This document shows, one piece after another, positions 1 to 64,000 of a DNA stretch of 64,000 bases; the stretch's first letter is position 1, and every line of letters begins with the position of its first letter. The notes under the pieces are model-generated. The model saw only the letters and a program-made list of their open reading frames with translations, did not search any database and was not told the DNA's origin. This DNA comes from Naumannella halotolerans (lineage in GTDB: Bacteria > Actinomycetota > Actinomycetes > Propionibacteriales > Propionibacteriaceae), in the NCBI RefSeq assembly GCF_004364645.1, contig NZ_SOAW01000001.1, positions 1,860,001 through 1,924,000 of the forward strand, written 5' to 3'. The position numbers and the translations under genes were made by a program.

Positions 1-914
1 GTGCTCACCCCGGTGATGTCGAGATCGGCGCGGACCGGACGCAACGAGCGCACCTGCAGTTCGTCGGGGGCACCGGCGGTCCGTTGCGGGTCTGCGGTGG
101 TCAGCGCTTCGGCGCGGCCGGGTACGGCCGGCGACTCGGAGTAGGTCCGGTCCCCCACACCGATCGCGACGACGCCCCGGTCCGGGCAGCGGGTGATCAC
201 CGAGGACTCCCGGTCCTCACCGATGGTCGTTTCGTAGTCGAACCGCAGGCAGTCCCCGGCCAGCGCCGTGGCCGTCCCCCGGAAGCTGTAGGGAACTTCG
301 CCGATCACCTGCAGGCCGTCGCTGATCAGCGCCGTCCCGGCCGCGGTCCAGCTCTGTCCGGCGACGGTTCCGGCCGGTAGATCGGGTCTGGGCGGCTGGA
401 ACGACACGGCGTCGCTGCCCCGCGCCAGGGAGGCCACCGACAACCCGGTCTCGTCGGCACGGTAGAGAAGTTCGCGCCGGTCGTCCCCGTGCCAGTTCTC
501 GATCACCCAGTTCCCCTGGCCGAGACCGTCGACGTTCGACCAGCCGGCCGGTCCGCGCTGATGCGGTACGAACCCGCTGACCGGCACCGACTCCACCCCG
601 AGCAGCGATCCGCCGACCTGGCCCTCGCCCCTCAGCACCGTCCGCGACCCCTCGGAACCACCGGCCAGTGCGAGTGAGGTACCGGCGATCGTTCCCGTCC
701 GAGGCGGAATGGCGACCGCGATCGCGGTCAGCAACAGGGCCAACACGGCCAGCACCGAGACGACGACCATCGGGGCCAAGGCCCCGTCACCGCCGGCATC
801 GGCGCTGATCCTCCGCGGATCGGGCAGGTGTCCGTGCCAGCGGAGCCGACGGGCGGAGAGGTGTCCGCGCCAGGGCATGCTGCGCACTGTCCCCGCTCGC
901 CCCCTGGCCGCCAC
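1..914 (-). CDS. Single-pass membrane protein of unknown function (3' end cut off by the window edge)
   Basis: An uninterrupted minus-strand frame of about 304 codons runs off the left edge, so the C-terminus is missing. It starts at GTG 914, with an in-frame TAG just upstream (924-926); ATG 878 is an alternative start. The first ~45 residues are basic (many Arg, plus His/Pro), consistent with a cytoplasmic N-terminus. One hydrophobic segment follows at about residues 48-70 (a run beginning LAPMVVVSVLAV). The remainder is hydrophilic and presumably extracellular, rich in Gly, Asp and Thr with short beta-type stretches, and includes NWVIENWHGDDRREL. That could suit a propeller-like fold, but I do not recognise the family and assign no function. 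It lies just downstream of the RDD gene on the same strand, 65 bp away, so co-transcription is possible. Confidence 0.7.
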   Translation of the reverse strand, partial: MAARGRAGTVRSMPWRGHLSARRLRWHGHLPDPRRISADAGGDGALAPMVVVSVLAVLALLLTAIAVAIPPRTGTIAGTSLALAGGSEGSRTVLRGEGQVGGSLLGVESVPVSGFVPHQRGPAGWSNVDGLGQGNWVIENWHGDDRRELLYRADETGLSVASLARGSDAVSFQPPRPDLPAGTVAGQSWTAAGTALISDGLQVIGEVPYSFRGTATALAGDCLRFDYETTIGEDRESSVITRCPDRGVVAIGVGDRTYSESPAVPGRAEALTTADPQRTAGAPDELQVRSLRPVRADLDITGVS

Positions 915-979
915 GGGCTGATCCTAGGCGGCAGCCGGTTCGTTGCCCATGGTTCGGTTGCCGGGAACCCGCGGACAGT

Positions 980-1852
980 TCAGCGGCGGCGAATCACCTG
1001 GGTCTCCGAGAGCCGGTCATGCCAGGACTGTCTCCGCGGATTGAAGGCGGCGGTCAGCCCGTCGACCAGCGCGACCAGCATCAGCCAGCCGAGCTGGGGG
1101 AAGACACCGCGGAAGAGGGTACGCATGGCGACCGCGCGGCCGGTCAACTTCGGTGATCCGTCGGTCTGCACCGGTCGGATGCCCAGCAGCAGCTGGCCCG
1201 GGGTGGCGCCCTTCCAGAGCAGGAACACCAGGTGCAGTCCAATGGCCGCGCCGATCACGGCCGCAGTGGACCACAACTGGTCGGTGGCCGACAGGATCGT
1301 CGTCGGGTCCGGGGTCGGCGGCGGGTTCTGACCCTGCTCGACCGCGGCCAGGGAGGCGGCGTAGTAGTCGGCGACCACCCCGGCCAGCCGCTGCCACACC
1401 GGCAGGCTGAACAGCACCGACAGCACCGTGATCATCACCATGTCAAGCAACCAGGCCGCGAACCGGGCCCACCACGAGGCGAGCGGACGTCCGTCGGCAG
1501 TCAGCAATTCCTTGCCCGAGGCCGCCGGCTGCGCCCAGGGATTCTGGCCATACGAGTTCTGACCATACGGGTTCTGGCCATACGGGTTCTGGCCCGGGCC
1601 GGGCTGCCCGTACCCCTGCTGCCCGTAGTGCTGTTGGCCCTGGGGTGGGTTCCCCCACTGCCCCGGCTGTCCGGGCTGGCTGCCGGCGCCTGGTTGCCCG
1701 GCAGCCGATTTGTCCTCGCGGGTCTCCCGGCTCCACTGCCACCCGTCCCAGTACCGGGTACGTCGGGGGTCCAGCGGATCGGGGTACCAGCCGGCGGGCG
1801 CGGCATGGCGTCCGGGCGGTGCGGGCGGGCGGCCGACGGGAATGTCACTCAC
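980..1852 (-). CDS. RDD-family membrane protein with an N-terminal DUF2510 motif
   Basis: This 290-aa protein starts at GTG 1852 (SDIPVGRPP...). Longer in-frame extensions would run into the divergent kinase promoter. Near the N-terminus is a DUF2510-type motif, GWYPDPLDPRRTRYWDGWQW, typical of actinobacterial membrane proteins. Next comes a low-complexity linker rich in Gln, Gly, Tyr, Asn and Pro, with repeated YGQNP units. The C-terminal half is an RDD domain: an Arg-containing first helix (ASWWARFAAWLLDMV), two further hydrophobic helices, and a terminal HDRLSETQVIRRR. RDD proteins are polytopic and of mostly unknown or transport-related function. It is divergent from the Ser/Thr kinase gene, with about 145 bp between the starts. 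The family call is secure; the role is not. Confidence 0.88.
   Translation of the reverse strand: MSDIPVGRPPAPPGRHAAPAGWYPDPLDPRRTRYWDGWQWSRETREDKSAAGQPGAGSQPGQPGQWGNPPQGQQHYGQQGYGQPGPGQNPYGQNPYGQNSYGQNPWAQPAASGKELLTADGRPLASWWARFAAWLLDMVMITVLSVLFSLPVWQRLAGVVADYYAASLAAVEQGQNPPPTPDPTTILSATDQLWSTAAVIGAAIGLHLVFLLWKGATPGQLLLGIRPVQTDGSPKLTGRAVAMRTLFRGVFPQLGWLMLVALVDGLTAAFNPRRQSWHDRLSETQVIRRR
1541..1600 (-). repeat. 15-bp tandem repeats encoding YGQNP units
   Basis: Four consecutive 15-bp units (gttctggccatacgg and close variants) begin at 1541, 1556, 1571 and 1586. They encode the Tyr-Gly-Gln-Asn-Pro repeats in the linker of the RDD protein. The copy number probably varies between strains by slippage, which would lengthen or shorten a disordered linker. 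Confidence 0.85.
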
Positions 1853-1997
1853 CCCACCATTGTGGCCGATCCGTCCGGTACGGACTGCCCGCACCGATCC
1901 GCCGACACCCGCGGAACCAACGAAACCGGGCGCGAGGGCGAAAACCGGCGGGAGCCGGTGGCCAATGGGCACCGTCTGTAGTCACACTATGGGTGTC

Positions 1998-3368
1998 ATG
2001 GAACAGATCGGACGCTACCGGCTCGTCGCGCGCCTCGGCGCGGGCTCCTTCGCCACCGTGTGGCAGGGGCACGACGACCAGCTCGACGTACCGGTGGCGA
2101 TCAAGGTGCTGGCGGAGAACTGGTCCTCCCGGGAGGACGTCCGGAACCGCTTCATGTCCGAGGCCCGGCTGATGCGTCGGATCCAGGACAGCCGGGTGAT
2201 CCGCGTCTACGACGTCGGAACCCTGCAGGACGGCCGACCGTACTTCGTCATGGACTACTGCGATTCCGGTTCGCTGGATCAGTGGCGCCGAGAACTGCGC
2301 CCACCGGCGCAGGCGATCCGGGCCGCGGCCCAGGCTTGTCGCGCCCTGCAGGTGCTGCACGACCATCACGTGGTGCACCGGGATGTCACCCCGGGCAATC
2401 TGTTGTTGGATTCGAGTTCGGACGGTTCGTTGGTGGTCCGACTGGCCGACCTGGGCGTGGCGAAGTCGATGCTGGACGACCTGGGCAGCACGATGACCGC
2501 GGGCACACCGTCCTACATGGCGCTGGAACAGGCCACCGGAGGCAACTTCGACCACCGGGCCGACATCTATGCCATGGGCTGCGTCACCTACGCGCTGCTC
2601 ACCGGGGCGCCACCGTTCCGGGTACGCAACCTGCCCGATCTGCTCAACCGCCAGGAGGGACAGCACCCCGAGGCGCTGGCCGGCCGGCTCGGGGTTCCCG
2701 CCGAACTGGATGAACTGCTGCGTCGGGCATTGTCGAGGGCACCGCAGGGACGTCCGGCCTCGGCCAAGGCGATGGCCGACCAGCTCGACCGGATCGCCGG
2801 TGCGATCGAGGCCGGTGGCACCGAACCGGGCCGGACCTCGATCGCCTTCACCCACTTGCGCACCCCCGCCCCGGCCTGGCCGACGATGCCGAGCGACGAC
2901 GAGGATGCCGCCCTCACCCGGCGACAACCAGCTCCCCGTCGCGCCGCCGAGCCACCGTCCCCGGCCAGTTCAGCGACACCGGCCGGCCAGCCCTCCGCGG
3001 ATCGTCCGGCCGCCTCGGTACCGCCCCCGCAACAACCGGTCGGACCGATCTCCGGTGGCCGATCGGCCACGCCGGTACCGACCCCGAACCCGGCCCGACA
3101 TCCGGGCCCGCTGCCGCCTGCAGCCGGATGGACCCCGCCCCGGGGCTACGGGCAACCGCAGGGATCGTCACCGGCACCGCACCGGTACGGCGAGCACCCC
3201 GCCCCGACCCCGCAGTGGCCGGGGCAGATGGTGAACGACTGGAGCTACCTGCCGCCGGAACGGACGCCTACCCCCAGTGGTCGCGGTGCAGGCTTCTGGT
3301 GGATCATCGCGGTCGCGGCGTTCCTCATCCTGATGATCGTCGTCTGGGTGATCTTCCAGCTCACCTGA
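1998..3368 (+). CDS. Hanks-type Ser/Thr protein kinase with a C-terminal membrane tail and no sensor domain
   Basis: This 456-aa protein starts at ATG 1998 (MEQIGRYRL); ATG 1989 would add three residues. The kinase domain spans residues ~7-265: glycine loop LGAGSFATV (13-21), Lys36 in VAIKVL, Glu55, catalytic loop HRDVTPGN (127-134; catalytic Asp129, Asn134), a DLG metal motif (151-153) in place of DFG, and AGTPSYMALEQ at the activation/APE region. The usual Lys two residues after the catalytic Asp is Thr131, as in some bacterial HRDVxPxN kinases. A Pro/Ala-rich disordered linker (~290-430) follows. A single hydrophobic segment at the extreme C-terminus (WWIIAVAAFLILMIVVWVIF) leaves essentially no extracellular domain, so there are no PASTA repeats. 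It probably signals from the inner face of the membrane. Activity is likely but not proven. Confidence 0.9.
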   Translation: MEQIGRYRLVARLGAGSFATVWQGHDDQLDVPVAIKVLAENWSSREDVRNRFMSEARLMRRIQDSRVIRVYDVGTLQDGRPYFVMDYCDSGSLDQWRRELRPPAQAIRAAAQACRALQVLHDHHVVHRDVTPGNLLLDSSSDGSLVVRLADLGVAKSMLDDLGSTMTAGTPSYMALEQATGGNFDHRADIYAMGCVTYALLTGAPPFRVRNLPDLLNRQEGQHPEALAGRLGVPAELDELLRRALSRAPQGRPASAKAMADQLDRIAGAIEAGGTEPGRTSIAFTHLRTPAPAWPTMPSDDEDAALTRRQPAPRRAAEPPSPASSATPAGQPSADRPAASVPPPQQPVGPISGGRSATPVPTPNPARHPGPLPPAAGWTPPRGYGQPQGSSPAPHRYGEHPAPTPQWPGQMVNDWSYLPPERTPTPSGRGAGFWWIIAVAAFLILMIVVWVIFQLT

Positions 3369-3446
3369 ACCGACTCCCGCAGGCCGGTGCAGCCCGGATT
3401 GTCCATTGGTTGGTCGCCGGAGCAGTACTTGGGCAAAGATGTCGGC

Positions 3447-4241
3447 ATGAAACGCGAAGTTCACTCCAGGATCGTCTGCCAGGTCACCGCCGAGGCGGAC
3501 AACGTCGTGTCGATCAGTGTCACCGACACCGACCTGTTGACCTCGGAGGAGCTGACCGTCACCGTCGACGGCACGCCGGTCGAACCGACCGAGCTGACCG
3601 ATGTCCACGGCACCCGGTTGCACCGGGTGATCACCCCTCCCGGTGAACTGGTGATCGCCTACTCCGCCGTCGCCGAGGGACAATCGGCGCCGGCCCCGTC
3701 GGAGGATGTGGACCTGATCCGCTACATGCGGCCGAGCCGCTACTGCCCGTCGGATGTGCTGGCTCCGGTCGCCTCCGGCCTGTTCGGCGAGAAGTCGGGG
3801 ATCGAACTGGTGCAGGCGGTACGCGAATGGGTGAACAACCACCTGTCCTACATCAGCGGCTCCTCCGGCCCGACCGACGATGCAGTCGACACCTATCTGC
3901 GGCGGGCCGGTGTCTGCCGCGACTACGCCCACCTGTGCATCACCCTGCTCCGGGCCCGGGAGACTCCGGCCCGACTCGCCGCGGTCTATGCCCCGGGCCT
4001 GTCGCCGATGGACTTCCATGCCGTGGTCGAGGCCCATGTCGACGGTCGGTGGCAGCTGATCGACGCCACGAACCTGGCGCCGCGGGAGTCGATGCTGCGG
4101 ATCGCCACCGGCCGCGATGCCGCCGACACCGCCTTCCTGACCACCAATTCCGGCGGATTGTTCCTGAACGAGCTGAAGGTCACCGCGGTGGCCGACGAGC
4201 TGCCGACCGAGGACCCGTCACAACTGGTGCAGCTGCGCTGA
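3447..4241 (+). CDS. Transglutaminase-like (papain-fold) protein
   Basis: This 264-aa protein starts at ATG 3447 (MKREVHSRIVCQV). The N-terminal ~100 residues are beta-rich. The transglutaminase-core triad is visible in order: Cys in AGVCRDYAHL, His in DFHAVVEAH and Asp in WQLIDATNL. The proline-rich element YMRPSRYCPSD before the core is typical of bacterial transglutaminase-like proteins. These usually act as cysteine peptidases or amidases, or have unknown roles, rather than as crosslinking enzymes. No signal peptide or TM segment is seen, so it is cytoplasmic. It lies 78 bp downstream of the kinase on the same strand and convergent with the helicase. The catalytic residues look intact; the substrate is unknown. 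Confidence 0.85.
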   Translation: MKREVHSRIVCQVTAEADNVVSISVTDTDLLTSEELTVTVDGTPVEPTELTDVHGTRLHRVITPPGELVIAYSAVAEGQSAPAPSEDVDLIRYMRPSRYCPSDVLAPVASGLFGEKSGIELVQAVREWVNNHLSYISGSSGPTDDAVDTYLRRAGVCRDYAHLCITLLRARETPARLAAVYAPGLSPMDFHAVVEAHVDGRWQLIDATNLAPRESMLRIATGRDAADTAFLTTNSGGLFLNELKVTAVADELPTEDPSQLVQLR

Positions 4242-4282
4242 GGCGCCGCTCGACACCGGCCGTCCGACACCGGGGGTGACGG

Positions 4283-6061
4283 TCAGCCGCGGGTCGCCCA
4301 GGACCGGATCCGCTCGATCCGTTCGGTCAGCTGTTCCCCGGTCGCCGCCACGGCCGCCGGACCACCGCAGGCCTCCCGCAGCTCGTTGTGGATCACCCCG
4401 TGAGGTTTCCCGCTGCGGTGGTGCCAGGCGGCCACCAGCGTGTTCAACTGCTTGCGCAGCTCGCGCAGGTCCTCGTGGGCGGCCCGTGGCCGCTCCGGAG
4501 CACCGGCGGCCGACTGCGCCCGGGCCGATTCCGAACGTTCCACCTGGGCGGCCTGTCGGCGCCGCAGCAGATCCTTCACCTGATCCGGTTCCAGCAGCCC
4601 GGGCAGCCCGAGGTAGTCACGTTCCTCATCACTGCCCGACATCGTCTGCAGCCCGAACTCGCCGCCGTCGAAGACGACCTTCTCGAAATCGGCCTCACTG
4701 GCCAGGGCGGTGAACGTCCCCTCGACCAGGTCCGGCTCGGACTTCTCCTGCTGCGCCTCGGCCAGCAGCGCCGCCTCGTCCTCGGGAGTCTTCGGTTTCA
4801 GCGCGTGGTCCCGCTCGGTCTCCAGGCCGGCGGCCAACGACAGCAACGGGGCGATGCTCGGCAGGAACACCGAAGCGGTCTCCCCACGGGAGCGGGCGCG
4901 GACGAACCGGCCGACGGCCTGGGCGAAGAACAGCGGGGTCAAGGTGGCGGTGGCGTAGACGCCGACCGCCAGCCGAGGCACGTCGACACCCTCGGAGACC
5001 ATCCGTACCGCGACCATCCAGCGGTCCTCGGACTCGGCGAACTCGGTGATCCGCTTGCTCGATCCCGGTTCGTCGGACAACACCAGGGTGGGTGGCTCAC
5101 CGGTGATCTGCTGCAGGATCTTGGCATAGGCCCGGGCGTGGCTCTGGTCGTTGGCGATCACCAACCCGCCGGCATCGGGTACGCCGGAACGTACCTCGGT
5201 GAGCCGGGTGTTGGCCGCCCGGAGCACGGCCGGGATCCAGGCACCGCCGGGATCCAACGCCGTCCGCAGGGCCTGGGCGGTCAGGTCCTTGGTCAGCGGT
5301 CCCCCGAGCCGGGCAGCGAGTTCCTCGCCCGCCTTGGTCCGCCACTGCATGTCACCGCCGTAGGCCATGAATAGCACTGGCCGGACGATGCCGTCACTGA
5401 GCGCCGGGCCGTACCCGTAGGAGTAGTCGGCCCGGGAGCGCAGTGCGCCGGTGCCGTCGGGTTCGTAGCGGACGAAGGGGATCGGGTTGGCATCGGAACG
5501 GAACGGGGTGCCGGTCAACGCCAGTCGCCGCCGGGCGGGTTCGAAGGCCTCCCGCACCGCCTCACCCCAGCTGCGCGCATCACCGGCGTGGTGGATCTCG
5601 TCGAGGATCACCAAGGTGTTGTTCTGTTCGGTACGGATGCGCAGCGCCAGCGGGTTGGCCGCCACCCCGGCATAGGTCAGGGCGTAGCCTTGGAAATCGG
5701 CGGAGCTGGGTCCTTGTCGAGTGCCGAAGTTCGGATCGATCTGAATCCCCACCCGGGCCGCGGCCTGCGCCCACTGGGTCTTCAGGTGCTCGGTCGGCGC
5801 GACCACGATCACCCGGTTCACGATCCGCCGGTTGAGCAACTCCGCGGCCACGGTCAGGGCGAATGAGGTCTTGCCCGCACCCGGCGTCGCCACGGCCAGG
5901 AAATCCTTCGGCTCATCCTCGCGGTAGCGGTTCAGCGCGGCCTGCTGCCACGCCCGCAGCTGCTTGACGGTGCCCCAGGCGGCCCGGTCGGGGAAGGCCG
6001 GGGGAAGTCGATCGGCGTTCGCAATCGGCGTCAGCGGGTCGGGCACGTTCACTGGCCCCAT
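4283..6061 (-). CDS. DEAD/DEAH-box superfamily 2 helicase (XPB/RAD25-like)
   Basis: This 592-aa protein carries SF2 motifs in order. There is a Q-like region (LRAWQQAALNRY), Walker A in ATPGAGKTSFA, motif Ia/Ib around VVAPTEHL, Walker B DEIH (VILDEIHHAGD), motif III ALTGTPFRSD and, in the second RecA domain, motif VI QAVGRFVRAR. After the helicase core come ~180 residues rich in Glu, Gln, Arg and Ala, probably helical (QVKDLLRRRQAAQVERSE...), of unknown function. Such helicases act in DNA repair or nucleoprotein remodelling, but no nuclease or methylase partner is adjacent, so I do not place it in a defence system. Start ATG 6061 gives MGPVNVPDP. It is convergent with the transglutaminase-like gene. 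Confidence 0.88.
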   Translation of the reverse strand: MGPVNVPDPLTPIANADRLPPAFPDRAAWGTVKQLRAWQQAALNRYREDEPKDFLAVATPGAGKTSFALTVAAELLNRRIVNRVIVVAPTEHLKTQWAQAAARVGIQIDPNFGTRQGPSSADFQGYALTYAGVAANPLALRIRTEQNNTLVILDEIHHAGDARSWGEAVREAFEPARRRLALTGTPFRSDANPIPFVRYEPDGTGALRSRADYSYGYGPALSDGIVRPVLFMAYGGDMQWRTKAGEELAARLGGPLTKDLTAQALRTALDPGGAWIPAVLRAANTRLTEVRSGVPDAGGLVIANDQSHARAYAKILQQITGEPPTLVLSDEPGSSKRITEFAESEDRWMVAVRMVSEGVDVPRLAVGVYATATLTPLFFAQAVGRFVRARSRGETASVFLPSIAPLLSLAAGLETERDHALKPKTPEDEAALLAEAQQEKSEPDLVEGTFTALASEADFEKVVFDGGEFGLQTMSGSDEERDYLGLPGLLEPDQVKDLLRRRQAAQVERSESARAQSAAGAPERPRAAHEDLRELRKQLNTLVAAWHHRSGKPHGVIHNELREACGGPAAVAATGEQLTERIERIRSWATRG

Positions 6062-6132
6062 TGTAGGAGCGTGCGCCGACGTTGGGTGGGAACGACCGGG
6101 CCGGCGTCTCTCAGGTCACACCTATCTCAACT

Positions 6133-6150
6133 TTAGGACCTATGGTCTAA
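6133..6150. promoter_or_regulatory. Candidate iron/heme-type operator upstream of the heme oxygenase unit
   Basis: The AT-rich imperfect inverted repeat TTAGGACCTATGGTCTAA has outer arms TTAG/CTAA and inner ACC/GGT, offset by one base. It resembles, at the TTAGG and CTAA ends only, the DtxR/IdeR iron-box layout known in actinobacteria. It lies just upstream of the decayed surface-protein gene and heme oxygenase, where an iron-responsive operator would be expected. The match to the consensus is partial, so this is a suggestion only. Confidence 0.35.
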
Positions 6151-6691
6151 TCTGACGTTGGCGATCCGGATCAACGTCCGGGTGTCCGGCGACCTGGTCG
6201 CCGGTCTCGACGTCTCCCCGCTGGCCGCCGCCGGTGCGAGCTGATGGCCGGCCTGGACACCCGGGGAACTGGAGTACGCCTATTACGTCGCCAACACCGG
6301 CAATGTCCGCGCCGTCGGTTACGAGACCGTCACCGTCAGCTCCCTCGGCGGCCTGGTCAGCACCACCCAACGCGGCACCTTGGAGGAGATCCTGGTCGAC
6401 GGTGCGGCCGAACGACGGTCGGTGGTCACCGGGGTCTGGCCGCTCGGCCCGAGCACCGTCACCGTGGAGGTCGTCCCCGAGGGCGTCGGCGGGCAGGTCG
6501 CCGACCCGGTGTCGGTGCAGACACAGGTCTGGTCCATTCCCTGGGCCTGGTTGGCGGTGCTGCTGCTGATCATCGGCCTGGCGGTCTTCATCAGCTGGCG
6601 CCGTGGCGTTCGCCGGGCACAGCAGGCAGACTTCTACGACGACGACTTCGATCCGATCGATCAGGACCACGAAGCGAGGGCCCACTCATGA
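6137..6691 (+). pseudogene. Remnant of a secreted, membrane-anchored surface protein: 5'-truncated and interrupted by an in-frame TGA
   Basis: One frame codes for protein-like sequence on both sides of a TGA at 6242-6244. Before it reads LAIRINVRVSGDLVAGL..., and after it WTPGELEYAYYVANTGNVRAVGYETV.... An in-frame TAG at 6134 precedes the readable part, and no signal peptide or N-terminal half remains. The residual part matches the C-terminal architecture of actinobacterial DUF916-like surface proteins: an Ig-like RxNVRVxG strand, a TVxNTGNVR strand and a C-terminal TM helix (WAWLAVLLLIIGLAVFI) followed by basic residues and an acidic tail. The frame ends in ATGA, overlapping the heme oxygenase start, so it was probably translationally coupled. 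A TTG at 6380 could still allow a short membrane peptide to be made. Confidence 0.75.
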
Positions 6692-7356
6692 CCAGCCCGA
6701 TCACGACCGAACCCGGTGCTCCGCTGGCACCGTTGTCGACGACCCTGCGGGTACGTACCCGCGCCGAACACGAACGCGCCGAATCCCGACCGTTCATCGC
6801 CGCACTGATGAACGGCGAACTGCACACCGGCGCCTACATCGACCTGGCGGTCCAACATGCGGCGATCTACCGCGCGCTGGAGGCCGGCGGCCATGGGCTT
6901 CGTACCGATCCCCGACTCGGCGCCCTGGTCCGACCGGAACTGTTGCGCACCGAACGGGTGGAGGCCGACCTGACCGACCTGGTCGGGCCGGACTGGCGCG
7001 AGCGTACCTCGCTGACCGAGGCCACCCGGCGCTACGTCGACCGGTTGGACGAGGTGGCGGCCACGCCGACCGGTTATCTGGCCCATGCCTACACCCGCTA
7101 CCTGGGCGACCTGTCGGGTGGACAGGTGGTGCGCACGATGTTGCGACGCCACTACGGGCTGGCACCGGAGGTGCTGCGGTTCTACGACTTCGAGGTCGAC
7201 AAGCCGAAGCCGTACAAGGACGGCTACCGCGAGGCCATGGACCAGGTCACGCTGAGCAGCGAGGAGTACGCCGCGGTGGTGGACGAAGCGACGGTCGCCT
7301 TCGACCTGAACTCAGCCGTCTTCGCTGATCTGGGCCTTCGGCACCTGGCCGCGTGA
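6688..7356 (+). CDS. hmuO: Heme oxygenase (HmuO/HO-1 type)
   Basis: This 222-aa protein is about the family length. It opens the heme ring to biliverdin, CO and Fe2+ in the cytoplasm, freeing iron from imported heme. The proximal heme ligand is probably His28 (RTRAEHERAES). The distal-helix signature GDLSGGQ is at residues 140-146 and is complete, followed by the family-typical FYDFEVDKPKPYKDGYRE. It starts at ATG 6688 inside the ATGA overlap with the upstream remnant. Its 3' end overlaps the convergent TetR gene by 45 bp. No heme ABC transporter is in the window, so heme uptake must be encoded elsewhere or has been lost. The family call is secure and the gene appears intact. Confidence 0.95.
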   Translation: MTSPITTEPGAPLAPLSTTLRVRTRAEHERAESRPFIAALMNGELHTGAYIDLAVQHAAIYRALEAGGHGLRTDPRLGALVRPELLRTERVEADLTDLVGPDWRERTSLTEATRRYVDRLDEVAATPTGYLAHAYTRYLGDLSGGQVVRTMLRRHYGLAPEVLRFYDFEVDKPKPYKDGYREAMDQVTLSSEEYAAVVDEATVAFDLNSAVFADLGLRHLAA

Positions 7357-7911
7357 GGCGCCGACCAGCGAGGGCCAGCGGGCACCGGCGGCATTGACCA
7401 CCAGCCGCTGGGCCTCGGCGAGCCCGTCGGTCAGTTCCGGTGCGGCATCGATGGCGGCATCGATCATCGGTACGGTCACCGCCAGATCCTGCGGCCGGAA
7501 CACCCCGGAGGTGATCCCCTGCTGCAGGATCCGGCCCAACAACTCGTGTCTGCCCGAGGGGTTGCTGCCGATCGGTACCGAGCCGGTCGAGGCGGTCTCC
7601 TGGCGGTGCTGCAGCCGGGCCGCGACATAGGCGGCGAGCTGCTCGCGTGGATCGTCGGCCGGGTCCACCCGAATGCCGAGGTCGATCGTCGCGGTTTCCG
7701 ACTCGTCCTCGGCCAGGGCCGCCAGCAGCCGCTCACGATCGGGGAAGTGGTTGTAGATCGCCGACCGGCCGATCCCGCTGCGGCGCGCCAGCTCGGCGTA
7801 GCTGATCGCCCCGAAGGGTTTCTCCGCCAGCAGGTCGCGCAATGCCGCGATCAGTCGGCGACGGACCCGCTGCCGGTGGTCGGCAACGCTCCCTCCTTCG
7901 ATCTTCGGCAC
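7312..7911 (-). CDS. TetR-family transcriptional regulator
   Basis: This 199-aa protein has a classic N-terminal TetR helix-turn-helix at residues ~12-60: the RLIAALRDLLAEKPFGAISYAELARR stretch leading into GIGRSAIYNHFPDRERLL. The C-terminal helical ligand-binding domain is not diagnostic of a ligand. Its 3' end overlaps the end of the convergent heme oxygenase gene by 45 bp. It lies upstream of, and on the same strand as, the MFS gene (7947-9353 lies 5' of it), with a 35-bp gap. The likely target is the MFS transporter unit, by analogy with common TetR-MFS pairs. This is inference; no operator was identified. Confidence 0.9.
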   Translation of the reverse strand: MPKIEGGSVADHRQRVRRRLIAALRDLLAEKPFGAISYAELARRSGIGRSAIYNHFPDRERLLAALAEDESETATIDLGIRVDPADDPREQLAAYVAARLQHRQETASTGSVPIGSNPSGRHELLGRILQQGITSGVFRPQDLAVTVPMIDAAIDAAPELTDGLAEAQRLVVNAAGARWPSLVGASRGQVPKAQISEDG

Positions 7912-7946
7912 ACGGCCATGGTGGCACGCCGGGAAAGGAATCCGCC

Positions 7947-9353
7947 TCAGGCGGGCTGATCTCGTACCGCGCCGATCCGCAGGGCGAACGGGATCGCCAG
8001 CATCGCGACCACGGCCATGGCCGTGATCACGGTGCCGAAACCGAGTTGGGAATCAGCAGCGATCTGCAGACTGCTGAAGATCGATCCGGCGATACCGGCG
8101 AACACCGCGTACCCGATGCCCTCGCCGATCTGCAACGACGCCGCGTTGCGGCCCTGCTGGTTGTCCGGGGACAGCGCCATCACGACCAGGCTGGTGGTGG
8201 CCACCGCCAGCCCCATGCCCAGGCCACCGATGGACCAGGCGATCGCGAGCACCCAGCCGGGAACCCAGGACAGCCAGGCCGGAACGGCTGCCAAGGCGAT
8301 CGCGGTGAAGACCGCCAGCACCCCGGCCAGGATCAACCGGTCGCGCCGGACCCGGACCCACGACTGCGACTGCAACCAGGCACCGATGGCCCAGCCCACC
8401 GCGCCGATGCTGAGCACCGCTCCGGCCAGGCTGAGGCCCATCCCCCGGGTCTGTACCAGCATCAGCGGTACGAACGCCTCGGCCCCGAAGAAGGCGCCGG
8501 GAAACAGCAACCGGCACCAGACCGTGGAGGACAATCCGCGCCGGAAACGGAGGAATCCGGCCGGCATCATCGGCGGCAGCGCGATCAGCAGGGCGACCAC
8601 ACCGATCAGCGCTGCGGCCACCGCCCACCAGAGCCGGTCGGTGGCGAACAACTGACCCGCCGCCTGCAGACCGATCGCGCCGACCGCAGCGACCACGGGT
8701 GCCCACAAGGGCACCGGATCGGTGTCGGCGGACGACCCGTCGAGCAGGCCGTCCCGGCTGACCCCGGAGACGATCGGCCGCACCAGCAGACCAGCGGCGA
8801 GCACCAGCGGGACCACGCTGAAGAAGACCCAGTGCCAGGAGGCGCGTTCGGCCAGCGCGCCGGCGATCGGCGGGCCGACGAAGGCCGGCACCACCCAGGC
8901 CGCCGACATCCAGGCCATCACCTGCGCGCGGTGGGTGGGGTTGAAGATCCGGGCGACGATCACCGTCAGGCTGACGAACATCGCACCCGCACCGAGGCCC
9001 TGGATCCACCGGCCGAGCAGCAGCTGCGGCCAGCTGAACGCGAACCCGGCGACCAGCAGTCCGACCACGAAGACCGCCATCCCGGCATACATCGGCCGGA
9101 CCGGGCCGATCCGGTCGGCCAGCCGGCCGGCGACCGCGGTACCCATCAACTGGCCGATGATGAACAAGGTGAACGACCAGGCATAGGCGCCCAGTCCACC
9201 GAGGTCCTCGGCCGCGCGCGGCATCGCGGTGGCGACCGCGATGTTCTCGAAGGCGGCGCCGAAGACACCGATGACGATGCCGCCGACCATCGCCGGGGTG
9301 GGAACGACGGTGCGCCGCTGGTCGGCGGCGGCGCTGGGGGAACTCTCCGTCAT
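7947..9353 (-). CDS. MFS transporter, DHA2-like drug/metabolite exporter
   Basis: This 468-aa polytopic protein has about 12-14 hydrophobic helices. The family motif A between TM2 and TM3 is recognisable as GRLADRIGPVRPMY, and an Arg-containing TM4 (LLLGRWIQGLGAG) matches motif B. The motif C region reads WVVPAFVGPPIAGALAERASW, characteristic of drug:H+ antiporters. It starts at ATG 9353, divergent from the DUF3039 gene with 62 bp between starts. It is followed on the same strand by a TetR regulator. It probably exports a small hydrophobic compound; the substrate cannot be inferred. Confidence 0.9.
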   Translation of the reverse strand: MTESSPSAAADQRRTVVPTPAMVGGIVIGVFGAAFENIAVATAMPRAAEDLGGLGAYAWSFTLFIIGQLMGTAVAGRLADRIGPVRPMYAGMAVFVVGLLVAGFAFSWPQLLLGRWIQGLGAGAMFVSLTVIVARIFNPTHRAQVMAWMSAAWVVPAFVGPPIAGALAERASWHWVFFSVVPLVLAAGLLVRPIVSGVSRDGLLDGSSADTDPVPLWAPVVAAVGAIGLQAAGQLFATDRLWWAVAAALIGVVALLIALPPMMPAGFLRFRRGLSSTVWCRLLFPGAFFGAEAFVPLMLVQTRGMGLSLAGAVLSIGAVGWAIGAWLQSQSWVRVRRDRLILAGVLAVFTAIALAAVPAWLSWVPGWVLAIAWSIGGLGMGLAVATTSLVVMALSPDNQQGRNAASLQIGEGIGYAVFAGIAGSIFSSLQIAADSQLGFGTVITAMAVVAMLAIPFALRIGAVRDQPA

Positions 9354-9415
9354 GAACTCATCGAACCACCTCCACCCAGGTTCAGCACAAGCGGTCGCGG
9401 ACTACAGTGGGCGCC

Positions 9416-9676
9416 ATGACCCAGATGAGCCCCGGCGCCGACACGATCCTCGACGAACGGACCGACACCACCCCGTCGGAACCTGGCGATCACGAGCGGC
9501 TTTCGCACTATGTGGCGAAGGACAAGCTCACCGAGGCGATGGTCATGGGTACGCCGGTGATCGCGCTCTGCGGCAAGGTCTGGGTACCGAGCCGGAACCC
9601 GGAGAAGTTCCCGGTCTGCCCCGACTGCAAGAAGATCTGGGAAGAGATGCGGCCCGGGGACGACGACGGCGAGTGA
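9416..9676 (+). CDS. DUF3039 family small protein
   Basis: This 86-aa protein starts at ATG 9416; a GTG at 9407 would add three residues. It matches the actinobacterial DUF3039 pattern: a variable acidic N-terminus, then YVAKDKLTEAMVMGTPVIALCGKVWVP, then a CPDC pair in FPVCPDCKKIWEEM. The three cysteines (one in ALCGK, two in CPDC) suggest metal binding. Function is unknown. The gene is usually single-copy in actinobacteria. It is convergent with ahcY. Confidence 0.9.
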   Translation: MTQMSPGADTILDERTDTTPSEPGDHERLSHYVAKDKLTEAMVMGTPVIALCGKVWVPSRNPEKFPVCPDCKKIWEEMRPGDDDGE

Positions 9677-9693
9677 CCCGTCGGCACGGCGGC

Positions 9694-11145
<1,452 letters not shown>

Positions 11146-11243
11146 CGGATCCCCTCACTGGCGAAGGGTGGGCGGACCCACCTCACGTGAGCACATCCTA
11201 GATCGCGGGCGACCTCACCGGGCCCTGATCCGCCGGTCGGAGA

Positions 11244-11864
11244 TCAGAGCACGAACAGCAACATCCCCAGCACCAGAGCGGCGGCGGCGACGTACCAGAT
11301 GATCAACAGCGCCACGGCCATCCGGGCGAAGAAACCGGCCACGCCCGCCAGGGCACCGTCGCGCCCCGAGGCGTAACGGTGGGCATTGCGCGCGGTGACC
11401 ACCACGAACATCGGCATCGTGATCGCCCAGACGACCATGCAGTACGGGCACATGGCACCGATGTCGAACAGGGTGTTGATCATCAGCCAGTGGATGAAGA
11501 CCGCACCGAAGGTCACCCCCAGTTGCAGCCCGATCCAGTACCAGCGGGCGAATCGGGCGCCAGCGAGCAGGGCCATGCCGACGGCGATGGTGATCCCGAA
11601 TCCCACCAGCCCCAGGAACGGGTTGGGGAACCCGAACACGCTGGACTGCCAGGACCGCATCACATCGGTGCACTGGACGGCGGCGTTCAGGTCACAGGTC
11701 AGTGCCTGATCGGGATTCTGCAGCAGATGGACCTTCTCGATACTCAGGGCCATCGCGCAGAACAGGCCGATCGCCGAACAGATCGCCAGGACCAGACCGA
11801 TGGTGCGGTAGGAGAACGGCGGCGCCTCTTCGATCACCTCGTCATCGACCAGATCAGTCGCCAT
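11244..11864 (-). CDS. Vitamin K epoxide reductase (VKOR) family membrane protein
   Basis: This 206-aa protein starts at ATG 11864, with a strong AGGAAGGA ribosome site just upstream that decides this start over a longer frame. It is polytopic (about five helices). The redox cysteines are present: a loop pair in LTCDLNAAVQCTDV and the active-site CPYC in GAMCPYCMVVW. In actinobacteria VKOR reoxidises a DsbA-like thiol oxidase using menaquinone, so it supports disulfide formation in exported proteins. No DsbA-like partner or thioredoxin fusion is seen here, so the partner must lie elsewhere. It lies between TobH and ahcY. Confidence 0.92.
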   Translation of the reverse strand: MATDLVDDEVIEEAPPFSYRTIGLVLAICSAIGLFCAMALSIEKVHLLQNPDQALTCDLNAAVQCTDVMRSWQSSVFGFPNPFLGLVGFGITIAVGMALLAGARFARWYWIGLQLGVTFGAVFIHWLMINTLFDIGAMCPYCMVVWAITMPMFVVVTARNAHRYASGRDGALAGVAGFFARMAVALLIIWYVAAAALVLGMLLFVL

Positions 11865-11953
11865 TCCAGTCCTTCCTCGCGGTCCTCGGCCCGGTAGCAC
11901 CGGGTCCATCGCTCACTGTAGTTCGCCCGTGGCGGGCGACAGGAATCGTGGGT

Positions 11954-12979
11954 TCACCGCGCCAGCCGGTCCAGGCCGATGGCCAGGTACGTGGCGGCGT
12001 AGAGCCCGACCTGCAGGATCGACACATACCGCTCCAGGTCGCTGCCGTGGTGGCAGGAGATCGGACAGATCCGGATCTCGTGGAACTCGGCACAGTCGGT
12101 CAACCGCCGACGGTCGACGACCAGCGACTCCTCCGGTGACCCATCGTCCAGCATCACCAGTACCGGTCGCCGATCGCTCGGCGTGAGATCGGTGAACGGG
12201 TCGGCGAACGGGTCCCGTCGGCCGGCCGCCTCCAGCAGCGGCAGCAGGTCCTCGGCCTCACCGGCCAGGGCCGGTCGGCCGGTGGCGGCCCGGATGGCCT
12301 CGGCGATCCGCCGGCTCGCCCGGGCCGCCAGGACCGAGCCACCCCAGATCAGCGGCTGGGCGTCGGCCAGTCCGAGGGCGATGTCCTTGGCCGGGTTGGC
12401 GGCGATCGAGGCGCGGGGGGAACAGTCGGTGGCGGCCTGGTCGAGCGCGTCGGCGATCAGCTCCGGCGAGGTCGCCGGGGCCAGACCGGCATCGTGCAGT
12501 CCAGCCAGCGCCACCACTGCGGCGGCGAGCGGATCGGAGGTGGCGGCCGGCAGCACGATGCTGGCACGGCCGGTCGCGAACTCCGAGATCAGCGACGGGA
12601 CCGGGCAGGCGATCAGCAGCGCCGCGCCCCGGCGCACGGCTTCGCGGGCGGTGGCCACCAGGCCCGGTGAGCCGCCGTCGGCCGCGCTCACCACGACCAG
12701 GTCCAAGGGGCCCACCCACCCCGGCAGTCCGGGTTGCGGCCAGGCCATGAACGGGACCGGGCAGGTCGGCTCGACCAGGACCCGGATCAGTCGCGCCTCG
12801 GCACCGGCAGCGATCACGGCTCGCGGTACGGGGAGTTCGCGCAACTCCTCCCGGCCGCGGACGGCTCCGTCGGCGGCCTGTCGTACCCGGGCCCCGGCCA
12901 GGGCGAGCGGGCGCAGCAACCCGTCGGCCCGCTCCAGACAGGCCGGGTCGTCCAACCGGGAGTCGTCGAAATCGGCCAC
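11954..12979 (-). CDS. TobH-like protein (SIS/phosphosugar isomerase-related)
   Basis: This 341-aa protein starts at GTG 12979, two bases after the stop of the Trm112-like gene, so the two are coupled. It corresponds in position and type to M. tuberculosis Rv3256c (TobH), between manA and manB. The sequence is Ala/Leu-rich with alternating helices and short strands (GPLDLVVVSAADGGSPGLVATAREAV; PLIWGGSVLAARASRRIAEAI), compatible with a SIS/phosphomannose-isomerase-like fold. No catalytic site of a known isomerase is convincingly visible, so I assign no enzyme activity. The manA gene itself is not in the window. Confidence 0.8.
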   Translation of the reverse strand: MADFDDSRLDDPACLERADGLLRPLALAGARVRQAADGAVRGREELRELPVPRAVIAAGAEARLIRVLVEPTCPVPFMAWPQPGLPGWVGPLDLVVVSAADGGSPGLVATAREAVRRGAALLIACPVPSLISEFATGRASIVLPAATSDPLAAAVVALAGLHDAGLAPATSPELIADALDQAATDCSPRASIAANPAKDIALGLADAQPLIWGGSVLAARASRRIAEAIRAATGRPALAGEAEDLLPLLEAAGRRDPFADPFTDLTPSDRRPVLVMLDDGSPEESLVVDRRRLTDCAEFHEIRICPISCHHGSDLERYVSILQVGLYAATYLAIGLDRLAR

Positions 12980-12981
12980 GG

Positions 12982-13197
12982 TCAGCGGTGGTAGCCGGCC
13001 AGGGTGGGACGGGCCTCGTCGACCAGCAACACCGGGATCCGGTCGTGCACCGGATAGGCCAGACCGCATTCGGTGCCCAGACAGACCAACTCACTGGTCT
13101 CATGATCGACGGCCAGCCGTGCCCGGCAGCGGGGACAGGCCAGCAGTTCGAGAAGTTCACCCGGCAGGTCGAGGCCGGCGGTCGTTTCGACACCCAT
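12982..13197 (-). CDS. Trm112-family zinc-ribbon protein
   Basis: This 71-aa protein has the Trm112/UPF0434 pattern. A four-Cys metal site is formed by CPRC near residue 22 and two further cysteines in LVCLGTECGLAYPV, followed by the conserved AYPVHDRIPVLLVDEA. Trm112 proteins activate methyltransferases in eukaryotes; bacterial members are often isolated and poorly understood. Here it precedes TobH with a 2-bp gap and lies downstream of manB. It probably accompanies mannose metabolism, as in mycobacteria. Confidence 0.88.
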   Translation of the reverse strand: MGVETTAGLDLPGELLELLACPRCRARLAVDHETSELVCLGTECGLAYPVHDRIPVLLVDEARPTLAGYHR

Positions 13198-13293
13198 GGC
13201 GCAAGTCTAGGACTCCGTGCTCCCGGCTGTCGGCTGCGACTCGGCCGGCTCGGACGCTCCGCCCCGAGCACCGCCGAGCCCGGGGTGGACGAG

Positions 13294-13314
13294 GGTCACG
13301 ACCCGGTGGTGACC
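13294..13314. other. Inverted repeat between manB and the Trm112 gene
   Basis: GGTCAC (13294-13299) and GTGACC (13309-13314) form a perfect 6-bp inverted repeat separated by 9 bp. It lies in the 134-bp gap between the manB stop and the Trm112 start. It could be a weak terminator hairpin or an operator for the Trm112-TobH pair. The evidence is the symmetry only. Confidence 0.3.
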
Positions 13315-13331
13315 GGGGCAGGTCTCGCCGC

Positions 13332-14693
13332 TCAGCTGCGGACCAGCGCCAGCACCTCATCCCGCAGGGCATCCATCTGCCGGCGGCTGCGCGCCTCCAC
13401 GTTCAACCGCAACAACGGCTCGGTGTTGGACGGTCGCAGGCTCACCCACCAGTCCTCGGCGTTGATCATCACGCCGTCGCCGAAGTCGATCTCGCCCCGA
13501 CCGGCGAACGCCTCGGCAACCTGGTTCATCACCGCCTGCGCGTCGTCGACGGTGGAGTTGATCTCCCCCGACGCGACGTAGCGGTTGTAGTCGGTGAGCA
13601 GCTCCGACAGCGGTTTGTCGGAGCGGCCGAGGGCGCTCAGCACGTGCAACCCGGCGAGCATCCCGGTGTCGGCGGACCAGAAGTCGCGGAAGTAGTAGTG
13701 GGCGGAGTGTTCCCCACCGAAGATCGCATCATTGGCCGCCATGGCCGCCTTCACGAAGGTGTGACCGACCTTCGAGGTGACGCACCGCCCGCCGGCCTCG
13801 GCGACCACCTCGGCCACGGTCCTGGAGGTGATCGTGTTGCGGACCACGACGCCACCGGGTTCGCGCTGCAGTTCGGCGGCGGCGATCATCGCGGTGATCG
13901 CCGACGGCATCACCACCTCCCCCTGGTCGTCGATCACGAAACAACGGTCGGCATCACCGTCGAAGACCAGTGCACAGTCGGCGCCGTGCTCGCGTACCGC
14001 CCGCTGGGCATCGACCAGGTTCTCCGGTTCCAGGGGATTCGGCTGGTGGTTGGGGAAGCTGCCGTCCAGCTCCAGATAGAGGCCGATCAGTTCAAGATCG
14101 AGTCCGGCCAGCACCACCGGCGCGGTCAGCCCGGCCATACCGTTCCCGGCGTCGACGACCACCCGCAGGTGACGCATCCCGGACAGGTCGACCAGTGAAC
14201 GCAGATAGTCGGAGTAGGCAGGCAGCAGATCCTCTTCGGTGATCCGGCCCGGCGCCTGCTCGGCAGCGAAACCGTCACGTTCGATCTGCCAGGCCCGATC
14301 ACGGATCTCGATCAACATCTGCGGTGTCATCGGGCGTGCCCCGGCCAGGCAGAACTTGATCCCGTTGTAGGCCGCAGGGTTGTGGCTGGCGGTCAGCTGG
14401 GCGCCGGGGAGATCCAGGCTGCCGGAGGCGAACCAGAGCTGATCGGTGCTGGCCAGTCCGATGTCGACCACGTCGACACCGGTACGGGCGACCCCGCGGG
14501 CGAAGGCAGCACCGAGTTCCACCCCGGACTCGCGCATGTCGCGGCCGAGGACGCACCGATCCCCGGGACGGAGTTGAAGGGTTTGGGCGAATGCGGTGCC
14601 GAGTGCCTCGGCGCCGGCGACGTCCCACTCCGGGCTGCTCCCGGCGATGAGACCGCGGATGTCATTGGCCTTGAAGATCTGCGGCTGCAACAC
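13332..14693 (-). CDS. manB: Phosphomannomutase / phosphoglucomutase (ManB type)
   Basis: This 453-aa alpha-D-phosphohexomutase interconverts mannose-6-phosphate and mannose-1-phosphate, feeding GDP-mannose synthesis (with ManC, 23634-24710) for envelope mannosylation. The catalytic phosphoserine loop is TASHNPAAYNG, the metal loop DGDADRC and the sugar-binding loop GGEHSAHYYFRDFW. The phosphate-binding RPSNTEPLLR is near the C-terminus. All four signatures and the length are normal. Start GTG 14693 gives MLQPQIFKANDIRG. It is 9 bp downstream of the DUF3499 gene on the same strand, so the two are probably co-transcribed. Confidence 0.95.
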   Translation of the reverse strand: MLQPQIFKANDIRGLIAGSSPEWDVAGAEALGTAFAQTLQLRPGDRCVLGRDMRESGVELGAAFARGVARTGVDVVDIGLASTDQLWFASGSLDLPGAQLTASHNPAAYNGIKFCLAGARPMTPQMLIEIRDRAWQIERDGFAAEQAPGRITEEDLLPAYSDYLRSLVDLSGMRHLRVVVDAGNGMAGLTAPVVLAGLDLELIGLYLELDGSFPNHQPNPLEPENLVDAQRAVREHGADCALVFDGDADRCFVIDDQGEVVMPSAITAMIAAAELQREPGGVVVRNTITSRTVAEVVAEAGGRCVTSKVGHTFVKAAMAANDAIFGGEHSAHYYFRDFWSADTGMLAGLHVLSALGRSDKPLSELLTDYNRYVASGEINSTVDDAQAVMNQVAEAFAGRGEIDFGDGVMINAEDWWVSLRPSNTEPLLRLNVEARSRRQMDALRDEVLALVRS

Positions 14694-14702
14694 GCGCGCA
14701 GC

Positions 14703-15104
14703 CTACCGGTTACGGTCCTCGCCCGGCGGATCCTCGGCAGGTTCTGCCAGGACCGTCAGATGCGCCTTCCGGGCCACCTCGACCATGCCACTGCGGCCGG
14801 GATGGATCGCCTCGGCCAGCGGGTCCTCGTAGGAGCGGCCGGCTTCGCGTACCGCATCGGCCAGGGCCAGCAGGTCGTCGACCCGGGCCTGTTCACGTTC
14901 CTCGGTGTCGTCGGGCAGACGGATCACCTCCCAGCCGCGGGGCACCGACAGGGCCGAGGAGTGTTGCTGGCACAGGTCGTAGCAGCCCGGCTCGGCGCGC
15001 AGCGCGAGCGGCCCCAGCACCGCAGTCGACTCGGCATAGACGTAGGTCAGGGTGGCAACTGCCCACCCCGCACAACCGGTGCGGGTACAGCGTCGACGTG
15101 CCAT
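14703..15104 (-). CDS. DUF3499 family protein
   Basis: This 133-aa protein starts at ATG 15104, supported by an AGGAG ribosome site 6 bp upstream; longer starts are possible but unsupported. It matches the actinobacterial DUF3499 pattern. There is a conserved basic N-terminus with two cysteines (MARRRCTRTGC), then Ala/Thr/Tyr-rich TLTYVYAEST, then a second Cys pair in GCYDLCQQH followed by PRGWEVIRL. The four cysteines suggest a metal site. It corresponds to M. tuberculosis Rv3258c, also next to manB. Function is unknown. Confidence 0.9.
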   Translation of the reverse strand: MARRRCTRTGCAGWAVATLTYVYAESTAVLGPLALRAEPGCYDLCQQHSSALSVPRGWEVIRLPDDTEEREQARVDDLLALADAVREAGRSYEDPLAEAIHPGRSGMVEVARKAHLTVLAEPAEDPPGEDRNR

Positions 15105-15315
15105 AGCTGCTCCTGTCATCCCCGATCGATGGACGATCGGACCGGATCGGTCGGGCGAGATCGGGTGGGCCACCCGAACAGTGCCGATCAGCAACCGGAC
15201 TCCGCCTCGGGGATCGAGGCTAGTCCGCCCGAGTGCCCGGACCGGGCTCCGACACCCGGGCAGTTGTATCGGCTTCCGAGCCGGCAGCCCCAGCTGCGCG
15301 GCTAGGGTGGGCTCC

Positions 15316-15741
15316 ATGCGTCGGGACCGTCATGAGCGTGGCTTGCGCGGACCTCTGGCCGCACCCAATCCCCTCACCGCGCAGCCGGTGACTCCTCGAC
15401 AGCCTCCGGGCCGGACGGCCTTCTTCGACGATGTGGTGGCGGCCTCGCTACGGCTGATCCGCCGCAACTGTCCCCAGGCGTTGGCCGGGGTGGAGATCGG
15501 TGTGGTCGACGTACCGGAGATCACCGCCGCCTGGACCGACCCCGAACCACCGGTCGCAGCAGCGGTCGAGGCCACCGTGACGACCAGGGCGAAGGTCGTG
15601 CTCTACCGCCGGCCGTTGGAGCACCGCTCGGCCTCCCGGGCCGATCTGCGCGTACTGGTGCACCGGGCGCTGGTCGAACAGCTGTCCGCCCTGACGACCA
15701 TCAGTGTTCGCGAGATCGATCCCGAGCTGGACGAGGACTGA
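15316..15741 (+). CDS. Metallopeptidase-like (zincin-fold) protein with a degenerate active site
   Basis: This 141-aa protein starts at ATG 15316 (MRRDRHERGLRGPLAAP). It resembles the small actinobacterial metallopeptidase family to which M. tuberculosis Rv3259 belongs, and sits in the same relative place. There is an N-terminal basic stretch, then ALAGVEIGVVDVPEI, then KVVLYRRPLEHR and a C-terminal helix leading to ISVREIDPELDED. Where the family has an HE-type zinc site, this protein reads LVHRALVEQL, lacking the catalytic Glu and the second His. It is therefore probably not an active zinc peptidase. It is divergent from DUF3499 (211-bp gap). Confidence 0.8.
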   Translation: MRRDRHERGLRGPLAAPNPLTAQPVTPRQPPGRTAFFDDVVAASLRLIRRNCPQALAGVEIGVVDVPEITAAWTDPEPPVAAAVEATVTTRAKVVLYRRPLEHRSASRADLRVLVHRALVEQLSALTTISVREIDPELDED

Positions 15742-15774
15742 CCGGCTTCCTCGGTCGAGTCCGTGGGCGCGACC

Positions 15775-17184
15775 TCAGCGCGCCACCTCGGGGTCGAACT
15801 GGGGCGGATCCTCCTGCAGCACGCGGCTGGCGGTGATCGGTGCCGCCGACAAGGTGCTCACCCCGTCGACATCGCCGGCCAGTGCGATCCCGGCGAACAG
15901 CTCCACATCTCCCACCGGGGTGATGTGCACGGCGAGCTGCCCCTCGTCCGGCATCTGCACCGCCGAGGTCCCCTCGGCCGGGACCGTCTCGGTACCCTCG
16001 CCGACCACGGAACCGTCCTCGCCGTAGGCCTGCCATTCGTAGGAGGACTCGACCGCCGCCGACGAGCTCACCATCAGGGTTCCCCGATGGTCGGCCAATC
16101 CGCCCACTGCCGCCACACCGAAGGCACCCACCGCCGCGCTCGCCGGGGAGTAGCTCACATCCGAGCTCGCGGCATCGTCGGTGCTGCGGGAGACCACGCC
16201 GGCGGTCACCGGCTGTTCGGCGGTGATCCGCACCGCCACCGGTTCCCCGGCGGCTGCCTCGGCCAGCTCCACCGATCCGACGGACTCAGCTGCCAGGTCG
16301 AGCTGGTCGGCATCGGCGGGCGGGAACGCCCCGTCGCTGCCGAGCAGTTCCACGCTGACCTGGTTGCGTTGGTCACCGGGGTTGGCGACCACCAGTTCGC
16401 GACTGCCGTCGCCACCGGGAACCCCGGGGATCACCACCGTGGTGTCGGTCAACCCGGCACCGGCGACCCAGTCGGCCCCGGCCGGATCCGATCCGGTACC
16501 GGTCTCGACCTCCGCGGCAGCCGAGACGCGTCCGCTGGTCGCCAGCACCTGCACCGCCAGCGGGTCGTCGGAGCTGAGCAGCGACTCCATCGGGACCTCC
16601 CGGGTCTCCCCGGGTTGGACGGCGATGCCGCTGGTCCCCGCGACCGCAGCGAGGCCCTCGGCGGTGTAGATGTTCAGCGACACCTCGGCCGCCTCACTGT
16701 CGGGATTGGTGATCAGCAGCACGGCGCGTTCGGTGTCGTTGGACCGGAAGCCGGTGAACCATGCCTCGGTGGAGGCGCTGACACAGGGCGAGATCATCAG
16801 GCCACGTTTCGATCCCGAGGTCTGCTCGGCCAGGCTGGACTGGCCGGTCAAGGTGGCCGCATCGCCGTTCGCCCGGGCGATCGTCGTCGCCGACTCCTCG
16901 ACGGCGACGCGGCGCAGCTGGCCGCCCGGTACGGTGCCGAGCTCGGTGCCGTCGGCACGCTGCAGCTGCACCGCGGACTCCGGCGGTGCCGACAGCGAGT
17001 CGACGACCACCGAACCGCCGTCCTCACCGCCGGTCAGCGCCGGGCAGACCCGCGTCGCCGAGGTCGCCCCGGCGACCGCCTGCGGCGGTGTCGGGGCGGT
17101 GGTGCCGAGCTGCTGTCCGAGCAGGACCGTGCCGAGGATGAGCACCGCACCCAGCAGCGGTACGGCGAAGCGCAACGCACGCAT
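15775..17184 (-). CDS. DUF5719 family secreted/membrane-anchored protein
   Basis: This 469-aa protein has an N-terminal hydrophobic signal or anchor (RFAVPLLGAVLILGTVLLGQ). A long extracytoplasmic part follows, of repeated beta-rich segments such as RAVLLITNPDSEAAEVSLNIYTAEG and RELVVANPGDQRNQVSVELLG. This is the DUF5719 pattern found beside large glycosyltransferases in actinobacteria. Few Lys and many Ala, Glu, Ser and Val suggest an exported, acidic protein. Its start codon overlaps the stop of the glycosyltransferase gene by one base (TGATG), indicating coupled translation and a joint role, probably in handling an exported polysaccharide. The molecular function is unknown. Confidence 0.85.
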   Translation of the reverse strand: MRALRFAVPLLGAVLILGTVLLGQQLGTTAPTPPQAVAGATSATRVCPALTGGEDGGSVVVDSLSAPPESAVQLQRADGTELGTVPGGQLRRVAVEESATTIARANGDAATLTGQSSLAEQTSGSKRGLMISPCVSASTEAWFTGFRSNDTERAVLLITNPDSEAAEVSLNIYTAEGLAAVAGTSGIAVQPGETREVPMESLLSSDDPLAVQVLATSGRVSAAAEVETGTGSDPAGADWVAGAGLTDTTVVIPGVPGGDGSRELVVANPGDQRNQVSVELLGSDGAFPPADADQLDLAAESVGSVELAEAAAGEPVAVRITAEQPVTAGVVSRSTDDAASSDVSYSPASAAVGAFGVAAVGGLADHRGTLMVSSSAAVESSYEWQAYGEDGSVVGEGTETVPAEGTSAVQMPDEGQLAVHITPVGDVELFAGIALAGDVDGVSTLSAAPITASRVLQEDPPQFDPEVAR

Positions 17185-20100
17185 CAGCTCTCCTCCTCGT
17201 CATCGATGATCGCCCGCGCCGCCCGACGTGGTGGTGGCGAGATCTCCTCGTCGTCGTCGTCGTCAGGTGCCTCGTCGGGGTCGTCGGGCAGTGCCCGGGC
17301 GGCACGGCGGCCGACCACCGGGGGTTCGTCGTCAGCCCGGGATTCGTCAGCCCGGGAGTCGTCAGCCCTGGAGTCGTCGACGGCCAACCCCCGCCTGCCG
17401 GTCGCAGCCGGCGGTGCCTCCTGCGCGGCCGACGGTTCCTCGTGCGCGACTCGCGGTGCCTCCTGCGCGGCCGACGGTTCCTCGTGCCGGGGCGTCTGTT
17501 CGTGATGCGAGGCCGGCGGTTCGTGATGCGAGGCCGGCGGTTCGTGATGGGACGACGGCGGGGCCTTCGGCAGCGGCTTCTCCGCGGCCGGGGTGGTCTC
17601 CACCGGTGGCGTCGGATCGGCATCCGCGGCCGGTTCGCCGAGCCGGCCCAGTTCGCTGAAGTCTCCCAATGTCCGGGACTTGCGCAGCGGCTCGCCGTCG
17701 GGGCGGACCCGTACCGGCGCCTGGGCGGCGGCCGCACTCAGCTGTCCGACCGGTGCCGGGGTACGCCGGCGCAGCGCCGGCAGTGCCATCACCACCACCA
17801 GCAGCAGCCCGATCAACTGGGCGACGGCGACGAACCCGTATCCGTTGTCGGTCAACCGGTAGCTGAGCTGGCCGCCGGCGGCCCCGACGGCGAAGGTCGG
17901 TCGCCCGTTGTCGCCCTGCACCGGGGCGAGTTCCGCCCCGTCGAGGAAGGCCTGCCAGCGCGGATCAGCGGGCTCGGCCAGCACCAGCACCCGATCCTGG
18001 TCACCGGGCAGGATCTCGGCGCCGGCGCGGCCGACCGGCACCGACACCTCCCCCGAGATCACCTCGGCCCGCGCTGCGCTGCTCGGTACGGTCCAGATCC
18101 GGGCCACCTCGTCGCTGCTCCCGGTCCCCAGACCCGGCACGTTGCCGATCTGGGCAAGTTGTTCCTCACTACCGCCCTGCACCCAAAGATAGGCCACCCC
18201 GAGCTGATTCAGGTCACTCAGCAGGGCATCATCGGAGCCGGCGAGCAGACGGGCCGTGACACTGGCCGTCAGGGCCTCGAACTGCGGGTCGGCACCGAAG
18301 ACGTACCCACGATCGGCCGAACCGAGCCGATAACCGGCATCCTCCAGCAGCGCCCAGCGCACCTGCTCACCCCGCAGATCCAGGCTCAGGGTGCGTACCC
18401 CTGCATCGGACTGCATGGCGTTGGTGATGAAGGCGGGCAGGGCCGAGCCGGCCCGACGATCCACCGGTCCGGTCATCGACCCGACCAGCCACCAGCCACT
18501 ACCGGCCAACAGACCCACCGCGACGACGGTCAGGGTGATCTTGGCCGCGACACCGCCGATCGGGTACGCACCACCGGCCGCCCGGCGGCCACCGTCGGAG
18601 CGGGCCAGCCCACCGAAGGCACCGGCCAGGCCGGCCGCCCCGGCCACCAGCGCACCGGCGAATCCGACGAACAACCAGACCAGTGCCTCGGGGCGTGCCT
18701 GGTCACCGGTCGGGCCGACGGCGACCACCGCCCCGGCGAGCAGCACCGCCATGGCGATACCGACCACCGACAACAGCCAGCCGACGGCGACGGCGGTGGA
18801 GAAGCGCAGCAGACTGCCGATCAGCGCCGCCAGCCACAGCAGGCCGAAGAAGACCGCACCGAGCCACCACGGGGAGCCACCGGCGAGCTGTCCGAGCAGC
18901 ACCGAGGGGTCGAAGCCGCCCTCCGCCGAGAGTGCCTGGGCAGCGTCTGGCCCGGTGAAGAAGCGACCGGGGAACACCAAGAGGCTGGGAATCCACGGAA
19001 ACAGCAGGATCAGCGGGATTCCCAGTGCCACCAGCACCCGACGCCAGGTCTGTGGCGCCAACCAGCAGAGGATGGCAGCACCGAGGACACCGAGCAGGAA
19101 CAGCGAAGGCACCACGGTGGTCAGCACGAGCAGCACCAAGCCGCCGGCGAAGGCGGGGCGGAAGGCATCGATCCGCCGGCTGTCCGGTCGCTCGCGCAGG
19201 CGCTCGTCGGCGCTGATCAGATCGTGGCCGGCCGCGCCGAGGGCGGGCAGCAGCACCGCGACCACGACGGTGGCCACGGAGGCCTGGTTGAGCACCCCGA
19301 GCATGGGCAGCAACAGACCGTAGGCCAGGGGCGCCAGCCACCGGACCAGCCGGGAGCTGAAGAGCCGCTTCGCCAGCAGCCAGGCGCTGAGGAAGGCCAG
19401 ACCGACCGAACCGAAGACCAGCACGGTGATCAACAACTCGGGCTGCCCGACGGTGACCAACGAGGCCAGGGCGGTCAGGCCGATCCACGGACTGGCTGCC
19501 TGGAAGGGAGCCCCGGGGATCGGCTCGAGGTAGGCATCGAAGGCCGCCGAGAGGTCCGGCTGGCTGGGCAGCAGGTAGGGCCCGGTGAGCAGCCCGGGGC
19601 CGATCAGCAACCGTCCGGCCACCAGGCTCAGACCGATCAGCAGGGCGAAGGTGATGGCGGTCGGGTTCTGCCAGGCCGGCCGTGCGTTGTCACCGTGATC
19701 GGAGTAGGCGTCACCGGTGAGTTCGTCCAGCGAACTGCTCGCGCCCTCCCCGGCCAGGGCACGCCACCGGCGACCGATGGCCCTGCCCGCGGAGTCGACG
19801 GCGAGCCCGAGTGCGGCGAACCGGGCCGGCCGCAGGGAACGGGTGCGCTGACGATCGGAGCTCGAGGCCGAATCCTCACCGGAACGTTCCCGCAGCGCGG
19901 TCACGATCTCGCGCGATCCCAGGTAGTGCCGGGCAGCGCGCCACTCGTCGGCGGCGGCCGACGGGTCCTTGCCCAGCAGATAGCCCAGTGAGCGCAGGAC
20001 GCAGGCCAGGACCAGCCGGATCGAGGACCCGACGGCGGCCAGACCGCTGCGGTGGGAGTTGACCACGATCATCGACAAGGCGCGTTCGGTGGCCCGGGGG

Positions 20101-20936
20101 TGATCGCCGATCACCCAGGAGTCGCGCAGCCCGGCATGACCTGCCTGCAGATGGGTGATCTTGGCGGTCGGTACGGCCAGCGCCCGGTGCCCGGCGAGGT
20201 TCGCGCGCCAACCGAATGCCACCCCGTCCCGGAACAGACCGAGTTCGGAATCGAGGCCGTCGAGCTCGTCGAAGACCCGGCGCCGAACGAGCAGGCCGCA
20301 GGTCGACAGCCCCAGGACCTCACGGGAACCCCGCTGGTGCTGGTCGATCTCCCCCGGCTCCAGACCCGTGTCGCGACGCGCCGAGTTGCTCAGCGACTCA
20401 CCGAAGCCGGTGATCTCGGCCGGACGGCCGGCCTGATTGGGCCGTAGCAGCATCGGACCGAGGAGATCGGCGGTCCGTCCCTCGGTGAGGGCTGCGGTGA
20501 GGAGTTCTGCCAGTGCCTCGGGGCCGGGCACGGCATCGTCGTGGAGCAGCCAGATCCAGTCGCTGGGCGCCGGTTCGGACTCCAGTCCCTCGGCGACGGC
20601 CAGCCCGAAGCCCGCATCCGAGCCCGTGCGGATCTCGTCGACGATGCCGTCTGCCCTGGCGGCCTGCAACAACTCGGGGGTGGCGTCGGTCGATCCGGCG
20701 TCGACGGCGATGACTGCGCTGGGACGTACCGTCTGCGACTGCAGACCGTGGAGCGCGGCGGGCAGCCACTCCTCACCGTTGTGGGCGACGAGGACCGCGG
20801 TGACGGTCGTCCTACTGAGGTCGACGGTCTCCCGTTCGTCCTCACGGTCGAGCCAGGACCAGTCGAAATCGGCAGTCGTCGTCGGGTGCGAGGATGACGC
20901 GGGTGGAGGATTGGACGTCATCTCTGCTGCGGACAC
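17184..20936 (-). CDS. Large membrane GT2-family glycosyltransferase with a low-complexity tail
   Basis: This 1250-aa protein has three parts. Residues ~40-290 are a GT-A glycosyltransferase 2 domain: VTAVLVAHNGEEWLPAAL, the VIAVDAGSTDATPEL nucleotide-sugar site, and IWLLHDDAVPGPEAL carrying the metal-binding Asp pair. Residues ~400-1050 hold many hydrophobic helices, interrupted by a hydrophilic segment around 850-960 that is probably extracytoplasmic. The last ~170 residues are disordered, with His/Glu/Pro and Ala/Glu repeats. It probably polymerises or transfers a sugar at the membrane; the acceptor is unknown. The start is GTG 20936 or ATG 20921; neither has a strong ribosome site. It lies 33 bp after whiB2 and overlaps the DUF5719 gene start by one base, so whiB2-GT2-DUF5719 look like one operon. 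Confidence 0.9.
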   Translation of the reverse strand: MSAAEMTSNPPPASSSHPTTTADFDWSWLDREDERETVDLSRTTVTAVLVAHNGEEWLPAALHGLQSQTVRPSAVIAVDAGSTDATPELLQAARADGIVDEIRTGSDAGFGLAVAEGLESEPAPSDWIWLLHDDAVPGPEALAELLTAALTEGRTADLLGPMLLRPNQAGRPAEITGFGESLSNSARRDTGLEPGEIDQHQRGSREVLGLSTCGLLVRRRVFDELDGLDSELGLFRDGVAFGWRANLAGHRALAVPTAKITHLQAGHAGLRDSWVIGDHPRATERALSMIVVNSHRSGLAAVGSSIRLVLACVLRSLGYLLGKDPSAAADEWRAARHYLGSREIVTALRERSGEDSASSSDRQRTRSLRPARFAALGLAVDSAGRAIGRRWRALAGEGASSSLDELTGDAYSDHGDNARPAWQNPTAITFALLIGLSLVAGRLLIGPGLLTGPYLLPSQPDLSAAFDAYLEPIPGAPFQAASPWIGLTALASLVTVGQPELLITVLVFGSVGLAFLSAWLLAKRLFSSRLVRWLAPLAYGLLLPMLGVLNQASVATVVVAVLLPALGAAGHDLISADERLRERPDSRRIDAFRPAFAGGLVLLVLTTVVPSLFLLGVLGAAILCWLAPQTWRRVLVALGIPLILLFPWIPSLLVFPGRFFTGPDAAQALSAEGGFDPSVLLGQLAGGSPWWLGAVFFGLLWLAALIGSLLRFSTAVAVGWLLSVVGIAMAVLLAGAVVAVGPTGDQARPEALVWLFVGFAGALVAGAAGLAGAFGGLARSDGGRRAAGGAYPIGGVAAKITLTVVAVGLLAGSGWWLVGSMTGPVDRRAGSALPAFITNAMQSDAGVRTLSLDLRGEQVRWALLEDAGYRLGSADRGYVFGADPQFEALTASVTARLLAGSDDALLSDLNQLGVAYLWVQGGSEEQLAQIGNVPGLGTGSSDEVARIWTVPSSAARAEVISGEVSVPVGRAGAEILPGDQDRVLVLAEPADPRWQAFLDGAELAPVQGDNGRPTFAVGAAGGQLSYRLTDNGYGFVAVAQLIGLLLVVVMALPALRRRTPAPVGQLSAAAAQAPVRVRPDGEPLRKSRTLGDFSELGRLGEPAADADPTPPVETTPAAEKPLPKAPPSSHHEPPASHHEPPASHHEQTPRHEEPSAAQEAPRVAHEEPSAAQEAPPAATGRRGLAVDDSRADDSRADESRADDEPPVVGRRAARALPDDPDEAPDDDDDEEISPPPRRAARAIIDDEEES
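17500..17550 (-). repeat. 21-bp tandem repeats encoding HHEPPAS units
   Basis: The unit tcgtgatgcgaggccggcgg occurs at 17500-17520 and 17521-17541, with a third diverged copy after it. It encodes the ASHHEPP repeat in the glycosyltransferase tail. A nearby imperfect repeat (17395-17480) encodes PSAAQEAP. Slippage-prone coding repeats in a disordered His/Glu-rich tail. Confidence 0.8.
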
Positions 20937-20969
20937 GGCTCGATCTTCTCAGACAGCCCGGGGAAGGAC

Positions 20970-21233
20970 TCAGACGGCTCGCTTCTTCAGCTTGCGGCGT
21001 TCACGTTCGCTGAGACCGCCCCAGATGCCGAAGCGCTCGTCATTGGCCAGCGCGTACTCCAGGCACTCGCTGCGGACATCGCAGGAGAGACAGACCTTCT
21101 TCGCCTCTCGTGTGGAACCGCCCTTCTCGGGGAAGAAGGCCTCCGGATCGGTCTGCGCGCACAGGGCACGCTCCTGCCAACCCAGGATCCCCTCGTCATC
21201 CTCCGCGGGTTCACCCACGTGAAGCTCCAGCAT
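20970..21233 (-). CDS. whiB2: WhiB-family [4Fe-4S] transcription factor, WhiB2/WhmD-like
   Basis: This 87-aa protein has four cysteines for the Fe-S cluster (one in ALCAQTDPE, then VCLSCDVRSEC). The family motif GIWGGLSERERRKLKK is followed by a basic C-terminal DNA-binding tail ending KKRAV. The position upstream of a glycosyltransferase and opposite fbiA/cofD matches the whiB2 (Rv3260c) locus of mycobacteria, whose WhmD/WhiB2 product controls septation and cell division. Ribosome site AGGAGGAAAC precedes the ATG. A well-formed promoter lies 47-75 bp upstream of the start. The family is certain; WhiB2 orthology rests on synteny. Confidence 0.95.
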   Translation of the reverse strand: MLELHVGEPAEDDEGILGWQERALCAQTDPEAFFPEKGGSTREAKKVCLSCDVRSECLEYALANDERFGIWGGLSERERRKLKKRAV

Positions 21234-21279
21234 GTTTCCTCCTCGACCCGAACCGGCTCGAGCCCGGTTCCTGCCTGAA

Positions 21280-21308
21280 ATTACATGCCTGTAAGTCCAT
21301 TAAGTCAA
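21280..21308 (-). promoter_or_regulatory. whiB2 promoter: TTGACT, 17-bp spacer, TGTAAT
   Basis: On the minus strand, TTGACT (21303-21308) and TGTAAT (21280-21285) are separated by exactly 17 bp, a near-canonical sigma-70 (SigA/HrdB) layout, about 47 bp upstream of the whiB2 ATG. The -10 lies inside a palindrome TTACATGCCTGTAA (21281-21294; arms TTACA/TGTAA, spacer 4), suggesting a regulator site overlapping the promoter. This is one of the few AT-rich patches in the region. Confidence 0.7.
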
Positions 21309-21741
21309 GCGGTACGACAAGCTACGACCGCCGATCCTGCCGCAAACCTACTCGTGGGTACCCCCAGCGCGGTTCGAGATCGTCCTGCCGCCACCGGTGC
21401 CGACTCCGACCATCGCCGGCTGCCGCGGCGCTTCGTCGGACGGTCTGTTCGGCCGACCATCGGGCGATCCGTGCGGTGGCATGCAGCGGCGATGTCGGTC
21501 ACCCGGCCACCTCGGACCGGACCAACGCCCCATTCCTGCTCCGTTCGTTCGCTCGGCCGACCGGTCTGGGACGACCCGCCGGCTCGATGCACTCAGAGTA
21601 GGTCGGGGATCCTCGATCCGGCAGGCACGACACACCGGCGTTTTCCACAGGCGGGACATCCCGCGCCGCACCCGGTACGCCCCCGTCGCTCGCCGATCCG
21701 GAAAGTCGATCCCCGGAGTCGGCAGATGCCAAGATGGGAGC
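21309..21741. other. Non-coding stretch between the whiB2 promoter and cofD
   Basis: No convincing gene is seen in these ~430 bp. Frames that remain open have arginine/proline-rich translations typical of GC-rich non-coding DNA. It presumably holds the cofD promoter and the whiB2 upstream region. I see no tRNA, terminator or riboswitch here. Confidence 0.5.
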
Positions 21742-22764
21742 GTGGCACCAGTTCCCGAACCCTCTGCACCGCGATCCATCACCGTGCTGGCCGGCGGGGT
21801 CGGCGGATCCCGCTTCGTCCGCGGGGTGCGGCAGGCCTGGCCGGAGGCGTCGATCACGGTGATCGCCAACACCGCCGACGACATCACCCTGCACGGTCTG
21901 CGGATCTGCCCCGACATCGACACCATGCTCTACACCCTGGGCGGGGGAATCGACCCCGAGAAGGGCTGGGGCCGGCGCGAGGAGACCTGGTCGATCGCCG
22001 AGGAGTTCACTGCCTACGGCGCCGAGCCCCGGTGGTTCGGCCTGGGCGATCGGGACATCGCCACCCACCTCGTGCGCACCCAGCTGCTCGACAACGGCTA
22101 TTCGCTCAGCGAGGTGACCCAGGTGCTGGCAGACCGCTGGCTGGCCGAGCTGCCGGGGGTCCGGGTGCTGCCGATGACCGATGATCGGGTGGAGACCCAG
22201 GTGGTGATCACCGACCCCGACACCCCGGCCGGCCAGCGGGCGATCCACTTCCAGGAGTACTGGGTACGCCACCACGCCGAGCCCGAGGTACGCCAGATCG
22301 TGCAACTCGGGATCGAGGACGCCCGCCCGGGCCCGGGAGTGATCGAGGCGATCACCGACTCCGAGCTGGTACTGCTGGCACCGAGCAACCCGGTGGTCTC
22401 GATCGGTCCGATCCTGGCCGTGCCGGGCATCCGGGGCGCCATCGGTACCACCGAGGCAGCGGTCCTCGGCTTCTCCGGGATCCTCGGCGGCTCCCCGATC
22501 CTGGGGATGGCGCACAAGTTGTTGCCGGCGATCGGGGTGGAGGTGAGTGCAGCCGGTGTCGGCGCGCATTACGGGGCTCGGTCCAGGACCGGCATCCTGG
22601 ACGGCTGGTTGGTCGACACCGCCGATGCCGCCACGGTGGACGAACTGCGCGCGGTCGGCCTGCCCACCCTCGCCCATCCGCTGCTGATGACCGACCCGGA
22701 GCTGACCGCGCAGTTCGTCCGGGCCGGCGCCGACTTCGTCACCCGGAACCGGCCGGCCGCCTGA
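21742..22764 (+). CDS. cofD: 2-phospho-L-lactate transferase family (CofD/FbiA), coenzyme F420 biosynthesis
   Basis: This 340-aa protein transfers the phospho-lactyl or phosphoenolpyruvyl moiety from a GDP-activated intermediate to the deazaflavin Fo, giving (dehydro-)F420-0. Signatures include the N-terminal ITVLAGGVGGSRFVRG nucleotide loop, ITVIANTADDITLHGLRICPDIDTM, GLGDRDIATHLVR and LLAPSNPVVSIGPIL, all typical of the family. Start GTG 21742 is chosen because the family begins right at the LAGGVGG strand; longer in-frame starts would add ~115 non-homologous residues. Its stop overlaps the cofE start by one base (TGATG), so the two are coupled. In mycobacteria this pair is fbiA-fbiB. Confidence 0.94.
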   Translation: MAPVPEPSAPRSITVLAGGVGGSRFVRGVRQAWPEASITVIANTADDITLHGLRICPDIDTMLYTLGGGIDPEKGWGRREETWSIAEEFTAYGAEPRWFGLGDRDIATHLVRTQLLDNGYSLSEVTQVLADRWLAELPGVRVLPMTDDRVETQVVITDPDTPAGQRAIHFQEYWVRHHAEPEVRQIVQLGIEDARPGPGVIEAITDSELVLLAPSNPVVSIGPILAVPGIRGAIGTTEAAVLGFSGILGGSPILGMAHKLLPAIGVEVSAAGVGAHYGARSRTGILDGWLVDTADAATVDELRAVGLPTLAHPLLMTDPELTAQFVRAGADFVTRNRPAA

Positions 22765-23618
22765 TGATCGAGATCTTCGCCCCCGAGGGGATCGGCGAGA
22801 TCTCCGCCGGTGATCAACTCGCACCGATCCTGCTCCGGGCACTGGCCGATGCCGGTGGCCTGCGCGACGGGGACATCGTCTGCGTCACCTCCAAGATCAT
22901 CAGCAAATCCGAGGGACGCTTCCGCGAGTCCTCCCAGGCGGCCCGGGCACTGACCGAGGAGACCGTCGAGACCGTCGCCCGGCGGGATCGGGTACGGATC
23001 GTCCGCAACCGCCAGGGCATCGTGCAGGCCGCCGCCGGGATCGACAGCTCCAATGTGGCCGCCGGTTCCATCCTGTTGCTGCCGATCGACCCCGACGCCA
23101 GTGCGGCGCGATTGCGCGCAGAACTCCTGGCCGGCTCCGGGCGCCGGGTCGGGGTGTTGATCACCGACACCGCCGGCAGGGCCTGGCGGATCGGCCAGAC
23201 CGATCAGGCGATCGGCGCCAGCGGGGTGCGTACCAGCCTGGGTTATGCCGGGCAGACCGACGATTACGGCAACGACCTGGTGGTGACCCAGATGGCGGTG
23301 GCCGACGAACTCGCCGCCGCCGCGGATCTGGTGAAGGGCAAGCTTCGCCAATGTCCGGTGGCCGTCATCCGTGGCCTGCCCGAGCTGGTCGTCGACGCCG
23401 AGGAACCGGCCGCACAACTGCAGCGGGACCAGGCTTCGGACATGTTCGCCCGGGGCACCCGGGAGGCCGTGCTGTGGGCGCTGCTGGATGCCTGGGACCG
23501 GACCGCGGACTACCCCCGGCTGGTCGAGCTCGACGGCGAGGAGCTGATCGACTCGACCCTGGCAGTGCTCGACGGCGAGGAATCCACCCTGCGCCGGATC
23601 CTGGCGACCATCGCCTGA
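22764..23618 (+). CDS. cofE: F420-0:gamma-glutamyl ligase (CofE), without the FbiB reductase domain
   Basis: This 284-aa protein adds glutamate residues to F420-0. The signatures are at the normal places: N-terminal EIFAPEGIGEISAGDQL, GDIVCVTSKIISKSEGR, the GRRVGVLITDTAGRAWRIGQ core and GYAGQTDDYGNDLVVTQ. It ends soon after, with an extra ~35 residues past the last CofE element. Mycobacterial FbiB is ~450 aa and carries a C-terminal FMN-dependent nitroreductase-like domain that reduces dehydro-F420-0; nothing like it follows here or elsewhere in the window. It is coupled to cofD (1-bp overlap) and convergent with manC. Confidence 0.94.
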   Translation: MIEIFAPEGIGEISAGDQLAPILLRALADAGGLRDGDIVCVTSKIISKSEGRFRESSQAARALTEETVETVARRDRVRIVRNRQGIVQAAAGIDSSNVAAGSILLLPIDPDASAARLRAELLAGSGRRVGVLITDTAGRAWRIGQTDQAIGASGVRTSLGYAGQTDDYGNDLVVTQMAVADELAAAADLVKGKLRQCPVAVIRGLPELVVDAEEPAAQLQRDQASDMFARGTREAVLWALLDAWDRTADYPRLVELDGEELIDSTLAVLDGEESTLRRILATIA

Positions 23619-23633
23619 TCGGCGGGGCGGACC

Positions 23634-24710
23634 TCAGGCGAACTGCGAGGCCCGGGCCTCCACCTGTGCGACCAGATCCTTGATCCGCTCCGACTCCGAG
23701 GCCGGACAGACCAGCAGGGCGTCACCGCTGTGCACCACGACCACGTCGGAGAGCCCGAAGACGGCGATCAGCGACTCGTCAGCGGCCCGGTTGATCACCA
23801 CGTTGTCATGGGCATCGACCAGCAGCGCCCGGCCGTCGACACTGTTGCCCTGGTCGTCGCTCGGCAGGTGTTCGGCCAGCGCCGAGTACCCGCCCACGTC
23901 CTGCCAGGTCACCGGCAGCGGCACCGCCACCACATGCGCGCTGCCGCGGCCGCCGGCGACCGGCTCCATCACTGCGTAGTCGACGCTGATCTTCGGCAGC
24001 TTCCGGAACAGTTCCTCCAGCAGTTCGGGCTGGGCGGCGATCCTGGTGACCAATTGATGACAGTCGGGAACCAGCCGCTGCAGTTGGTCCAGCAGGGTCT
24101 GCGCGCGCCAGACGAACATCCCCGAGTTCCACCAGTAGTCGCCGGTGGCCAGGTACCGCTTGGCAGTCGGCAGGTCCGGCTTCTCCCGGAAGCCGGTGAC
24201 GGCGTACACACCGGGGACCTCCCCCACCTCCTCGCCGCGCTTGAGGTAGCCGTACCCGGTGTGCGGTGAGGTCGGGACGACCCCGAAGGTGACCATCGCC
24301 GAAGGATCGGTCTCGGCTGCCTCGAAGGCCGTCGCCAGGGCCTGCTGGAAGACCTCCACCGGTTGCATCACCTGATCGGCGGTGACCATCGCCACCACGG
24401 CGTCGGGGTCCGCGTGGGCCAGGACGGCCGCCGGCCAGGCGACCGCGTTCAACGAGTCGCGCCCCTCGGGCTCACCGAGGATCTGGTCCTCACCGAGCTC
24501 GGGGATCTCCTTGCGTACCTCCTGCTGGTACTTCGCGCCGGTGCAGACCAGGATGTGCTCATCGGGCACGGTGCCGCGGACCCGCTCGTAGGCCAGTCGC
24601 AGGAGTGAGGAGTCACCGATCAGGCGCAGCAACTGTTTGGGAGTCCCCTGCCGCGACAGCGGCCACAGACGCTTTCCCGAACCTCCGGCCATGATCACCA
24701 CATAACGCAT
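23634..24710 (-). CDS. manC: Mannose-1-phosphate guanylyltransferase
   Basis: This 358-aa protein makes GDP-mannose from mannose-1-phosphate and GTP, the donor (with ManB upstream in the pathway) for mannosylated envelope components. The nucleotidyltransferase signature VVIMAGGSGKRLWPLSR is at the N-terminus (residues ~4-20). Further elements are GDSSLLRLAYERV, VVAMVTADQVM and GYGYLKRGEEVG, then EKPDLPTAKRYL and the metal-binding WNSGMFVWRA. The start is ATG 24710 (MRYVVIMAGG); a longer in-frame extension runs over the divergent TIGR03089 gene and is rejected. It is a single-domain enzyme, without the fused isomerase domain seen in some bacteria. Confidence 0.95.
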   Translation of the reverse strand: MRYVVIMAGGSGKRLWPLSRQGTPKQLLRLIGDSSLLRLAYERVRGTVPDEHILVCTGAKYQQEVRKEIPELGEDQILGEPEGRDSLNAVAWPAAVLAHADPDAVVAMVTADQVMQPVEVFQQALATAFEAAETDPSAMVTFGVVPTSPHTGYGYLKRGEEVGEVPGVYAVTGFREKPDLPTAKRYLATGDYWWNSGMFVWRAQTLLDQLQRLVPDCHQLVTRIAAQPELLEELFRKLPKISVDYAVMEPVAGGRGSAHVVAVPLPVTWQDVGGYSALAEHLPSDDQGNSVDGRALLVDAHDNVVINRAADESLIAVFGLSDVVVVHSGDALLVCPASESERIKDLVAQVEARASQFA

Positions 24711-24813
24711 GGTCGCCAGCGTAGGGCAGTGCCGGAGCCGGTAGGTACAAACGCTTCGGCAGCGGCACGAATTGCCGCCGTCGCACCCACGCCCGGCCCC
24801 GTAGGCTGGCCGG

Positions 24814-25518
24814 GTGCCCACACCTGTCGATCTGCTCGCCGAGCGTGTCCGCCACGACGGTGCCCGACCGTTGTTGACCCAGTACCGCGACGGTGCCCGC
24901 ACCGAGCTGTCCGCAGCCAGCTTCGCCAACTGGGTGGACAAGACCGTGAACTGGCTGGACGAGGAGGACCTGACCGATCTCGACGGTACGGGCGAGTCCC
25001 TGCTGGCCATCGAACTGGCACTCACCGAACCTGCCCACTGGATGACCTTCGTCTGGTGGATGGCCGCCTGGCAGGCAGGTCTGCCGGTCACCCCGGTACC
25101 GGCTGCCGAGGCGGCGGTACGGGTCGGCGGGCCGACCATCACCGCCGGCGGGGCGGAGTTCGTGATCGGGTGCTCACTGCATCCGTTCGCCATGCCCGGC
25201 CCGGTGGCGCCGGGGGTGCTCGACTTCAGCGACGAGGTACGTCCGCAACCGGATGTGCATCAGGCCGCACCCGTCGACCCGGAGCGTCCCGCCTGGCTCG
25301 ACCGGCGCGGGGAGGTCACGGTCGCCGGGTTGCTGGACGACCTGACCCCCACCACCCGGGTGGGACTACTCACCACCCCGACCGATGCGTGGACGGCGCT
25401 GCGCCAGGGGTTGTTGAGCCCCCTGCTCGGCGGCGGGTCGGCGGTGTTGGTCAGCGGCACGGTGAGCGATGCCGAACTGGCAACGATCACTCGCTCCGAG
25501 GGCATCCGCAGCGACTGA
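24814..25518 (+). CDS. TIGR03089 family protein (actinobacterial, acyl-AMP-ligase-like)
   Basis: This 234-aa protein starts at GTG 24814 (PTPVDLLAERVRHDGARPLLTQY). It resembles the TIGR03089 family, actinobacterial proteins related to the N-terminal part of AMP-binding acyl-CoA synthetases but too short to have the full enzyme. The sequence has the ...GTRTELSxxSFANWVxKT-like start and a GLLTTPTDAWTALRQGLLSPLLGGGSAVLV end. No AMP-binding core motif or C-terminal domain is present, so catalysis is doubtful. It is divergent from manC (104 bp between starts). Confidence 0.8.
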   Translation: MPTPVDLLAERVRHDGARPLLTQYRDGARTELSAASFANWVDKTVNWLDEEDLTDLDGTGESLLAIELALTEPAHWMTFVWWMAAWQAGLPVTPVPAAEAAVRVGGPTITAGGAEFVIGCSLHPFAMPGPVAPGVLDFSDEVRPQPDVHQAAPVDPERPAWLDRRGEVTVAGLLDDLTPTTRVGLLTTPTDAWTALRQGLLSPLLGGGSAVLVSGTVSDAELATITRSEGIRSD

Positions 25519-25633
25519 CCGCATCCGGCGAGCTGCCCTCACCCGACGATCTGACCGACCCGACGGTCTGACCGGTCACGGGGAGGAGGATCGCCCTCGG
25601 CCGGCCCCGGTCGCCACCGACGCGGTGCGGGGA

Positions 25634-27334
25634 TCAGGCCACCGAGCAGACCGGCTCGCTCTCGGACTCCTCGGGCTCGGTCGAGGCATCGCCGGCCGAG
25701 CTGTCGCTGCTCTGTTCGGCCTCCGAGCCTTCCGACCCCGAGCTGTCCGACCCCGAGCCTTCCGATCCCGCGCTGTCCGACCCCGAGCTGTCCGACCCCG
25801 AGCCTTCCGATCCCGCGCTGTCCGACCCCGAGCTGTCCGAACTGTCGGGCTCGCTCGATTCCGGCTCGGCCGGGGTCGACTCGGGCTCGGCCGATTCCGC
25901 CTCCGGCGCCTCGCTTCCGCCCTCGGCCGGTGCCGGGGTGGCAGGCTGATCGGCCGCCTCGGCCTTGGCGATCTCGTCGGCGACCAGGGTCCGGATGGCC
26001 GGCAGGTCCGGATCGGCCGGGGTCACCTTCGGCGGGACCAGGGCGAGGGTCTGCAGATCGTGGTCACGGGCCTTCAGCGCCAGCTCGGCCATGTTGTTCA
26101 CCTCGGCGGTCGGGATGTCGGTGTGCACGATTCCCTGTCCGGCATTGGCGATGTCGGTGAACCGGGTGACCACGGTCAGCGGGTCCAGCTGCTTCAGCAT
26201 CGCGTTCATCACGCACTTCTGCCGTTCCATCCGTTCGTAGTCACTGCTCTCCGCCCGCGACCGGGCCACCCACAAGGCATCCTCACCGTTCAGCGTGATG
26301 TTCTCCCCCGGCTCGATGTAGCGGCTGATCGGGGCTGCGCCACCGCCCACCGGGACGGCCTTGTTCAGATTGAGTCGGATGCCGCCGACGGCGTCGACCA
26401 GGTTCTCGAACCCGGCCAGATCGACCATCGCGTAGTAGTTGATCTGCAGACCGACCAGTTCCCCGACCACTTCCCGCATGGCCTGCAGACCGGGATCGCC
26501 CTTGGACTCGTCGTAGAGACCGGGATGGACCTCGGTGGCCTCGGTGTAGATGCCGTTGATCATGCATTGTTCTTCGGCGCACTCGAAGCCGTTGGGATAG
26601 AACTGCTTCAGCGGTGAGGAATCCGGGAACGGGGCCCCCTGCAGGTTCCGCGGGATCGAGATCAGCACCGAACGGCCGGTCTCGGCATCGATGCTGGCCA
26701 CGCTGATCGAATCCGGTCGCAACCCCACCCGGTCGTCACCGTTGTCGGCACCCAGCAACATGACGTTGATCCGGCCCGCACTGTGCTCGACCTGACCACC
26801 ACCGGCGAAGACCGAGGACAGCAACGCACCCTGCGCCCAGACGGTACGGGCGGTGCCGATCGAGCCGACCATACAGGCGAGGATCAGCACCAGCCCGAGC
26901 AGGGCGAAACCGGGTCGGTGTTTGCGCGCCAGTTCCGGCGGACGCGAGATCCGCCAGGCGTCGGCGAACAGGAGAGCCCAGCCGAAACCGGCGGCGACGA
27001 CCAGCAGGCAGAGCAGAGCGGTCACCGGCCAGAAGGCGATGATGGCCACAGTCGTGCCCCGGAACAGGGTCAGCCCGACGAGCAGCAGCGCGATCAGCGC
27101 GAGCATCCCCAGCCAGCAACGGATGGCCAACAGGCCCAGCCGTCGCTCACCGGCGACCAACTGGGCCGAACCGGGCACGAGAAGGGTCGCCAGCAACCGG
27201 CCGAGACCTCGACGTAGGCGCAGACGCTCGGTGACGGCCTCGGCCTGACTGCTGGGCGGGCGGCCGACGGGGGTTCGACGTTCGCGGTAAGTGGACCGCG
27301 CAGAGGTCCGCGGACGACTCTCGGAAATGCTCAC
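25634..27334 (-). CDS. LytR-CpsA-Psr (LCP) family cell-wall ligase, multi-TM with a Ser/Asp/Glu-rich tail
   Basis: This 566-aa protein starts at GTG 27334 (SISESRPRTSARS), with a GGCGGAG ribosome site. Residues ~50-190 hold about four hydrophobic helices, more than the usual single TM. The LCP domain follows: NVMLLGADNGDD, RPDSISVASIDAETGRSVLISIPRNLQG (with the conserved Arg), then NYYAMVDLAGFENLVDAVGGIRLNL and DALWVARSRAESSDYERMERQKCVMNAML. LCP enzymes attach teichoic-acid or arabinogalactan-like glycans to peptidoglycan outside the membrane. The last ~90 residues are repetitive Ser/Asp/Gly/Glu, ending in SEPVCSVA. It is divergent from the second LCP gene (about 300 bp between starts). Confidence 0.93.
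   Translation of the reverse strand: MSISESRPRTSARSTYRERRTPVGRPPSSQAEAVTERLRLRRGLGRLLATLLVPGSAQLVAGERRLGLLAIRCWLGMLALIALLLVGLTLFRGTTVAIIAFWPVTALLCLLVVAAGFGWALLFADAWRISRPPELARKHRPGFALLGLVLILACMVGSIGTARTVWAQGALLSSVFAGGGQVEHSAGRINVMLLGADNGDDRVGLRPDSISVASIDAETGRSVLISIPRNLQGAPFPDSSPLKQFYPNGFECAEEQCMINGIYTEATEVHPGLYDESKGDPGLQAMREVVGELVGLQINYYAMVDLAGFENLVDAVGGIRLNLNKAVPVGGGAAPISRYIEPGENITLNGEDALWVARSRAESSDYERMERQKCVMNAMLKQLDPLTVVTRFTDIANAGQGIVHTDIPTAEVNNMAELALKARDHDLQTLALVPPKVTPADPDLPAIRTLVADEIAKAEAADQPATPAPAEGGSEAPEAESAEPESTPAEPESSEPDSSDSSGSDSAGSEGSGSDSSGSDSAGSEGSGSDSSGSEGSEAEQSSDSSAGDASTEPEESESEPVCSVA
25725..25840 (-). repeat. 45-bp tandem repeat in the LCP tail
   Basis: A 45-bp unit built of three related 15-mers (gagctgtccgacccc, gagccttccgatccc, gcgctgtccgacccc) occurs at 25740-25784 and again at 25785-25829, with partial copies on both sides. 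It encodes the GSDS/AGSEGSGSDS repeats at the LCP C-terminus, and its length is likely to vary between strains. Confidence 0.85.
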
Positions 27335-27635
27335 GCTCCGCCTCTCAGGTCTGGGGAAGACAGTGTCCGGGCGAGAGACACTGGGACTCAGTATGGAAGT
27401 CCGACCACGGGCTGCACCTGCTGCCACGCCGGTATCACCACCATCCCGGCGATGTTCCTCGCCCAGCGCGGCATCCCGCCGCTCGGCCTGGTGGCGGTCA
27501 CCCTGGTCGGCGGCTTCTTCGCCGCGGCCAGGCACAATCTGCGACAACCCGGCCGAGTCGGGCCATGGTCTCGAACCCGGTCCGCGGCGGCACTGGAAGC
27601 GGCGCCCCATGCCCGTGGCGGCTACCTTTGGGCCC

Positions 27636-28928
27636 ATGGCAGGCAACCCGCGTGACGAGGATCCGAGGAATCTCGACTGGCTCTATCGTCGAGACGACCA
27701 GGACGATGCCACCCGCCTGGACGCCGATTCCGGGCGCGAGCCGGACCGATCCTCCGAGGGACATCGACGGGCTTCCTTCGGCGAGGAACCCGGGCGACGG
27801 CGTGCCTCCTTCTCCGATCCCGGTGACCCGGCGCGCTCCCGGACCCGCTCGGGCCTACCGTCGGAGGCTGCGGCCCGCCCCGCCCGACCGACCCGACCGG
27901 CGGCCCCGCCGCCGGCACAACCCCCACCCCCACCGGCCCCACCGGCTTCCGCGCCGAGACCGCGCAAACGCCGCGGAAGGCATCCTGTTCGGCGGACGAT
28001 CCTGATGTTGCTGGTGGCCTGGCTGGCCTTCCTGATCGGTACGCCGCTGTACGCCTGGACCCAGACCATCCGGATCGAGGCCATGCCCGACGGTGAGCGT
28101 CCGGCCGATCAACCCGGCACCTTGTGGGTGCTGATCGGCTCCGACAGCCGCGACGACCTCAGCGAGGAGGAGAAGGCAGAGCTCAGCACCGGTGACAGCG
28201 AGGGCCAGCGGACCGACACGATCATGCTGCTGTACCGGCCCACCTTCGGCGATCCGGCACTGATCTCGGTCCCCCGCGACTCCTGGGTGGAGATCCCCGG
28301 GCACGGGAACAACAAGATCAACGCCGCCTTCGCCATCGGCGGTGCGCCGTTGCTGGTGGAGACGATCGAGCACAACACCGGCCTACGCGTGGACCACTTC
28401 GGTGAGATCGGGTTCAGCGGCTTCGCCGGCATGGTCGACGCCGTCGGCGGCATCGAGATCTGCCCCGAGGATGCGATCGAGGATCCGAAGGCCGGTCTGG
28501 ACATCGAGGCCGGCTGCCAGGAGGCCGACGGCGCCACCGCCCTGGGCTATGTCCGTACCCGGTACGAGGACCCGACCGGCGATCTCGGCCGGACTGCCCG
28601 GCAGCGCGAGGTGCTGGGCAAGATCGCCCGCAAGGTCGTCTCTCCGCTGACCTTGATCAACCCGTTGCGCTGGTGGGGCGTGAACATGGCTGCTGCCGGC
28701 TCCTTCGGTGTCGATGAGGACGCCGGCCCGTTCGGCATCGGCCTGCTGGGTGCCGCGCTGCTCGGCACCACCGGTGACGGACTGACGCTGATCGTACCGA
28801 TCAGCGATCCCGACTACCGCACCTCCGGTGGTGCCTCGGCGGTGCTGTGGGACGACGAGCAGGCGCAGGTGATGTTCGAGGCGATCGCCGACGGTGACAC
28901 CGCCGAGCTGGAACAGTTCAAGGAATGA
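27636..28928 (+). CDS. LytR-CpsA-Psr (LCP) family cell-wall ligase, single-TM
   Basis: This 430-aa protein starts at ATG 27636 (MAGNPRDEDPRNLDWLYRR). The first ~120 residues are a charged, proline-rich cytoplasmic region. One TM helix (ILMLLVAWLAFLIGTPLYAW) follows, then the extracellular LCP domain: TLWVLIGSDSRDDL, GQRTDTIMLLYRP, ALISVPRDSWVEIPGHGNNKINAAF, GFAGMVDAVGGIEICPEDA, and ALGYVRTRYEDPTGDLGRTARQREV with the conserved Arg residues. This is the canonical LCP arrangement, presumably ligating glycopolymer to peptidoglycan. The upstream gap to the other LCP start (27334) contains no recognisable gene. It is convergent with the acyl-CoA dehydrogenase gene. Confidence 0.94.
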   Translation: MAGNPRDEDPRNLDWLYRRDDQDDATRLDADSGREPDRSSEGHRRASFGEEPGRRRASFSDPGDPARSRTRSGLPSEAAARPARPTRPAAPPPAQPPPPPAPPASAPRPRKRRGRHPVRRTILMLLVAWLAFLIGTPLYAWTQTIRIEAMPDGERPADQPGTLWVLIGSDSRDDLSEEEKAELSTGDSEGQRTDTIMLLYRPTFGDPALISVPRDSWVEIPGHGNNKINAAFAIGGAPLLVETIEHNTGLRVDHFGEIGFSGFAGMVDAVGGIEICPEDAIEDPKAGLDIEAGCQEADGATALGYVRTRYEDPTGDLGRTARQREVLGKIARKVVSPLTLINPLRWWGVNMAAAGSFGVDEDAGPFGIGLLGAALLGTTGDGLTLIVPISDPDYRTSGGASAVLWDDEQAQVMFEAIADGDTAELEQFKE

Positions 28929-28946
28929 CGCCGGCCCGCCGGCGCC

Positions 28947-30116
28947 TCAGACCTTCGGCAGACCTGCCAACAACTGCCGGGCCATCACGATCCGCTGCAC
29001 CTGGTTCGTCCCCTCGTAGATCTGGGTGATCTTGGCATCGCGCATCATCCGCTCGACCGGGTAGTCCTTGGTGTAGCCGTAACCTCCCAGCAACTGCACC
29101 GCGTCGGTGGTGATCTCCATCGCCACATCGGAGGCGAAGCACTTGGCCGCGGCGCCGAAGTAGGTCAGGTCGGCATCCTTGCGCTCGGACTTGGCGGCGG
29201 CGACGTAGGTCAGCTGCCGGGCCGCCTCCAGCTTCATGCCCATGTCGGCGATCATGAACTGCAGTCCCTGGAAGTCGGCGATCGCCTTGCCGAACTGCTT
29301 GCGTTCCTGGACATAGCCGAGGGCGTAGTCGAGAGCGCCCTGGGCGACGCCGATGGCCTGGGCGGCGATCGTCACCCGGGTGTGGTCGAGGGTCTTCATG
29401 GCGGTACCGAAACCGGTTCCGGGCTCACCGATCAGCCTGTCGTCACCGACGAAGACCTTGTCGAGGTAGACCTCCCGGGTCGGCGATCCCTTGATCCCGA
29501 GCTTCTTCTCCGGGGCGCCGAAGCTGACCCCTTCGTCGGACTTGGCGACGACGAAGGCGCTGATGCCACGGGAGCGTGCGTCGGGATCGGTGACGGCGAA
29601 GACGGTGTAGTACCCCGATTCACCGGCATTGGTGATCCACCGCTTCACCCCGTTGAGCTCCCACCCGTCACCGCTGCGGGTGGCCCGGGTGGTCATCGAG
29701 GCAGCATCGGATCCGGCCTCGGGCTCGGACAGGCAGTAGGAGAACATCGCCTCACCGGCAGCCACCGGCGGCAGCACGGTCTTCTTCAGTTCCTCCGAGG
29801 CACTGATCAGCAGCGGCATGGTCCCCAGCTTGTTGACCGCCGGGATCAGCGAACTGGAGACGCAGGCACGGGCCACCTCCTCGATCACGATCACGGTGGC
29901 CAGGGCGTCGGCGCCGACGCCCCCGTACTCCTCCGGAATGTGCGGGGCATGGAAGTCGGCCTTGCGCAAGGCGTCATAGGAGGCCTGCGGGAACTCGGCG
30001 TTCTCGTCGACCTCGGCGGCGTTCGGCGCCACCTTGGCATCGCAGATCTCCCGCACGGCCTCGCGGAAAGCCTCGTGGTCCTCACTCGGGCGGTACATCT
30101 CGCTGAAATCACTCAC
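28947..30116 (-). CDS. Acyl-CoA dehydrogenase (FadE25-like)
   Basis: This 389-aa FAD enzyme of fatty-acid or branched-chain acyl-CoA beta-oxidation has the family signatures. There is YCLSEPEAGSDAASM (FAD/substrate site), WITNAGESGYYTVFA, RKQFGKAIADFQGLQFMIADM, and AVQLLGGYGYTKDYPVERMMRDAKITQIYEGTNQ, whose Glu in YEGTNQ is the expected catalytic base. The position (near purE/purK) and sequence fit M. tuberculosis fadE25. Start GTG 30116 lies only 5 bp from a 16-bp palindrome that contains a TACGCT -10-like hexamer 7 bp from the GTG. This suggests a leaderless transcript under direct repression; ATG 30098 is an alternative start. Confidence 0.93.
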   Translation of the reverse strand: MSDFSEMYRPSEDHEAFREAVREICDAKVAPNAAEVDENAEFPQASYDALRKADFHAPHIPEEYGGVGADALATVIVIEEVARACVSSSLIPAVNKLGTMPLLISASEELKKTVLPPVAAGEAMFSYCLSEPEAGSDAASMTTRATRSGDGWELNGVKRWITNAGESGYYTVFAVTDPDARSRGISAFVVAKSDEGVSFGAPEKKLGIKGSPTREVYLDKVFVGDDRLIGEPGTGFGTAMKTLDHTRVTIAAQAIGVAQGALDYALGYVQERKQFGKAIADFQGLQFMIADMGMKLEAARQLTYVAAAKSERKDADLTYFGAAAKCFASDVAMEITTDAVQLLGGYGYTKDYPVERMMRDAKITQIYEGTNQVQRIVMARQLLAGLPKV

Positions 30117-30120
30117 CCGG

Positions 30121-30136
30121 CTTAGCGTACGCTAAG
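30121..30136. promoter_or_regulatory. 16-bp perfect palindrome, acyl-CoA dehydrogenase operator, copy 1
   Basis: CTTAGCGTACGCTAAG is perfectly palindromic and lies directly upstream of the acyl-CoA dehydrogenase start. It overlaps a TACGCT -10-like sequence, so protein binding would block transcription. The same sequence with one mismatch occurs at 40683-40698 before the other acyl-CoA dehydrogenase unit. Confidence 0.8.
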
Positions 30137-30139
30137 CAC

Positions 30140-30616
30140 TCATCGGTGCACGACCTCGGTCCCGACGACCACCGGGTCGGGCAGGGTCTCCCAGTCGAGC
30201 CAGACGACGCGGACACTCACCTGCGAGCGGTAGCACTCGCGGTTCAGGTCCCGGGTCCGGGCAGTCACCCGGTCGCCGACGAGTTCGAACCCGAGCAACT
30301 CGGTGGTGCAGGCGTCGTACTGCCAGACCCAGACGAAACCGTCGGCCGGGTCGCGAGCCGACCAGTCGATCGGCTCGAGTCCCAGGTCGGCGTCGAGCCT
30401 GCTGAAATCGTCACGGTAGATCCCCGCCCAGGTGACCCAATGACCCATGGGTGTCGTGTCGGGAATCTCCGCCAGGATCTCCCCGACCGGCCTCCGACCG
30501 AGCAGTGAGGACGGGCGTATCGCAGCCACGACGACGGCGATCGCGATCACCACGACGACGGCGGCAAGGGCGACCGTCGGCCAGGCCGGTCGTGGCCGGG
30601 AGCGGTGCTCGCCCAT
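30140..30616 (-). CDS. Small single-pass membrane protein of unknown function
   Basis: This 158-aa protein has a basic N-terminus, one TM helix (TVALAAVVVVIAIAVVVAAI) and a ~120-residue exported domain with WVTWAGIYRDDF, DWSARDPADGFVWVWQYDACTTELLGF and RECYRSQVSVRVVWLDWE; two cysteines could pair. I do not recognise the family. It lies 6 bp after the EI24-domain gene on the same strand and is probably co-transcribed with it. The 23 bp to the next palindrome hold no gene. Confidence 0.7.
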   Translation of the reverse strand: MGEHRSRPRPAWPTVALAAVVVVIAIAVVVAAIRPSSLLGRRPVGEILAEIPDTTPMGHWVTWAGIYRDDFSRLDADLGLEPIDWSARDPADGFVWVWQYDACTTELLGFELVGDRVTARTRDLNRECYRSQVSVRVVWLDWETLPDPVVVGTEVVHR

Positions 30617-30622
30617 GGCCGT

Positions 30623-31417
30623 TCAGGCCCGCGGGCGGGCCGGACTCGGCGCCGCGGCGGCCGATGCGGTGGACAGGGTCCACGGCTCGGCGTGCAGTTT
30701 GCGGGTGAGCAAGACCCCTCCGGCTGCCGCAGCCGGGAAGGCGATCACCGAGACGAACGGGATCGCCAACAACCAGAAGGCCGGTACGCCGAAGCCCCAG
30801 ACCGCCAGCCGGTTGCTTTTCATCATGGCGCTCCGTTCCCGGAGCGTGCCGAGGCCTCGGGAGGCGGCCGGTTGGCCGACCAGTTCGAGCGCGATCAACC
30901 AGCCACCCACCAACGCATTGACCACCAGTCCGGCGGCCGTACCCACCGCCGGGACCAGGCCGAGGACGAACGCGAGCACGGTGCCGAGCAGGCTGAGCAC
31001 GACCACGATGATCGACTGTCCGATCGAACGCCCGACGCCGATCTCGACCGCCCTGCCGGCCGGGGCGCCACCGAGCTCGGTCTCCACTGCGGCGGCGATC
31101 CGCTCGTAGAACGGCCCGCCCAGCAACAAGGTGAGGGAGGAGAAGGCGACCACCAGCACAACCAGGATGCCGGCGAAGAGCAGGATCGAGGCCACCACCT
31201 GCACGGTGGTGTCGAGCCACGGCGCCCAGCCGGCGGCGAAACCGGTGAGTCGATCGGCCAGCGGCGGCACCCAGAAGAACATGCTGATCACGACCCCGAT
31301 CAGTAGCACCGAGGTGATCAGCGGCGGGATCGCCCCGAGCCCGAAGAGCTTGGGTCGGCGCAGGATCCACCCCGCGCCGCGCAGCAGGCAACTCAGGCCG
31401 GAACCGATCGCATTCAT
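30623..31417 (-). CDS. EI24/CysZ-domain membrane protein
   Basis: This 264-aa polytopic protein shows the EI24/CysZ fold layout. An N-terminal amphipathic start (GLSCLLRGAGWILRRPKLFGLGAIPPLI) is followed by long helices, including the FAGILVVLVVAFSSLTLLLGGPFYERIAAAVE motif common to the family, and a final pair of helices. CysZ transports sulfate; other EI24 members have unknown roles. The C-terminal ~25 residues are Ala/Ser/Pro-rich. It starts at ATG 31417, 78 bp downstream of purE on the same strand. Confidence 0.85.
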   Translation of the reverse strand: MNAIGSGLSCLLRGAGWILRRPKLFGLGAIPPLITSVLLIGVVISMFFWVPPLADRLTGFAAGWAPWLDTTVQVVASILLFAGILVVLVVAFSSLTLLLGGPFYERIAAAVETELGGAPAGRAVEIGVGRSIGQSIIVVVLSLLGTVLAFVLGLVPAVGTAAGLVVNALVGGWLIALELVGQPAASRGLGTLRERSAMMKSNRLAVWGFGVPAFWLLAIPFVSVIAFPAAAAGGVLLTRKLHAEPWTLSTASAAAAPSPARPRA

Positions 31418-31495
31418 GGTCGGAATCCTAGTGGCCGGCGGGGCGCTGGCCCCGGTGACGCCCGGCGGGCTGCAGCCAGGGGGAGGAACACGGAC

Positions 31496-31990
31496 TCAGG
31501 ACTGCTGCTCGCGTACCTTCGCGCCCTTGGCCTCGGCTGCCTGCCGCAGCTCGTCCTGGAAGTCGATCATGGCCGCGGTCAGTCCCGGATCACCGATGGC
31601 AAGCATCCTCACCGCCAGCAGACCTGCATTGCGGGCATTGCCGATCGACACCGTGGCGACCGGGACACCGGCCGGCATCTGTACGATCGACAGCAGCGAA
31701 TCCATTCCGTCGAGATACTTCAGCGGTACCGGGACACCGATCACCGGCAGCGGGGTGACGGCGGCCAGCATCCCCGGCAGATGGGCCGCTCCCCCGGCAC
31801 CGGCGATGATCACCTCGAGGCCCTGTTCGTGCGCGGTCCGGCCGTAGTCGATCATGGCGTCGGGCATCCGGTGGGCGGAGACCACATCGGCGGCGTAGTC
31901 GATACCGAACTCGGCCACGGCCTGTCCGGCGGCCTGCATCACCGGCCAGTCCGAGTCCGATCCCATGACGATCCCGACGCGAGCACCCAT
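31496..31990 (-). CDS. purE: N5-carboxyaminoimidazole ribonucleotide mutase
   Basis: This 164-aa class I PurE converts N5-CAIR to CAIR in de novo purine synthesis, after the ATP-dependent PurK step. The signatures [48 protein letters not shown] and [33 protein letters not shown] are complete. The cognate purK lies at 36876-38063; in this genome the two are separated by an inserted beta-galactosidase gene. Confidence 0.97.
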
Positions 31991-32142
31991 GCCGGAACCC
32001 TAGCGCGGACCTGCCGCCCCGGCCCCCGATCGACGGTCGTTGACAGGTTCGCCAGCATCCGGCTGTGACCGGGATCGACCACGGGCGGGAACGGGTCGCG
32101 CAACGGGACCGGTCGTGGCGCGAGCACCTCGACGTCCCACAT

Positions 32143-32158
32143 AGTGATCAGTGTCACG
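32143..32158. promoter_or_regulatory. CRP/GlxR-type operator upstream of the beta-galactosidase
   Basis: AGTGATCAGTGTCACG contains GTGA-N6-TCAC, the core of the cAMP-CRP family site (consensus TGTGA-N6-TCACA), with GTGA at 32144-32147 and TCAC at 32154-32157. It lies 113 bp upstream of the beta-galactosidase start, where catabolite control is plausible. It equally lies ~150 bp upstream of the divergent purE gene. Confidence 0.55.
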
Positions 32159-32162
32159 TTGA

Positions 32163-36572
<4,410 letters not shown>

Positions 36573-36615
36573 GACCGGACGCGAACGCCTCGACGGACGC
36601 GCCGACGGCATTCCC

Positions 36616-36653
36616 GTGCCCGGTGGGTGGCCGCCAGGTCACCCACCGGGCAC
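36616..36653. terminator. Strong hairpin downstream of the beta-galactosidase
   Basis: A perfect 14-bp stem (GTGCCCGGTGGGTG at 36616-36629 and its complement at 36640-36653) with a 10-nt loop lies 44 bp after the stop. No T-run follows, so if it acts as a terminator it does so without a U-tract, as is common in high-GC actinobacteria. Confidence 0.7.
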
Positions 36654-36683
36654 TGCCGCGTACCGACTCGTTAGTCTGCCCGG

Positions 36684-36869
36684 GTGAGATCGAGCAGATC
36701 CCCCGGGCTCTGGATCGCGACCGCGCTGCTGCTGGTCGCCTCCATCGTCCTGGCCAGCCTCAGCCGGGTGGTCGACAGCTATGCCGGGGCACTCTACGCA
36801 GGCGGCTTCCTGACCCTTTTCGCGGCCGCGATCGTGGGTTACAAGGCCTACAGCCGACCGACGAAGTAG
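36684..36869 (+). CDS. Small two-TM membrane protein of unknown function
   Basis: This 61-aa protein starts at GTG 36684. It has two hydrophobic segments (GLWIATALLLVASIVLASL and AGALYAGGFLTLFAAAIVGY) and a basic C-terminus (KAYSRPTK). It ends 6 bp from the end of purK, which is convergent. The hydrophobic pattern argues that it is real; no family is recognised. Confidence 0.6.
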   Translation: MRSSRSPGLWIATALLLVASIVLASLSRVVDSYAGALYAGGFLTLFAAAIVGYKAYSRPTK

Positions 36870-36875
36870 CGCCCC

Positions 36876-38063
36876 TCAGCCTCGTTCGGCCGGGTCGCCC
36901 ATCAGATATCCCGCAGCATGCCGGGCCCGCCGACGGACCGACGCAAGCTCCTCGCCGTAGGCATTGACATGGCCGACCTTGCGGCCCGGGCGCACCTGCT
37001 TGCCGTACAGCTCGACCCGCAGGTCCCGGTCCCGGGCGAAACAGTGCAGCAGTGCCGAGGGCAGGTCCGGTTCGTCACCACCGAGGATGTTACCCATCAC
37101 CGTCCAGGGCTCGCGGGCGCGGGGGTCACCGAGCGGCAGGTCGACCACTGCTCGTAGATGGTTCTCGAACTGTGAGGTGACTGCCCCGTCGATCGACCAA
37201 TGGCCGGTGTTGTGGGGGCGCATCGCCAGTTCGTTGACCACCACCGAACCGTCCTCGCGCTGCATCAGCTCCACCGCGAGGACCCCCACCACACCGAGCT
37301 CGTGGGCGATTTGCAGGGCGAGCTTCTGCGCACCGACGGCCTGCTTTTCGGTCAGTCCGGGGGCCGGTGTGGTGGTCTCCACACAGATGCCGTCGCGCTG
37401 CACCGATTCACTCACCGGGTAGGCCGCCGCCTGGCCCGAGGGCGAGCGGACCACCAGCGCACTCAACTCCCGGACGAACGGTACGAACTCCTCGGCGACG
37501 ATCCGTACCCCCGGCGTCAGGTTCGCAAACGGCTCAGCGGCCTGCGCGGCGGAGTCGAGCTTCCACACACCCTTGCCGTCGTACCCTCCGCGGGAGGTCT
37601 TGGCGATCAGCGGCCAGCCGTGGGCGTCGCCGAAGGCGATCAGGGCCTGCTCGTCGGCGACCACCTGCCAGCTGGGCACCGGCGCACCCATGGCCGTCAA
37701 CCGCTCCCGCATCACCGCCTTGTCCTGAGCATGCACCAGCGCATCCGGGCCGGGGCGCACCGCCGTACCGGCCTGCTCCAGCGAGCGCAGGATCTCGGTC
37801 GGTACGTGTTCGTGGTCGAAGGTGATCACATCGCAGCGGGCCGCGAAGGCCTGCACCGTCTCGGCATCGGTGTAGTCGCCTACGGTGACATCACCGACCA
37901 CCTGTGCCGCGCTGACGTCCGGGCCCTCGGCGAGCAGCCGTACCTGCAGCCCCAGCCGGATCGCGGCCGGATACATCATCCGGGCCAACTGGCCGCCGCC
38001 GATGATGCCGACGACGAACGGCCGCGGGGAGGTAGGCGGGGAATCGGGGTCTGTCGCGCTCAC
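36876..38063 (-). CDS. purK: N5-carboxyaminoimidazole ribonucleotide synthase
   Basis: This 395-aa ATP-grasp enzyme carboxylates AIR to N5-CAIR for de novo purine synthesis and works with PurE. The signatures are VGIIGGGQLARMMYPAAIRLGLQV (dinucleotide-like N-terminus), VITFDHEHVPTEIL, DKAVMRERL, PLIAKTSRGGYDGKGVWKL (ATP-grasp loop), VAEEFVPFVRELS and VELMQREDGSVVVNELAMRPHNTGHWSIDG. Start GTG 38063 (SATDPDSPP); TTG 38072 is an alternative. It is close to the family length (~370-400). Confidence 0.96.
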   Translation of the reverse strand: MSATDPDSPPTSPRPFVVGIIGGGQLARMMYPAAIRLGLQVRLLAEGPDVSAAQVVGDVTVGDYTDAETVQAFAARCDVITFDHEHVPTEILRSLEQAGTAVRPGPDALVHAQDKAVMRERLTAMGAPVPSWQVVADEQALIAFGDAHGWPLIAKTSRGGYDGKGVWKLDSAAQAAEPFANLTPGVRIVAEEFVPFVRELSALVVRSPSGQAAAYPVSESVQRDGICVETTTPAPGLTEKQAVGAQKLALQIAHELGVVGVLAVELMQREDGSVVVNELAMRPHNTGHWSIDGAVTSQFENHLRAVVDLPLGDPRAREPWTVMGNILGGDEPDLPSALLHCFARDRDLRVELYGKQVRPGRKVGHVNAYGEELASVRRRARHAAGYLMGDPAERG

Positions 38064-38219
38064 ATCGACCAACGCTAGTGGACAGCCACGTCACCGGTTG
38101 ACCGTCGGCGGGATCCCGGTCCGGAACGAACGACACCGCCGAGGTGGCCCACGATCGACGAATCGTCCCCGAAAACACCGAAAAATCGATCTGGCGCCAC
38201 CCCAGCGGTGTTCGGCGGA

Positions 38220-39443
38220 TCACACCAGGTTGTGCGCATCCTCGGTGTAGGGACGCTCCCGCTTCAGCTCCAACCGGCCGACGGTCCGGCGGTGGACGGC
38301 GTCCGGGCCGTCGACGATCCGCAGCGTGCGGGCATTGGCGTAGAACCGGGCCAGCACGAAGTCGTTGGTCACCCCGGCGGCACCGAAGACCTCGATCGCC
38401 CGGTCGACGACGGCGCAGACGACCTTCGGCGCCAGCACCTTGATCTGGGAGATCTCGTTCTTCGCACCCTTCGCACCGTGCTGGTCGATCAGCCAGGCGG
38501 TCTTCTGCACCAGCAACCGGGCGGAGTCGATCTCGATCCGGGAATTGGCGATCAACTCCTGCACCACTCCCTGCTCGGCCAGCGGCCGACCGAAGGGGGT
38601 ACGTACCTTCGCCCGCTCCACCAGCAGCCCCAACGCCCGCTCGGCCATGCCGAGGGCACGCATCGCATGATGGATCCGACCGGGCCCGAGCCGGGCCTGG
38701 GCGATCATGAAACCGTCCCCCTCCCCGGCCAGCAGGTTGCTCGCAGGCACACGCACGTTGTCGAAGATCAACTCCGAGTGTCCGTGCTGATCCTGGTAGC
38801 CGAAGACCGGCAGATGCCGGCCGATCGTCAGTCCCGGGGCGTCGCGGGGAACCAGGATCATCGACTGCTGCCGGTAGATCTCGGCCTCGGGATCGGTCTT
38901 GCCCATCACGATGAAGATCTTGCAGCGCTCGTCCGCACTGCCGGAGATGAACCACTTGCGCCCGTTGATCACGTAGTCGTCGCCATCGCGTTCGATGCGG
39001 GTCTCGATGTTGGTGGCATCGGAGGAGGCGACGGCCGGCTCGGTCATGGCGAAACCGGACCGGATCTCCCCGGCCAGCAGCGGTTCCAGCCATCGCTCGC
39101 GCTGCTCCTCGGTGGCGAACAGGTGCAGCGTCTCCATGTTCCCGGTGTCGGGTGCGCCGCAGTTCAGCACCTCCGGTGCGATCCAGGGGGAATGACCGGT
39201 GATCTCGGCGATCTCGGCGTACTCCAGGTTGCTGAGGCCGGACTCCGAGGGCAGGAACAGGTTCCACAGACCGCGTTTGCGGGCCGAGGCCTTCAGCTCC
39301 TCCAGCACCGGCGGATGATCATGTTCACCATGGGTGGCCAGGTACTCGTTGTAGACGGGCTCGGCGGGAAACACCTCGGTCCGCATGAAGTCCCACAACT
39401 CGTCCTTGAGTCCGCTGACCCGCTCGCTCGGCGCGAAGTCCAT
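38220..39443 (-). CDS. Acyl-CoA dehydrogenase, ACAD10/11-like
   Basis: This 407-aa protein starts at ATG 39443 (MDFAPSERVSGLKDELWDF), supported by GGAAGGAG upstream. The signatures are SGFAMTEPAVASSDATNIETRIERDGDDYVINGRKWFISG, FGYQDQHGHSELIFDNVRVPASNLLAGEGDGF and GPGRIHHAMRALGMAERAL, then RTPFGRPLAEQGVVQELIANSRIEIDSARLLVQKTAW. These fit the subgroup that in eukaryotes forms the C-terminal half of ACAD10/11. It lies 158 bp downstream of an APH-type kinase on the same strand, matching the two halves of ACAD10/11. The likely substrate is a phosphorylated hydroxyacyl-CoA; that is inference. Confidence 0.9.
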   Translation of the reverse strand: MDFAPSERVSGLKDELWDFMRTEVFPAEPVYNEYLATHGEHDHPPVLEELKASARKRGLWNLFLPSESGLSNLEYAEIAEITGHSPWIAPEVLNCGAPDTGNMETLHLFATEEQRERWLEPLLAGEIRSGFAMTEPAVASSDATNIETRIERDGDDYVINGRKWFISGSADERCKIFIVMGKTDPEAEIYRQQSMILVPRDAPGLTIGRHLPVFGYQDQHGHSELIFDNVRVPASNLLAGEGDGFMIAQARLGPGRIHHAMRALGMAERALGLLVERAKVRTPFGRPLAEQGVVQELIANSRIEIDSARLLVQKTAWLIDQHGAKGAKNEISQIKVLAPKVVCAVVDRAIEVFGAAGVTNDFVLARFYANARTLRIVDGPDAVHRRTVGRLELKRERPYTEDAHNLV

Positions 39444-39601
39444 CTGCCGCTCCTTCCAGTCGTTCGGCAACCACTGCCGAAATCCTTGCCGTCGGTCGGC
39501 GACGAACGACGCCGACCGGATGTTCAGTTGCTCCTGCGTTCAGTTGCCCTCGAGTTCGATCACCCGAGGATTCGTCGGCCCGGTTGTGATGAACCCCGAG
39601 A

Positions 39602-40639
39602 TCAGTTGTCCTCGAAGATCTCCAGACCGGCGACGGCGCACTTGGCCACCAGCTGGTCGAAGTCGGAGAAGTCCTGATCACCCATCGCTCCACCGCGGCT
39701 GCGCATCACGACCCCCTGCACGATCACGGCGAACTTGAAGTACGCATAGGCGGTGTAGAAGTCCAGGTCGGACAGGTCCAGACCTGTGCCCTCGGCATAG
39801 CGCTGGGCCAGCTCGGCACGATCAGGGAACCCCTCGGCGGCGGTGACCGCGGAGATCGGCACCACCTGGTCCCCGGGGTCGGTCCAGTAGAGCATCAGCA
39901 TTCCGAGATCGGCCAGCGGGTCGCCGAGGGTGGACAGCTCCCAGTCCAGGACCGCGTTCACCCTGCCGGGGTCGTCGGGGCTGATCAGGACGTTGTTCAG
40001 CTTGAAGTCTCCGTGCACGATGCCGTTGCGCTGGGCCTGCGGTACGCCGTCCGACAGCAGGTCCCGCAGGCGGTCGAGCTCGGGCACCTCCTCGGTCTTC
40101 GACAGTTCCCACTGCTTGCTCCAGGTACGTACCTGCCGTTCGAGGAAACCCTCGGGACGTCCGTAGTCGGACAGCCCGACCCGGTCGGGGTCCACCTGGT
40201 GCAGGGCGATCAAGGTGTCGATCAGGCCCAGCCCGATCGCCCGGCGACTGTCCGGGTCGTCGTAGGCCTCGGGCAGGGTGTCGTTGATCACCAGCCCGGG
40301 CACGTCCTCCATCACGTAGTAGGCGGCGCCGAGCAGTTCGGGTCCCTCCAGGGTGTGCACCTTCGGCACCGGCACCCCGGTCGGGTACAGCGCCTGCTGG
40401 ATCCGCGCCTCGCGCCCCATGTCGTGGGCCTTCGGCAGCACGTGACCGGTGGGCGGCCGGCGGAGGACGACGCTGCCGGCCGGGCTGATCAGCCGGTAGG
40501 TGAGGTTCGAGCGGCCACCGGCGATCAACTCGGCACGCAGGTCGCGCCAGCGCGGCTCGTCGAAGAGTTCGGCCAGTCGTACCCCGACGGCATCCGGATC
40601 AAGACCGGGTGTGGCGGTGCCGGCTGCGGACTCGGTCAT
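39602..40639 (-). CDS. APH/ChoK-family phosphotransferase paired with an acyl-CoA dehydrogenase
   Basis: This 345-aa kinase-like protein starts at ATG 40639, with AAGGAG 9 bp upstream. The APH fold features are ELIAGGRSNLTYRLISPAGSVVLRRPPTGH (N-lobe), Brenner motif VHGDFKLNNVLIS with the catalytic Asp, and the metal-binding Asp in LDWELSTLGDPLADLGMLML. These match the bacterial kinases beside fadE genes and the N-terminal domain of mammalian ACAD10/11, implicated with LvaA-type enzymes in phosphorylating 4-hydroxyacyl-CoAs. An antibiotic-resistance role is unlikely in this context. A 16-bp palindrome sits ~44 bp upstream of the start, over a TACGCT -10. Confidence 0.9.
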   Translation of the reverse strand: MTESAAGTATPGLDPDAVGVRLAELFDEPRWRDLRAELIAGGRSNLTYRLISPAGSVVLRRPPTGHVLPKAHDMGREARIQQALYPTGVPVPKVHTLEGPELLGAAYYVMEDVPGLVINDTLPEAYDDPDSRRAIGLGLIDTLIALHQVDPDRVGLSDYGRPEGFLERQVRTWSKQWELSKTEEVPELDRLRDLLSDGVPQAQRNGIVHGDFKLNNVLISPDDPGRVNAVLDWELSTLGDPLADLGMLMLYWTDPGDQVVPISAVTAAEGFPDRAELAQRYAEGTGLDLSDLDFYTAYAYFKFAVIVQGVVMRSRGGAMGDQDFSDFDQLVAKCAVAGLEIFEDN

Positions 40640-40682
40640 TCGGCGACTCCTTCGTCGACCTGGACGGGCATGATGGATGCAA

Positions 40683-40698
40683 CTTAGCGTACGCTCAG
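40683..40698. promoter_or_regulatory. 16-bp palindrome, acyl-CoA dehydrogenase operator, copy 2
   Basis: CTTAGCGTACGCTCAG is identical to the perfect palindrome at 30121-30136 except one base. On the minus strand it covers TACGCT, whose spacing (start about 7 bp further on, then a ~40-nt leader with AAGGAG) matches the promoter of the APH-kinase gene. This suggests one repressor controls both fatty-acid units. Confidence 0.8.
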
Positions 40699-40725
40699 CA
40701 ACCGGCCGACGGCGAACCCACCCGG

Positions 40726-41208
40726 TCAGATCAGGCGGAAGATCACCGTGCGCTGGACGATGAAGTTCACCGTGGTGGCCACCCCCTGGGCGATCACGAA
40801 GCAGAGCACCATGGTGATCTCCACCATCGACGTGCCCAGCCGCGGATTCAGGAACCAGTACAGCAGCGAGTACAACCCGACCTGCAGGGCGAAGGTCACC
40901 CCGTAGAGCACCACGATCGCGCCGAACCGGCGTTTGGACGGTTCGGCCCGGAAGGTCCAACGCCGGTTGATCAGGTACGCGGTGGTGGTGCCGAGGATGA
41001 AGGAGATGGCCTTGCCGCTGACCTGATTCAGCCCGGCCTGCTGGGTGAGCAACCACAAGATGCCGAAGTCGACACAGGCCGAGAGGATCCCGGTGGCGAG
41101 GAACCGCAGCATCTGCACGTGCAGGGCGACCGCAGTAGCCCGCTCCTCGACCGGCAGCTCGATCGGCTGCGGGAAGTTGGTGCCGGTGGGCTCGGAGGAC
41201 TCAGTCAC
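40726..41208 (-). CDS. GtrA-family membrane protein
   Basis: This 160-aa protein starts at GTG 41208 (TESSEPTGTNFPQPIELP). It has four hydrophobic helices in the GtrA arrangement: MLRFLATGILSACVDFGILWLL, VSGKAISFILGTTTAYLINRRWTF (the NRRWTF signature), then IVVLYGVTFALQVGLYSLLYWFLN and VLCFVIAQGVATTVNFIVQRTVIF. GtrA proteins probably flip lipid-linked sugars for envelope glycan synthesis. It corresponds to M. tuberculosis Rv3277 by order. It is followed (29 bp upstream on the same strand) by the PH-domain gene. Confidence 0.9.
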   Translation of the reverse strand: MTESSEPTGTNFPQPIELPVEERATAVALHVQMLRFLATGILSACVDFGILWLLTQQAGLNQVSGKAISFILGTTTAYLINRRWTFRAEPSKRRFGAIVVLYGVTFALQVGLYSLLYWFLNPRLGTSMVEITMVLCFVIAQGVATTVNFIVQRTVIFRLI

Positions 41209-41237
41209 GAGGGCCCATGGTACGTCGGCCGGCGGGA

Positions 41238-41753
41238 TCAGGCGGTTGCCCAGGCCGCATGCGGCGGCGGCAGTGGCCGGGCGTAGGACTCTGCGCCCAG
41301 TTCGTGAATCGCATTGCGTACCCGTTTCACATCCGGCACCTTCCGCAGGTCGAGCCAGAAACCGTCGACGGTGACGATCCGCAGGTTGCCGCAACCGGTG
41401 AGCCAGCCGGTTGCGCCGCGGCGGCACTCGACCTGGCTGATCGCGGCCAGCGGGATGTCGTGGACGATCCGGCCGAAGGCACCGATCCGGGTCAACAGCC
41501 GACGGGTGGTGAGTACGTAGCGGGTGTTGCGCCAGCGCAGCAGCGGCCGGAACACGAAGACGAACCCGAACACACAGACCAGGCCGACCAGTACCCAGCG
41601 AAGTTCAGGAACCAGCTCGGCGATGGCGCGCAGCCCGGCCCCCAGCCCCAGCGCCAACAGCAGCAACATCACGATCGGGAACCAGATGCTGCTGGCATGC
41701 GGGCGCAGGGTGATGACCTCCAGCTCCCCGTCTGCCAACCAGCGCCGCGCCAT
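41238..41753 (-). CDS. PH-domain (bPH2-like) membrane protein
   Basis: This 171-aa protein has two TM helices (IWFPIVMLLLLALGLGAGL and LRWVLVGLVCVFGFVFVFRPLL) followed by a bacterial PH-type domain: NTRYVLTTRRLLTRIGAFGRIVHDIPLAAISQVECRRG. The YVLTTRRL segment and IPLxxIxxVxx pattern define bPH2 (DUF304-type). It corresponds to Rv3278c of M. tuberculosis. Its role is unknown, possibly linked to envelope stress or lipid binding. It is co-directional with GtrA, 29 bp apart. Confidence 0.88.
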   Translation of the reverse strand: MARRWLADGELEVITLRPHASSIWFPIVMLLLLALGLGAGLRAIAELVPELRWVLVGLVCVFGFVFVFRPLLRWRNTRYVLTTRRLLTRIGAFGRIVHDIPLAAISQVECRRGATGWLTGCGNLRIVTVDGFWLDLRKVPDVKRVRNAIHELGAESYARPLPPPHAAWATA

Positions 41754-41897
41754 GGGCCCAATGCTGTCACATCGGCCCAGCAGGCCAGGTCGGTTCGAGG
41801 TCTGAGAGCCCCGGGACGGACCGGGACCGTGGTCGGCCCTGAGCGATGGCCCCGTGCGCGCACGGTCGGCGGGCGGACCGGGTAGGTCCTGTCCGGG

Positions 41898-42749
41898 TCA
41901 GTCCTGTCGGCGTAGGTGGACGACGTCGCCGGCGCTGAACGCCCGGACGGTCTCCCCGGCGCGGACCAGCAACCGCCCGTCGGTGTCGATCGACTCGGCC
42001 CTGCCGTGGAACCGGGAGTCCCCCAATTCCACCCGGACGTCGCGGCCGACGGTGTCACTCAGCCTCAGCCAGGCCTGCCGTGACCGCTCGATCGCCTCAG
42101 CTTCCGGTCCGGTCTCGAAATCGACGAGCCGGTCGGCCAGATCGAGCAGGATCTCCCCCAGCACCCGGGTCGCGTCCGGCGCCGGGAGGCCGTGGTCGGC
42201 ACAGGCCAGCGACAACGAGCCGGCGGTCGGTACGGGCAGCTCGGTCTGGTCGAGCCAGGTGTTCAGTCCGAACCCCAGCACCACCGACGGCGGCGTCCCG
42301 GGCAGATGCTGCCCGAGGATGCCGCAGACCTTCCGGTCGTCGATCAGCACATCGTTGGGCCACTTCAGCAGCGGTGGGAGACCGGTGCTGCGGGTGATCC
42401 CGGTGGCCACCGAAAGACCGACCAGCAGCGGGAACCAACTCCAGGTGAGGACCGAGCGGGCCGGCCGCAGCACCACCGAGGTCGCCACCGAGGTCCACGC
42501 CGGGGCACCCCAGGACCGGCCCAGGCGCCCGCGGCCCGCCACCTGGTGCCCGGCCAGCAGGACAGTCCCCGCTCCGGCCTCACCCCGGGCAACGGCTGCC
42601 GCCAGGTCGGCATTGGTGGATCCGGTCACGTCGACCACCCGTACCTCTCGCCAGCGGTCGCGAAGAATCGTGCGCAGACCGGCCTCGTCGACCCGGCGCG
42701 ATTCGGGATCCTCGGTGGCCGACTGCTCGCCCGCGGCGTTCTCCTGCAC
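41898..42749 (-). CDS. birA: Biotin-[acetyl-CoA-carboxylase] ligase
   Basis: This 283-aa protein attaches biotin to biotin-carrier domains of acyl-CoA carboxylases. The signatures are VVDVTGSTNADLAAAVA, VLLAGHQVAGRGRLGRSWGAPA (biotin/AMP loop), LLVGLSVATGI, LPPLLKWPNDVLIDDRKVCGIL and GFGLNTWLDQTELP. The N-terminus lacks a winged-helix DNA-binding domain, so this is a monofunctional ligase. Start GTG 42749 (QENAAGEQSATED); upstream in-frame extension would cross the divergent GNAT promoter. Confidence 0.95.
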   Translation of the reverse strand: MQENAAGEQSATEDPESRRVDEAGLRTILRDRWREVRVVDVTGSTNADLAAAVARGEAGAGTVLLAGHQVAGRGRLGRSWGAPAWTSVATSVVLRPARSVLTWSWFPLLVGLSVATGITRSTGLPPLLKWPNDVLIDDRKVCGILGQHLPGTPPSVVLGFGLNTWLDQTELPVPTAGSLSLACADHGLPAPDATRVLGEILLDLADRLVDFETGPEAEAIERSRQAWLRLSDTVGRDVRVELGDSRFHGRAESIDTDGRLLVRAGETVRAFSAGDVVHLRRQD

Positions 42750-42831
42750 AGCTGCGACCCTATCCCCGGCCGGGCCCTGTGCCACCGAAACTGGTTGGTC
42801 GGCCCGCACCCCGGGTGCCTACGCTCGACGC

Positions 42832-43416
42832 GTGCACGACGACGGGACCGCGGGCGAGGCAGTGCAGGATGCTCGCCCGACCATGAAGACGGGGCGGATG
42901 TGGCTGGTCCCGCTCGGCCGCCAGCACCTGCCCGACCTCGTGCGACTCGACGCCGACCCGGCGGTGATGCGCTTCCTCGGTGACGGTCGACCACGAAGTG
43001 CCGCCGAGGTGGCCTCGCGAATGGCCGGCCGCACCGACCCGGCTGCGGCGGCGCGGGGGCTCGGCTACTGGTCGACATTCGAGGCCCGAGCCTTCATCGG
43101 CTGGGGCCTGCTGATGCCGACCGAGGTCGCTGGTGAGGCCGAGCTCGGGTACCGGTTGCGACCGGAGTTCTGGGGCCGGGGCCTGGCGACCGAGATCGGC
43201 GCCGCCCTGATCGACCACGGGTTCTCCACCGTCGGCCTGCGGACCATCCTCGCCCAGACGATGGCGGTGAACAGCGGTTCCCGGGCGGTGATGGCGAAAC
43301 TGGGGATGCGCCACATCCGTACCTTCACCTGGGAAGGACCGGAGCAGCCGATCCCCGGCTCCGAGCACGGTGAGGTCGAGTACCGCCTCGACCGCGACGC
43401 GGCCACCGGCAGGTGA
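42832..43416 (+). CDS. GNAT-family N-acetyltransferase (RimJ-like)
   Basis: This 194-aa protein starts at GTG 42832 (HDDGTAGEAVQDARPTM); ATG near residue 18 is also possible. The GNAT acetyl-CoA fold is recognisable in LVRLDADPAVMRFLGDGRP, EAELGYRLRPEFWGRGLATEIGAALIDHGF (motif A region with the R/QxxGxG/A-type loop WGRGLATE) and ILAQTMAVNSGSRAVMAKLGMRHIRTF. The pattern is of the RimJ/RimL type (N-terminal or side-chain acetylation). It occupies the place where mycobacteria have accD5, between birA and accE. Confidence 0.88.
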   Translation: MHDDGTAGEAVQDARPTMKTGRMWLVPLGRQHLPDLVRLDADPAVMRFLGDGRPRSAAEVASRMAGRTDPAAAARGLGYWSTFEARAFIGWGLLMPTEVAGEAELGYRLRPEFWGRGLATEIGAALIDHGFSTVGLRTILAQTMAVNSGSRAVMAKLGMRHIRTFTWEGPEQPIPGSEHGEVEYRLDRDAATGR

Positions 43417-43529
43417 CCTGCACCGACGATGACCCGGGGCCGGCCCGCGCCGGGGTCGGATCTCTGCGCCATACTGCAATCGACGGTACGACCGATCGAC
43501 CGCATGGGCAGCTACGGGAGGATGAGCAG

Positions 43530-43724
43530 GTGACCGATACCGAGCCTTGGCAGATCGGCGGGAACCCGACCGCCGAGGAGGTGGCCGCCGTGCTCGCCCT
43601 GCTCGGCACCCAGGCACAGGCACGGGCACAGGCACCGCAGGAGGTGCCCGGCTGGGCCGGGTACTGGCGTCGCAGCGCGGACACACCACCGCGGTCGAGC
43701 TCGACCCGGTGCAGCCGCCGATGA
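43530..43724 (+). CDS. accE: Acyl-CoA carboxylase epsilon subunit
   Basis: This 64-aa protein starts at GTG 43530, with a GGGAGG ribosome site. The core WQIGGNPTAEEVAAVLALL is the AccE5/AccE3 pattern, ending with WAGYWRRSA. AccE activates and assembles actinobacterial acyl-CoA carboxylase beta subunits. Its stop overlaps the maf start (ATGA), so the two are translationally coupled. No accD gene lies nearby: a GNAT gene stands in the usual place. It is a short gene but its context and core motif are convincing. Confidence 0.82.
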   Translation: MTDTEPWQIGGNPTAEEVAAVLALLGTQAQARAQAPQEVPGWAGYWRRSADTPPRSSSTRCSRR

Positions 43725-44359
43725 GCCGGCCGATCCCGACGATCATCCTCGCCTCGGCCTCCCCCGCCCGGATGGAGACGCTGCAGAATGCGGGGGTCGA
43801 TCCGCAGGTGATCGTCTCCGGTGTCGACGAGACCGGGATCGGAGCCGACTCGGTGAGCGAGCTGGTCGCTTCCCTCGCGGAGTTGAAGGCAACCGCGGTC
43901 CATGATCAACTCCTCGACCTCCCCGGCGGGGAGCGGCGCCCCCGGGTGGTGATCGGTTGTGACTCGCTGCTGGAGTTCGAAGGCCTGCCTTTCGGCAAGC
44001 CCGGCAGCGTCTCGGCCGTGGTCGAGCGGTGGCGCCGGATGCGCGGTCGTTGCGGGGTCCTGCGTACCGGTCACCATCTGCTGGTCGACGGCGCGCCGGG
44101 GACCCGCCGGACCGTGGTCCGGAACAAGGTCGCCTCGGCGACGGTGTACTTCGCCGCTGTCGACGACGACGAGATCGAGGCCTACGCCGCCACCGGTGAG
44201 CCGGCCCAGGTCGCCGGCGGGTTCACCATCGACGGTCTCGGCGGGCCGCTGATCGAACGGATCGAGGGCGATCCGCACACGGTCGTCGGGATCAGCCTGC
44301 CGCTGCTGCGGGCTGAGCTTCGCTCCCTCGGGCTCGGCTGGCCGGCATTCGGCGGCTGA
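43721..44359 (+). CDS. maf: Maf-family nucleotide pyrophosphatase
   Basis: This 212-aa protein starts at ATG 43721, overlapping accE. The Maf/HAM1-like fold shows IILASASPARMETLQNAGVDPQVIVSGVDETG (the ASASPxR loop), VVIGCDSLLEFEGLPFGKPGSVSAVVERW (catalytic Asp), VLRTGHHLLVDG and EAYAATGEPAQVAGGFTIDGLGGPLIERIEGD. Maf proteins hydrolyse non-canonical or canonical NTPs to NMP and pyrophosphate and are linked to division control. Complete and normal in length. Confidence 0.95.
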   Translation: MSRPIPTIILASASPARMETLQNAGVDPQVIVSGVDETGIGADSVSELVASLAELKATAVHDQLLDLPGGERRPRVVIGCDSLLEFEGLPFGKPGSVSAVVERWRRMRGRCGVLRTGHHLLVDGAPGTRRTVVRNKVASATVYFAAVDDDEIEAYAATGEPAQVAGGFTIDGLGGPLIERIEGDPHTVVGISLPLLRAELRSLGLGWPAFGG

Positions 44360-44383
44360 CCCGGACCGCCGGGGCCCGCGGCC

Positions 44384-44809
44384 TCAGTCCTGGTCGCGCC
44401 GCAGGGTCAGTGCGGTCGCCTCGCCGGTGGTGGCGCCGCCGGTCCAGCCGTACCCGCTGAAGACGAGGCCGGTCTTTGATGCCGACTCGATGCTGAATCC
44501 GGCTGCCGGCAGCTGTTGATCGAGGAAGTCGATGAACTGTTCCCCCTCGGGGGCGAGCACGATCAGGGTGACGACGTTCTCCTGGTCGACGACCTCGCCG
44601 ACGGAGATGTCGGCCGGCAACGGCGTCCAGGCGGCCGGACCGTTGTCCACCCCGAGCTCGGCCAGGCTGGTCACGCCGTCACCGAGATTCGGGGCGGTCG
44701 ACGGTACGGGCTCCGGTGTCGGCTCGGTGGCCGAGGCCGCACATCCACTTGCCAGGACCAGCACACTCGCCGCCGCCAGCAGGGCCCGGCGGCCCGGCGA
44801 ACAATTCAC
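44384..44809 (-). CDS. Putative lipoprotein
   Basis: This 141-aa protein has a signal peptide with a lipobox (LVLASGC, near residue 20), then a Thr/Pro-rich linker and a ~100-residue domain ending TGEATALTLRRDQD. Start GTG 44809 directly overlaps the GGGGAGG ribosome site, an awkward spacing, so the true start may differ or the mRNA may be leaderless. Family unknown. It lies 33 bp from the divergent ubiA start. Confidence 0.75.
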   Translation of the reverse strand: MNCSPGRRALLAAASVLVLASGCAASATEPTPEPVPSTAPNLGDGVTSLAELGVDNGPAAWTPLPADISVGEVVDQENVVTLIVLAPEGEQFIDFLDQQLPAAGFSIESASKTGLVFSGYGWTGGATTGEATALTLRRDQD

Positions 44810-44842
44810 CTCCCCACGATAACGCGGTACGCTCGGGCGGCG

Positions 44843-45820
44843 ATGAGCACTGAACCAGCCTCGGCCGACGGCGCGCCGAAACCGGCCCCCGAGACCGAAG
44901 CCCCCGCGACGGGCAGCCCGGGTCTCCCCGAACCCTCGCAACGACGCTCGCGCACCCCGGCCGCGATCCGGGCGGTACGTCCGAAGCAGTGGACCAAGAA
45001 CGTCCTGGTCTTCGCCGCCCCGCTGGCCAGTGGCAGCCTGCTGAACCTCGACGTGCTGGGCCGTGCCCTGCTCGGCTTCGTCGCCTTCTGCCTGATCAGT
45101 GGTTGCATCTACCTGATCAACGACATCCGCGATGTCGCCGAGGACCGGCTGCACCCGAAGAAGCGGTTCCGGCCGATCGCCTCCGGTGAACTGGGCGTCC
45201 CGGCAGCCTGGGTGCTGGCGGCCATCTGTGGTCTCGCCGCGCTGGCCATCGGCTTTTGGACCTCGCCCTATCTCGGCGCGGTGCTGGTGGTCTATGCGGT
45301 GCTGCAAATCATCTATTCGTTGTTCCTGAAGCATCAACCGGTGATCGACCTGGCGGTCGTCTCCTCCGGCTTCCTGCTGCGCGCGATCGCCGGCGGTGTG
45401 GCCGCAGGCATCGAGCTCAGCCAGTGGTTCCTGCTGGTGGCCGCGTTCGGCTCGCTGTTCATGGTGGCCGGCAAGCGCTATTCGGAGTTCATCGAGCTCG
45501 GCGCCGATGCCGGCACCCGCAAGTCGCTGGCCGAGTACTCGGCTTCGTACCTGCGTTTCGTCTGGATCCTCTCGGCCGCGGTGACGGTGATGGCCTACTC
45601 GCTGTGGGCGTTCGAGCAGAGCAGTGCCGCACCCCAGTTCCTGGACGTCCCCTGGGCGGTGCTCTCGGTGGTGCCGCTGACCCTGGGGGTCCTGCAGTAC
45701 GCCCGTGAAGTCGATGCCGGAGATGCCGGTGCACCCGAAGATGTCGTCCTGCGGCACCGGTCACTGCAGGTGATCGGGGTCGTCTGGCTGGCATTGGTCG
45801 CGATGGGAGTGTTCTTGTGA
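44843..45820 (+). CDS. ubiA: Decaprenyl-phosphate phosphoribosyltransferase (UbiA family)
   Basis: This 325-aa polytopic prenyltransferase starts at ATG 44843 (MSTEPASADG) with ~45 disordered residues first. The DPPR-synthase signature NDIRDVAEDRLHPKKRFRPI (with ASG next) supplies the two Asp motifs; RPKQWTKNVLVFAAPLASGSL precedes it and GKRYSEFIELG follows in the second half. It transfers 5-phosphoribosyl-1-pyrophosphate to decaprenyl phosphate, the first step of decaprenylphosphoryl-arabinose (DPA) synthesis. It overlaps dprE1 by four bases (GTGA), so the operon is ubiA-dprE1-dprE2. Confidence 0.94.
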   Translation: MSTEPASADGAPKPAPETEAPATGSPGLPEPSQRRSRTPAAIRAVRPKQWTKNVLVFAAPLASGSLLNLDVLGRALLGFVAFCLISGCIYLINDIRDVAEDRLHPKKRFRPIASGELGVPAAWVLAAICGLAALAIGFWTSPYLGAVLVVYAVLQIIYSLFLKHQPVIDLAVVSSGFLLRAIAGGVAAGIELSQWFLLVAAFGSLFMVAGKRYSEFIELGADAGTRKSLAEYSASYLRFVWILSAAVTVMAYSLWAFEQSSAAPQFLDVPWAVLSVVPLTLGVLQYAREVDAGDAGAPEDVVLRHRSLQVIGVVWLALVAMGVFL

Positions 45821-47175
45821 GTCTGCAGACCCTGCACGGATTCGGCCGGGCGATGTCCACGGTCGGCACGGTCGTGCGCATCGGATCACAGGCCGATGCG
45901 GTGGAAGCCGTGGAGGCCGCCCACGGTGGCCGGGGGCTGATCGCCCGCGGTCTGGGCTCGTCCTACGGCGACCCGGCGCAGAACTCCGGTGGCCTCACCC
46001 TGGACCTGACCGGGATGGACAGGATCCTGCAACTCGATGCCGGTTCCGAAGTCCCCTTGGCGGTCGTCGAAGCCGGGGTCAGCCTTGATCAACTGATGCG
46101 GGCGGCGCTGCCCCTGGGACTGTGGGTGCCGGTGCTGCCGGGAACCCGGCAGGTCACCGTCGGTGGTGCGATCGCCGCCGATGTGCACGGCAAGAACCAT
46201 CACAAACAGGGTTCCTTCGGCAATCACGTGCTGGCCATGGACCTGCTCGGCGCCGACGGTGAGGTACGTACCCTCACCCCCGACGACGAGAACTCCGACA
46301 TCTTCTGGGCCACCGTCGGCGGCATGGGCCTGACCGGCATCGTGCTCCGGGCGACGATCCGGATGCAGCGGTGCGAGACCGGTTACTTCACCGTCGACAC
46401 CGACCGCACCCAGAACCTCGCCGACACGATGGAACTGATGCATCGTGACGACGACAACTACACCTACACGGTGTCCTGGATGGACGCGGTCACCAGCGGC
46501 AGGCACATGGGCCGGGCGGTCTACACCCGGGGCGAGAAGGCGCTGATCTCGGAGCTGCCGAGGAAACTGCGCTCCGACCCGTTGAAGTTCGTCGGCCCGA
46601 ACTTCGGCACCATCCCCGATGTCTTCCCCAACGGCATGGTGAACCAGCTCACCGCCGCCGCGTTCAGCGAGCTGTGGTACCGCAAGGCGCCGAAGCATCG
46701 GGTCGGTGAGGTGCAGAACATCACCCAGTTCTTCCAGCCGCTGGATGTGTTCAACGACTGGAACCGCGGGTACGGTCCGGCCGGTTTCCTGCAGTACCAG
46801 TTCCAGATCCCGTTCAGCGCCGAGCGCGACTTCGAACGTACCGTGGAGATGATCACCGGTTCGGGTCACGTGTCCTGCCTGAACGTGTTGAAGCGCTTCG
46901 GCGAGGGCAATCGCGGCCTGTTGTCGTTCCCCCGCCCCGGCTGGACCTTCACCGTCGACCTGCCGATCCGTCATGGCCTGGACCGTCTGGTGCATGCGCT
47001 GGACGAGGTCGTGCTGGGAGCAGGCGGGCGCCTCTACCTGGCCAAGGATTCCCGGGTCGACGCCTCGGCGTTCGCCCAGATGTATCCGAAGCTGGACGAG
47101 TTCCGGGCGATCCGCGAACGCCTCGATCCCGAGGGGATCTTCATCTCCGACCAGGCCCGTCGACTCGGGCTCTGA
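45817..47175 (+). CDS. dprE1: Decaprenylphosphoryl-beta-D-ribose 2-oxidase (DprE1), with Thr at the benzothiazinone-target position
   Basis: This 452-aa FAD flavoenzyme oxidises decaprenylphosphoryl ribose; DprE2 then reduces the keto intermediate to DPA. Signatures are LIARGLGSSYGDPAQNSGG (FAD loop), VLPGTRQVTVGGAIAADVHGKNHHKQGSFGNHV, TVGGMGLTGIVLRATIRM and QYQFQIPF. In SFPRPGWTFTVDLPI, position 379 is Thr where M. tuberculosis has the benzothiazinone-target Cys387; Lys410 (LAKDSR) matches the active-site Lys418. Start GTG 45817, overlapping ubiA by 4 bp; 29 bp before dprE2. Confidence 0.94.
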   Translation: MSLQTLHGFGRAMSTVGTVVRIGSQADAVEAVEAAHGGRGLIARGLGSSYGDPAQNSGGLTLDLTGMDRILQLDAGSEVPLAVVEAGVSLDQLMRAALPLGLWVPVLPGTRQVTVGGAIAADVHGKNHHKQGSFGNHVLAMDLLGADGEVRTLTPDDENSDIFWATVGGMGLTGIVLRATIRMQRCETGYFTVDTDRTQNLADTMELMHRDDDNYTYTVSWMDAVTSGRHMGRAVYTRGEKALISELPRKLRSDPLKFVGPNFGTIPDVFPNGMVNQLTAAAFSELWYRKAPKHRVGEVQNITQFFQPLDVFNDWNRGYGPAGFLQYQFQIPFSAERDFERTVEMITGSGHVSCLNVLKRFGEGNRGLLSFPRPGWTFTVDLPIRHGLDRLVHALDEVVLGAGGRLYLAKDSRVDASAFAQMYPKLDEFRAIRERLDPEGIFISDQARRLGL

Positions 47176-47204
47176 GCCGTACCGACACAATCCGAAGGAA
47201 TTCC

Positions 47205-47960
47205 ATGATCGACGCCGTCGGCAACCCGAAGAACCTGCTGCTGCTCGGGGGTACCTCCGACATCGCCTTGGCGATCGCCCGCCGGTACGCCGAGACCTCG
47301 AAGCCGAAGGTGATCATCGCCGCCCGTCCGGGTGCCCGCCGCGACGCCGCCGTGGCCGAGGTGGAGGGCTACGGCCTGACCACCCAGGTGATCGACTTCG
47401 ACGCCGCGGTCGAAGGCTCGGCCGAGTCGGCGGTCCGCGACGCCTTCACCGCCGGTGACGTGGATGTGGCCGTGGTCGCCTACGGGGTGCTCGGCGACAA
47501 CGAGAACGACTGGACCGATCCGCTCGCGGCGCGCCGCCTCGCCGAGATCAACTACGCCTCGGCCGTCGAGGTCGGTGTCCTGTTGTCGAATGCGATGAAG
47601 GCCCAGGGCCACGGCCGGATCGTCGCCCTCTCCTCGGCCGCCGGTGAGCGCGCCCGTCGCTCGAACTTCGTCTACGGTTCCTCCAAGGCCGGGTTCGACG
47701 CCTTCTACACCGGTCTGACCTATGCCCTGGCCGATTACGGGATCAAGGTGCTGGTCGTCCGGCCCGGTTTCGTGAAGTCGAAGATGACCAAGGGCCTGAA
47801 GCCTGCCCCTCTGGCCACCACCCCCGATGCGGTGGCCGATCAGGTGGTCGACGCGGTACGGGCGGGCAAGGAGCAGATCTGGTCACCGAAGCTGTTCCAG
47901 CTGGTGATGCTGGTGCTGAAGCTGGTGCCGCGCCCGATCTTCCGGAAACTGCCCTTCTGA
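47205..47960 (+). CDS. dprE2: Decaprenylphosphoryl-D-2-keto-erythropentose reductase (DprE2, SDR family)
   Basis: This 251-aa short-chain dehydrogenase completes the epimerisation with DprE1. The Rossmann signature LLLLGGTSDIALAIARRYA is at residues ~11-29, NYASAVEVGVLL in mid-protein, and the catalytic SSAAGERARRSNFVYGSSKAGFDAFY has the Ser and YxxxK. The C-terminal LVMLVLKLVPRPIFRKLPF is hydrophobic/basic and probably membrane-associating. AAGGAA precedes the ATG. All catalytic residues are present. Confidence 0.95.
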   Translation: MIDAVGNPKNLLLLGGTSDIALAIARRYAETSKPKVIIAARPGARRDAAVAEVEGYGLTTQVIDFDAAVEGSAESAVRDAFTAGDVDVAVVAYGVLGDNENDWTDPLAARRLAEINYASAVEVGVLLSNAMKAQGHGRIVALSSAAGERARRSNFVYGSSKAGFDAFYTGLTYALADYGIKVLVVRPGFVKSKMTKGLKPAPLATTPDAVADQVVDAVRAGKEQIWSPKLFQLVMLVLKLVPRPIFRKLPF

Positions 47961-48083
47961 GGATCGGTACGCGGGTATGGGCCATTCGGTCGTTCATTGC
48001 TCCGGTGCCCCTGCCGCGCCCCGGTTCGTCCTTTCGATCCGCCGGGAACCGGCAGCACCAGCCGTGAGGAAGGACTGACAGCG

Positions 48084-48677
48084 ATGGAATTCGATCATGA
48101 TGGCTCGTCGGTTCGCCGCAGCGTGAACGTCTTCCGGGCCACCGGCGCCATCGGCGTGCTGATCATGGTTGGTTACGGTGCCTGGTCACTGGCCGATGCC
48201 AAGGTCGCGGTGGCGGTGGTGGCCTTCCTGGCCGCTGCCACCGGTGCATTCGTGTTCTTCTTCTGGGTTCCGCATCCGTTGATCTCCCGCAGCCGCAAGC
48301 TGGCCGCGCTCCGCCCGTTGCTGCGGGTGACCGACTCCGAGATCGTCCACGGGGACCTGGTCGTACCGCTCACCGCGATCCGGGCGATCAGCCGGGCCGA
48401 GGTCCCGGCCGGCCAGTTGCCCCGGAACTACCAGGGCCCGCTGTCGGTCGGTCGGCAGCTGATCATCCTGCACACGGCTCCGTCGACGACCGGCGATGCG
48501 GCCCCCTGGGCCGGCAGCAGTCGCGCGGGCGGTTCCTTGACCGTGCCGCTGAACCAGGTCACTGGGTCCGACGAGCTCGAGAACGAGATCCGGCGTCTCG
48601 CCGATCGGCATCACATCAGGGTCGTCGACACCCAGGGTTATGCCGACACCGACAAGTTCCTGACCAGCGTGCGCTGA
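48084..48677 (+). CDS. Two-TM membrane protein with a PH-like domain
   Basis: This 197-aa protein starts at ATG 48084, with GAGGAAGGA upstream. Two hydrophobic helices (FRATGAIGVLIMVGYGAWSL and AVAVVAFLAAATGAFVFFFW) precede a ~130-residue domain beginning RPLLRVTDSEIVHGDLVVPLTAIRAISRAE, which looks like a bacterial PH-type (DUF304-like) domain, ending with a two-residue-spaced tail. Function unknown. It follows the dprE2 gene by ~120 bp and is convergent with the DinB gene. Confidence 0.78.
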   Translation: MEFDHDGSSVRRSVNVFRATGAIGVLIMVGYGAWSLADAKVAVAVVAFLAAATGAFVFFFWVPHPLISRSRKLAALRPLLRVTDSEIVHGDLVVPLTAIRAISRAEVPAGQLPRNYQGPLSVGRQLIILHTAPSTTGDAAPWAGSSRAGGSLTVPLNQVTGSDELENEIRRLADRHHIRVVDTQGYADTDKFLTSVR

Positions 48678-48693
48678 GCGAGGACGGCACGAC

Positions 48694-49275
48694 TCAGCTG
48701 CCCTTCGCCAGCCGTTCCAACCGCTGCACGTAGCTGTCCCAGTCGCCCCCGTACAGGTTGTCGTTGCCCTGTTGCAGACCGGCGGCGCCGTCGATCTGCT
48801 CACGCAGGATGTCAGCGTGGCCGGCGTGCCGGTCGAGATCGCTCAGCACATGGATCACGATCTGTGCCAGGGTCCGCTGGTTCCGGTCCGCCGGCCAGTG
48901 CGGCACCGTACCCACGCTGTCCAGGGGGAACTGATCGATCGTCGCGTCGGCGAAGACCCACACCCGCCGGTAGAAGTCGAGCACCCAGGCCACGTCCTGG
49001 TTCTCGGTGAGGTACCAGTCGAGCTGCGGGTCATCGGCGAACTGCTGGTCCGTCACCGCCTCCTCGGTCGGCCAGGAGCGACCGAAGGTCGGTCCGAAGT
49101 ATCCGATCTCGACGTTGGCGCAGTGTTTGACGATCCCGGCCAGATTCGTCCCCGTGGGGGTCATCGGCCGCCGGGCCTGATACTCGCTGAGCCCCTCCAG
49201 CTTCCAGACCAGCGCCTCCCGCACCGATTGCAGATAGCGCTTCAGATAGGCCTTGTGGTCTGCTTCGTCACCCAT
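48694..49275 (-). CDS. DinB-superfamily protein (DUF664-like)
   Basis: This 193-aa protein is a four-helix-bundle DinB-type protein of the mycothiol-dependent family. A metal site is suggested by the His in TNLAGIVKHCANVEIGYFG, by GPTFGRSWPTEE and by the helix IVIHVLSDLDRHAGHADILREQIDG with several His residues. Members act in thiol transfer, maleylpyruvate isomerisation or unknown roles. No signal peptide. It is convergent with the PH-like gene. Confidence 0.88.
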   Translation of the reverse strand: MGDEADHKAYLKRYLQSVREALVWKLEGLSEYQARRPMTPTGTNLAGIVKHCANVEIGYFGPTFGRSWPTEEAVTDQQFADDPQLDWYLTENQDVAWVLDFYRRVWVFADATIDQFPLDSVGTVPHWPADRNQRTLAQIVIHVLSDLDRHAGHADILREQIDGAAGLQQGNDNLYGGDWDSYVQRLERLAKGS

Positions 49276-49396
49276 CGACCGAGTCTTGCAGACCTCGTGA
49301 CCGCCGGGGAAGGAACCGCTCGACTCCTACCCCGAGCATCGTCGCAGGTGCACGCTGGTTCCACGGCTCCCGCACACCGGCGTCCACCTCCTCAGA

Positions 49397-49978
49397 TCAC
49401 CCCGGTTGCCGGGACACCCGCCCGAAGAAGTTGGCCAACCGCTCGGTCGGTCCGGCGTCGACTGCAGGTTCCACCACCGTCTCGAAGGGCACCTCGGGGA
49501 TCACCCGGAGCTGAGCCGGCACGATCTCGGCCGCACCGGCCAGGGCGAACTCGGCCAGTACCGGATCGGCCTCCGAGGGTTGCCCGGTCGCGGTCGCCAG
49601 ATCCCACCCGTGGGTGAGGGCCTCACCGACCCAGCCGGCCAGGGCCCCGCCGAGCGTGACCTCTCCCCGCGGGATCGTCACCACCGTGTCCAAGTCGAGC
49701 GGCTCGGGCCAGGCCTCGCGTGCCCGCCGGGTGATCGCCCGGTAGTCGCCACCCCAGTCGGATTCCCCGATCTCGCTGACGAACGGCACCTCCATCGGAT
49801 CGGTCCCTTCGGCCAGTGCGGTGACCAGCGAGGCACCGGTGAACAGATGCCCGAGCAGCTGCCGCACGTCGAACTCGGTGCACGGGGTCGGATCGGGCAG
49901 TTGTGAGTGGTCGACGTGATCGATCAGCTTGGCCACCCAGTCCTGCGCTGCTGCCAGTCGTGCACGGGGATCATTCAT
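49397..49978 (-). CDS. TIGR03086-type mycothiol-dependent DinB-like protein
   Basis: This 193-aa protein starts at ATG 49978. The TIGR03086 pattern is visible: DPTPCTEFDVRQLLGHLFTGASLV (His metal ligand after the Cys), WAEPL-like GDYRAITRRAREAWPEP and the VTLGGALAGWVGEALTHGWDLATATGQP segment with a second His. It is thought to be metal-binding and mycothiol-dependent, with unknown substrate. It is divergent from the WYL regulator gene, with a 102-bp gap that holds a palindrome. Confidence 0.88.
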   Translation of the reverse strand: MNDPRARLAAAQDWVAKLIDHVDHSQLPDPTPCTEFDVRQLLGHLFTGASLVTALAEGTDPMEVPFVSEIGESDWGGDYRAITRRAREAWPEPLDLDTVVTIPRGEVTLGGALAGWVGEALTHGWDLATATGQPSEADPVLAEFALAGAAEIVPAQLRVIPEVPFETVVEPAVDAGPTERLANFFGRVSRQPG

Positions 49979-50041
49979 GATTCCTCCATCGGTCTGTGGA
50001 GTCACCGGTCGGCGACAAAACCGAGTCTGCAATCGATCAAG

Positions 50042-50056
50042 TGACACCCTGTGTCA
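50042..50056. promoter_or_regulatory. Palindrome TGACAC-N3-GTGTCA, candidate operator of the WYL regulator
   Basis: A perfect inverted repeat, TGACAC (50042-50047) and GTGTCA (50051-50056), spacer CCT, lies 24 bp upstream of the WYL regulator start and 64 bp from the divergent TIGR03086 start. It is well placed for autoregulation of the divergent pair. No other copy was seen by eye. Confidence 0.65.
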
Positions 50057-50079
50057 TCTTTTCGTGCTGGACTGAGGGC

Positions 50080-51035
50080 GTGCGCGCCGACCGACTGTTG
50101 ACCTTGCTGGGCCTGTTGCGCCGTCATGGTCGACTGACGAGTGCTCAACTTGCCGAACGCCTGGAGGTCGACCGCCGTACCGTTCTGCGCGATCTGACCG
50201 CGCTGTCGGCCTCGGGCGTACCGGTGATCACCGAACGCGGTCGCGGCGGCGGGGTGTCGTTGATGCCCGGATATCGACCCGATGTGGAGGATCTGACCGC
50301 CGACGAGGCCCGGGCATTGTTCCTGGCCGGCGGGGACGCAGCCGCGGAGGCACTGGGGGTACGCGGTGCGCTGGCCTCGGCCATGCGCAAACTCTCCTCC
50401 CGGTTGCCCGAGGACACCGAACGCGAGCTCGGACGACTGCAGGACCTGATCATCGTCGATGCTCCCGGCTGGCATGATCGCGATCCACCGCCACGGGAGT
50501 TCGGGATCGTGCAGACCGCGGTGCTGGAGGGGCGTCGGCTGGTGCTGGACTACACCCCCGGGACCCGGCCGATCGCGGCCGTCGCACCGTCGATCCCCTG
50601 GGCATGGTGTTCGCCGGTTCGACCTGGTATCTCGTGGCCACTCACCGACGGGTCCGCAAGACCTTCCGGATGGAGCGGATCAACCGAGCCACCCTGCTGC
50701 CGGACCGGGTTGGGCGGCCCGAGGGTTTCGACCTGCGGCAGAGCTGGTCCCAGATCCGCGACGGCTATCGCGATGCCGACGGGGTCGACATCGCCGTCGA
50801 GGTACCTGTCGACCGGGTGCAGTTGGTGCGGCGGTTGATGTCGATCAACCTGCTCGGAGCGGTCACCGAGGAGGCGCGCGACGGGCGTACCGTGCAATTG
50901 ATGCGGGTGCGGTCACTGCGCGGTGCGGTGGCGATCCTGCTCGGGTTCGGCGATCTGCTGACCGTGATCGACCCACCGGAACTGCGCGCGCTGATGGTCG
51001 AGGTGGCCGAACAGGCGATCAGCGCCCACACCTGA
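50080..51035 (+). pseudogene. WYL-domain transcriptional regulator broken by a -1 frameshift
   Basis: The N-terminal part (from GTG 50080) is a DeoR-type helix-turn-helix: DRLLTLLGLLRRHGRLTSAQLAERLEVDRRTVLRDLTALSA. The WYL part begins in one frame and continues in another. LVLDYTPG... is followed, after a one-base shift near the run of five C at 50555-50559, by the expected RRTVDPLGMVFAGSTWYLVATHR...; after that the second frame is intact to 51035. If one C were restored, the product would be an ordinary ~319-aa WYL regulator with its C-terminal extension. The break could be real decay or a sequencing/assembly error in the C-run. Confidence 0.8.
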
Positions 51036-51052
51036 AGGGATGCCTGCGAAGC

Positions 51053-52408
51053 TCAGCGGTGGAGAATCGCGGCCAGCCCCGGTTCGGCGGCCAGATACCC
51101 CTCCAACAGTCGCCGGCCCAGGTCGATCGAGGTGACCAGGGGGTGCAGCGCGAACCCCTGCCAGGCCAGGTCCCGACTGCCCGTCAGCGCCGCCCGGGCG
51201 ATCAGCCGTTCGGAGCCGCGCAGCTGGGCCATCAGGCCGAGCTGACTCGGGTCCGGTGCGCCGACCGCGCGAGGGTTGACCCCGCCGGCGTCGACCAGGC
51301 ACGGCACCTCCACCACCAGGTCACCCGGCAGGGACGGTACGAGGGTGCTGCCTGCGGATTCGTTGCCGACGTCAAGGATCATCCGTTCCGGCCCGGACGC
51401 ACCACTGACCGCGGCCATGAACCGCAGTGCCACCTCCTGGTAGCCGCCGCCGGCGATGTCGGCCGGATCGCGTTCCTCATCGCGGGACTCGGCCATGTAG
51501 GTCGACTCCCGTTCGGCCAGGGCATCCCGCCACAGGTCGGCTGCAGGCGTACCGGTACCGCGCGCGGCGCGGTAGAACTCGCCCTGCTGGGCAACCAGTT
51601 GTTCACCGCGGGTACGCGGTGCCGCCAGGATCCGGTCCCGGGCACTGTCAGTGTGCAGGTAGTAGTACAGGTACTCGTTCGGCAGAACGCCTTGGGCCCG
51701 CACCCAAAGCGGTCCGAGGATCCGCGCCTCCTCGATCTGCAGCAGCAGCCGGTCATCGGCCAGCAGCGCAGGCAACCGGTCCTGTCCGTCGATGCTGAAG
51801 CTGCGGAGCCATCCGAGGTGGTTCAGTCCGAGGTAGTCGTAGTCGACATCGGGGTCGGTCAGCGAATGCCCGAGGACCCGGGCGACGCGGCGTACCAAGC
51901 CGATCGGGGTGTCGCAGATGCCGACCACCCGGTCACCGAGGACGGTACGCATCACCTCGGTGACGATCCCGGCAGGATTGGTGAAGTTGATCACCCAGGC
52001 GTCAGGAGCGTGACGGGCGATCGCTTCGGCGATCCGCCGCATCGGGCCGATCGTCCGCAGTGCGTAGGCCAGACCACCGGGCCCGATCGTCTCCTGGCCC
52101 AGCAACCCCAGTCCGAGGGCCACCCGCTCGTCGACGGTCCGCCCAGCCGCGCCGCCGACCCGGATCGCGGAGAAGACGAAATCGGCGCCGGCCAGCGCCC
52201 GGTCCAGGTCGTCGGTCACCCGGAAGGCGGGCGCGCCCGGCCGCTCGGCCATCGACGCGATCACCCGCTCGATCACCGCCAGCCGATCCGCATCGATGTC
52301 GTACAGCACGACCTCGTCGACCAGCCGCGTGTCCGAGGGGTCGATCGTCGCCTCGTAGACCAGCGGTACGCGGAACCCGCCACCGCCGAGGATCACCAGT
52401 CGTGCCAC
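51053..52408 (-). CDS. GH4-family 6-phospho-beta-glucosidase-like glycosidase
   Basis: This 451-aa NAD-dependent glycosidase starts at GTG 52408. The features are an N-terminal Rossmann strand LVILGGGGFRVPLVYE, the DADRLAVIERVIA region, INFTNPAGIVTE, GICDTPIGLVRRVA (metal-binding Cys), GLNHLGWLRSF (metal His) and the RTRGEQLVAQQGEFYRAARG segment. GH4 enzymes cleave by an NAD- and Mn2+-dependent redox elimination, usually on 6-phospho-glycosides. It is divergent from the PfkB gene, so the two may serve one sugar. Substrate unknown. Confidence 0.92.
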   Translation of the reverse strand: MARLVILGGGGFRVPLVYEATIDPSDTRLVDEVVLYDIDADRLAVIERVIASMAERPGAPAFRVTDDLDRALAGADFVFSAIRVGGAAGRTVDERVALGLGLLGQETIGPGGLAYALRTIGPMRRIAEAIARHAPDAWVINFTNPAGIVTEVMRTVLGDRVVGICDTPIGLVRRVARVLGHSLTDPDVDYDYLGLNHLGWLRSFSIDGQDRLPALLADDRLLLQIEEARILGPLWVRAQGVLPNEYLYYYLHTDSARDRILAAPRTRGEQLVAQQGEFYRAARGTGTPAADLWRDALAERESTYMAESRDEERDPADIAGGGYQEVALRFMAAVSGASGPERMILDVGNESAGSTLVPSLPGDLVVEVPCLVDAGGVNPRAVGAPDPSQLGLMAQLRGSERLIARAALTGSRDLAWQGFALHPLVTSIDLGRRLLEGYLAAEPGLAAILHR

Positions 52409-52493
52409 GGTTCCACGCTAACCGATTCCAGGCAGCGGCAGAGCGAGGCTCTCGATCGCCTTCGCGGCTCGGCACTGTGAAAGACTCCGCGAG

Positions 52494-53648
52494 GTGAGCG
52501 TTGATCATTCCGGACTCGAACATGAGCATGTCGAGCCCGTCTGCGCCGACTGCTGGGCCTGGGACCCGCTGGCGAGCCAGCGCCGGGACACCGATCCGCC
52601 ACTGGACGTGTTGTTGACCGGCACGGTCTTCTTCGATCTGATCTTCACCGGTTTGCCGAAGCTGCCCGAACCGGGTGAGGAGATCTGGAGTTCGGGTCTC
52701 GGCTCGGGCCCCGGCGGGATCGCCAACCTGGCGGTGGCGGCGTCACGGCTGGGTCTGCGTACCGGCCTGGTCGCCGGCTTCGGGGACGATGCCTACGCCG
52801 ACTGGATGTGGGAGACCCTGTCCGGACAGGAGCGGATCGATCTGTCCGCCTCCCCCCGGTTCGAGAACTTCCACTCCGCGGTGACGGTCTCGATCGCCCA
52901 TGACGGTGATCGGGCGATGGTCACCCACGGGCATCCACTGCCGGCCCCGCTCGGTCCGCAGGTCGTGCGGGCACCGGCGGCCCGCTCGGCGCTGGCCGAC
53001 CTGGCCGGTGACACCAGCTGGTTGCCCGAACTCGCGCGCCGGGGTACGGCGATCTTCGCCGACACCGGTTTCGACCCCAGCGGGCACTGGGATCCGCAGC
53101 ATCTGGCGCCGCTGACCGATTGCTTCGCCTTCACCCCCAATGCCCTGGAGGCGATGCGGTACACCCACACCGACACCGTGGAAGCCGCGGTCCGGGCGCT
53201 GGCAGAACGGGTGCCGCTGGCCATCGTCACCGACGGCAGCCGCGGGGCCCATGCGATCGACTCGACCACCGGTGAGCAGGCCTACTGCCCCGCTCTGCCG
53301 GTGAATGCCCTGGACTCCACCGGTGCCGGTGACGTGTTCGCCGCCGCCACGATCCTCGGCACCCTCGCGGGTTGGCCGCTGGTGAACCGGTTGCGTTTCG
53401 CCAGTCTCTGCTCGGCCCTGGCGGTGCAACACTTCGGCGGGTCGCTGGCCGCGCCCGGGTGGGGTGACATCAGCGACTGGTGGCGCACCGTCTCCGCGGC
53501 CGCTGCCGCGGGCGAGGCGCGCGCCGGCTGGATCGCCGAACAGTACGGTTTCCTCGCCGAGCTCTTGCCCAAACACCCGGTGCAGGGCGTACGCCGCGCC
53601 GAAGGGACCTTCGCCCTGTCCTCCGACGCCGAGCACGGACACCGCTGA
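52494..53648 (+). CDS. PfkB-family carbohydrate kinase
   Basis: This 384-aa kinase starts at GTG 52494. PfkB signatures are GSGPGGIANLAVAASRLGLRTGLVAGFGDDAYADWM (motif 1), the substrate region AIVTDGSRGAHAID and LDSTGAGDVFAAATILGTLAGW (motif 2 with the catalytic Asp). An N-terminal extension includes EPVCADCWAWDP with a Cys pair. It phosphorylates a sugar of unknown identity, and is divergent from the GH4 gene (85-bp gap), so they may form one sugar-use unit. Confidence 0.93.
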   Translation: MSVDHSGLEHEHVEPVCADCWAWDPLASQRRDTDPPLDVLLTGTVFFDLIFTGLPKLPEPGEEIWSSGLGSGPGGIANLAVAASRLGLRTGLVAGFGDDAYADWMWETLSGQERIDLSASPRFENFHSAVTVSIAHDGDRAMVTHGHPLPAPLGPQVVRAPAARSALADLAGDTSWLPELARRGTAIFADTGFDPSGHWDPQHLAPLTDCFAFTPNALEAMRYTHTDTVEAAVRALAERVPLAIVTDGSRGAHAIDSTTGEQAYCPALPVNALDSTGAGDVFAAATILGTLAGWPLVNRLRFASLCSALAVQHFGGSLAAPGWGDISDWWRTVSAAAAAGEARAGWIAEQYGFLAELLPKHPVQGVRRAEGTFALSSDAEHGHR

Positions 53649-53991
53649 TCCGGGCTGCCGGCGCGGTTCATCTGCACCGGTCTGCCGACGCTGTGCTGTC
53701 GGTCACCGCTGTTCGCCGGTCGGCTCGGATGCTCATGTCTGGGATCCGCCACACCGATTTAGTGGCTCCAGATCGCTCAACCGGCCGTTCGACACACGAA
53801 ATGCCCATCTGGAGCCACAAAAGCGGTGCGCCACCCCTCGCAACCGGCTCCTCCCGGAGAGTCGCTGACTGCCCGCGTGCCCACGGGACGCCCCAGCGAC
53901 CGAACCCAGGCACCAACCCCCACCCCAGGCACCGAAGCCGAACCTGCAAGACGCACCGGCGCAGCAACCGATGTGGCACGCTGGCACTGCC
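53649..53991. other. Non-coding stretch upstream of the DUF3516 helicase
   Basis: These ~340 bp between PfkB and the helicase contain no convincing gene. They hold a 75-bp inverted-repeat structure (53753-53827) followed by a Pro/Arg-coding-like, C-rich stretch (53860-53960) that shows no conserved features. The helicase promoter presumably lies here; no clear -10/-35 pair stands out. Confidence 0.5.
53753..53827. repeat. 21-bp near-perfect inverted repeat with a 33-bp loop
   Basis: The arms (53753-53773 and 53807-53827) match at 19 of 21 positions, with a perfect 12-bp core GTGGCTCCAGAT/ATCTGGAGCCAC. The loop is 33 bp. It starts 105 bp after the PfkB stop and ends ~165 bp before the helicase start. 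It could be a strong hairpin, a pair of operator half-sites or a small mobile repeat. No target-site duplication is evident, and no T-run follows. Confidence 0.75.
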
Positions 53992-56535
53992 ATGGCGACC
54001 ACCCTCACCGACACGATTCCCGACGATCCGACTCCCGACGCCCTCTACGAGGCATTCAGCGAGTGGGCGCGGGATCGTGGCACCACCCTCTATCCGCACC
54101 AGGAGGAGGCGCTGCTGGAACTGGTCAGCGGCAACAACGTGATCATCTCCACACCCACCGGTTCGGGGAAGTCGATGGTGGCACTGGCGGCGCACTATGC
54201 GGCCCTGGCCCGGGACGAGGTGAGCTTCTACTCCGCGCCGATCAAAGCCCTGGTGAGTGAGAAGTTCTTCGACCTGGTAGCCGTCTTCGGTGCCGACAAT
54301 GTGGGCATGGTGACCGGCGACGGTTCGGTCAACGCCGACGCACCGATCATCTGCTGCACCGCCGAGATCCTGGCCAACATCGCGCTCCGGGAGGGCAGCG
54401 AGGCCGATGTCGGTTGCGTGATCGCCGACGAGTTCCACTTCTACTCCGAGCCCGACCGCGGCTGGGCCTGGCAGGTGCCGCTGCTGTTGCTGCCGCAGGC
54501 CCAGTTCGTGCTGATGTCGGCGACGTTGGGCGATGTCAGCCTGTTCACCGAGGATCTGACCCGCCGCACCGGCCGGGAGACGGCGGTGATCGCCGGCACC
54601 GAGCGCCCCGTACCGCTGGAGTTCGAGTGGTCGGAGGTGCCGATCGGGGAGAAGATCGCCGAGTTGATCGAGGCCGATCGGGCACCGGTCTATGTGGTCC
54701 ATTTCTCCCAGGCGGCGGCGCTCGAGGGTGCCCAGTCGCTGGTCGGGCTGAACCTGGTCGGGCGGGCCGAGCGGGATGCGATCGCCGACAAGATCGGCGA
54801 CTTCCGGTTCGCCGCCGGCTTCGGCCGTACCCTCAGCAGGCTGGTACGGGCCGGCATCGGCGTCCACCACGCCGGGATGCTGCCGAAGTACCGCCGGCTG
54901 GTGGAACAACTGGCGCAGGCCGGTCTGCTGAAGATCATCTGCGGTACCGACACCCTCGGGGTCGGGATCAATGTGCCGATCCGAACAGTCTTGTTGACCG
55001 GCCTGACCAAGTTCGACGGTACGAAGATGCGCATGCTGAAGGCCCGCGAGTTCCACCAGATCGCCGGCCGCGCCGGCCGCGCCGGTTTCGACACCCGCGG
55101 CTGGGTGGTGGTGCAGGCACCGGAGCATGTGATCGAGAACAAGCGGGCGATCGCCAAGGCCGGAGATGACCCGAAGAAGCAGAAGAAGGTGAAGAAGAAG
55201 CAACCGGCCGAGGGACAGATCAATTGGACCGCCGAGACCCTGGACCGACTGATCGCCGCCGAGCCCGAACCGTTGCAGCCGCGGTTGCGGGTCACCCATT
55301 CGATGTTGATCAACCTGCTCGCCCGCCGCGGCAATCCGGTGGCGAACGCCTGGACACTGCTCACCGACAATCACCAGGACGAGGCCTCACGCCGGCGGCT
55401 CCGCAAGCACGCCGTGGTACTGGCGCGGGAACTGATCACCTCCGGGGTGGTCGAACGCCTGCCCGAAGCCCGCGAGGACGGGCGCCGCTACGACCTGACG
55501 GTCGATCTGCAACGCGACTTCGCGGTGAACCAGCCGATGGCGCCCTTCGCGCTGGCAGCCCTGGAGACCCTGGACCCCGATGGGGAGACCTATGCCCGCG
55601 ACATCGTCTCGGTGATCGAGTCGATCCTGGAGGACCCCAAGGCGGTCCTGTTCGCCCAGCAGCGCAAGGCCCGCGGTGAGGCGATCGGCGCGATGAAGGC
55701 CGAGGGCCTGGACTATGCAGAGCGGATGGAGCTGGCCGAGGAGGTCAGTTGGCCGAAGCCGCTGGAGGATCTGCTGGACACCGCGCTGGAGGCGTACCGG
55801 CAGAGCCATCCGTGGTTGTCGGCCGATGCCTTGTCGCCGAAGTCGATCGTCCGGGAGATGTACGAATCGGCGATGACCTTCGGCGAGTACGTCAGCCTCT
55901 ACGGCCTGGCCCGCTCCGAGGGCGTGCTGCTGCGGTACCTGACCGACGCCTACCGGACCCTGCGGCACACCGTTCCCGAACAGCTGCGGACCGAGGAGTT
56001 CGACGATCTGGTCGAGTGGCTCGGCGAGGTGATCCGGCAGACCGATTCCAGTCTGCTGGACGAATGGGAGGCGTTGACGAATCCGGCCGAGGCGGTCACC
56101 GGCAGTGCCCCGGTGACCACGATCCGCCCCTTCACCGCGAACCGTCGCGCGCTGACCGTCGCGGTACGCAATGCCATGTTCGCCCGGGTGATGGCGGCGG
56201 CCCGCGATGATCCGGACGCCCTGGCGGCCATCGACCAGCGGGTGGCAGCGCTGACCGACCCGCCGCAACAGGTGCCACGGAATGCCGAGGACTGGGCCGA
56301 TGACCTGGACGCCTACTACGACACCCACGACGACATCGGGATCGACGCCGCGGCCCGCTCACCGCAGCTGCTGCAGATCACCGAGGCCGGTGACCAGTGG
56401 TCACTGCGGCAGGTACTGGACGACCCGGCCGGTGACCACGACTGGGCGATCATCGCCCGGCTCGATCTCGCCGCCAGCGATGCCGCGGGTACGGCGATGG
56501 TGATCGCCGACGGTCTGCGCCGGCTGGACGGCTGA
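53992..56535 (+). CDS. DEAD/DEAH-box helicase with a C-terminal DUF3516 domain (Ski2/Brr2-like)
   Basis: This 847-aa protein starts at ATG 53992. Helicase motifs in order: HQEEALLELVSGNNVIISTPTGSGKSMVALAA (Walker A GSGKS), YSAPIKALVSEKF, DEFH (motif II), LMSATLGD (motif III), VVHFSQAAALEGAQS, GIGVHHAGMLPKYRRLVEQLAQ, CGTDTLGVGINVPIRTVLLTGLTKF, and QIAGRAGRAGFDTRG (motif VI). The C-terminal ~350 residues are the DUF3516 region. Such actinobacterial proteins are presumed RNA or DNA helicases; the substrate is unknown. It stands alone, with no neighbours of a system around it. Confidence 0.92.
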   Translation: MATTLTDTIPDDPTPDALYEAFSEWARDRGTTLYPHQEEALLELVSGNNVIISTPTGSGKSMVALAAHYAALARDEVSFYSAPIKALVSEKFFDLVAVFGADNVGMVTGDGSVNADAPIICCTAEILANIALREGSEADVGCVIADEFHFYSEPDRGWAWQVPLLLLPQAQFVLMSATLGDVSLFTEDLTRRTGRETAVIAGTERPVPLEFEWSEVPIGEKIAELIEADRAPVYVVHFSQAAALEGAQSLVGLNLVGRAERDAIADKIGDFRFAAGFGRTLSRLVRAGIGVHHAGMLPKYRRLVEQLAQAGLLKIICGTDTLGVGINVPIRTVLLTGLTKFDGTKMRMLKAREFHQIAGRAGRAGFDTRGWVVVQAPEHVIENKRAIAKAGDDPKKQKKVKKKQPAEGQINWTAETLDRLIAAEPEPLQPRLRVTHSMLINLLARRGNPVANAWTLLTDNHQDEASRRRLRKHAVVLARELITSGVVERLPEAREDGRRYDLTVDLQRDFAVNQPMAPFALAALETLDPDGETYARDIVSVIESILEDPKAVLFAQQRKARGEAIGAMKAEGLDYAERMELAEEVSWPKPLEDLLDTALEAYRQSHPWLSADALSPKSIVREMYESAMTFGEYVSLYGLARSEGVLLRYLTDAYRTLRHTVPEQLRTEEFDDLVEWLGEVIRQTDSSLLDEWEALTNPAEAVTGSAPVTTIRPFTANRRALTVAVRNAMFARVMAAARDDPDALAAIDQRVAALTDPPQQVPRNAEDWADDLDAYYDTHDDIGIDAAARSPQLLQITEAGDQWSLRQVLDDPAGDHDWAIIARLDLAASDAAGTAMVIADGLRRLDG

Positions 56536-56739
56536 GAGGACAGACGGCCGATCAGATAACAACTGGGCCACAGTTTCCTCGGCCCAGCGAGGAACGGCGG
56601 CGACAGGGATGTCCTTGCCGACGGTCGATCCGGGCACTATCGCCGCACCGATCGGTGGTGCTGGCACCTTGCCCGATCCACTAAAGTGAGAGTCCCGCCA
56701 CCCCCCGCCTGCCTGGGCCTGATCGACGAGAGGACGTAG

Positions 56740-59700
56740 GTGACACTCCTCATCGCCGTGCACTTCTGCATTGCGGCCTTGGCGCCTGCCCTGATGCGCT
56801 TCCTGGGAGCCCGTGCCTACTGGTTGTTGGCGGTCGCCCCGCTCGTCGCCTTCGGCTGGTTGATCAGCATCGGACCGACCGTACTGGCCGGTGGCGCGGT
56901 GGTCGAGACGGTGCCCTGGATCCCCTCGCTGGACATCGCGATCTCGTTCCGGATCGCCACCCTGCAGTGGGTGCTGGCCCTGTTGGTGACCGGGATCGGG
57001 GCCCTCGTCCTGGCCTACTGTCGCTGGTACTTCGGATCCGGGGACCCGGCCGCCCGTACCGGCGGTGTGCTGACCGCCTTCGCCGGCGCCATGTTGGGCC
57101 TGGTGCTGGCCAACGACCTGATCGGGCTCTACGTCTTCTGGGAGCTGACCACGGTCTTCTCCTACCTGCTGGTGGGTGGTTACAACCCGGCCAACAATGC
57201 CAACCGCCAAGCCGCGCTGACAGCCCTGATCGTCACCACCTTCGGCGGTCTGGCGATGCTTGTGGGCATCCTGATCCTGGGTGTCACCGCCGGCAGCTTC
57301 CGTTTGTCGAACGTCTTCGACACCCCACCGATCCGGGCCGTCATCGAGGATCCGACCCATGCCCCACCGGCCATCGTGGTGGCGGTGATCCTGCTGCTCG
57401 TCGGCGCGTTGACCAAGTCGGCACTGGTCCCGTTCCACTTCTGGCTCCCCGGGGCCATGGCCGCCCCCACCCCGGTCAGCGCCTACCTGCACGCCGCGGC
57501 TATGGTGAAGGCCGGCATCTACTTGGTGCTGCTGCTCGCCCCCTACTTCGCCGGGATCCCCGGCTGGCGGCTGATCCTGCTCACGCTGGGAGCGACGACG
57601 ATGCTCCTCGGCGGCTTCCGGGCATTGCGGCAGCACGACATCAAGGTGCTGCTGGCCTACGGCACGGTCAGCCAGCTCGGTTTCCTGATGGTCCTCGCCG
57701 GTATCGGTACCCAGTCGGCGATGCTGGCCGGTCTGGGCATGGTGGTTGCCCACGCACTGTTCAAGTCGGCCCTGTTCCTGATCGTCGGTGTGGTGGACCG
57801 CAGCGCCAGGACCCGCGACATCCGGGCACTGTCCGGGGTCGGCCGGGCGATGCCGGTGACCGCGATCGCCGCTGTCCTGGCCGGTGCCTCGATGGCCGGT
57901 ATCCCGCCGTTGCTGGGTTTCGCGGTGAAGGAAGCCGCCTTCGAGTCCCTGCAGTACCTGGTCGTCGACGGTGACGGCACCGGCGTCCCGGTACTCACCG
58001 CAGCGCTCCTCACCGGTGCGCTGATCCTCGGCTCCGCGCTCACCGTGGCCTACACCCTGCGTTTCCTCTGGGGCACCTTCGCCACCGACAAGTCGGCCGA
58101 GATCAAGCCGGCCCCGCCGGTCAGCGAGTGCCGCCCGCCGGCGACCGGATTCGTCGCGGTCCCAGTGCTGCTGGCACTGCTCTCGCTGGCCGGCGGATTC
58201 CTCGGACCGCAGCTGACCGCAGCCCTGGAGCCCTATGTCGCGCTCGGCCGGATCGGCGAGCCCAGCCATGGCATCGCCTTGTGGCACGGGATCAAGCCGC
58301 CGCTGGTGATGTCGATCGTGGCCCTCGCCGTCGGTGGGCTGATGTTCTGGCGCCGCAATCAGCTGGAGCGTCTGCAGGTCTCCCTGCCGCGGGTTCCCGA
58401 GGCCCGCGAGACCTATCAGCTGATCATGCGCTCGGTGGACCGGGTGGCGGTGGAGGTGACCGCCCGTACCCAGCGCGGTTCGCTGCCGCTCTACCTGGGC
58501 ACGATCCTGATCGTCTTCGTGGTCGGTACGGGCTACGTGCTGTTCACCACCTCGTCGTTCCCCACCGAGTTCCGCCTGTTCGACTCACCGGCCCAGCTGG
58601 TCGTCGCCGGTGTCACCGCTGTCGCCGCCGTGCTCGCCGCCTCGGCCCGCGGACGGATGAAGGCCGCGATGCTCGCCGGCGTCGTCGGGTACGGCGCCGC
58701 GGTGCTGTTCATGCTTCACGGTGCGCCCGACCTCGCCCTCACCCAGACTCTGGTCGAGACCGTCACCTTGGTGATCCTGGTGCTGGTGTTGCGGAAGCTG
58801 CCGAAGTACTTCACCAGCCGACCGCTGCAGTCGACCCGCTGGTGGCGCTTCACCATCGCCGCGGTCTCCGGTTTCATGATCAGCGCCATGGTGGTCTTCG
58901 CCGCCGGTTCGAGGATCAGCGCCCCCTTGTCGGCGGAGTTCCCCGAGTTGTCCTACGAATTCGGTTTCGGCAGCAACATCGTCAACGTCACCCTGGTCGA
59001 CATCCGCGCCTGGGACACCGTGAACGAACTCTCGGTGCTGGTGGTGGCGGCCACCGGTGTGGCCAGCCTGATCTTCATCCGTACCCGCAATGCCGAGCTC
59101 AGCGGGGTGGCCGCCCGCCGTCGCCGGGCGACCCTGTCCGAACGGCGTACCTTCCGCCGCAAGCGTCGGGCCGGTCAGACCTCCGCCGGCCCGATGGTCT
59201 GGCTGCGTGGCGGCACCACCTTGTCCCCGACCAACCGCTCGATCGTCTTCGAGGTGATGACCCGGCTCCTGTTCGGTGTGATCATGGTGGTCTCGGTCTA
59301 CTTCCTGATCGCCGGTCACAATCTGCCCGGAGGCGGCTTCGCCGGCGGTCTGATCGCCGGTCTCGCGCTGGCCATCCGCTACCTCGCCGGCGGCCGAAAC
59401 GAACTCGACGAGGCCGCTCCGATCGATGCGGGCAAGCTGCTCGGCGGAGGTCTGCTGGTCGCCGGCCTGAGCGTCTTCGCCCCGGCGTTCTTCGGCGGCC
59501 GGATCGGTGAGAGCTACAAGATCTCGCTGACCGTCGACCAGTTGATCGACCTGCCGACGCCGTTCGGCCCGATCCAGTTGCTCGGCGAGCCCTACCTGGT
59601 CACCTCCATGATCTTCGACATCGGCGTCTACCTGGTCGTCATCGGTGTGATGCTCGACCTGATCCGTACCCTCGGTTCGGGTATCGATCGCCAGGAGGAG

Positions 59701-59775
59701 GAGGACCAGACTCCGAGCCCTCAGGTGACCACCGGACCGCGGGCCTACAGCGCACTGGTGAGGGGTGAGCAGTGA
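56740..59775 (+). CDS. mrpA: Na+/H+ antiporter subunit A with fused B-type domain (MrpA/MrpB)
   Basis: This 1011-aa protein starts at GTG 56740. Residues ~1-560 are the NuoL-like antiporter core with ~14 helices (VFWELTTVFSYLLVGGYNPANNANRQAALTALIVTTFGGLAMLVG; SALVPFHFWLPGAMAAPTPVSAYLHAAAMVKAGIYLV with the conserved Lys). A DUF4040/MbhD-type segment with ALTQTLVETVTLVILVLVLRKLPKYF and NIVNVTLVDIRAWDTVNEL follows. The last ~200 residues are the MnhB domain: VYFLIAGHNLPGGGFAGGLIAGLALAIRYLAGG. It is a multi-subunit Na+(K+)/H+ antiporter. It overlaps mrpC by 4 bp. Confidence 0.95.
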   Translation: MTLLIAVHFCIAALAPALMRFLGARAYWLLAVAPLVAFGWLISIGPTVLAGGAVVETVPWIPSLDIAISFRIATLQWVLALLVTGIGALVLAYCRWYFGSGDPAARTGGVLTAFAGAMLGLVLANDLIGLYVFWELTTVFSYLLVGGYNPANNANRQAALTALIVTTFGGLAMLVGILILGVTAGSFRLSNVFDTPPIRAVIEDPTHAPPAIVVAVILLLVGALTKSALVPFHFWLPGAMAAPTPVSAYLHAAAMVKAGIYLVLLLAPYFAGIPGWRLILLTLGATTMLLGGFRALRQHDIKVLLAYGTVSQLGFLMVLAGIGTQSAMLAGLGMVVAHALFKSALFLIVGVVDRSARTRDIRALSGVGRAMPVTAIAAVLAGASMAGIPPLLGFAVKEAAFESLQYLVVDGDGTGVPVLTAALLTGALILGSALTVAYTLRFLWGTFATDKSAEIKPAPPVSECRPPATGFVAVPVLLALLSLAGGFLGPQLTAALEPYVALGRIGEPSHGIALWHGIKPPLVMSIVALAVGGLMFWRRNQLERLQVSLPRVPEARETYQLIMRSVDRVAVEVTARTQRGSLPLYLGTILIVFVVGTGYVLFTTSSFPTEFRLFDSPAQLVVAGVTAVAAVLAASARGRMKAAMLAGVVGYGAAVLFMLHGAPDLALTQTLVETVTLVILVLVLRKLPKYFTSRPLQSTRWWRFTIAAVSGFMISAMVVFAAGSRISAPLSAEFPELSYEFGFGSNIVNVTLVDIRAWDTVNELSVLVVAATGVASLIFIRTRNAELSGVAARRRRATLSERRTFRRKRRAGQTSAGPMVWLRGGTTLSPTNRSIVFEVMTRLLFGVIMVVSVYFLIAGHNLPGGGFAGGLIAGLALAIRYLAGGRNELDEAAPIDAGKLLGGGLLVAGLSVFAPAFFGGRIGESYKISLTVDQLIDLPTPFGPIQLLGEPYLVTSMIFDIGVYLVVIGVMLDLIRTLGSGIDRQEEEDQTPSPQVTTGPRAYSALVRGEQ

Positions 59776-60509
59776 ACCCCGACATGACGCCCAGCCTGGC
59801 CCTGGTGCTGGTGGGAGCAGTGGTGATCAGCGCCGGCATCTATCTGCTGCTGGAACGTTCGCTGACCCGGATCCTGATCGGTGTCTTGCTGGCCAGCAAC
59901 GGGGTGAACATGCTCTTCCTGGTCGCCTCCGGCCGGGCCGGCACACCGCCCCTGGTGGGGAACTCACCGGCCGAGGAGATGGCCGATCCGTTGCCCCAGG
60001 CGCTCGTGCTGACCGCCATCGTGATCACCTTGGGTACCTCGGCCTTCGTGCTGACGCTGGCCTACCGCAGCTTCCAGCTGAACGGCAATGACGAGGTCGC
60101 CGACGACGTCGAGGATGCACAGATCCGCGAGCTGGCCGACCTGGATCAGGCCTCGCAGTCCTTCGACGAGGCCGACACCGCGATGCCGTCGGAGGACGAA
60201 CGGGTGATCATCTCCGAGGACGAACGCCCCGAGGAGCCCGAGCCGGAGTTGGACTCCGACGCCGACGAATCCGGTGACGACACCGACGACGGTGAGGAGT
60301 CCTTCGACTCCGACGGAACCGACGAATCCGAGGGCGACGACCAGCCCGACAGCGACGAGGCCGACGACGAAGCCTCCGGCGAAGGCCCCGCCGAGGACGA
60401 TCAGCAGCCCGACCCGGCCGATGAACTCGACGAGCACATCGCCGAGAGCGACGCCGAGCACACTGCTGAGGACACCGGCCCGACCGACAACAGGAAGGAA
60501 CAGCGATGA
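59772..60509 (+). CDS. mrpC: Na+/H+ antiporter subunit C with a long acidic tail
   Basis: This 245-aa protein starts at GTG 59772, overlapping mrpA by GTGA. Residues ~1-105 are the NuoK-like subunit with three helices (ALVLVGAVVISAGIYLLLERSLTRILIGVLLASNGVNMLFLVASG; ALVLTAIVITLGTSAFVLTLAYRSFQ). The usual MrpC is ~115-130 aa, so ~120 residues of extreme Asp/Glu/Ser/Pro composition are extra. The tail looks disordered and probably lies in the cytoplasm. It overlaps mrpD by ATGA. Confidence 0.95.
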   Translation: MNPDMTPSLALVLVGAVVISAGIYLLLERSLTRILIGVLLASNGVNMLFLVASGRAGTPPLVGNSPAEEMADPLPQALVLTAIVITLGTSAFVLTLAYRSFQLNGNDEVADDVEDAQIRELADLDQASQSFDEADTAMPSEDERVIISEDERPEEPEPELDSDADESGDDTDDGEESFDSDGTDESEGDDQPDSDEADDEASGEGPAEDDQQPDPADELDEHIAESDAEHTAEDTGPTDNRKEQR

Positions 60510-62038
60510 ACAACCTGTTGCCGCTGCCGGTCCTGTTGCCGCTGCTGGCCTCCGGACTGGCTCTGGCCCTGGGCCGCAAACCCAATGCCCAGCGCCTGAT
60601 CTCGACCACCTCCTTGTTGATCGTGCTGATCATCGAGGGATACCTGATCTATCTGACCGACCAGTCGGGTCCGATCGCGCTGTCCCTGGGTGCCTGGCCG
60701 AGTCCGCTCGGGGTCAGCGTGGTGGTCGACCGGTTGTCGGCGCTGATGCTCTTCGTCTCCACCCTGGTCTCGCTCACGGTGCTGGTGTTCAGCATCGGCT
60801 CGGAGCTGGAGGAACGGCGACGGCAGACACCGGTCTCGATCTACCACCCGACCTTCCTGCTGTTGACCGCCGGCGTCTCGGCCGCATTCATCGCCGGTGA
60901 CCTGTTCAACATGTTCGTCGGTTTCGAGGTGCTGCTCTTCGCCTCCTACGTACTGCTCACCCTGGGTGGTACGGCCGAACGGGTCCGTGCCGGCATCACC
61001 TATGTGATCGTCAACCTGCTGTCCTCGATCCTGTTCCTGGTGACCATCGCGGTGATCTATGCCGCCACCGGCACGGTGAACATGGCCGAACTGTCGGTCC
61101 GGCTGGCCGAGTTGCCACCGGAACTGCAGTTGGCGCTGCAACTGATGCTGCTGACCGTGTTCTCGATCAAGGCCGCGGTGTTCCCCCTGTCGGCCTGGTT
61201 GCCCGACTCCTACCCGACCGCCCCTGCGCCGGTGACGGCGGTGTTCGCCGGTCTGCTGACCAAGGTCGGTGTCTACGCGATCATCCGTACCCAGACCCTG
61301 TTGTTCCCCGACTCGCCGTTGGAGGACCTGCTGCTCTGGGCGGCACTGTTGACCATGGTGATCGGCATCCTCGGTGCGGTCGCCCAATCCGACATCAAAC
61401 GTCTGCTGTCGTTCACCCTGATCAGCCACATCGGTTACATGATCATGGGCATCGCCCTGGCCACCGAGGCCGGACTGGCCGGTGCCATCTTCTACACCGC
61501 CCACCACATCACCATCCAGACCACTCTCTTCCTGGTGACCGGGTTGATCGAGGTACGCGGTGGCAGTACGTCGTTGAACAAGCTCGGCGGTCTCGCAGCA
61601 CTGTCACCGATGCTGGGAGTGTTGTTCTTCATCCCGGCGATGAACCTGGCCGGTATCCCCCCGTTCTCCGGCTTCATCGGCAAGATCGGTCTGCTCAGTG
61701 CCGGTGTGGAGAGCGGGCATCCGCTGTCGTACCCGCTGGTGATCAGTGCGGTGTTGACCAGCCTGCTGACGCTCTATGCGGTGGCGAAGGTGTGGAACCG
61801 TGCGTTCTGGCGGGAGATCCCCGATGAGGTACGTTCCGACGGCACCTCGCTGATGGTTCAACGTCGCTGGGTCCGGCTGCCCCAGGGCATGGTCGTCACC
61901 GCCGGGGTGCTGGTGCTGATCGGTATGGGCATCACCGTCATCGCCGGCCCGCTGTACGGCTACACCGACCGTGCGGCGATCGACATCCTCGCCGTGGAGC
62001 CCTACCTCAGGGCCGTTCTGCCTGCGGAGTACCGATGA
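60506..62038 (+). CDS. mrpD: Na+/H+ antiporter subunit D
   Basis: This 510-aa NuoM/N-like subunit starts at ATG 60506 and is coupled to mrpC (ATGA). It has ~14 TM helices. Family features are GDLFNMFVGFEVLLFASYVLLTLGG (with the conserved Glu), FSIKAAVFPLSAWLPDSYPTAPAPVTAVFAGLLTKVGVYAIIR, GILGAVAQSDIKRLLSFTLISHIGYMIMGIAL and FFIPAMNLAGIPPFSGFIGKIGLLSAG. Normal in length and without unusual extensions. Confidence 0.96.
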   Translation: MNNLLPLPVLLPLLASGLALALGRKPNAQRLISTTSLLIVLIIEGYLIYLTDQSGPIALSLGAWPSPLGVSVVVDRLSALMLFVSTLVSLTVLVFSIGSELEERRRQTPVSIYHPTFLLLTAGVSAAFIAGDLFNMFVGFEVLLFASYVLLTLGGTAERVRAGITYVIVNLLSSILFLVTIAVIYAATGTVNMAELSVRLAELPPELQLALQLMLLTVFSIKAAVFPLSAWLPDSYPTAPAPVTAVFAGLLTKVGVYAIIRTQTLLFPDSPLEDLLLWAALLTMVIGILGAVAQSDIKRLLSFTLISHIGYMIMGIALATEAGLAGAIFYTAHHITIQTTLFLVTGLIEVRGGSTSLNKLGGLAALSPMLGVLFFIPAMNLAGIPPFSGFIGKIGLLSAGVESGHPLSYPLVISAVLTSLLTLYAVAKVWNRAFWREIPDEVRSDGTSLMVQRRWVRLPQGMVVTAGVLVLIGMGITVIAGPLYGYTDRAAIDILAVEPYLRAVLPAEYR

Positions 62039-62607
62039 CACCTGACAAGAACACCGAGACCGATCCGCTGCCGCCGCGGCGATTCGGTCTGCAACCGCGG
62101 ACGATCCTCGTCCTGGCCGTCATCTGGGTGATCCTGTGGGGCGAGTACACACTGTTCTTCCTGATCAGCGGTGTGCTGGTCGGTCTGATCATCACCCTGG
62201 TCTTCCCGATGCCGCCGGTCTGGTTCGCCGGCCGCTTCCGTCCGCTGCGGGCCCTGCAGGCGCTCGCCGGTCTGCTGGTCGACATCGTCCGCTCCAGCAT
62301 CTCGGTGGTCGCCACGGTGCTGCGCCCCGGGCCGCCGGTACGCAGCGGGATCATCCGGGTGAACCTGTTGAGCGACTCAGATCTGTACGAGGCGCTGACC
62401 TGTGAACTGGTCAACCTGGTTCCCGGCACCCTGGTCGTCGAGGCCCGTCGGAGCACTCGCTCGGTCTACCTGCACGTGCTCGACATCGAGGCCGACAATG
62501 CGGTCGACGATGCCCGGGACAACTTCCGCAAGGCCGAACTCCGGGTGCTGCGGGCACTGGCCAGCAAGGACGAGATCCAACAGGCACTGAGCAAGGAGGG
62601 TGCATGA
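62035..62607 (+). CDS. mrpE: Na+/H+ antiporter subunit E
   Basis: This 190-aa subunit starts at ATG 62035 (ATGA overlap with mrpD). Two or three N-terminal helices (TILVLAVIWVILWGEYTLFFLISGVLVGLIITLVF) precede the conserved VNLLSDSDLYEALTCELVNLVPGTLVVEARRSTRSVYLHVLDI region. The C-terminus is charged (NFRKAELRVLRAL). Complete and normal for the family. Confidence 0.95.
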   Translation: MTPDKNTETDPLPPRRFGLQPRTILVLAVIWVILWGEYTLFFLISGVLVGLIITLVFPMPPVWFAGRFRPLRALQALAGLLVDIVRSSISVVATVLRPGPPVRSGIIRVNLLSDSDLYEALTCELVNLVPGTLVVEARRSTRSVYLHVLDIEADNAVDDARDNFRKAELRVLRALASKDEIQQALSKEGA

Positions 62608-62936
62608 TCGCCGATCTGATCCTGCTGCTCGCGGCAGCACTGATGATTGCCGCCGCCGTGTTGACGCTGATCCGGATCACCCGCGGCCCGGGAACCCTCG
62701 ATCGGGTGGTCGCCACCGACGTGTTGATCTCGGTGTTGATGTTGACCGTGGCACTGCGCACCGTGCAGACCGGTGACACCAGCTATCTGCCGGTGATCCT
62801 GGCCCTTGCACTGATCGGCTTCGCCGGCTCGCTCAGCGTCGCCCGGTTCGTCTCCGACCGGGACAAGGCCGTCAAGTGGGGCCCGTCCAGCAAGGGCCGG
62901 GACGGCACCCGTCCCCCGAAGGCAGGGGGACGCTGA
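62604..62936 (+). CDS. mrpF: Na+/H+ antiporter subunit F
   Basis: This 110-aa subunit starts at ATG 62604 (ATGA overlap with mrpE) and has three helices: LILLLAAALMIAAAVLTLIRITRGPGTLDRVVATDVLISVLMLTVAL carries the conserved RITRGPGxxDRVVAxD loop, then LPVILALALIGFAGSLSVARF. The C-terminal ~25 residues are charged and Gly/Lys-rich. Its stop overlaps the mrpG start by one base (TGATG). Confidence 0.95.
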   Translation: MIADLILLLAAALMIAAAVLTLIRITRGPGTLDRVVATDVLISVLMLTVALRTVQTGDTSYLPVILALALIGFAGSLSVARFVSDRDKAVKWGPSSKGRDGTRPPKAGGR

Positions 62937-63538
62937 TGCTCGACCCGGTACTGGACGTGGTCGGTGCTCTGCTGCTGCTCACCGGCGCCTTTCTCACCTT
63001 GGCCGCGGCGATCGGCCTGATCCGACTGCCCGATGTGGTGACCCGGATGCACGCGGCGACCAAACCGCAGACCCTCGGACTGATCTGCGCCATGATCGGC
63101 GTCGCGATCTACATCCGGGATCCGTCGATCACCGGCTGGGTGGTGCTGGCCATCATCCTGCAGATGATGACCGCACCGATCGCCGCGCACATGATCGGGC
63201 GTACGGCGTACCGCACCAACCAGGTGCATCGTGACCTGCTGGACATCGACGAGCTCGCCGATGACCTGTCCTCGGCCGGCTTCACCCTTGCCTCGGCGCC
63301 GAAGAAGCCGAGTTCGGACGACGAGAACGACGACCCCGATGACGACGGTCCCGATCACGACGACGATCCCGATCACGACCAACCCGATGACGACCATGAC
63401 CAGGTCGGGGAACCCGGGACCGATCGCGACGACGCACAGCCCGCTGCCGGGGCCGAACCGACCGGGGTCGATCATCCCCGAACCGAGGAGCAGACCGATG
63501 ACGCAGACGCCGGAACCACCGACGGCCACCGACCCTGA
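62936..63538 (+). CDS. mrpG: Na+/H+ antiporter subunit G with an Asp/His-rich tail
   Basis: This 200-aa subunit starts at ATG 62936 (one-base overlap with mrpF). Residues ~1-110 are the MrpG part: LLLLTGAFLTLAAAIGLIRLPDVVTRMHAATKPQTLGLICAMIGVA and VVLAIILQMMTAPIAAHMIGRTAYRT. The last ~75 residues are an Asp/His/Pro-rich tail (segments such as DDENDDPDDDGPDHDDD), absent from ordinary ~110-120-aa MrpG proteins. It might bind divalent metal ions. The downstream SDR gene overlaps its 3' end by 41 bp. Confidence 0.95.
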   Translation: MLDPVLDVVGALLLLTGAFLTLAAAIGLIRLPDVVTRMHAATKPQTLGLICAMIGVAIYIRDPSITGWVVLAIILQMMTAPIAAHMIGRTAYRTNQVHRDLLDIDELADDLSSAGFTLASAPKKPSSDDENDDPDDDGPDHDDDPDHDQPDDDHDQVGEPGTDRDDAQPAAGAEPTGVDHPRTEEQTDDADAGTTDGHRP

Positions 63539-64000
63539 TCCGGCAGATGCCTCCGCAGTGATCGATCCGCCGCGTCCGGTGGCACTGGTCACCGGTGGCA
63601 CCCGCGGCATCGGTGCCGCGATCGCCCGCAGCCTGGCCCCCGACCATCGGGTGTTGATCGGTGGGCGTGACGCCCGGGCCGCTGCTGCCCTGGCGACCGA
63701 GTTGCCCGACGCAGAACCGTTCGTCGTCGACCTGAACGATGCCCGGGCCACCGCCGAGGCGGTCGATACCTGTGCGGCCCTCGCCGACGGGCTGGATGTC
63801 CTGGTGCACTCGGCCGGGGTCTACAACGTCCAGCCGGTGACCGAAGCGACCCGCGAGGACTGGCGGCAGGTGCTGGAGACCAACCTGGTCGCCGTCGCCG
63901 ACCTGACCCGCCTGCTGCTGCCGGCACTGCGGCTGCGGAAGGGAATGGTCGTGGCGATCAACTCCGGGGCAGGAATGACCCCCGGCCCCCGCGGCATCCT
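63498..64000 (+). CDS. Short-chain dehydrogenase/reductase, 3' end cut off by the window
   Basis: About 167 codons are visible, starting at ATG 63498, which has GAGGAG 8 bp upstream and overlaps mrpG by 41 bp; GTG 63558 is an alternative start. The Rossmann signature VALVTGGTRGIGAAIARSLA, the GGRD cofactor loop, DLNDARAT, LDVLVHSAGVYNVQPV and the strand VVAINSGAG are all SDR-typical; the catalytic Tyr/Lys lie beyond the window. Residues 1-25 are a variable extension. Substrate unknown. It may be read through from the mrp operon. Confidence 0.88.
   Translation, partial: MTQTPEPPTATDPDPADASAVIDPPRPVALVTGGTRGIGAAIARSLAPDHRVLIGGRDARAAAALATELPDAEPFVVDLNDARATAEAVDTCAALADGLDVLVHSAGVYNVQPVTEATREDWRQVLETNLVAVADLTRLLLPALRLRKGMVVAINSGAGMTPGPRGI

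What the first reader, a model, noticed from the sequence alone, without database searches (positions are those of the whole stretch)
22764..23618. Stand-alone CofE without the FbiB reductase domain
In mycobacteria, FbiB fuses CofE to a nitroreductase-like domain that reduces dehydro-F420-0. Here the gene stops just after the CofE part, although cofD and whiB2 beside it keep the mycobacterial arrangement. Either a separate reductase exists elsewhere, or a different precursor is used (2-phospholactate rather than PEP), or dehydro-F420 accumulates.
Basis: partly seen in the sequence, partly recalled or inferred. Interest (0 to 1): 0.5.

Follow-up and report, generated by a model that had tools for sequence, protein, structure and literature searches.

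The report
F420 ligase lacking its reductase domain
The gene is a cofactor-F420 glutamate ligase without the reductase domain that is fused to it in mycobacteria; the same shortening recurs in many actinobacteria, usually together with a separate, unnamed flavin enzyme that may do the missing step.

Summary
Observation confirmed: 22764-23618 (+) encodes a 284-aa CofE; the CofE part ends near residue 237 and no nitroreductase (NTR) domain follows.

It is not peculiar to this genome: 0 of 27 cofE genomes in the family and 0 of 130 in the order have the fused domain. Across the class the FbiB domain ranges from intact (252-359 bits) through decayed (73-99) and vestigial (12-30) to undetectable.

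Best reading: a separate reductase. The genome has two NTR proteins over cut-off. One, P0001, between tatD and ksgA, tracks the truncation: order, 115 of 130 cofE genomes against 0 of 66 without; class, 56 of 76 shortened or decayed against 8 of 163 intact. In two Cellulomonas it lies tail-to-tail with cofC-cofD. It forms a clade apart from FbiB's domain.

Against: family f39 and genus g31 have shortened CofE but no P0001, and tree-corrected tests gave no significance. No activity was tested; a 2-phospholactate route stays possible.

A free-standing reductase (FbiE, Thermomicrobium) is already known; the decay series and this candidate appear new in the papers I could search.

The parts
22764..23618 (+). 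cofE, coenzyme F420-0:L-glutamate ligase, 284 aa, without fused NTR domain
22767..23474 (+). CofE domain, residues 2-237
   Evidence: NF009810 match to residue 237; TIGR01916 to residue 228
23475..23615 (+). C-terminal tail, residues 238-284, alignable among 26 family members; possible remnant of a lost NTR domain (inferred, no significant match)
21748..22764 (+). cofD/fbiA; exact start not determined (the ORF opens at 21397)
   Evidence: TIGR01819 368.4 bits
20970..21233 (-). WhiB-type regulator gene beside cofD
   Evidence: PF02467 97.5 bits
23634..24770 (-). mannose-1-phosphate guanylyltransferase-like gene, convergent with cofE (start approximate)
   Evidence: TIGR01479 273.7 bits, under its 372.95 cut-off

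Best explanation
The window gene adds the glutamate tail of F420 and nothing else. FbiD plus CofD would make dehydro-F420-0 from PEP; its enolpyruvyl double bond is then reduced not by a domain of the ligase but by a separate FMN-dependent NTR-superfamily protein, P0001, encoded about 1.8 Mb away (contig C1, 97066-97641) between tatD and ksgA. Shown: the gene content, the missing domain, the decay series of the FbiB domain in relatives, the tracking of P0001 with it, and a predicted NTR fold for a P0001 ortholog. Inferred: that P0001 is the reductase, that PEP is the precursor, and that this ligase descends from a fused FbiB.
For: F420 pathway present: CofE, CofD, CofC/FbiD 108.7 bits over its 105 cut-off, FbiC-type ORF of 834 aa with two radical-SAM stretches (its CofH half 262.7 bits, under the 374.1 cut-off). 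P0001 by family: 25 of 27 cofE genomes against 2 of 120. Order: 115 of 130 against 0 of 66. Class: 56 of 76 shortened or decayed, 8 of 163 intact, 1 of 50 without cofE, 0 of 7 fragments. Decay series. NTR gene tail-to-tail with cofC-cofD in Cellulomonas bogoriensis and C. aerilata and near them in Promicromonospora sukumoe, 3 of 80 loci, plus 1 of 20 unnamed loci. AlphaFold model of ortholog L169: mean pLDDT 91.9, matching FMN-binding NTRs. A stand-alone NTR-type reductase is reported for T. roseum (PMC8498797 sections 27 and 33).
Against: 20 of 76 shortened genomes lack P0001: all 10 sampled f39 genomes with cofE, six g31 genomes, G182, G287, G477, G485. G044, G134 and G366 have P0001 without a detected cofE. 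8 intact genomes have both. On a CofE tree only 2 well-supported independent pairs differ in the domain, too few for significance; of the 9-11 pairs that differ in P0001, the domain state is the same in 7-9. In 77 of 80 named loci no cofC, cofD, cofE or FbiC gene was found beside P0001. P0001 scores only 31.4 bits with the FbiB C-terminal model (cut-off 249.55).
Confidence: 0.6

Rival explanations
1. No reductase is needed: CofC-CofD uses 2-phospholactate, as proposed for archaea, and P0001 is some other F420-linked flavoenzyme.
For: In competitive assays the CofC enzymes tested used 2-PL best, except the 3-PG types (passages of PMC8764529). Grinter 2020 links absence of the domain to pathways without the reductive step (passages). 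f39, f45 and f46 genomes have cofE but no NTR that matches FbiB's domain at E up to 0.001.
Against: The same paper reports that a cognate CofD can shift the product towards PEP in M. smegmatis. Relatives still carry decaying reductase domains, which points to a dehydro-F420 ancestry. No bacterial source of 2-PL is known (passage of PMC6450877).
Confidence: 0.2
2. A different enzyme reduces dehydro-F420: the second NTR protein (P0002, contig C3) or one outside the NTR superfamily.
For: P0002 is an NTR over the Pfam cut-off. Shortened lineages without P0001 must do something else, if they need the step at all. In 4 of 7 f39 loci a luciferase-like oxidoreductase gene lies beside cofE.
Against: P0002 groups with general NTRs, away from FbiB's domain and from P0001.
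Confidence: 0.14
3. Dehydro-F420 accumulates and serves as the cofactor.
For: FbiB can glutamylate dehydro-F420-0 before reduction (PMC6450877 section 7), so a ligase alone could make dehydro-F420-n.
Against: Dehydro-F420 is described as less stable (section 27 of PMC8498797; passages of PMC8764529), and in M. smegmatis dehydro-F420-0 was detected only without fbiB (passages of PMC7253369).
Confidence: 0.04

Closest known systems
Mycobacterial FbiB (CofE-NTR fusion; PRK13294/NF009810)
   Same: N-terminal ligase domain (284 bits); next to cofD and a whiB gene
   Different: No C-terminal FMN-binding reductase domain; about 160 residues shorter than intact relatives, whose CofE-to-end lengths were 427-440
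FbiE of Thermomicrobium roseum, stand-alone dehydro-F420 reductase (review sections; original paper not held)
   Same: Proposed role and gene layout: single-domain CofE plus a free NTR-superfamily protein
Archaeal CofE
   Same: Single-domain ligase; 2g9i and 2phn matched at E about 4e-36
   Different: The window protein scores higher with the FbiB model (284 bits) than with NF009809 (165.8 bits) and has an extra tail

Membership tests
CofE (TIGR01916) | score over the curated cut-off | tested here: met
   218.2 against 180.65 bits
FbiB (NF009810) | CofE domain plus C-terminal NTR domain, over the curated cut-off | tested here: not met
   284 against 304 bits, positions 13-251 of 449; gene ends 16 bases before the next gene
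FbiB C-terminal reductase (TIGR03553), P0001 | score over the curated cut-off | tested here: not met
   31.4 against 249.55 bits; separate clade, though a sister relation is not rejected, AU p 0.342
NTR superfamily (PF00881), P0001 | score over cut-off and NTR fold | tested here: met
   79.2 against 23.5 bits; model of ortholog L169 matches NTR structures, best Z 20.7
FbiE (stand-alone dehydro-F420 reductase), P0001 | homology to T. roseum FbiE | not tested
   sequence and paper not held
FbiE (stand-alone dehydro-F420 reductase), P0001 | FMNH2-dependent reduction of dehydro-F420-0 | not testable with these tools
   needs an enzyme assay
FbiD/CofC (TIGR03552), genome copy P0003 | score over cut-off | tested here: met
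   108.7 against 105 bits
3-PG-type CofC, P0003 | Ser or Thr at the position of Mrhiz-CofC S162 (Mtb FbiD G163) | tested here: not met
   Glu in the alignment to 6bwg, position taken from passages
PEP-type FbiD against 2-PL-type CofC, P0003 | residues that choose PEP over 2-PL | tested here: inconclusive
   7 of 8 PEP-contact residues kept, but no residue is known from these papers to separate the two

The most novel reading that the evidence does not exclude
P0001 founds a second, unnamed type of dehydro-F420 reductase that displaced FbiB's own reductase domain in several actinobacterial lineages, with the old domain caught at each stage of decay: full-length but eroded, vestigial, gone. Family f39 would use yet another solution, such as the luciferase-like oxidoreductase beside its cofE or uptake of F420-0.
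Probability: 0.45. Interest if true: 0.65.

Novelty: new variant of a known kind. Interest (0 to 1): 0.45.

Why it matters
If P0001 is the reductase, F420 biosynthesis in this order and in members of nine further family codes (f9, f11, f17, f23, f33, f36, f40, f43, f47) runs through a protein that family models call only a nitroreductase, and pathway annotation that asks for full FbiB would miss it. It would offer a small free-standing reductase for making F420 in E. coli or yeast, and a clear case of a fused domain decaying after another gene took its job. Lineages with neither enzyme show where a third route should be sought.

Tried and rejected
Free FbiB C-terminal domain in the genome: nothing over cut-off, only weak matches of P0001 and P0002. 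Split or frameshifted domain right after the gene: no room. In-frame TGA in cofE of four g31 genomes looked like decay, but lies near model position 230 of 242, i.e. an early stop. Plasmid collection: one Streptomyces record with a P0001 relative, not followed. Shared neighbours of P0001 in the 80 named loci: no F420 gene by profile in 77 of 80; the 40 largest ORF clusters were judged by eye only. Ten neighbour ORFs of the Thermomicrobiales and Halobacteriales loci: no F420 biosynthesis family. FbiB's C-terminal structure (4xom) is not among the rows shown by either fold search; a profile search finds it at 54.4 bits behind 15 other NTR sequences. Promoter and terminator scan of 21000-24900: none found. 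Tree-corrected association: not significant. Papers: searches listed nothing on a P0001-type reductase or on decay of the FbiB domain; only listings and the passages named in the report were seen, and Braga 2020, Ney 2017 and Bashiri 2016 are not held, so earlier mention there is possible.

Full report
What is there. The gene is real: 22764-23618 on the plus strand, 284 codons, its first base being the last of cofD. It passes the CofE model (218.2 bits, cut-off 180.65) and leaves the 449-position FbiB model at position 251. A gene on the other strand ends 16 bases later, and a whiB-type gene lies on the far side of cofD. The genome (3.47 Mb, 6 contigs, given as 100% complete) has one CofE match, one CofC/FbiD over cut-off, an FbiC-type ORF of 834 aa (its CofH half scores 262.7 bits, under the 374.1 cut-off), and two NTR-superfamily proteins over the Pfam cut-off. 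It most likely makes F420.

Is the missing domain unusual? No. The FbiB model gave a CofE-type match in 27 of 147 family genomes, none past position 294, and in 130 of 196 order genomes, none past 346; the one at 346 runs through a stop codon, and its own tail scores 2.3 bits against the domain. In the class, 246 of 296 genomes had a match. By E-value I counted 163 intact FbiB, 76 shortened or decayed, and 7 fragments in otherwise fused families, left out of the two classes. Coordinates were checked in 36 chosen genomes, two of which (G134, G044) have no CofE match, and 41 proteins were aligned. Grinter 2020 also says that the domain is absent in most other F420 producers, and takes this as a pathway without the reductive step (passages of PMC7253369).

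A decay series. I built a profile from 31 intact C-terminal domains. These score 305-359 bits by construction; 19 intact domains not used in it score 252-310. Five f23 domains score 73-99: the His-His-Thr motif is gone and the middle is deleted. A sixth f23 protein has only 67 residues and no match. Eight f4 tails score 12-28 (E 9e-4 to 1e-8), f11 29.8 and f40 13.3. Tails of f1 (the window's family), f2, f3, short f17, f9, f33, f36, f39, f43, f45 and f46 give nothing significant. So the window ligase is plausibly a former FbiB, but this is inference from relatives: its own tail, which aligns within the family, does not match the domain.

The candidate. P0001 (C1:97066-97641, 192 aa) lies between tatD and ksgA. 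It passes no NCBIfam cut-off. Of 46 relatives (46 of the 80 loci), 45 match the FbiB C-terminal model, best E 6e-17, and all 46 match BluB; in the one member with cut-offs shown none is passed. Its presence follows the shortening: family 25 of 27 with cofE against 2 of 120 without; order 115 of 130 against 0 of 66; class 56 of 76 shortened or decayed, 8 of 163 intact, 1 of 50 without cofE, 0 of 7 fragments; five more intact genomes have only weak hits of 40-48 bits. The three samples overlap and used different E-value limits for P0001 (1e-15, 1e-10, 1e-8). Six of the eight intact genomes with P0001 were confirmed as intact by profile. Family f17 shows both states: three fused genomes without P0001 (273-278 bits) and seven of short type with it, two of them aligned.

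Limits. Fisher values (1e-17 to 6e-38 for the four large tables) ignore kinship. On a tree of 89 CofE domains the domain state changes at least 9 times and P0001 at least 17 times. Only 2 well-supported independent pairs differ in the domain; they mostly run the expected way, too few to test. Of 9 (quick tree) or 11 (careful tree) pairs that differ in P0001, the domain is the same in both members in about 7 to 9. So the association is strong by count but not shown to be repeated coevolution. Counter-examples among the 76: ten f39 genomes, six of g31, and G182, G287, G477, G485. G044, G134 and G366 have P0001 without a detected cofE. Within 8 kb of cofE in seven f39 loci, one f45, one f46 and three g31 loci, no FbiB-type domain or P0001 relative was found; g31 genomes do hold other, weakly matching NTRs.

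Neighbourhood. Three of 80 named loci have cofC-cofD within 5 kb of the NTR gene: Cellulomonas bogoriensis and C. aerilata, tail-to-tail with cofC, and Promicromonospora sukumoe; cofC and cofD pass their cut-offs. One of 20 unnamed loci shows it too (L326). A rough chance estimate for three of 80 is 0.001, but two are one genus.

Fold and kinship. The model of ortholog L169 has mean pLDDT 91.9; its best solved matches are uncharacterised NTRs such as 4dn2 (Z 20.7, rmsd 2.5 over 174 residues). In a tree of 62 NTR domains the 20 P0001-type rows form one clade (support 99), and the FbiB domains with the decayed ones another (92); a tree with the two held together is not rejected (AU p 0.342). P0001 relatives also occur in a Thermomicrobiales and a Halobacteriales MAG.

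Precursor. FbiD keeps K17, L92, D116, T148, S166, D188 and D190 of the M. tuberculosis enzyme and has Glu at G163, where Ser marks 3-PG users (one search read). This speaks against 3PG-F420 but cannot separate PEP from 2-PL; the authors say that CofC assays cannot either (passages of PMC8764529).

Verdict. A free-standing NTR-type reductase is a known solution (FbiE; PMC8498797 sections 27 and 33). What appears new is a specific unnamed NTR family as its likely form here, and the visible decay of the FbiB domain. Names for family codes (f1 Propionibacteriaceae, f3 Nocardioidaceae, f23 Micromonosporaceae) are my inference; the tools do not link codes to names.

Noticed in passing
L356 (cofE 7949-8746), L358, L359, L362 (unnamed family f39): In 4 of 7 f39 loci a luciferase-like oxidoreductase gene (best NCBIfam model TIGR03885 in the three scanned, under its cut-off; over the cut-off of TIGR03557) lies beside cofE; in three the order is cofE, this gene, cofC, fgd. 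f39 has neither FbiB's domain nor P0001, so this is a candidate for another route.
   Followed up: partly
L358:2944-4167: A putative F420-0 ABC transporter permease (TIGR03869, 465.7 bits, over cut-off) near cofD, cofC and cofE in one f39 genome suggests F420-0 uptake.
   Followed up: no
L075, L077, L275, L312 (genus g31): CofE of some g31 species groups with f39 and f47 in the CofE tree while others (L276, L277) group with the rest of the order, which suggests horizontal replacement.
   Followed up: no
L362 (G383) and G537:C5:177620-181177: Two cofE copies within about 3 kb in two f39 genomes.
   Followed up: no
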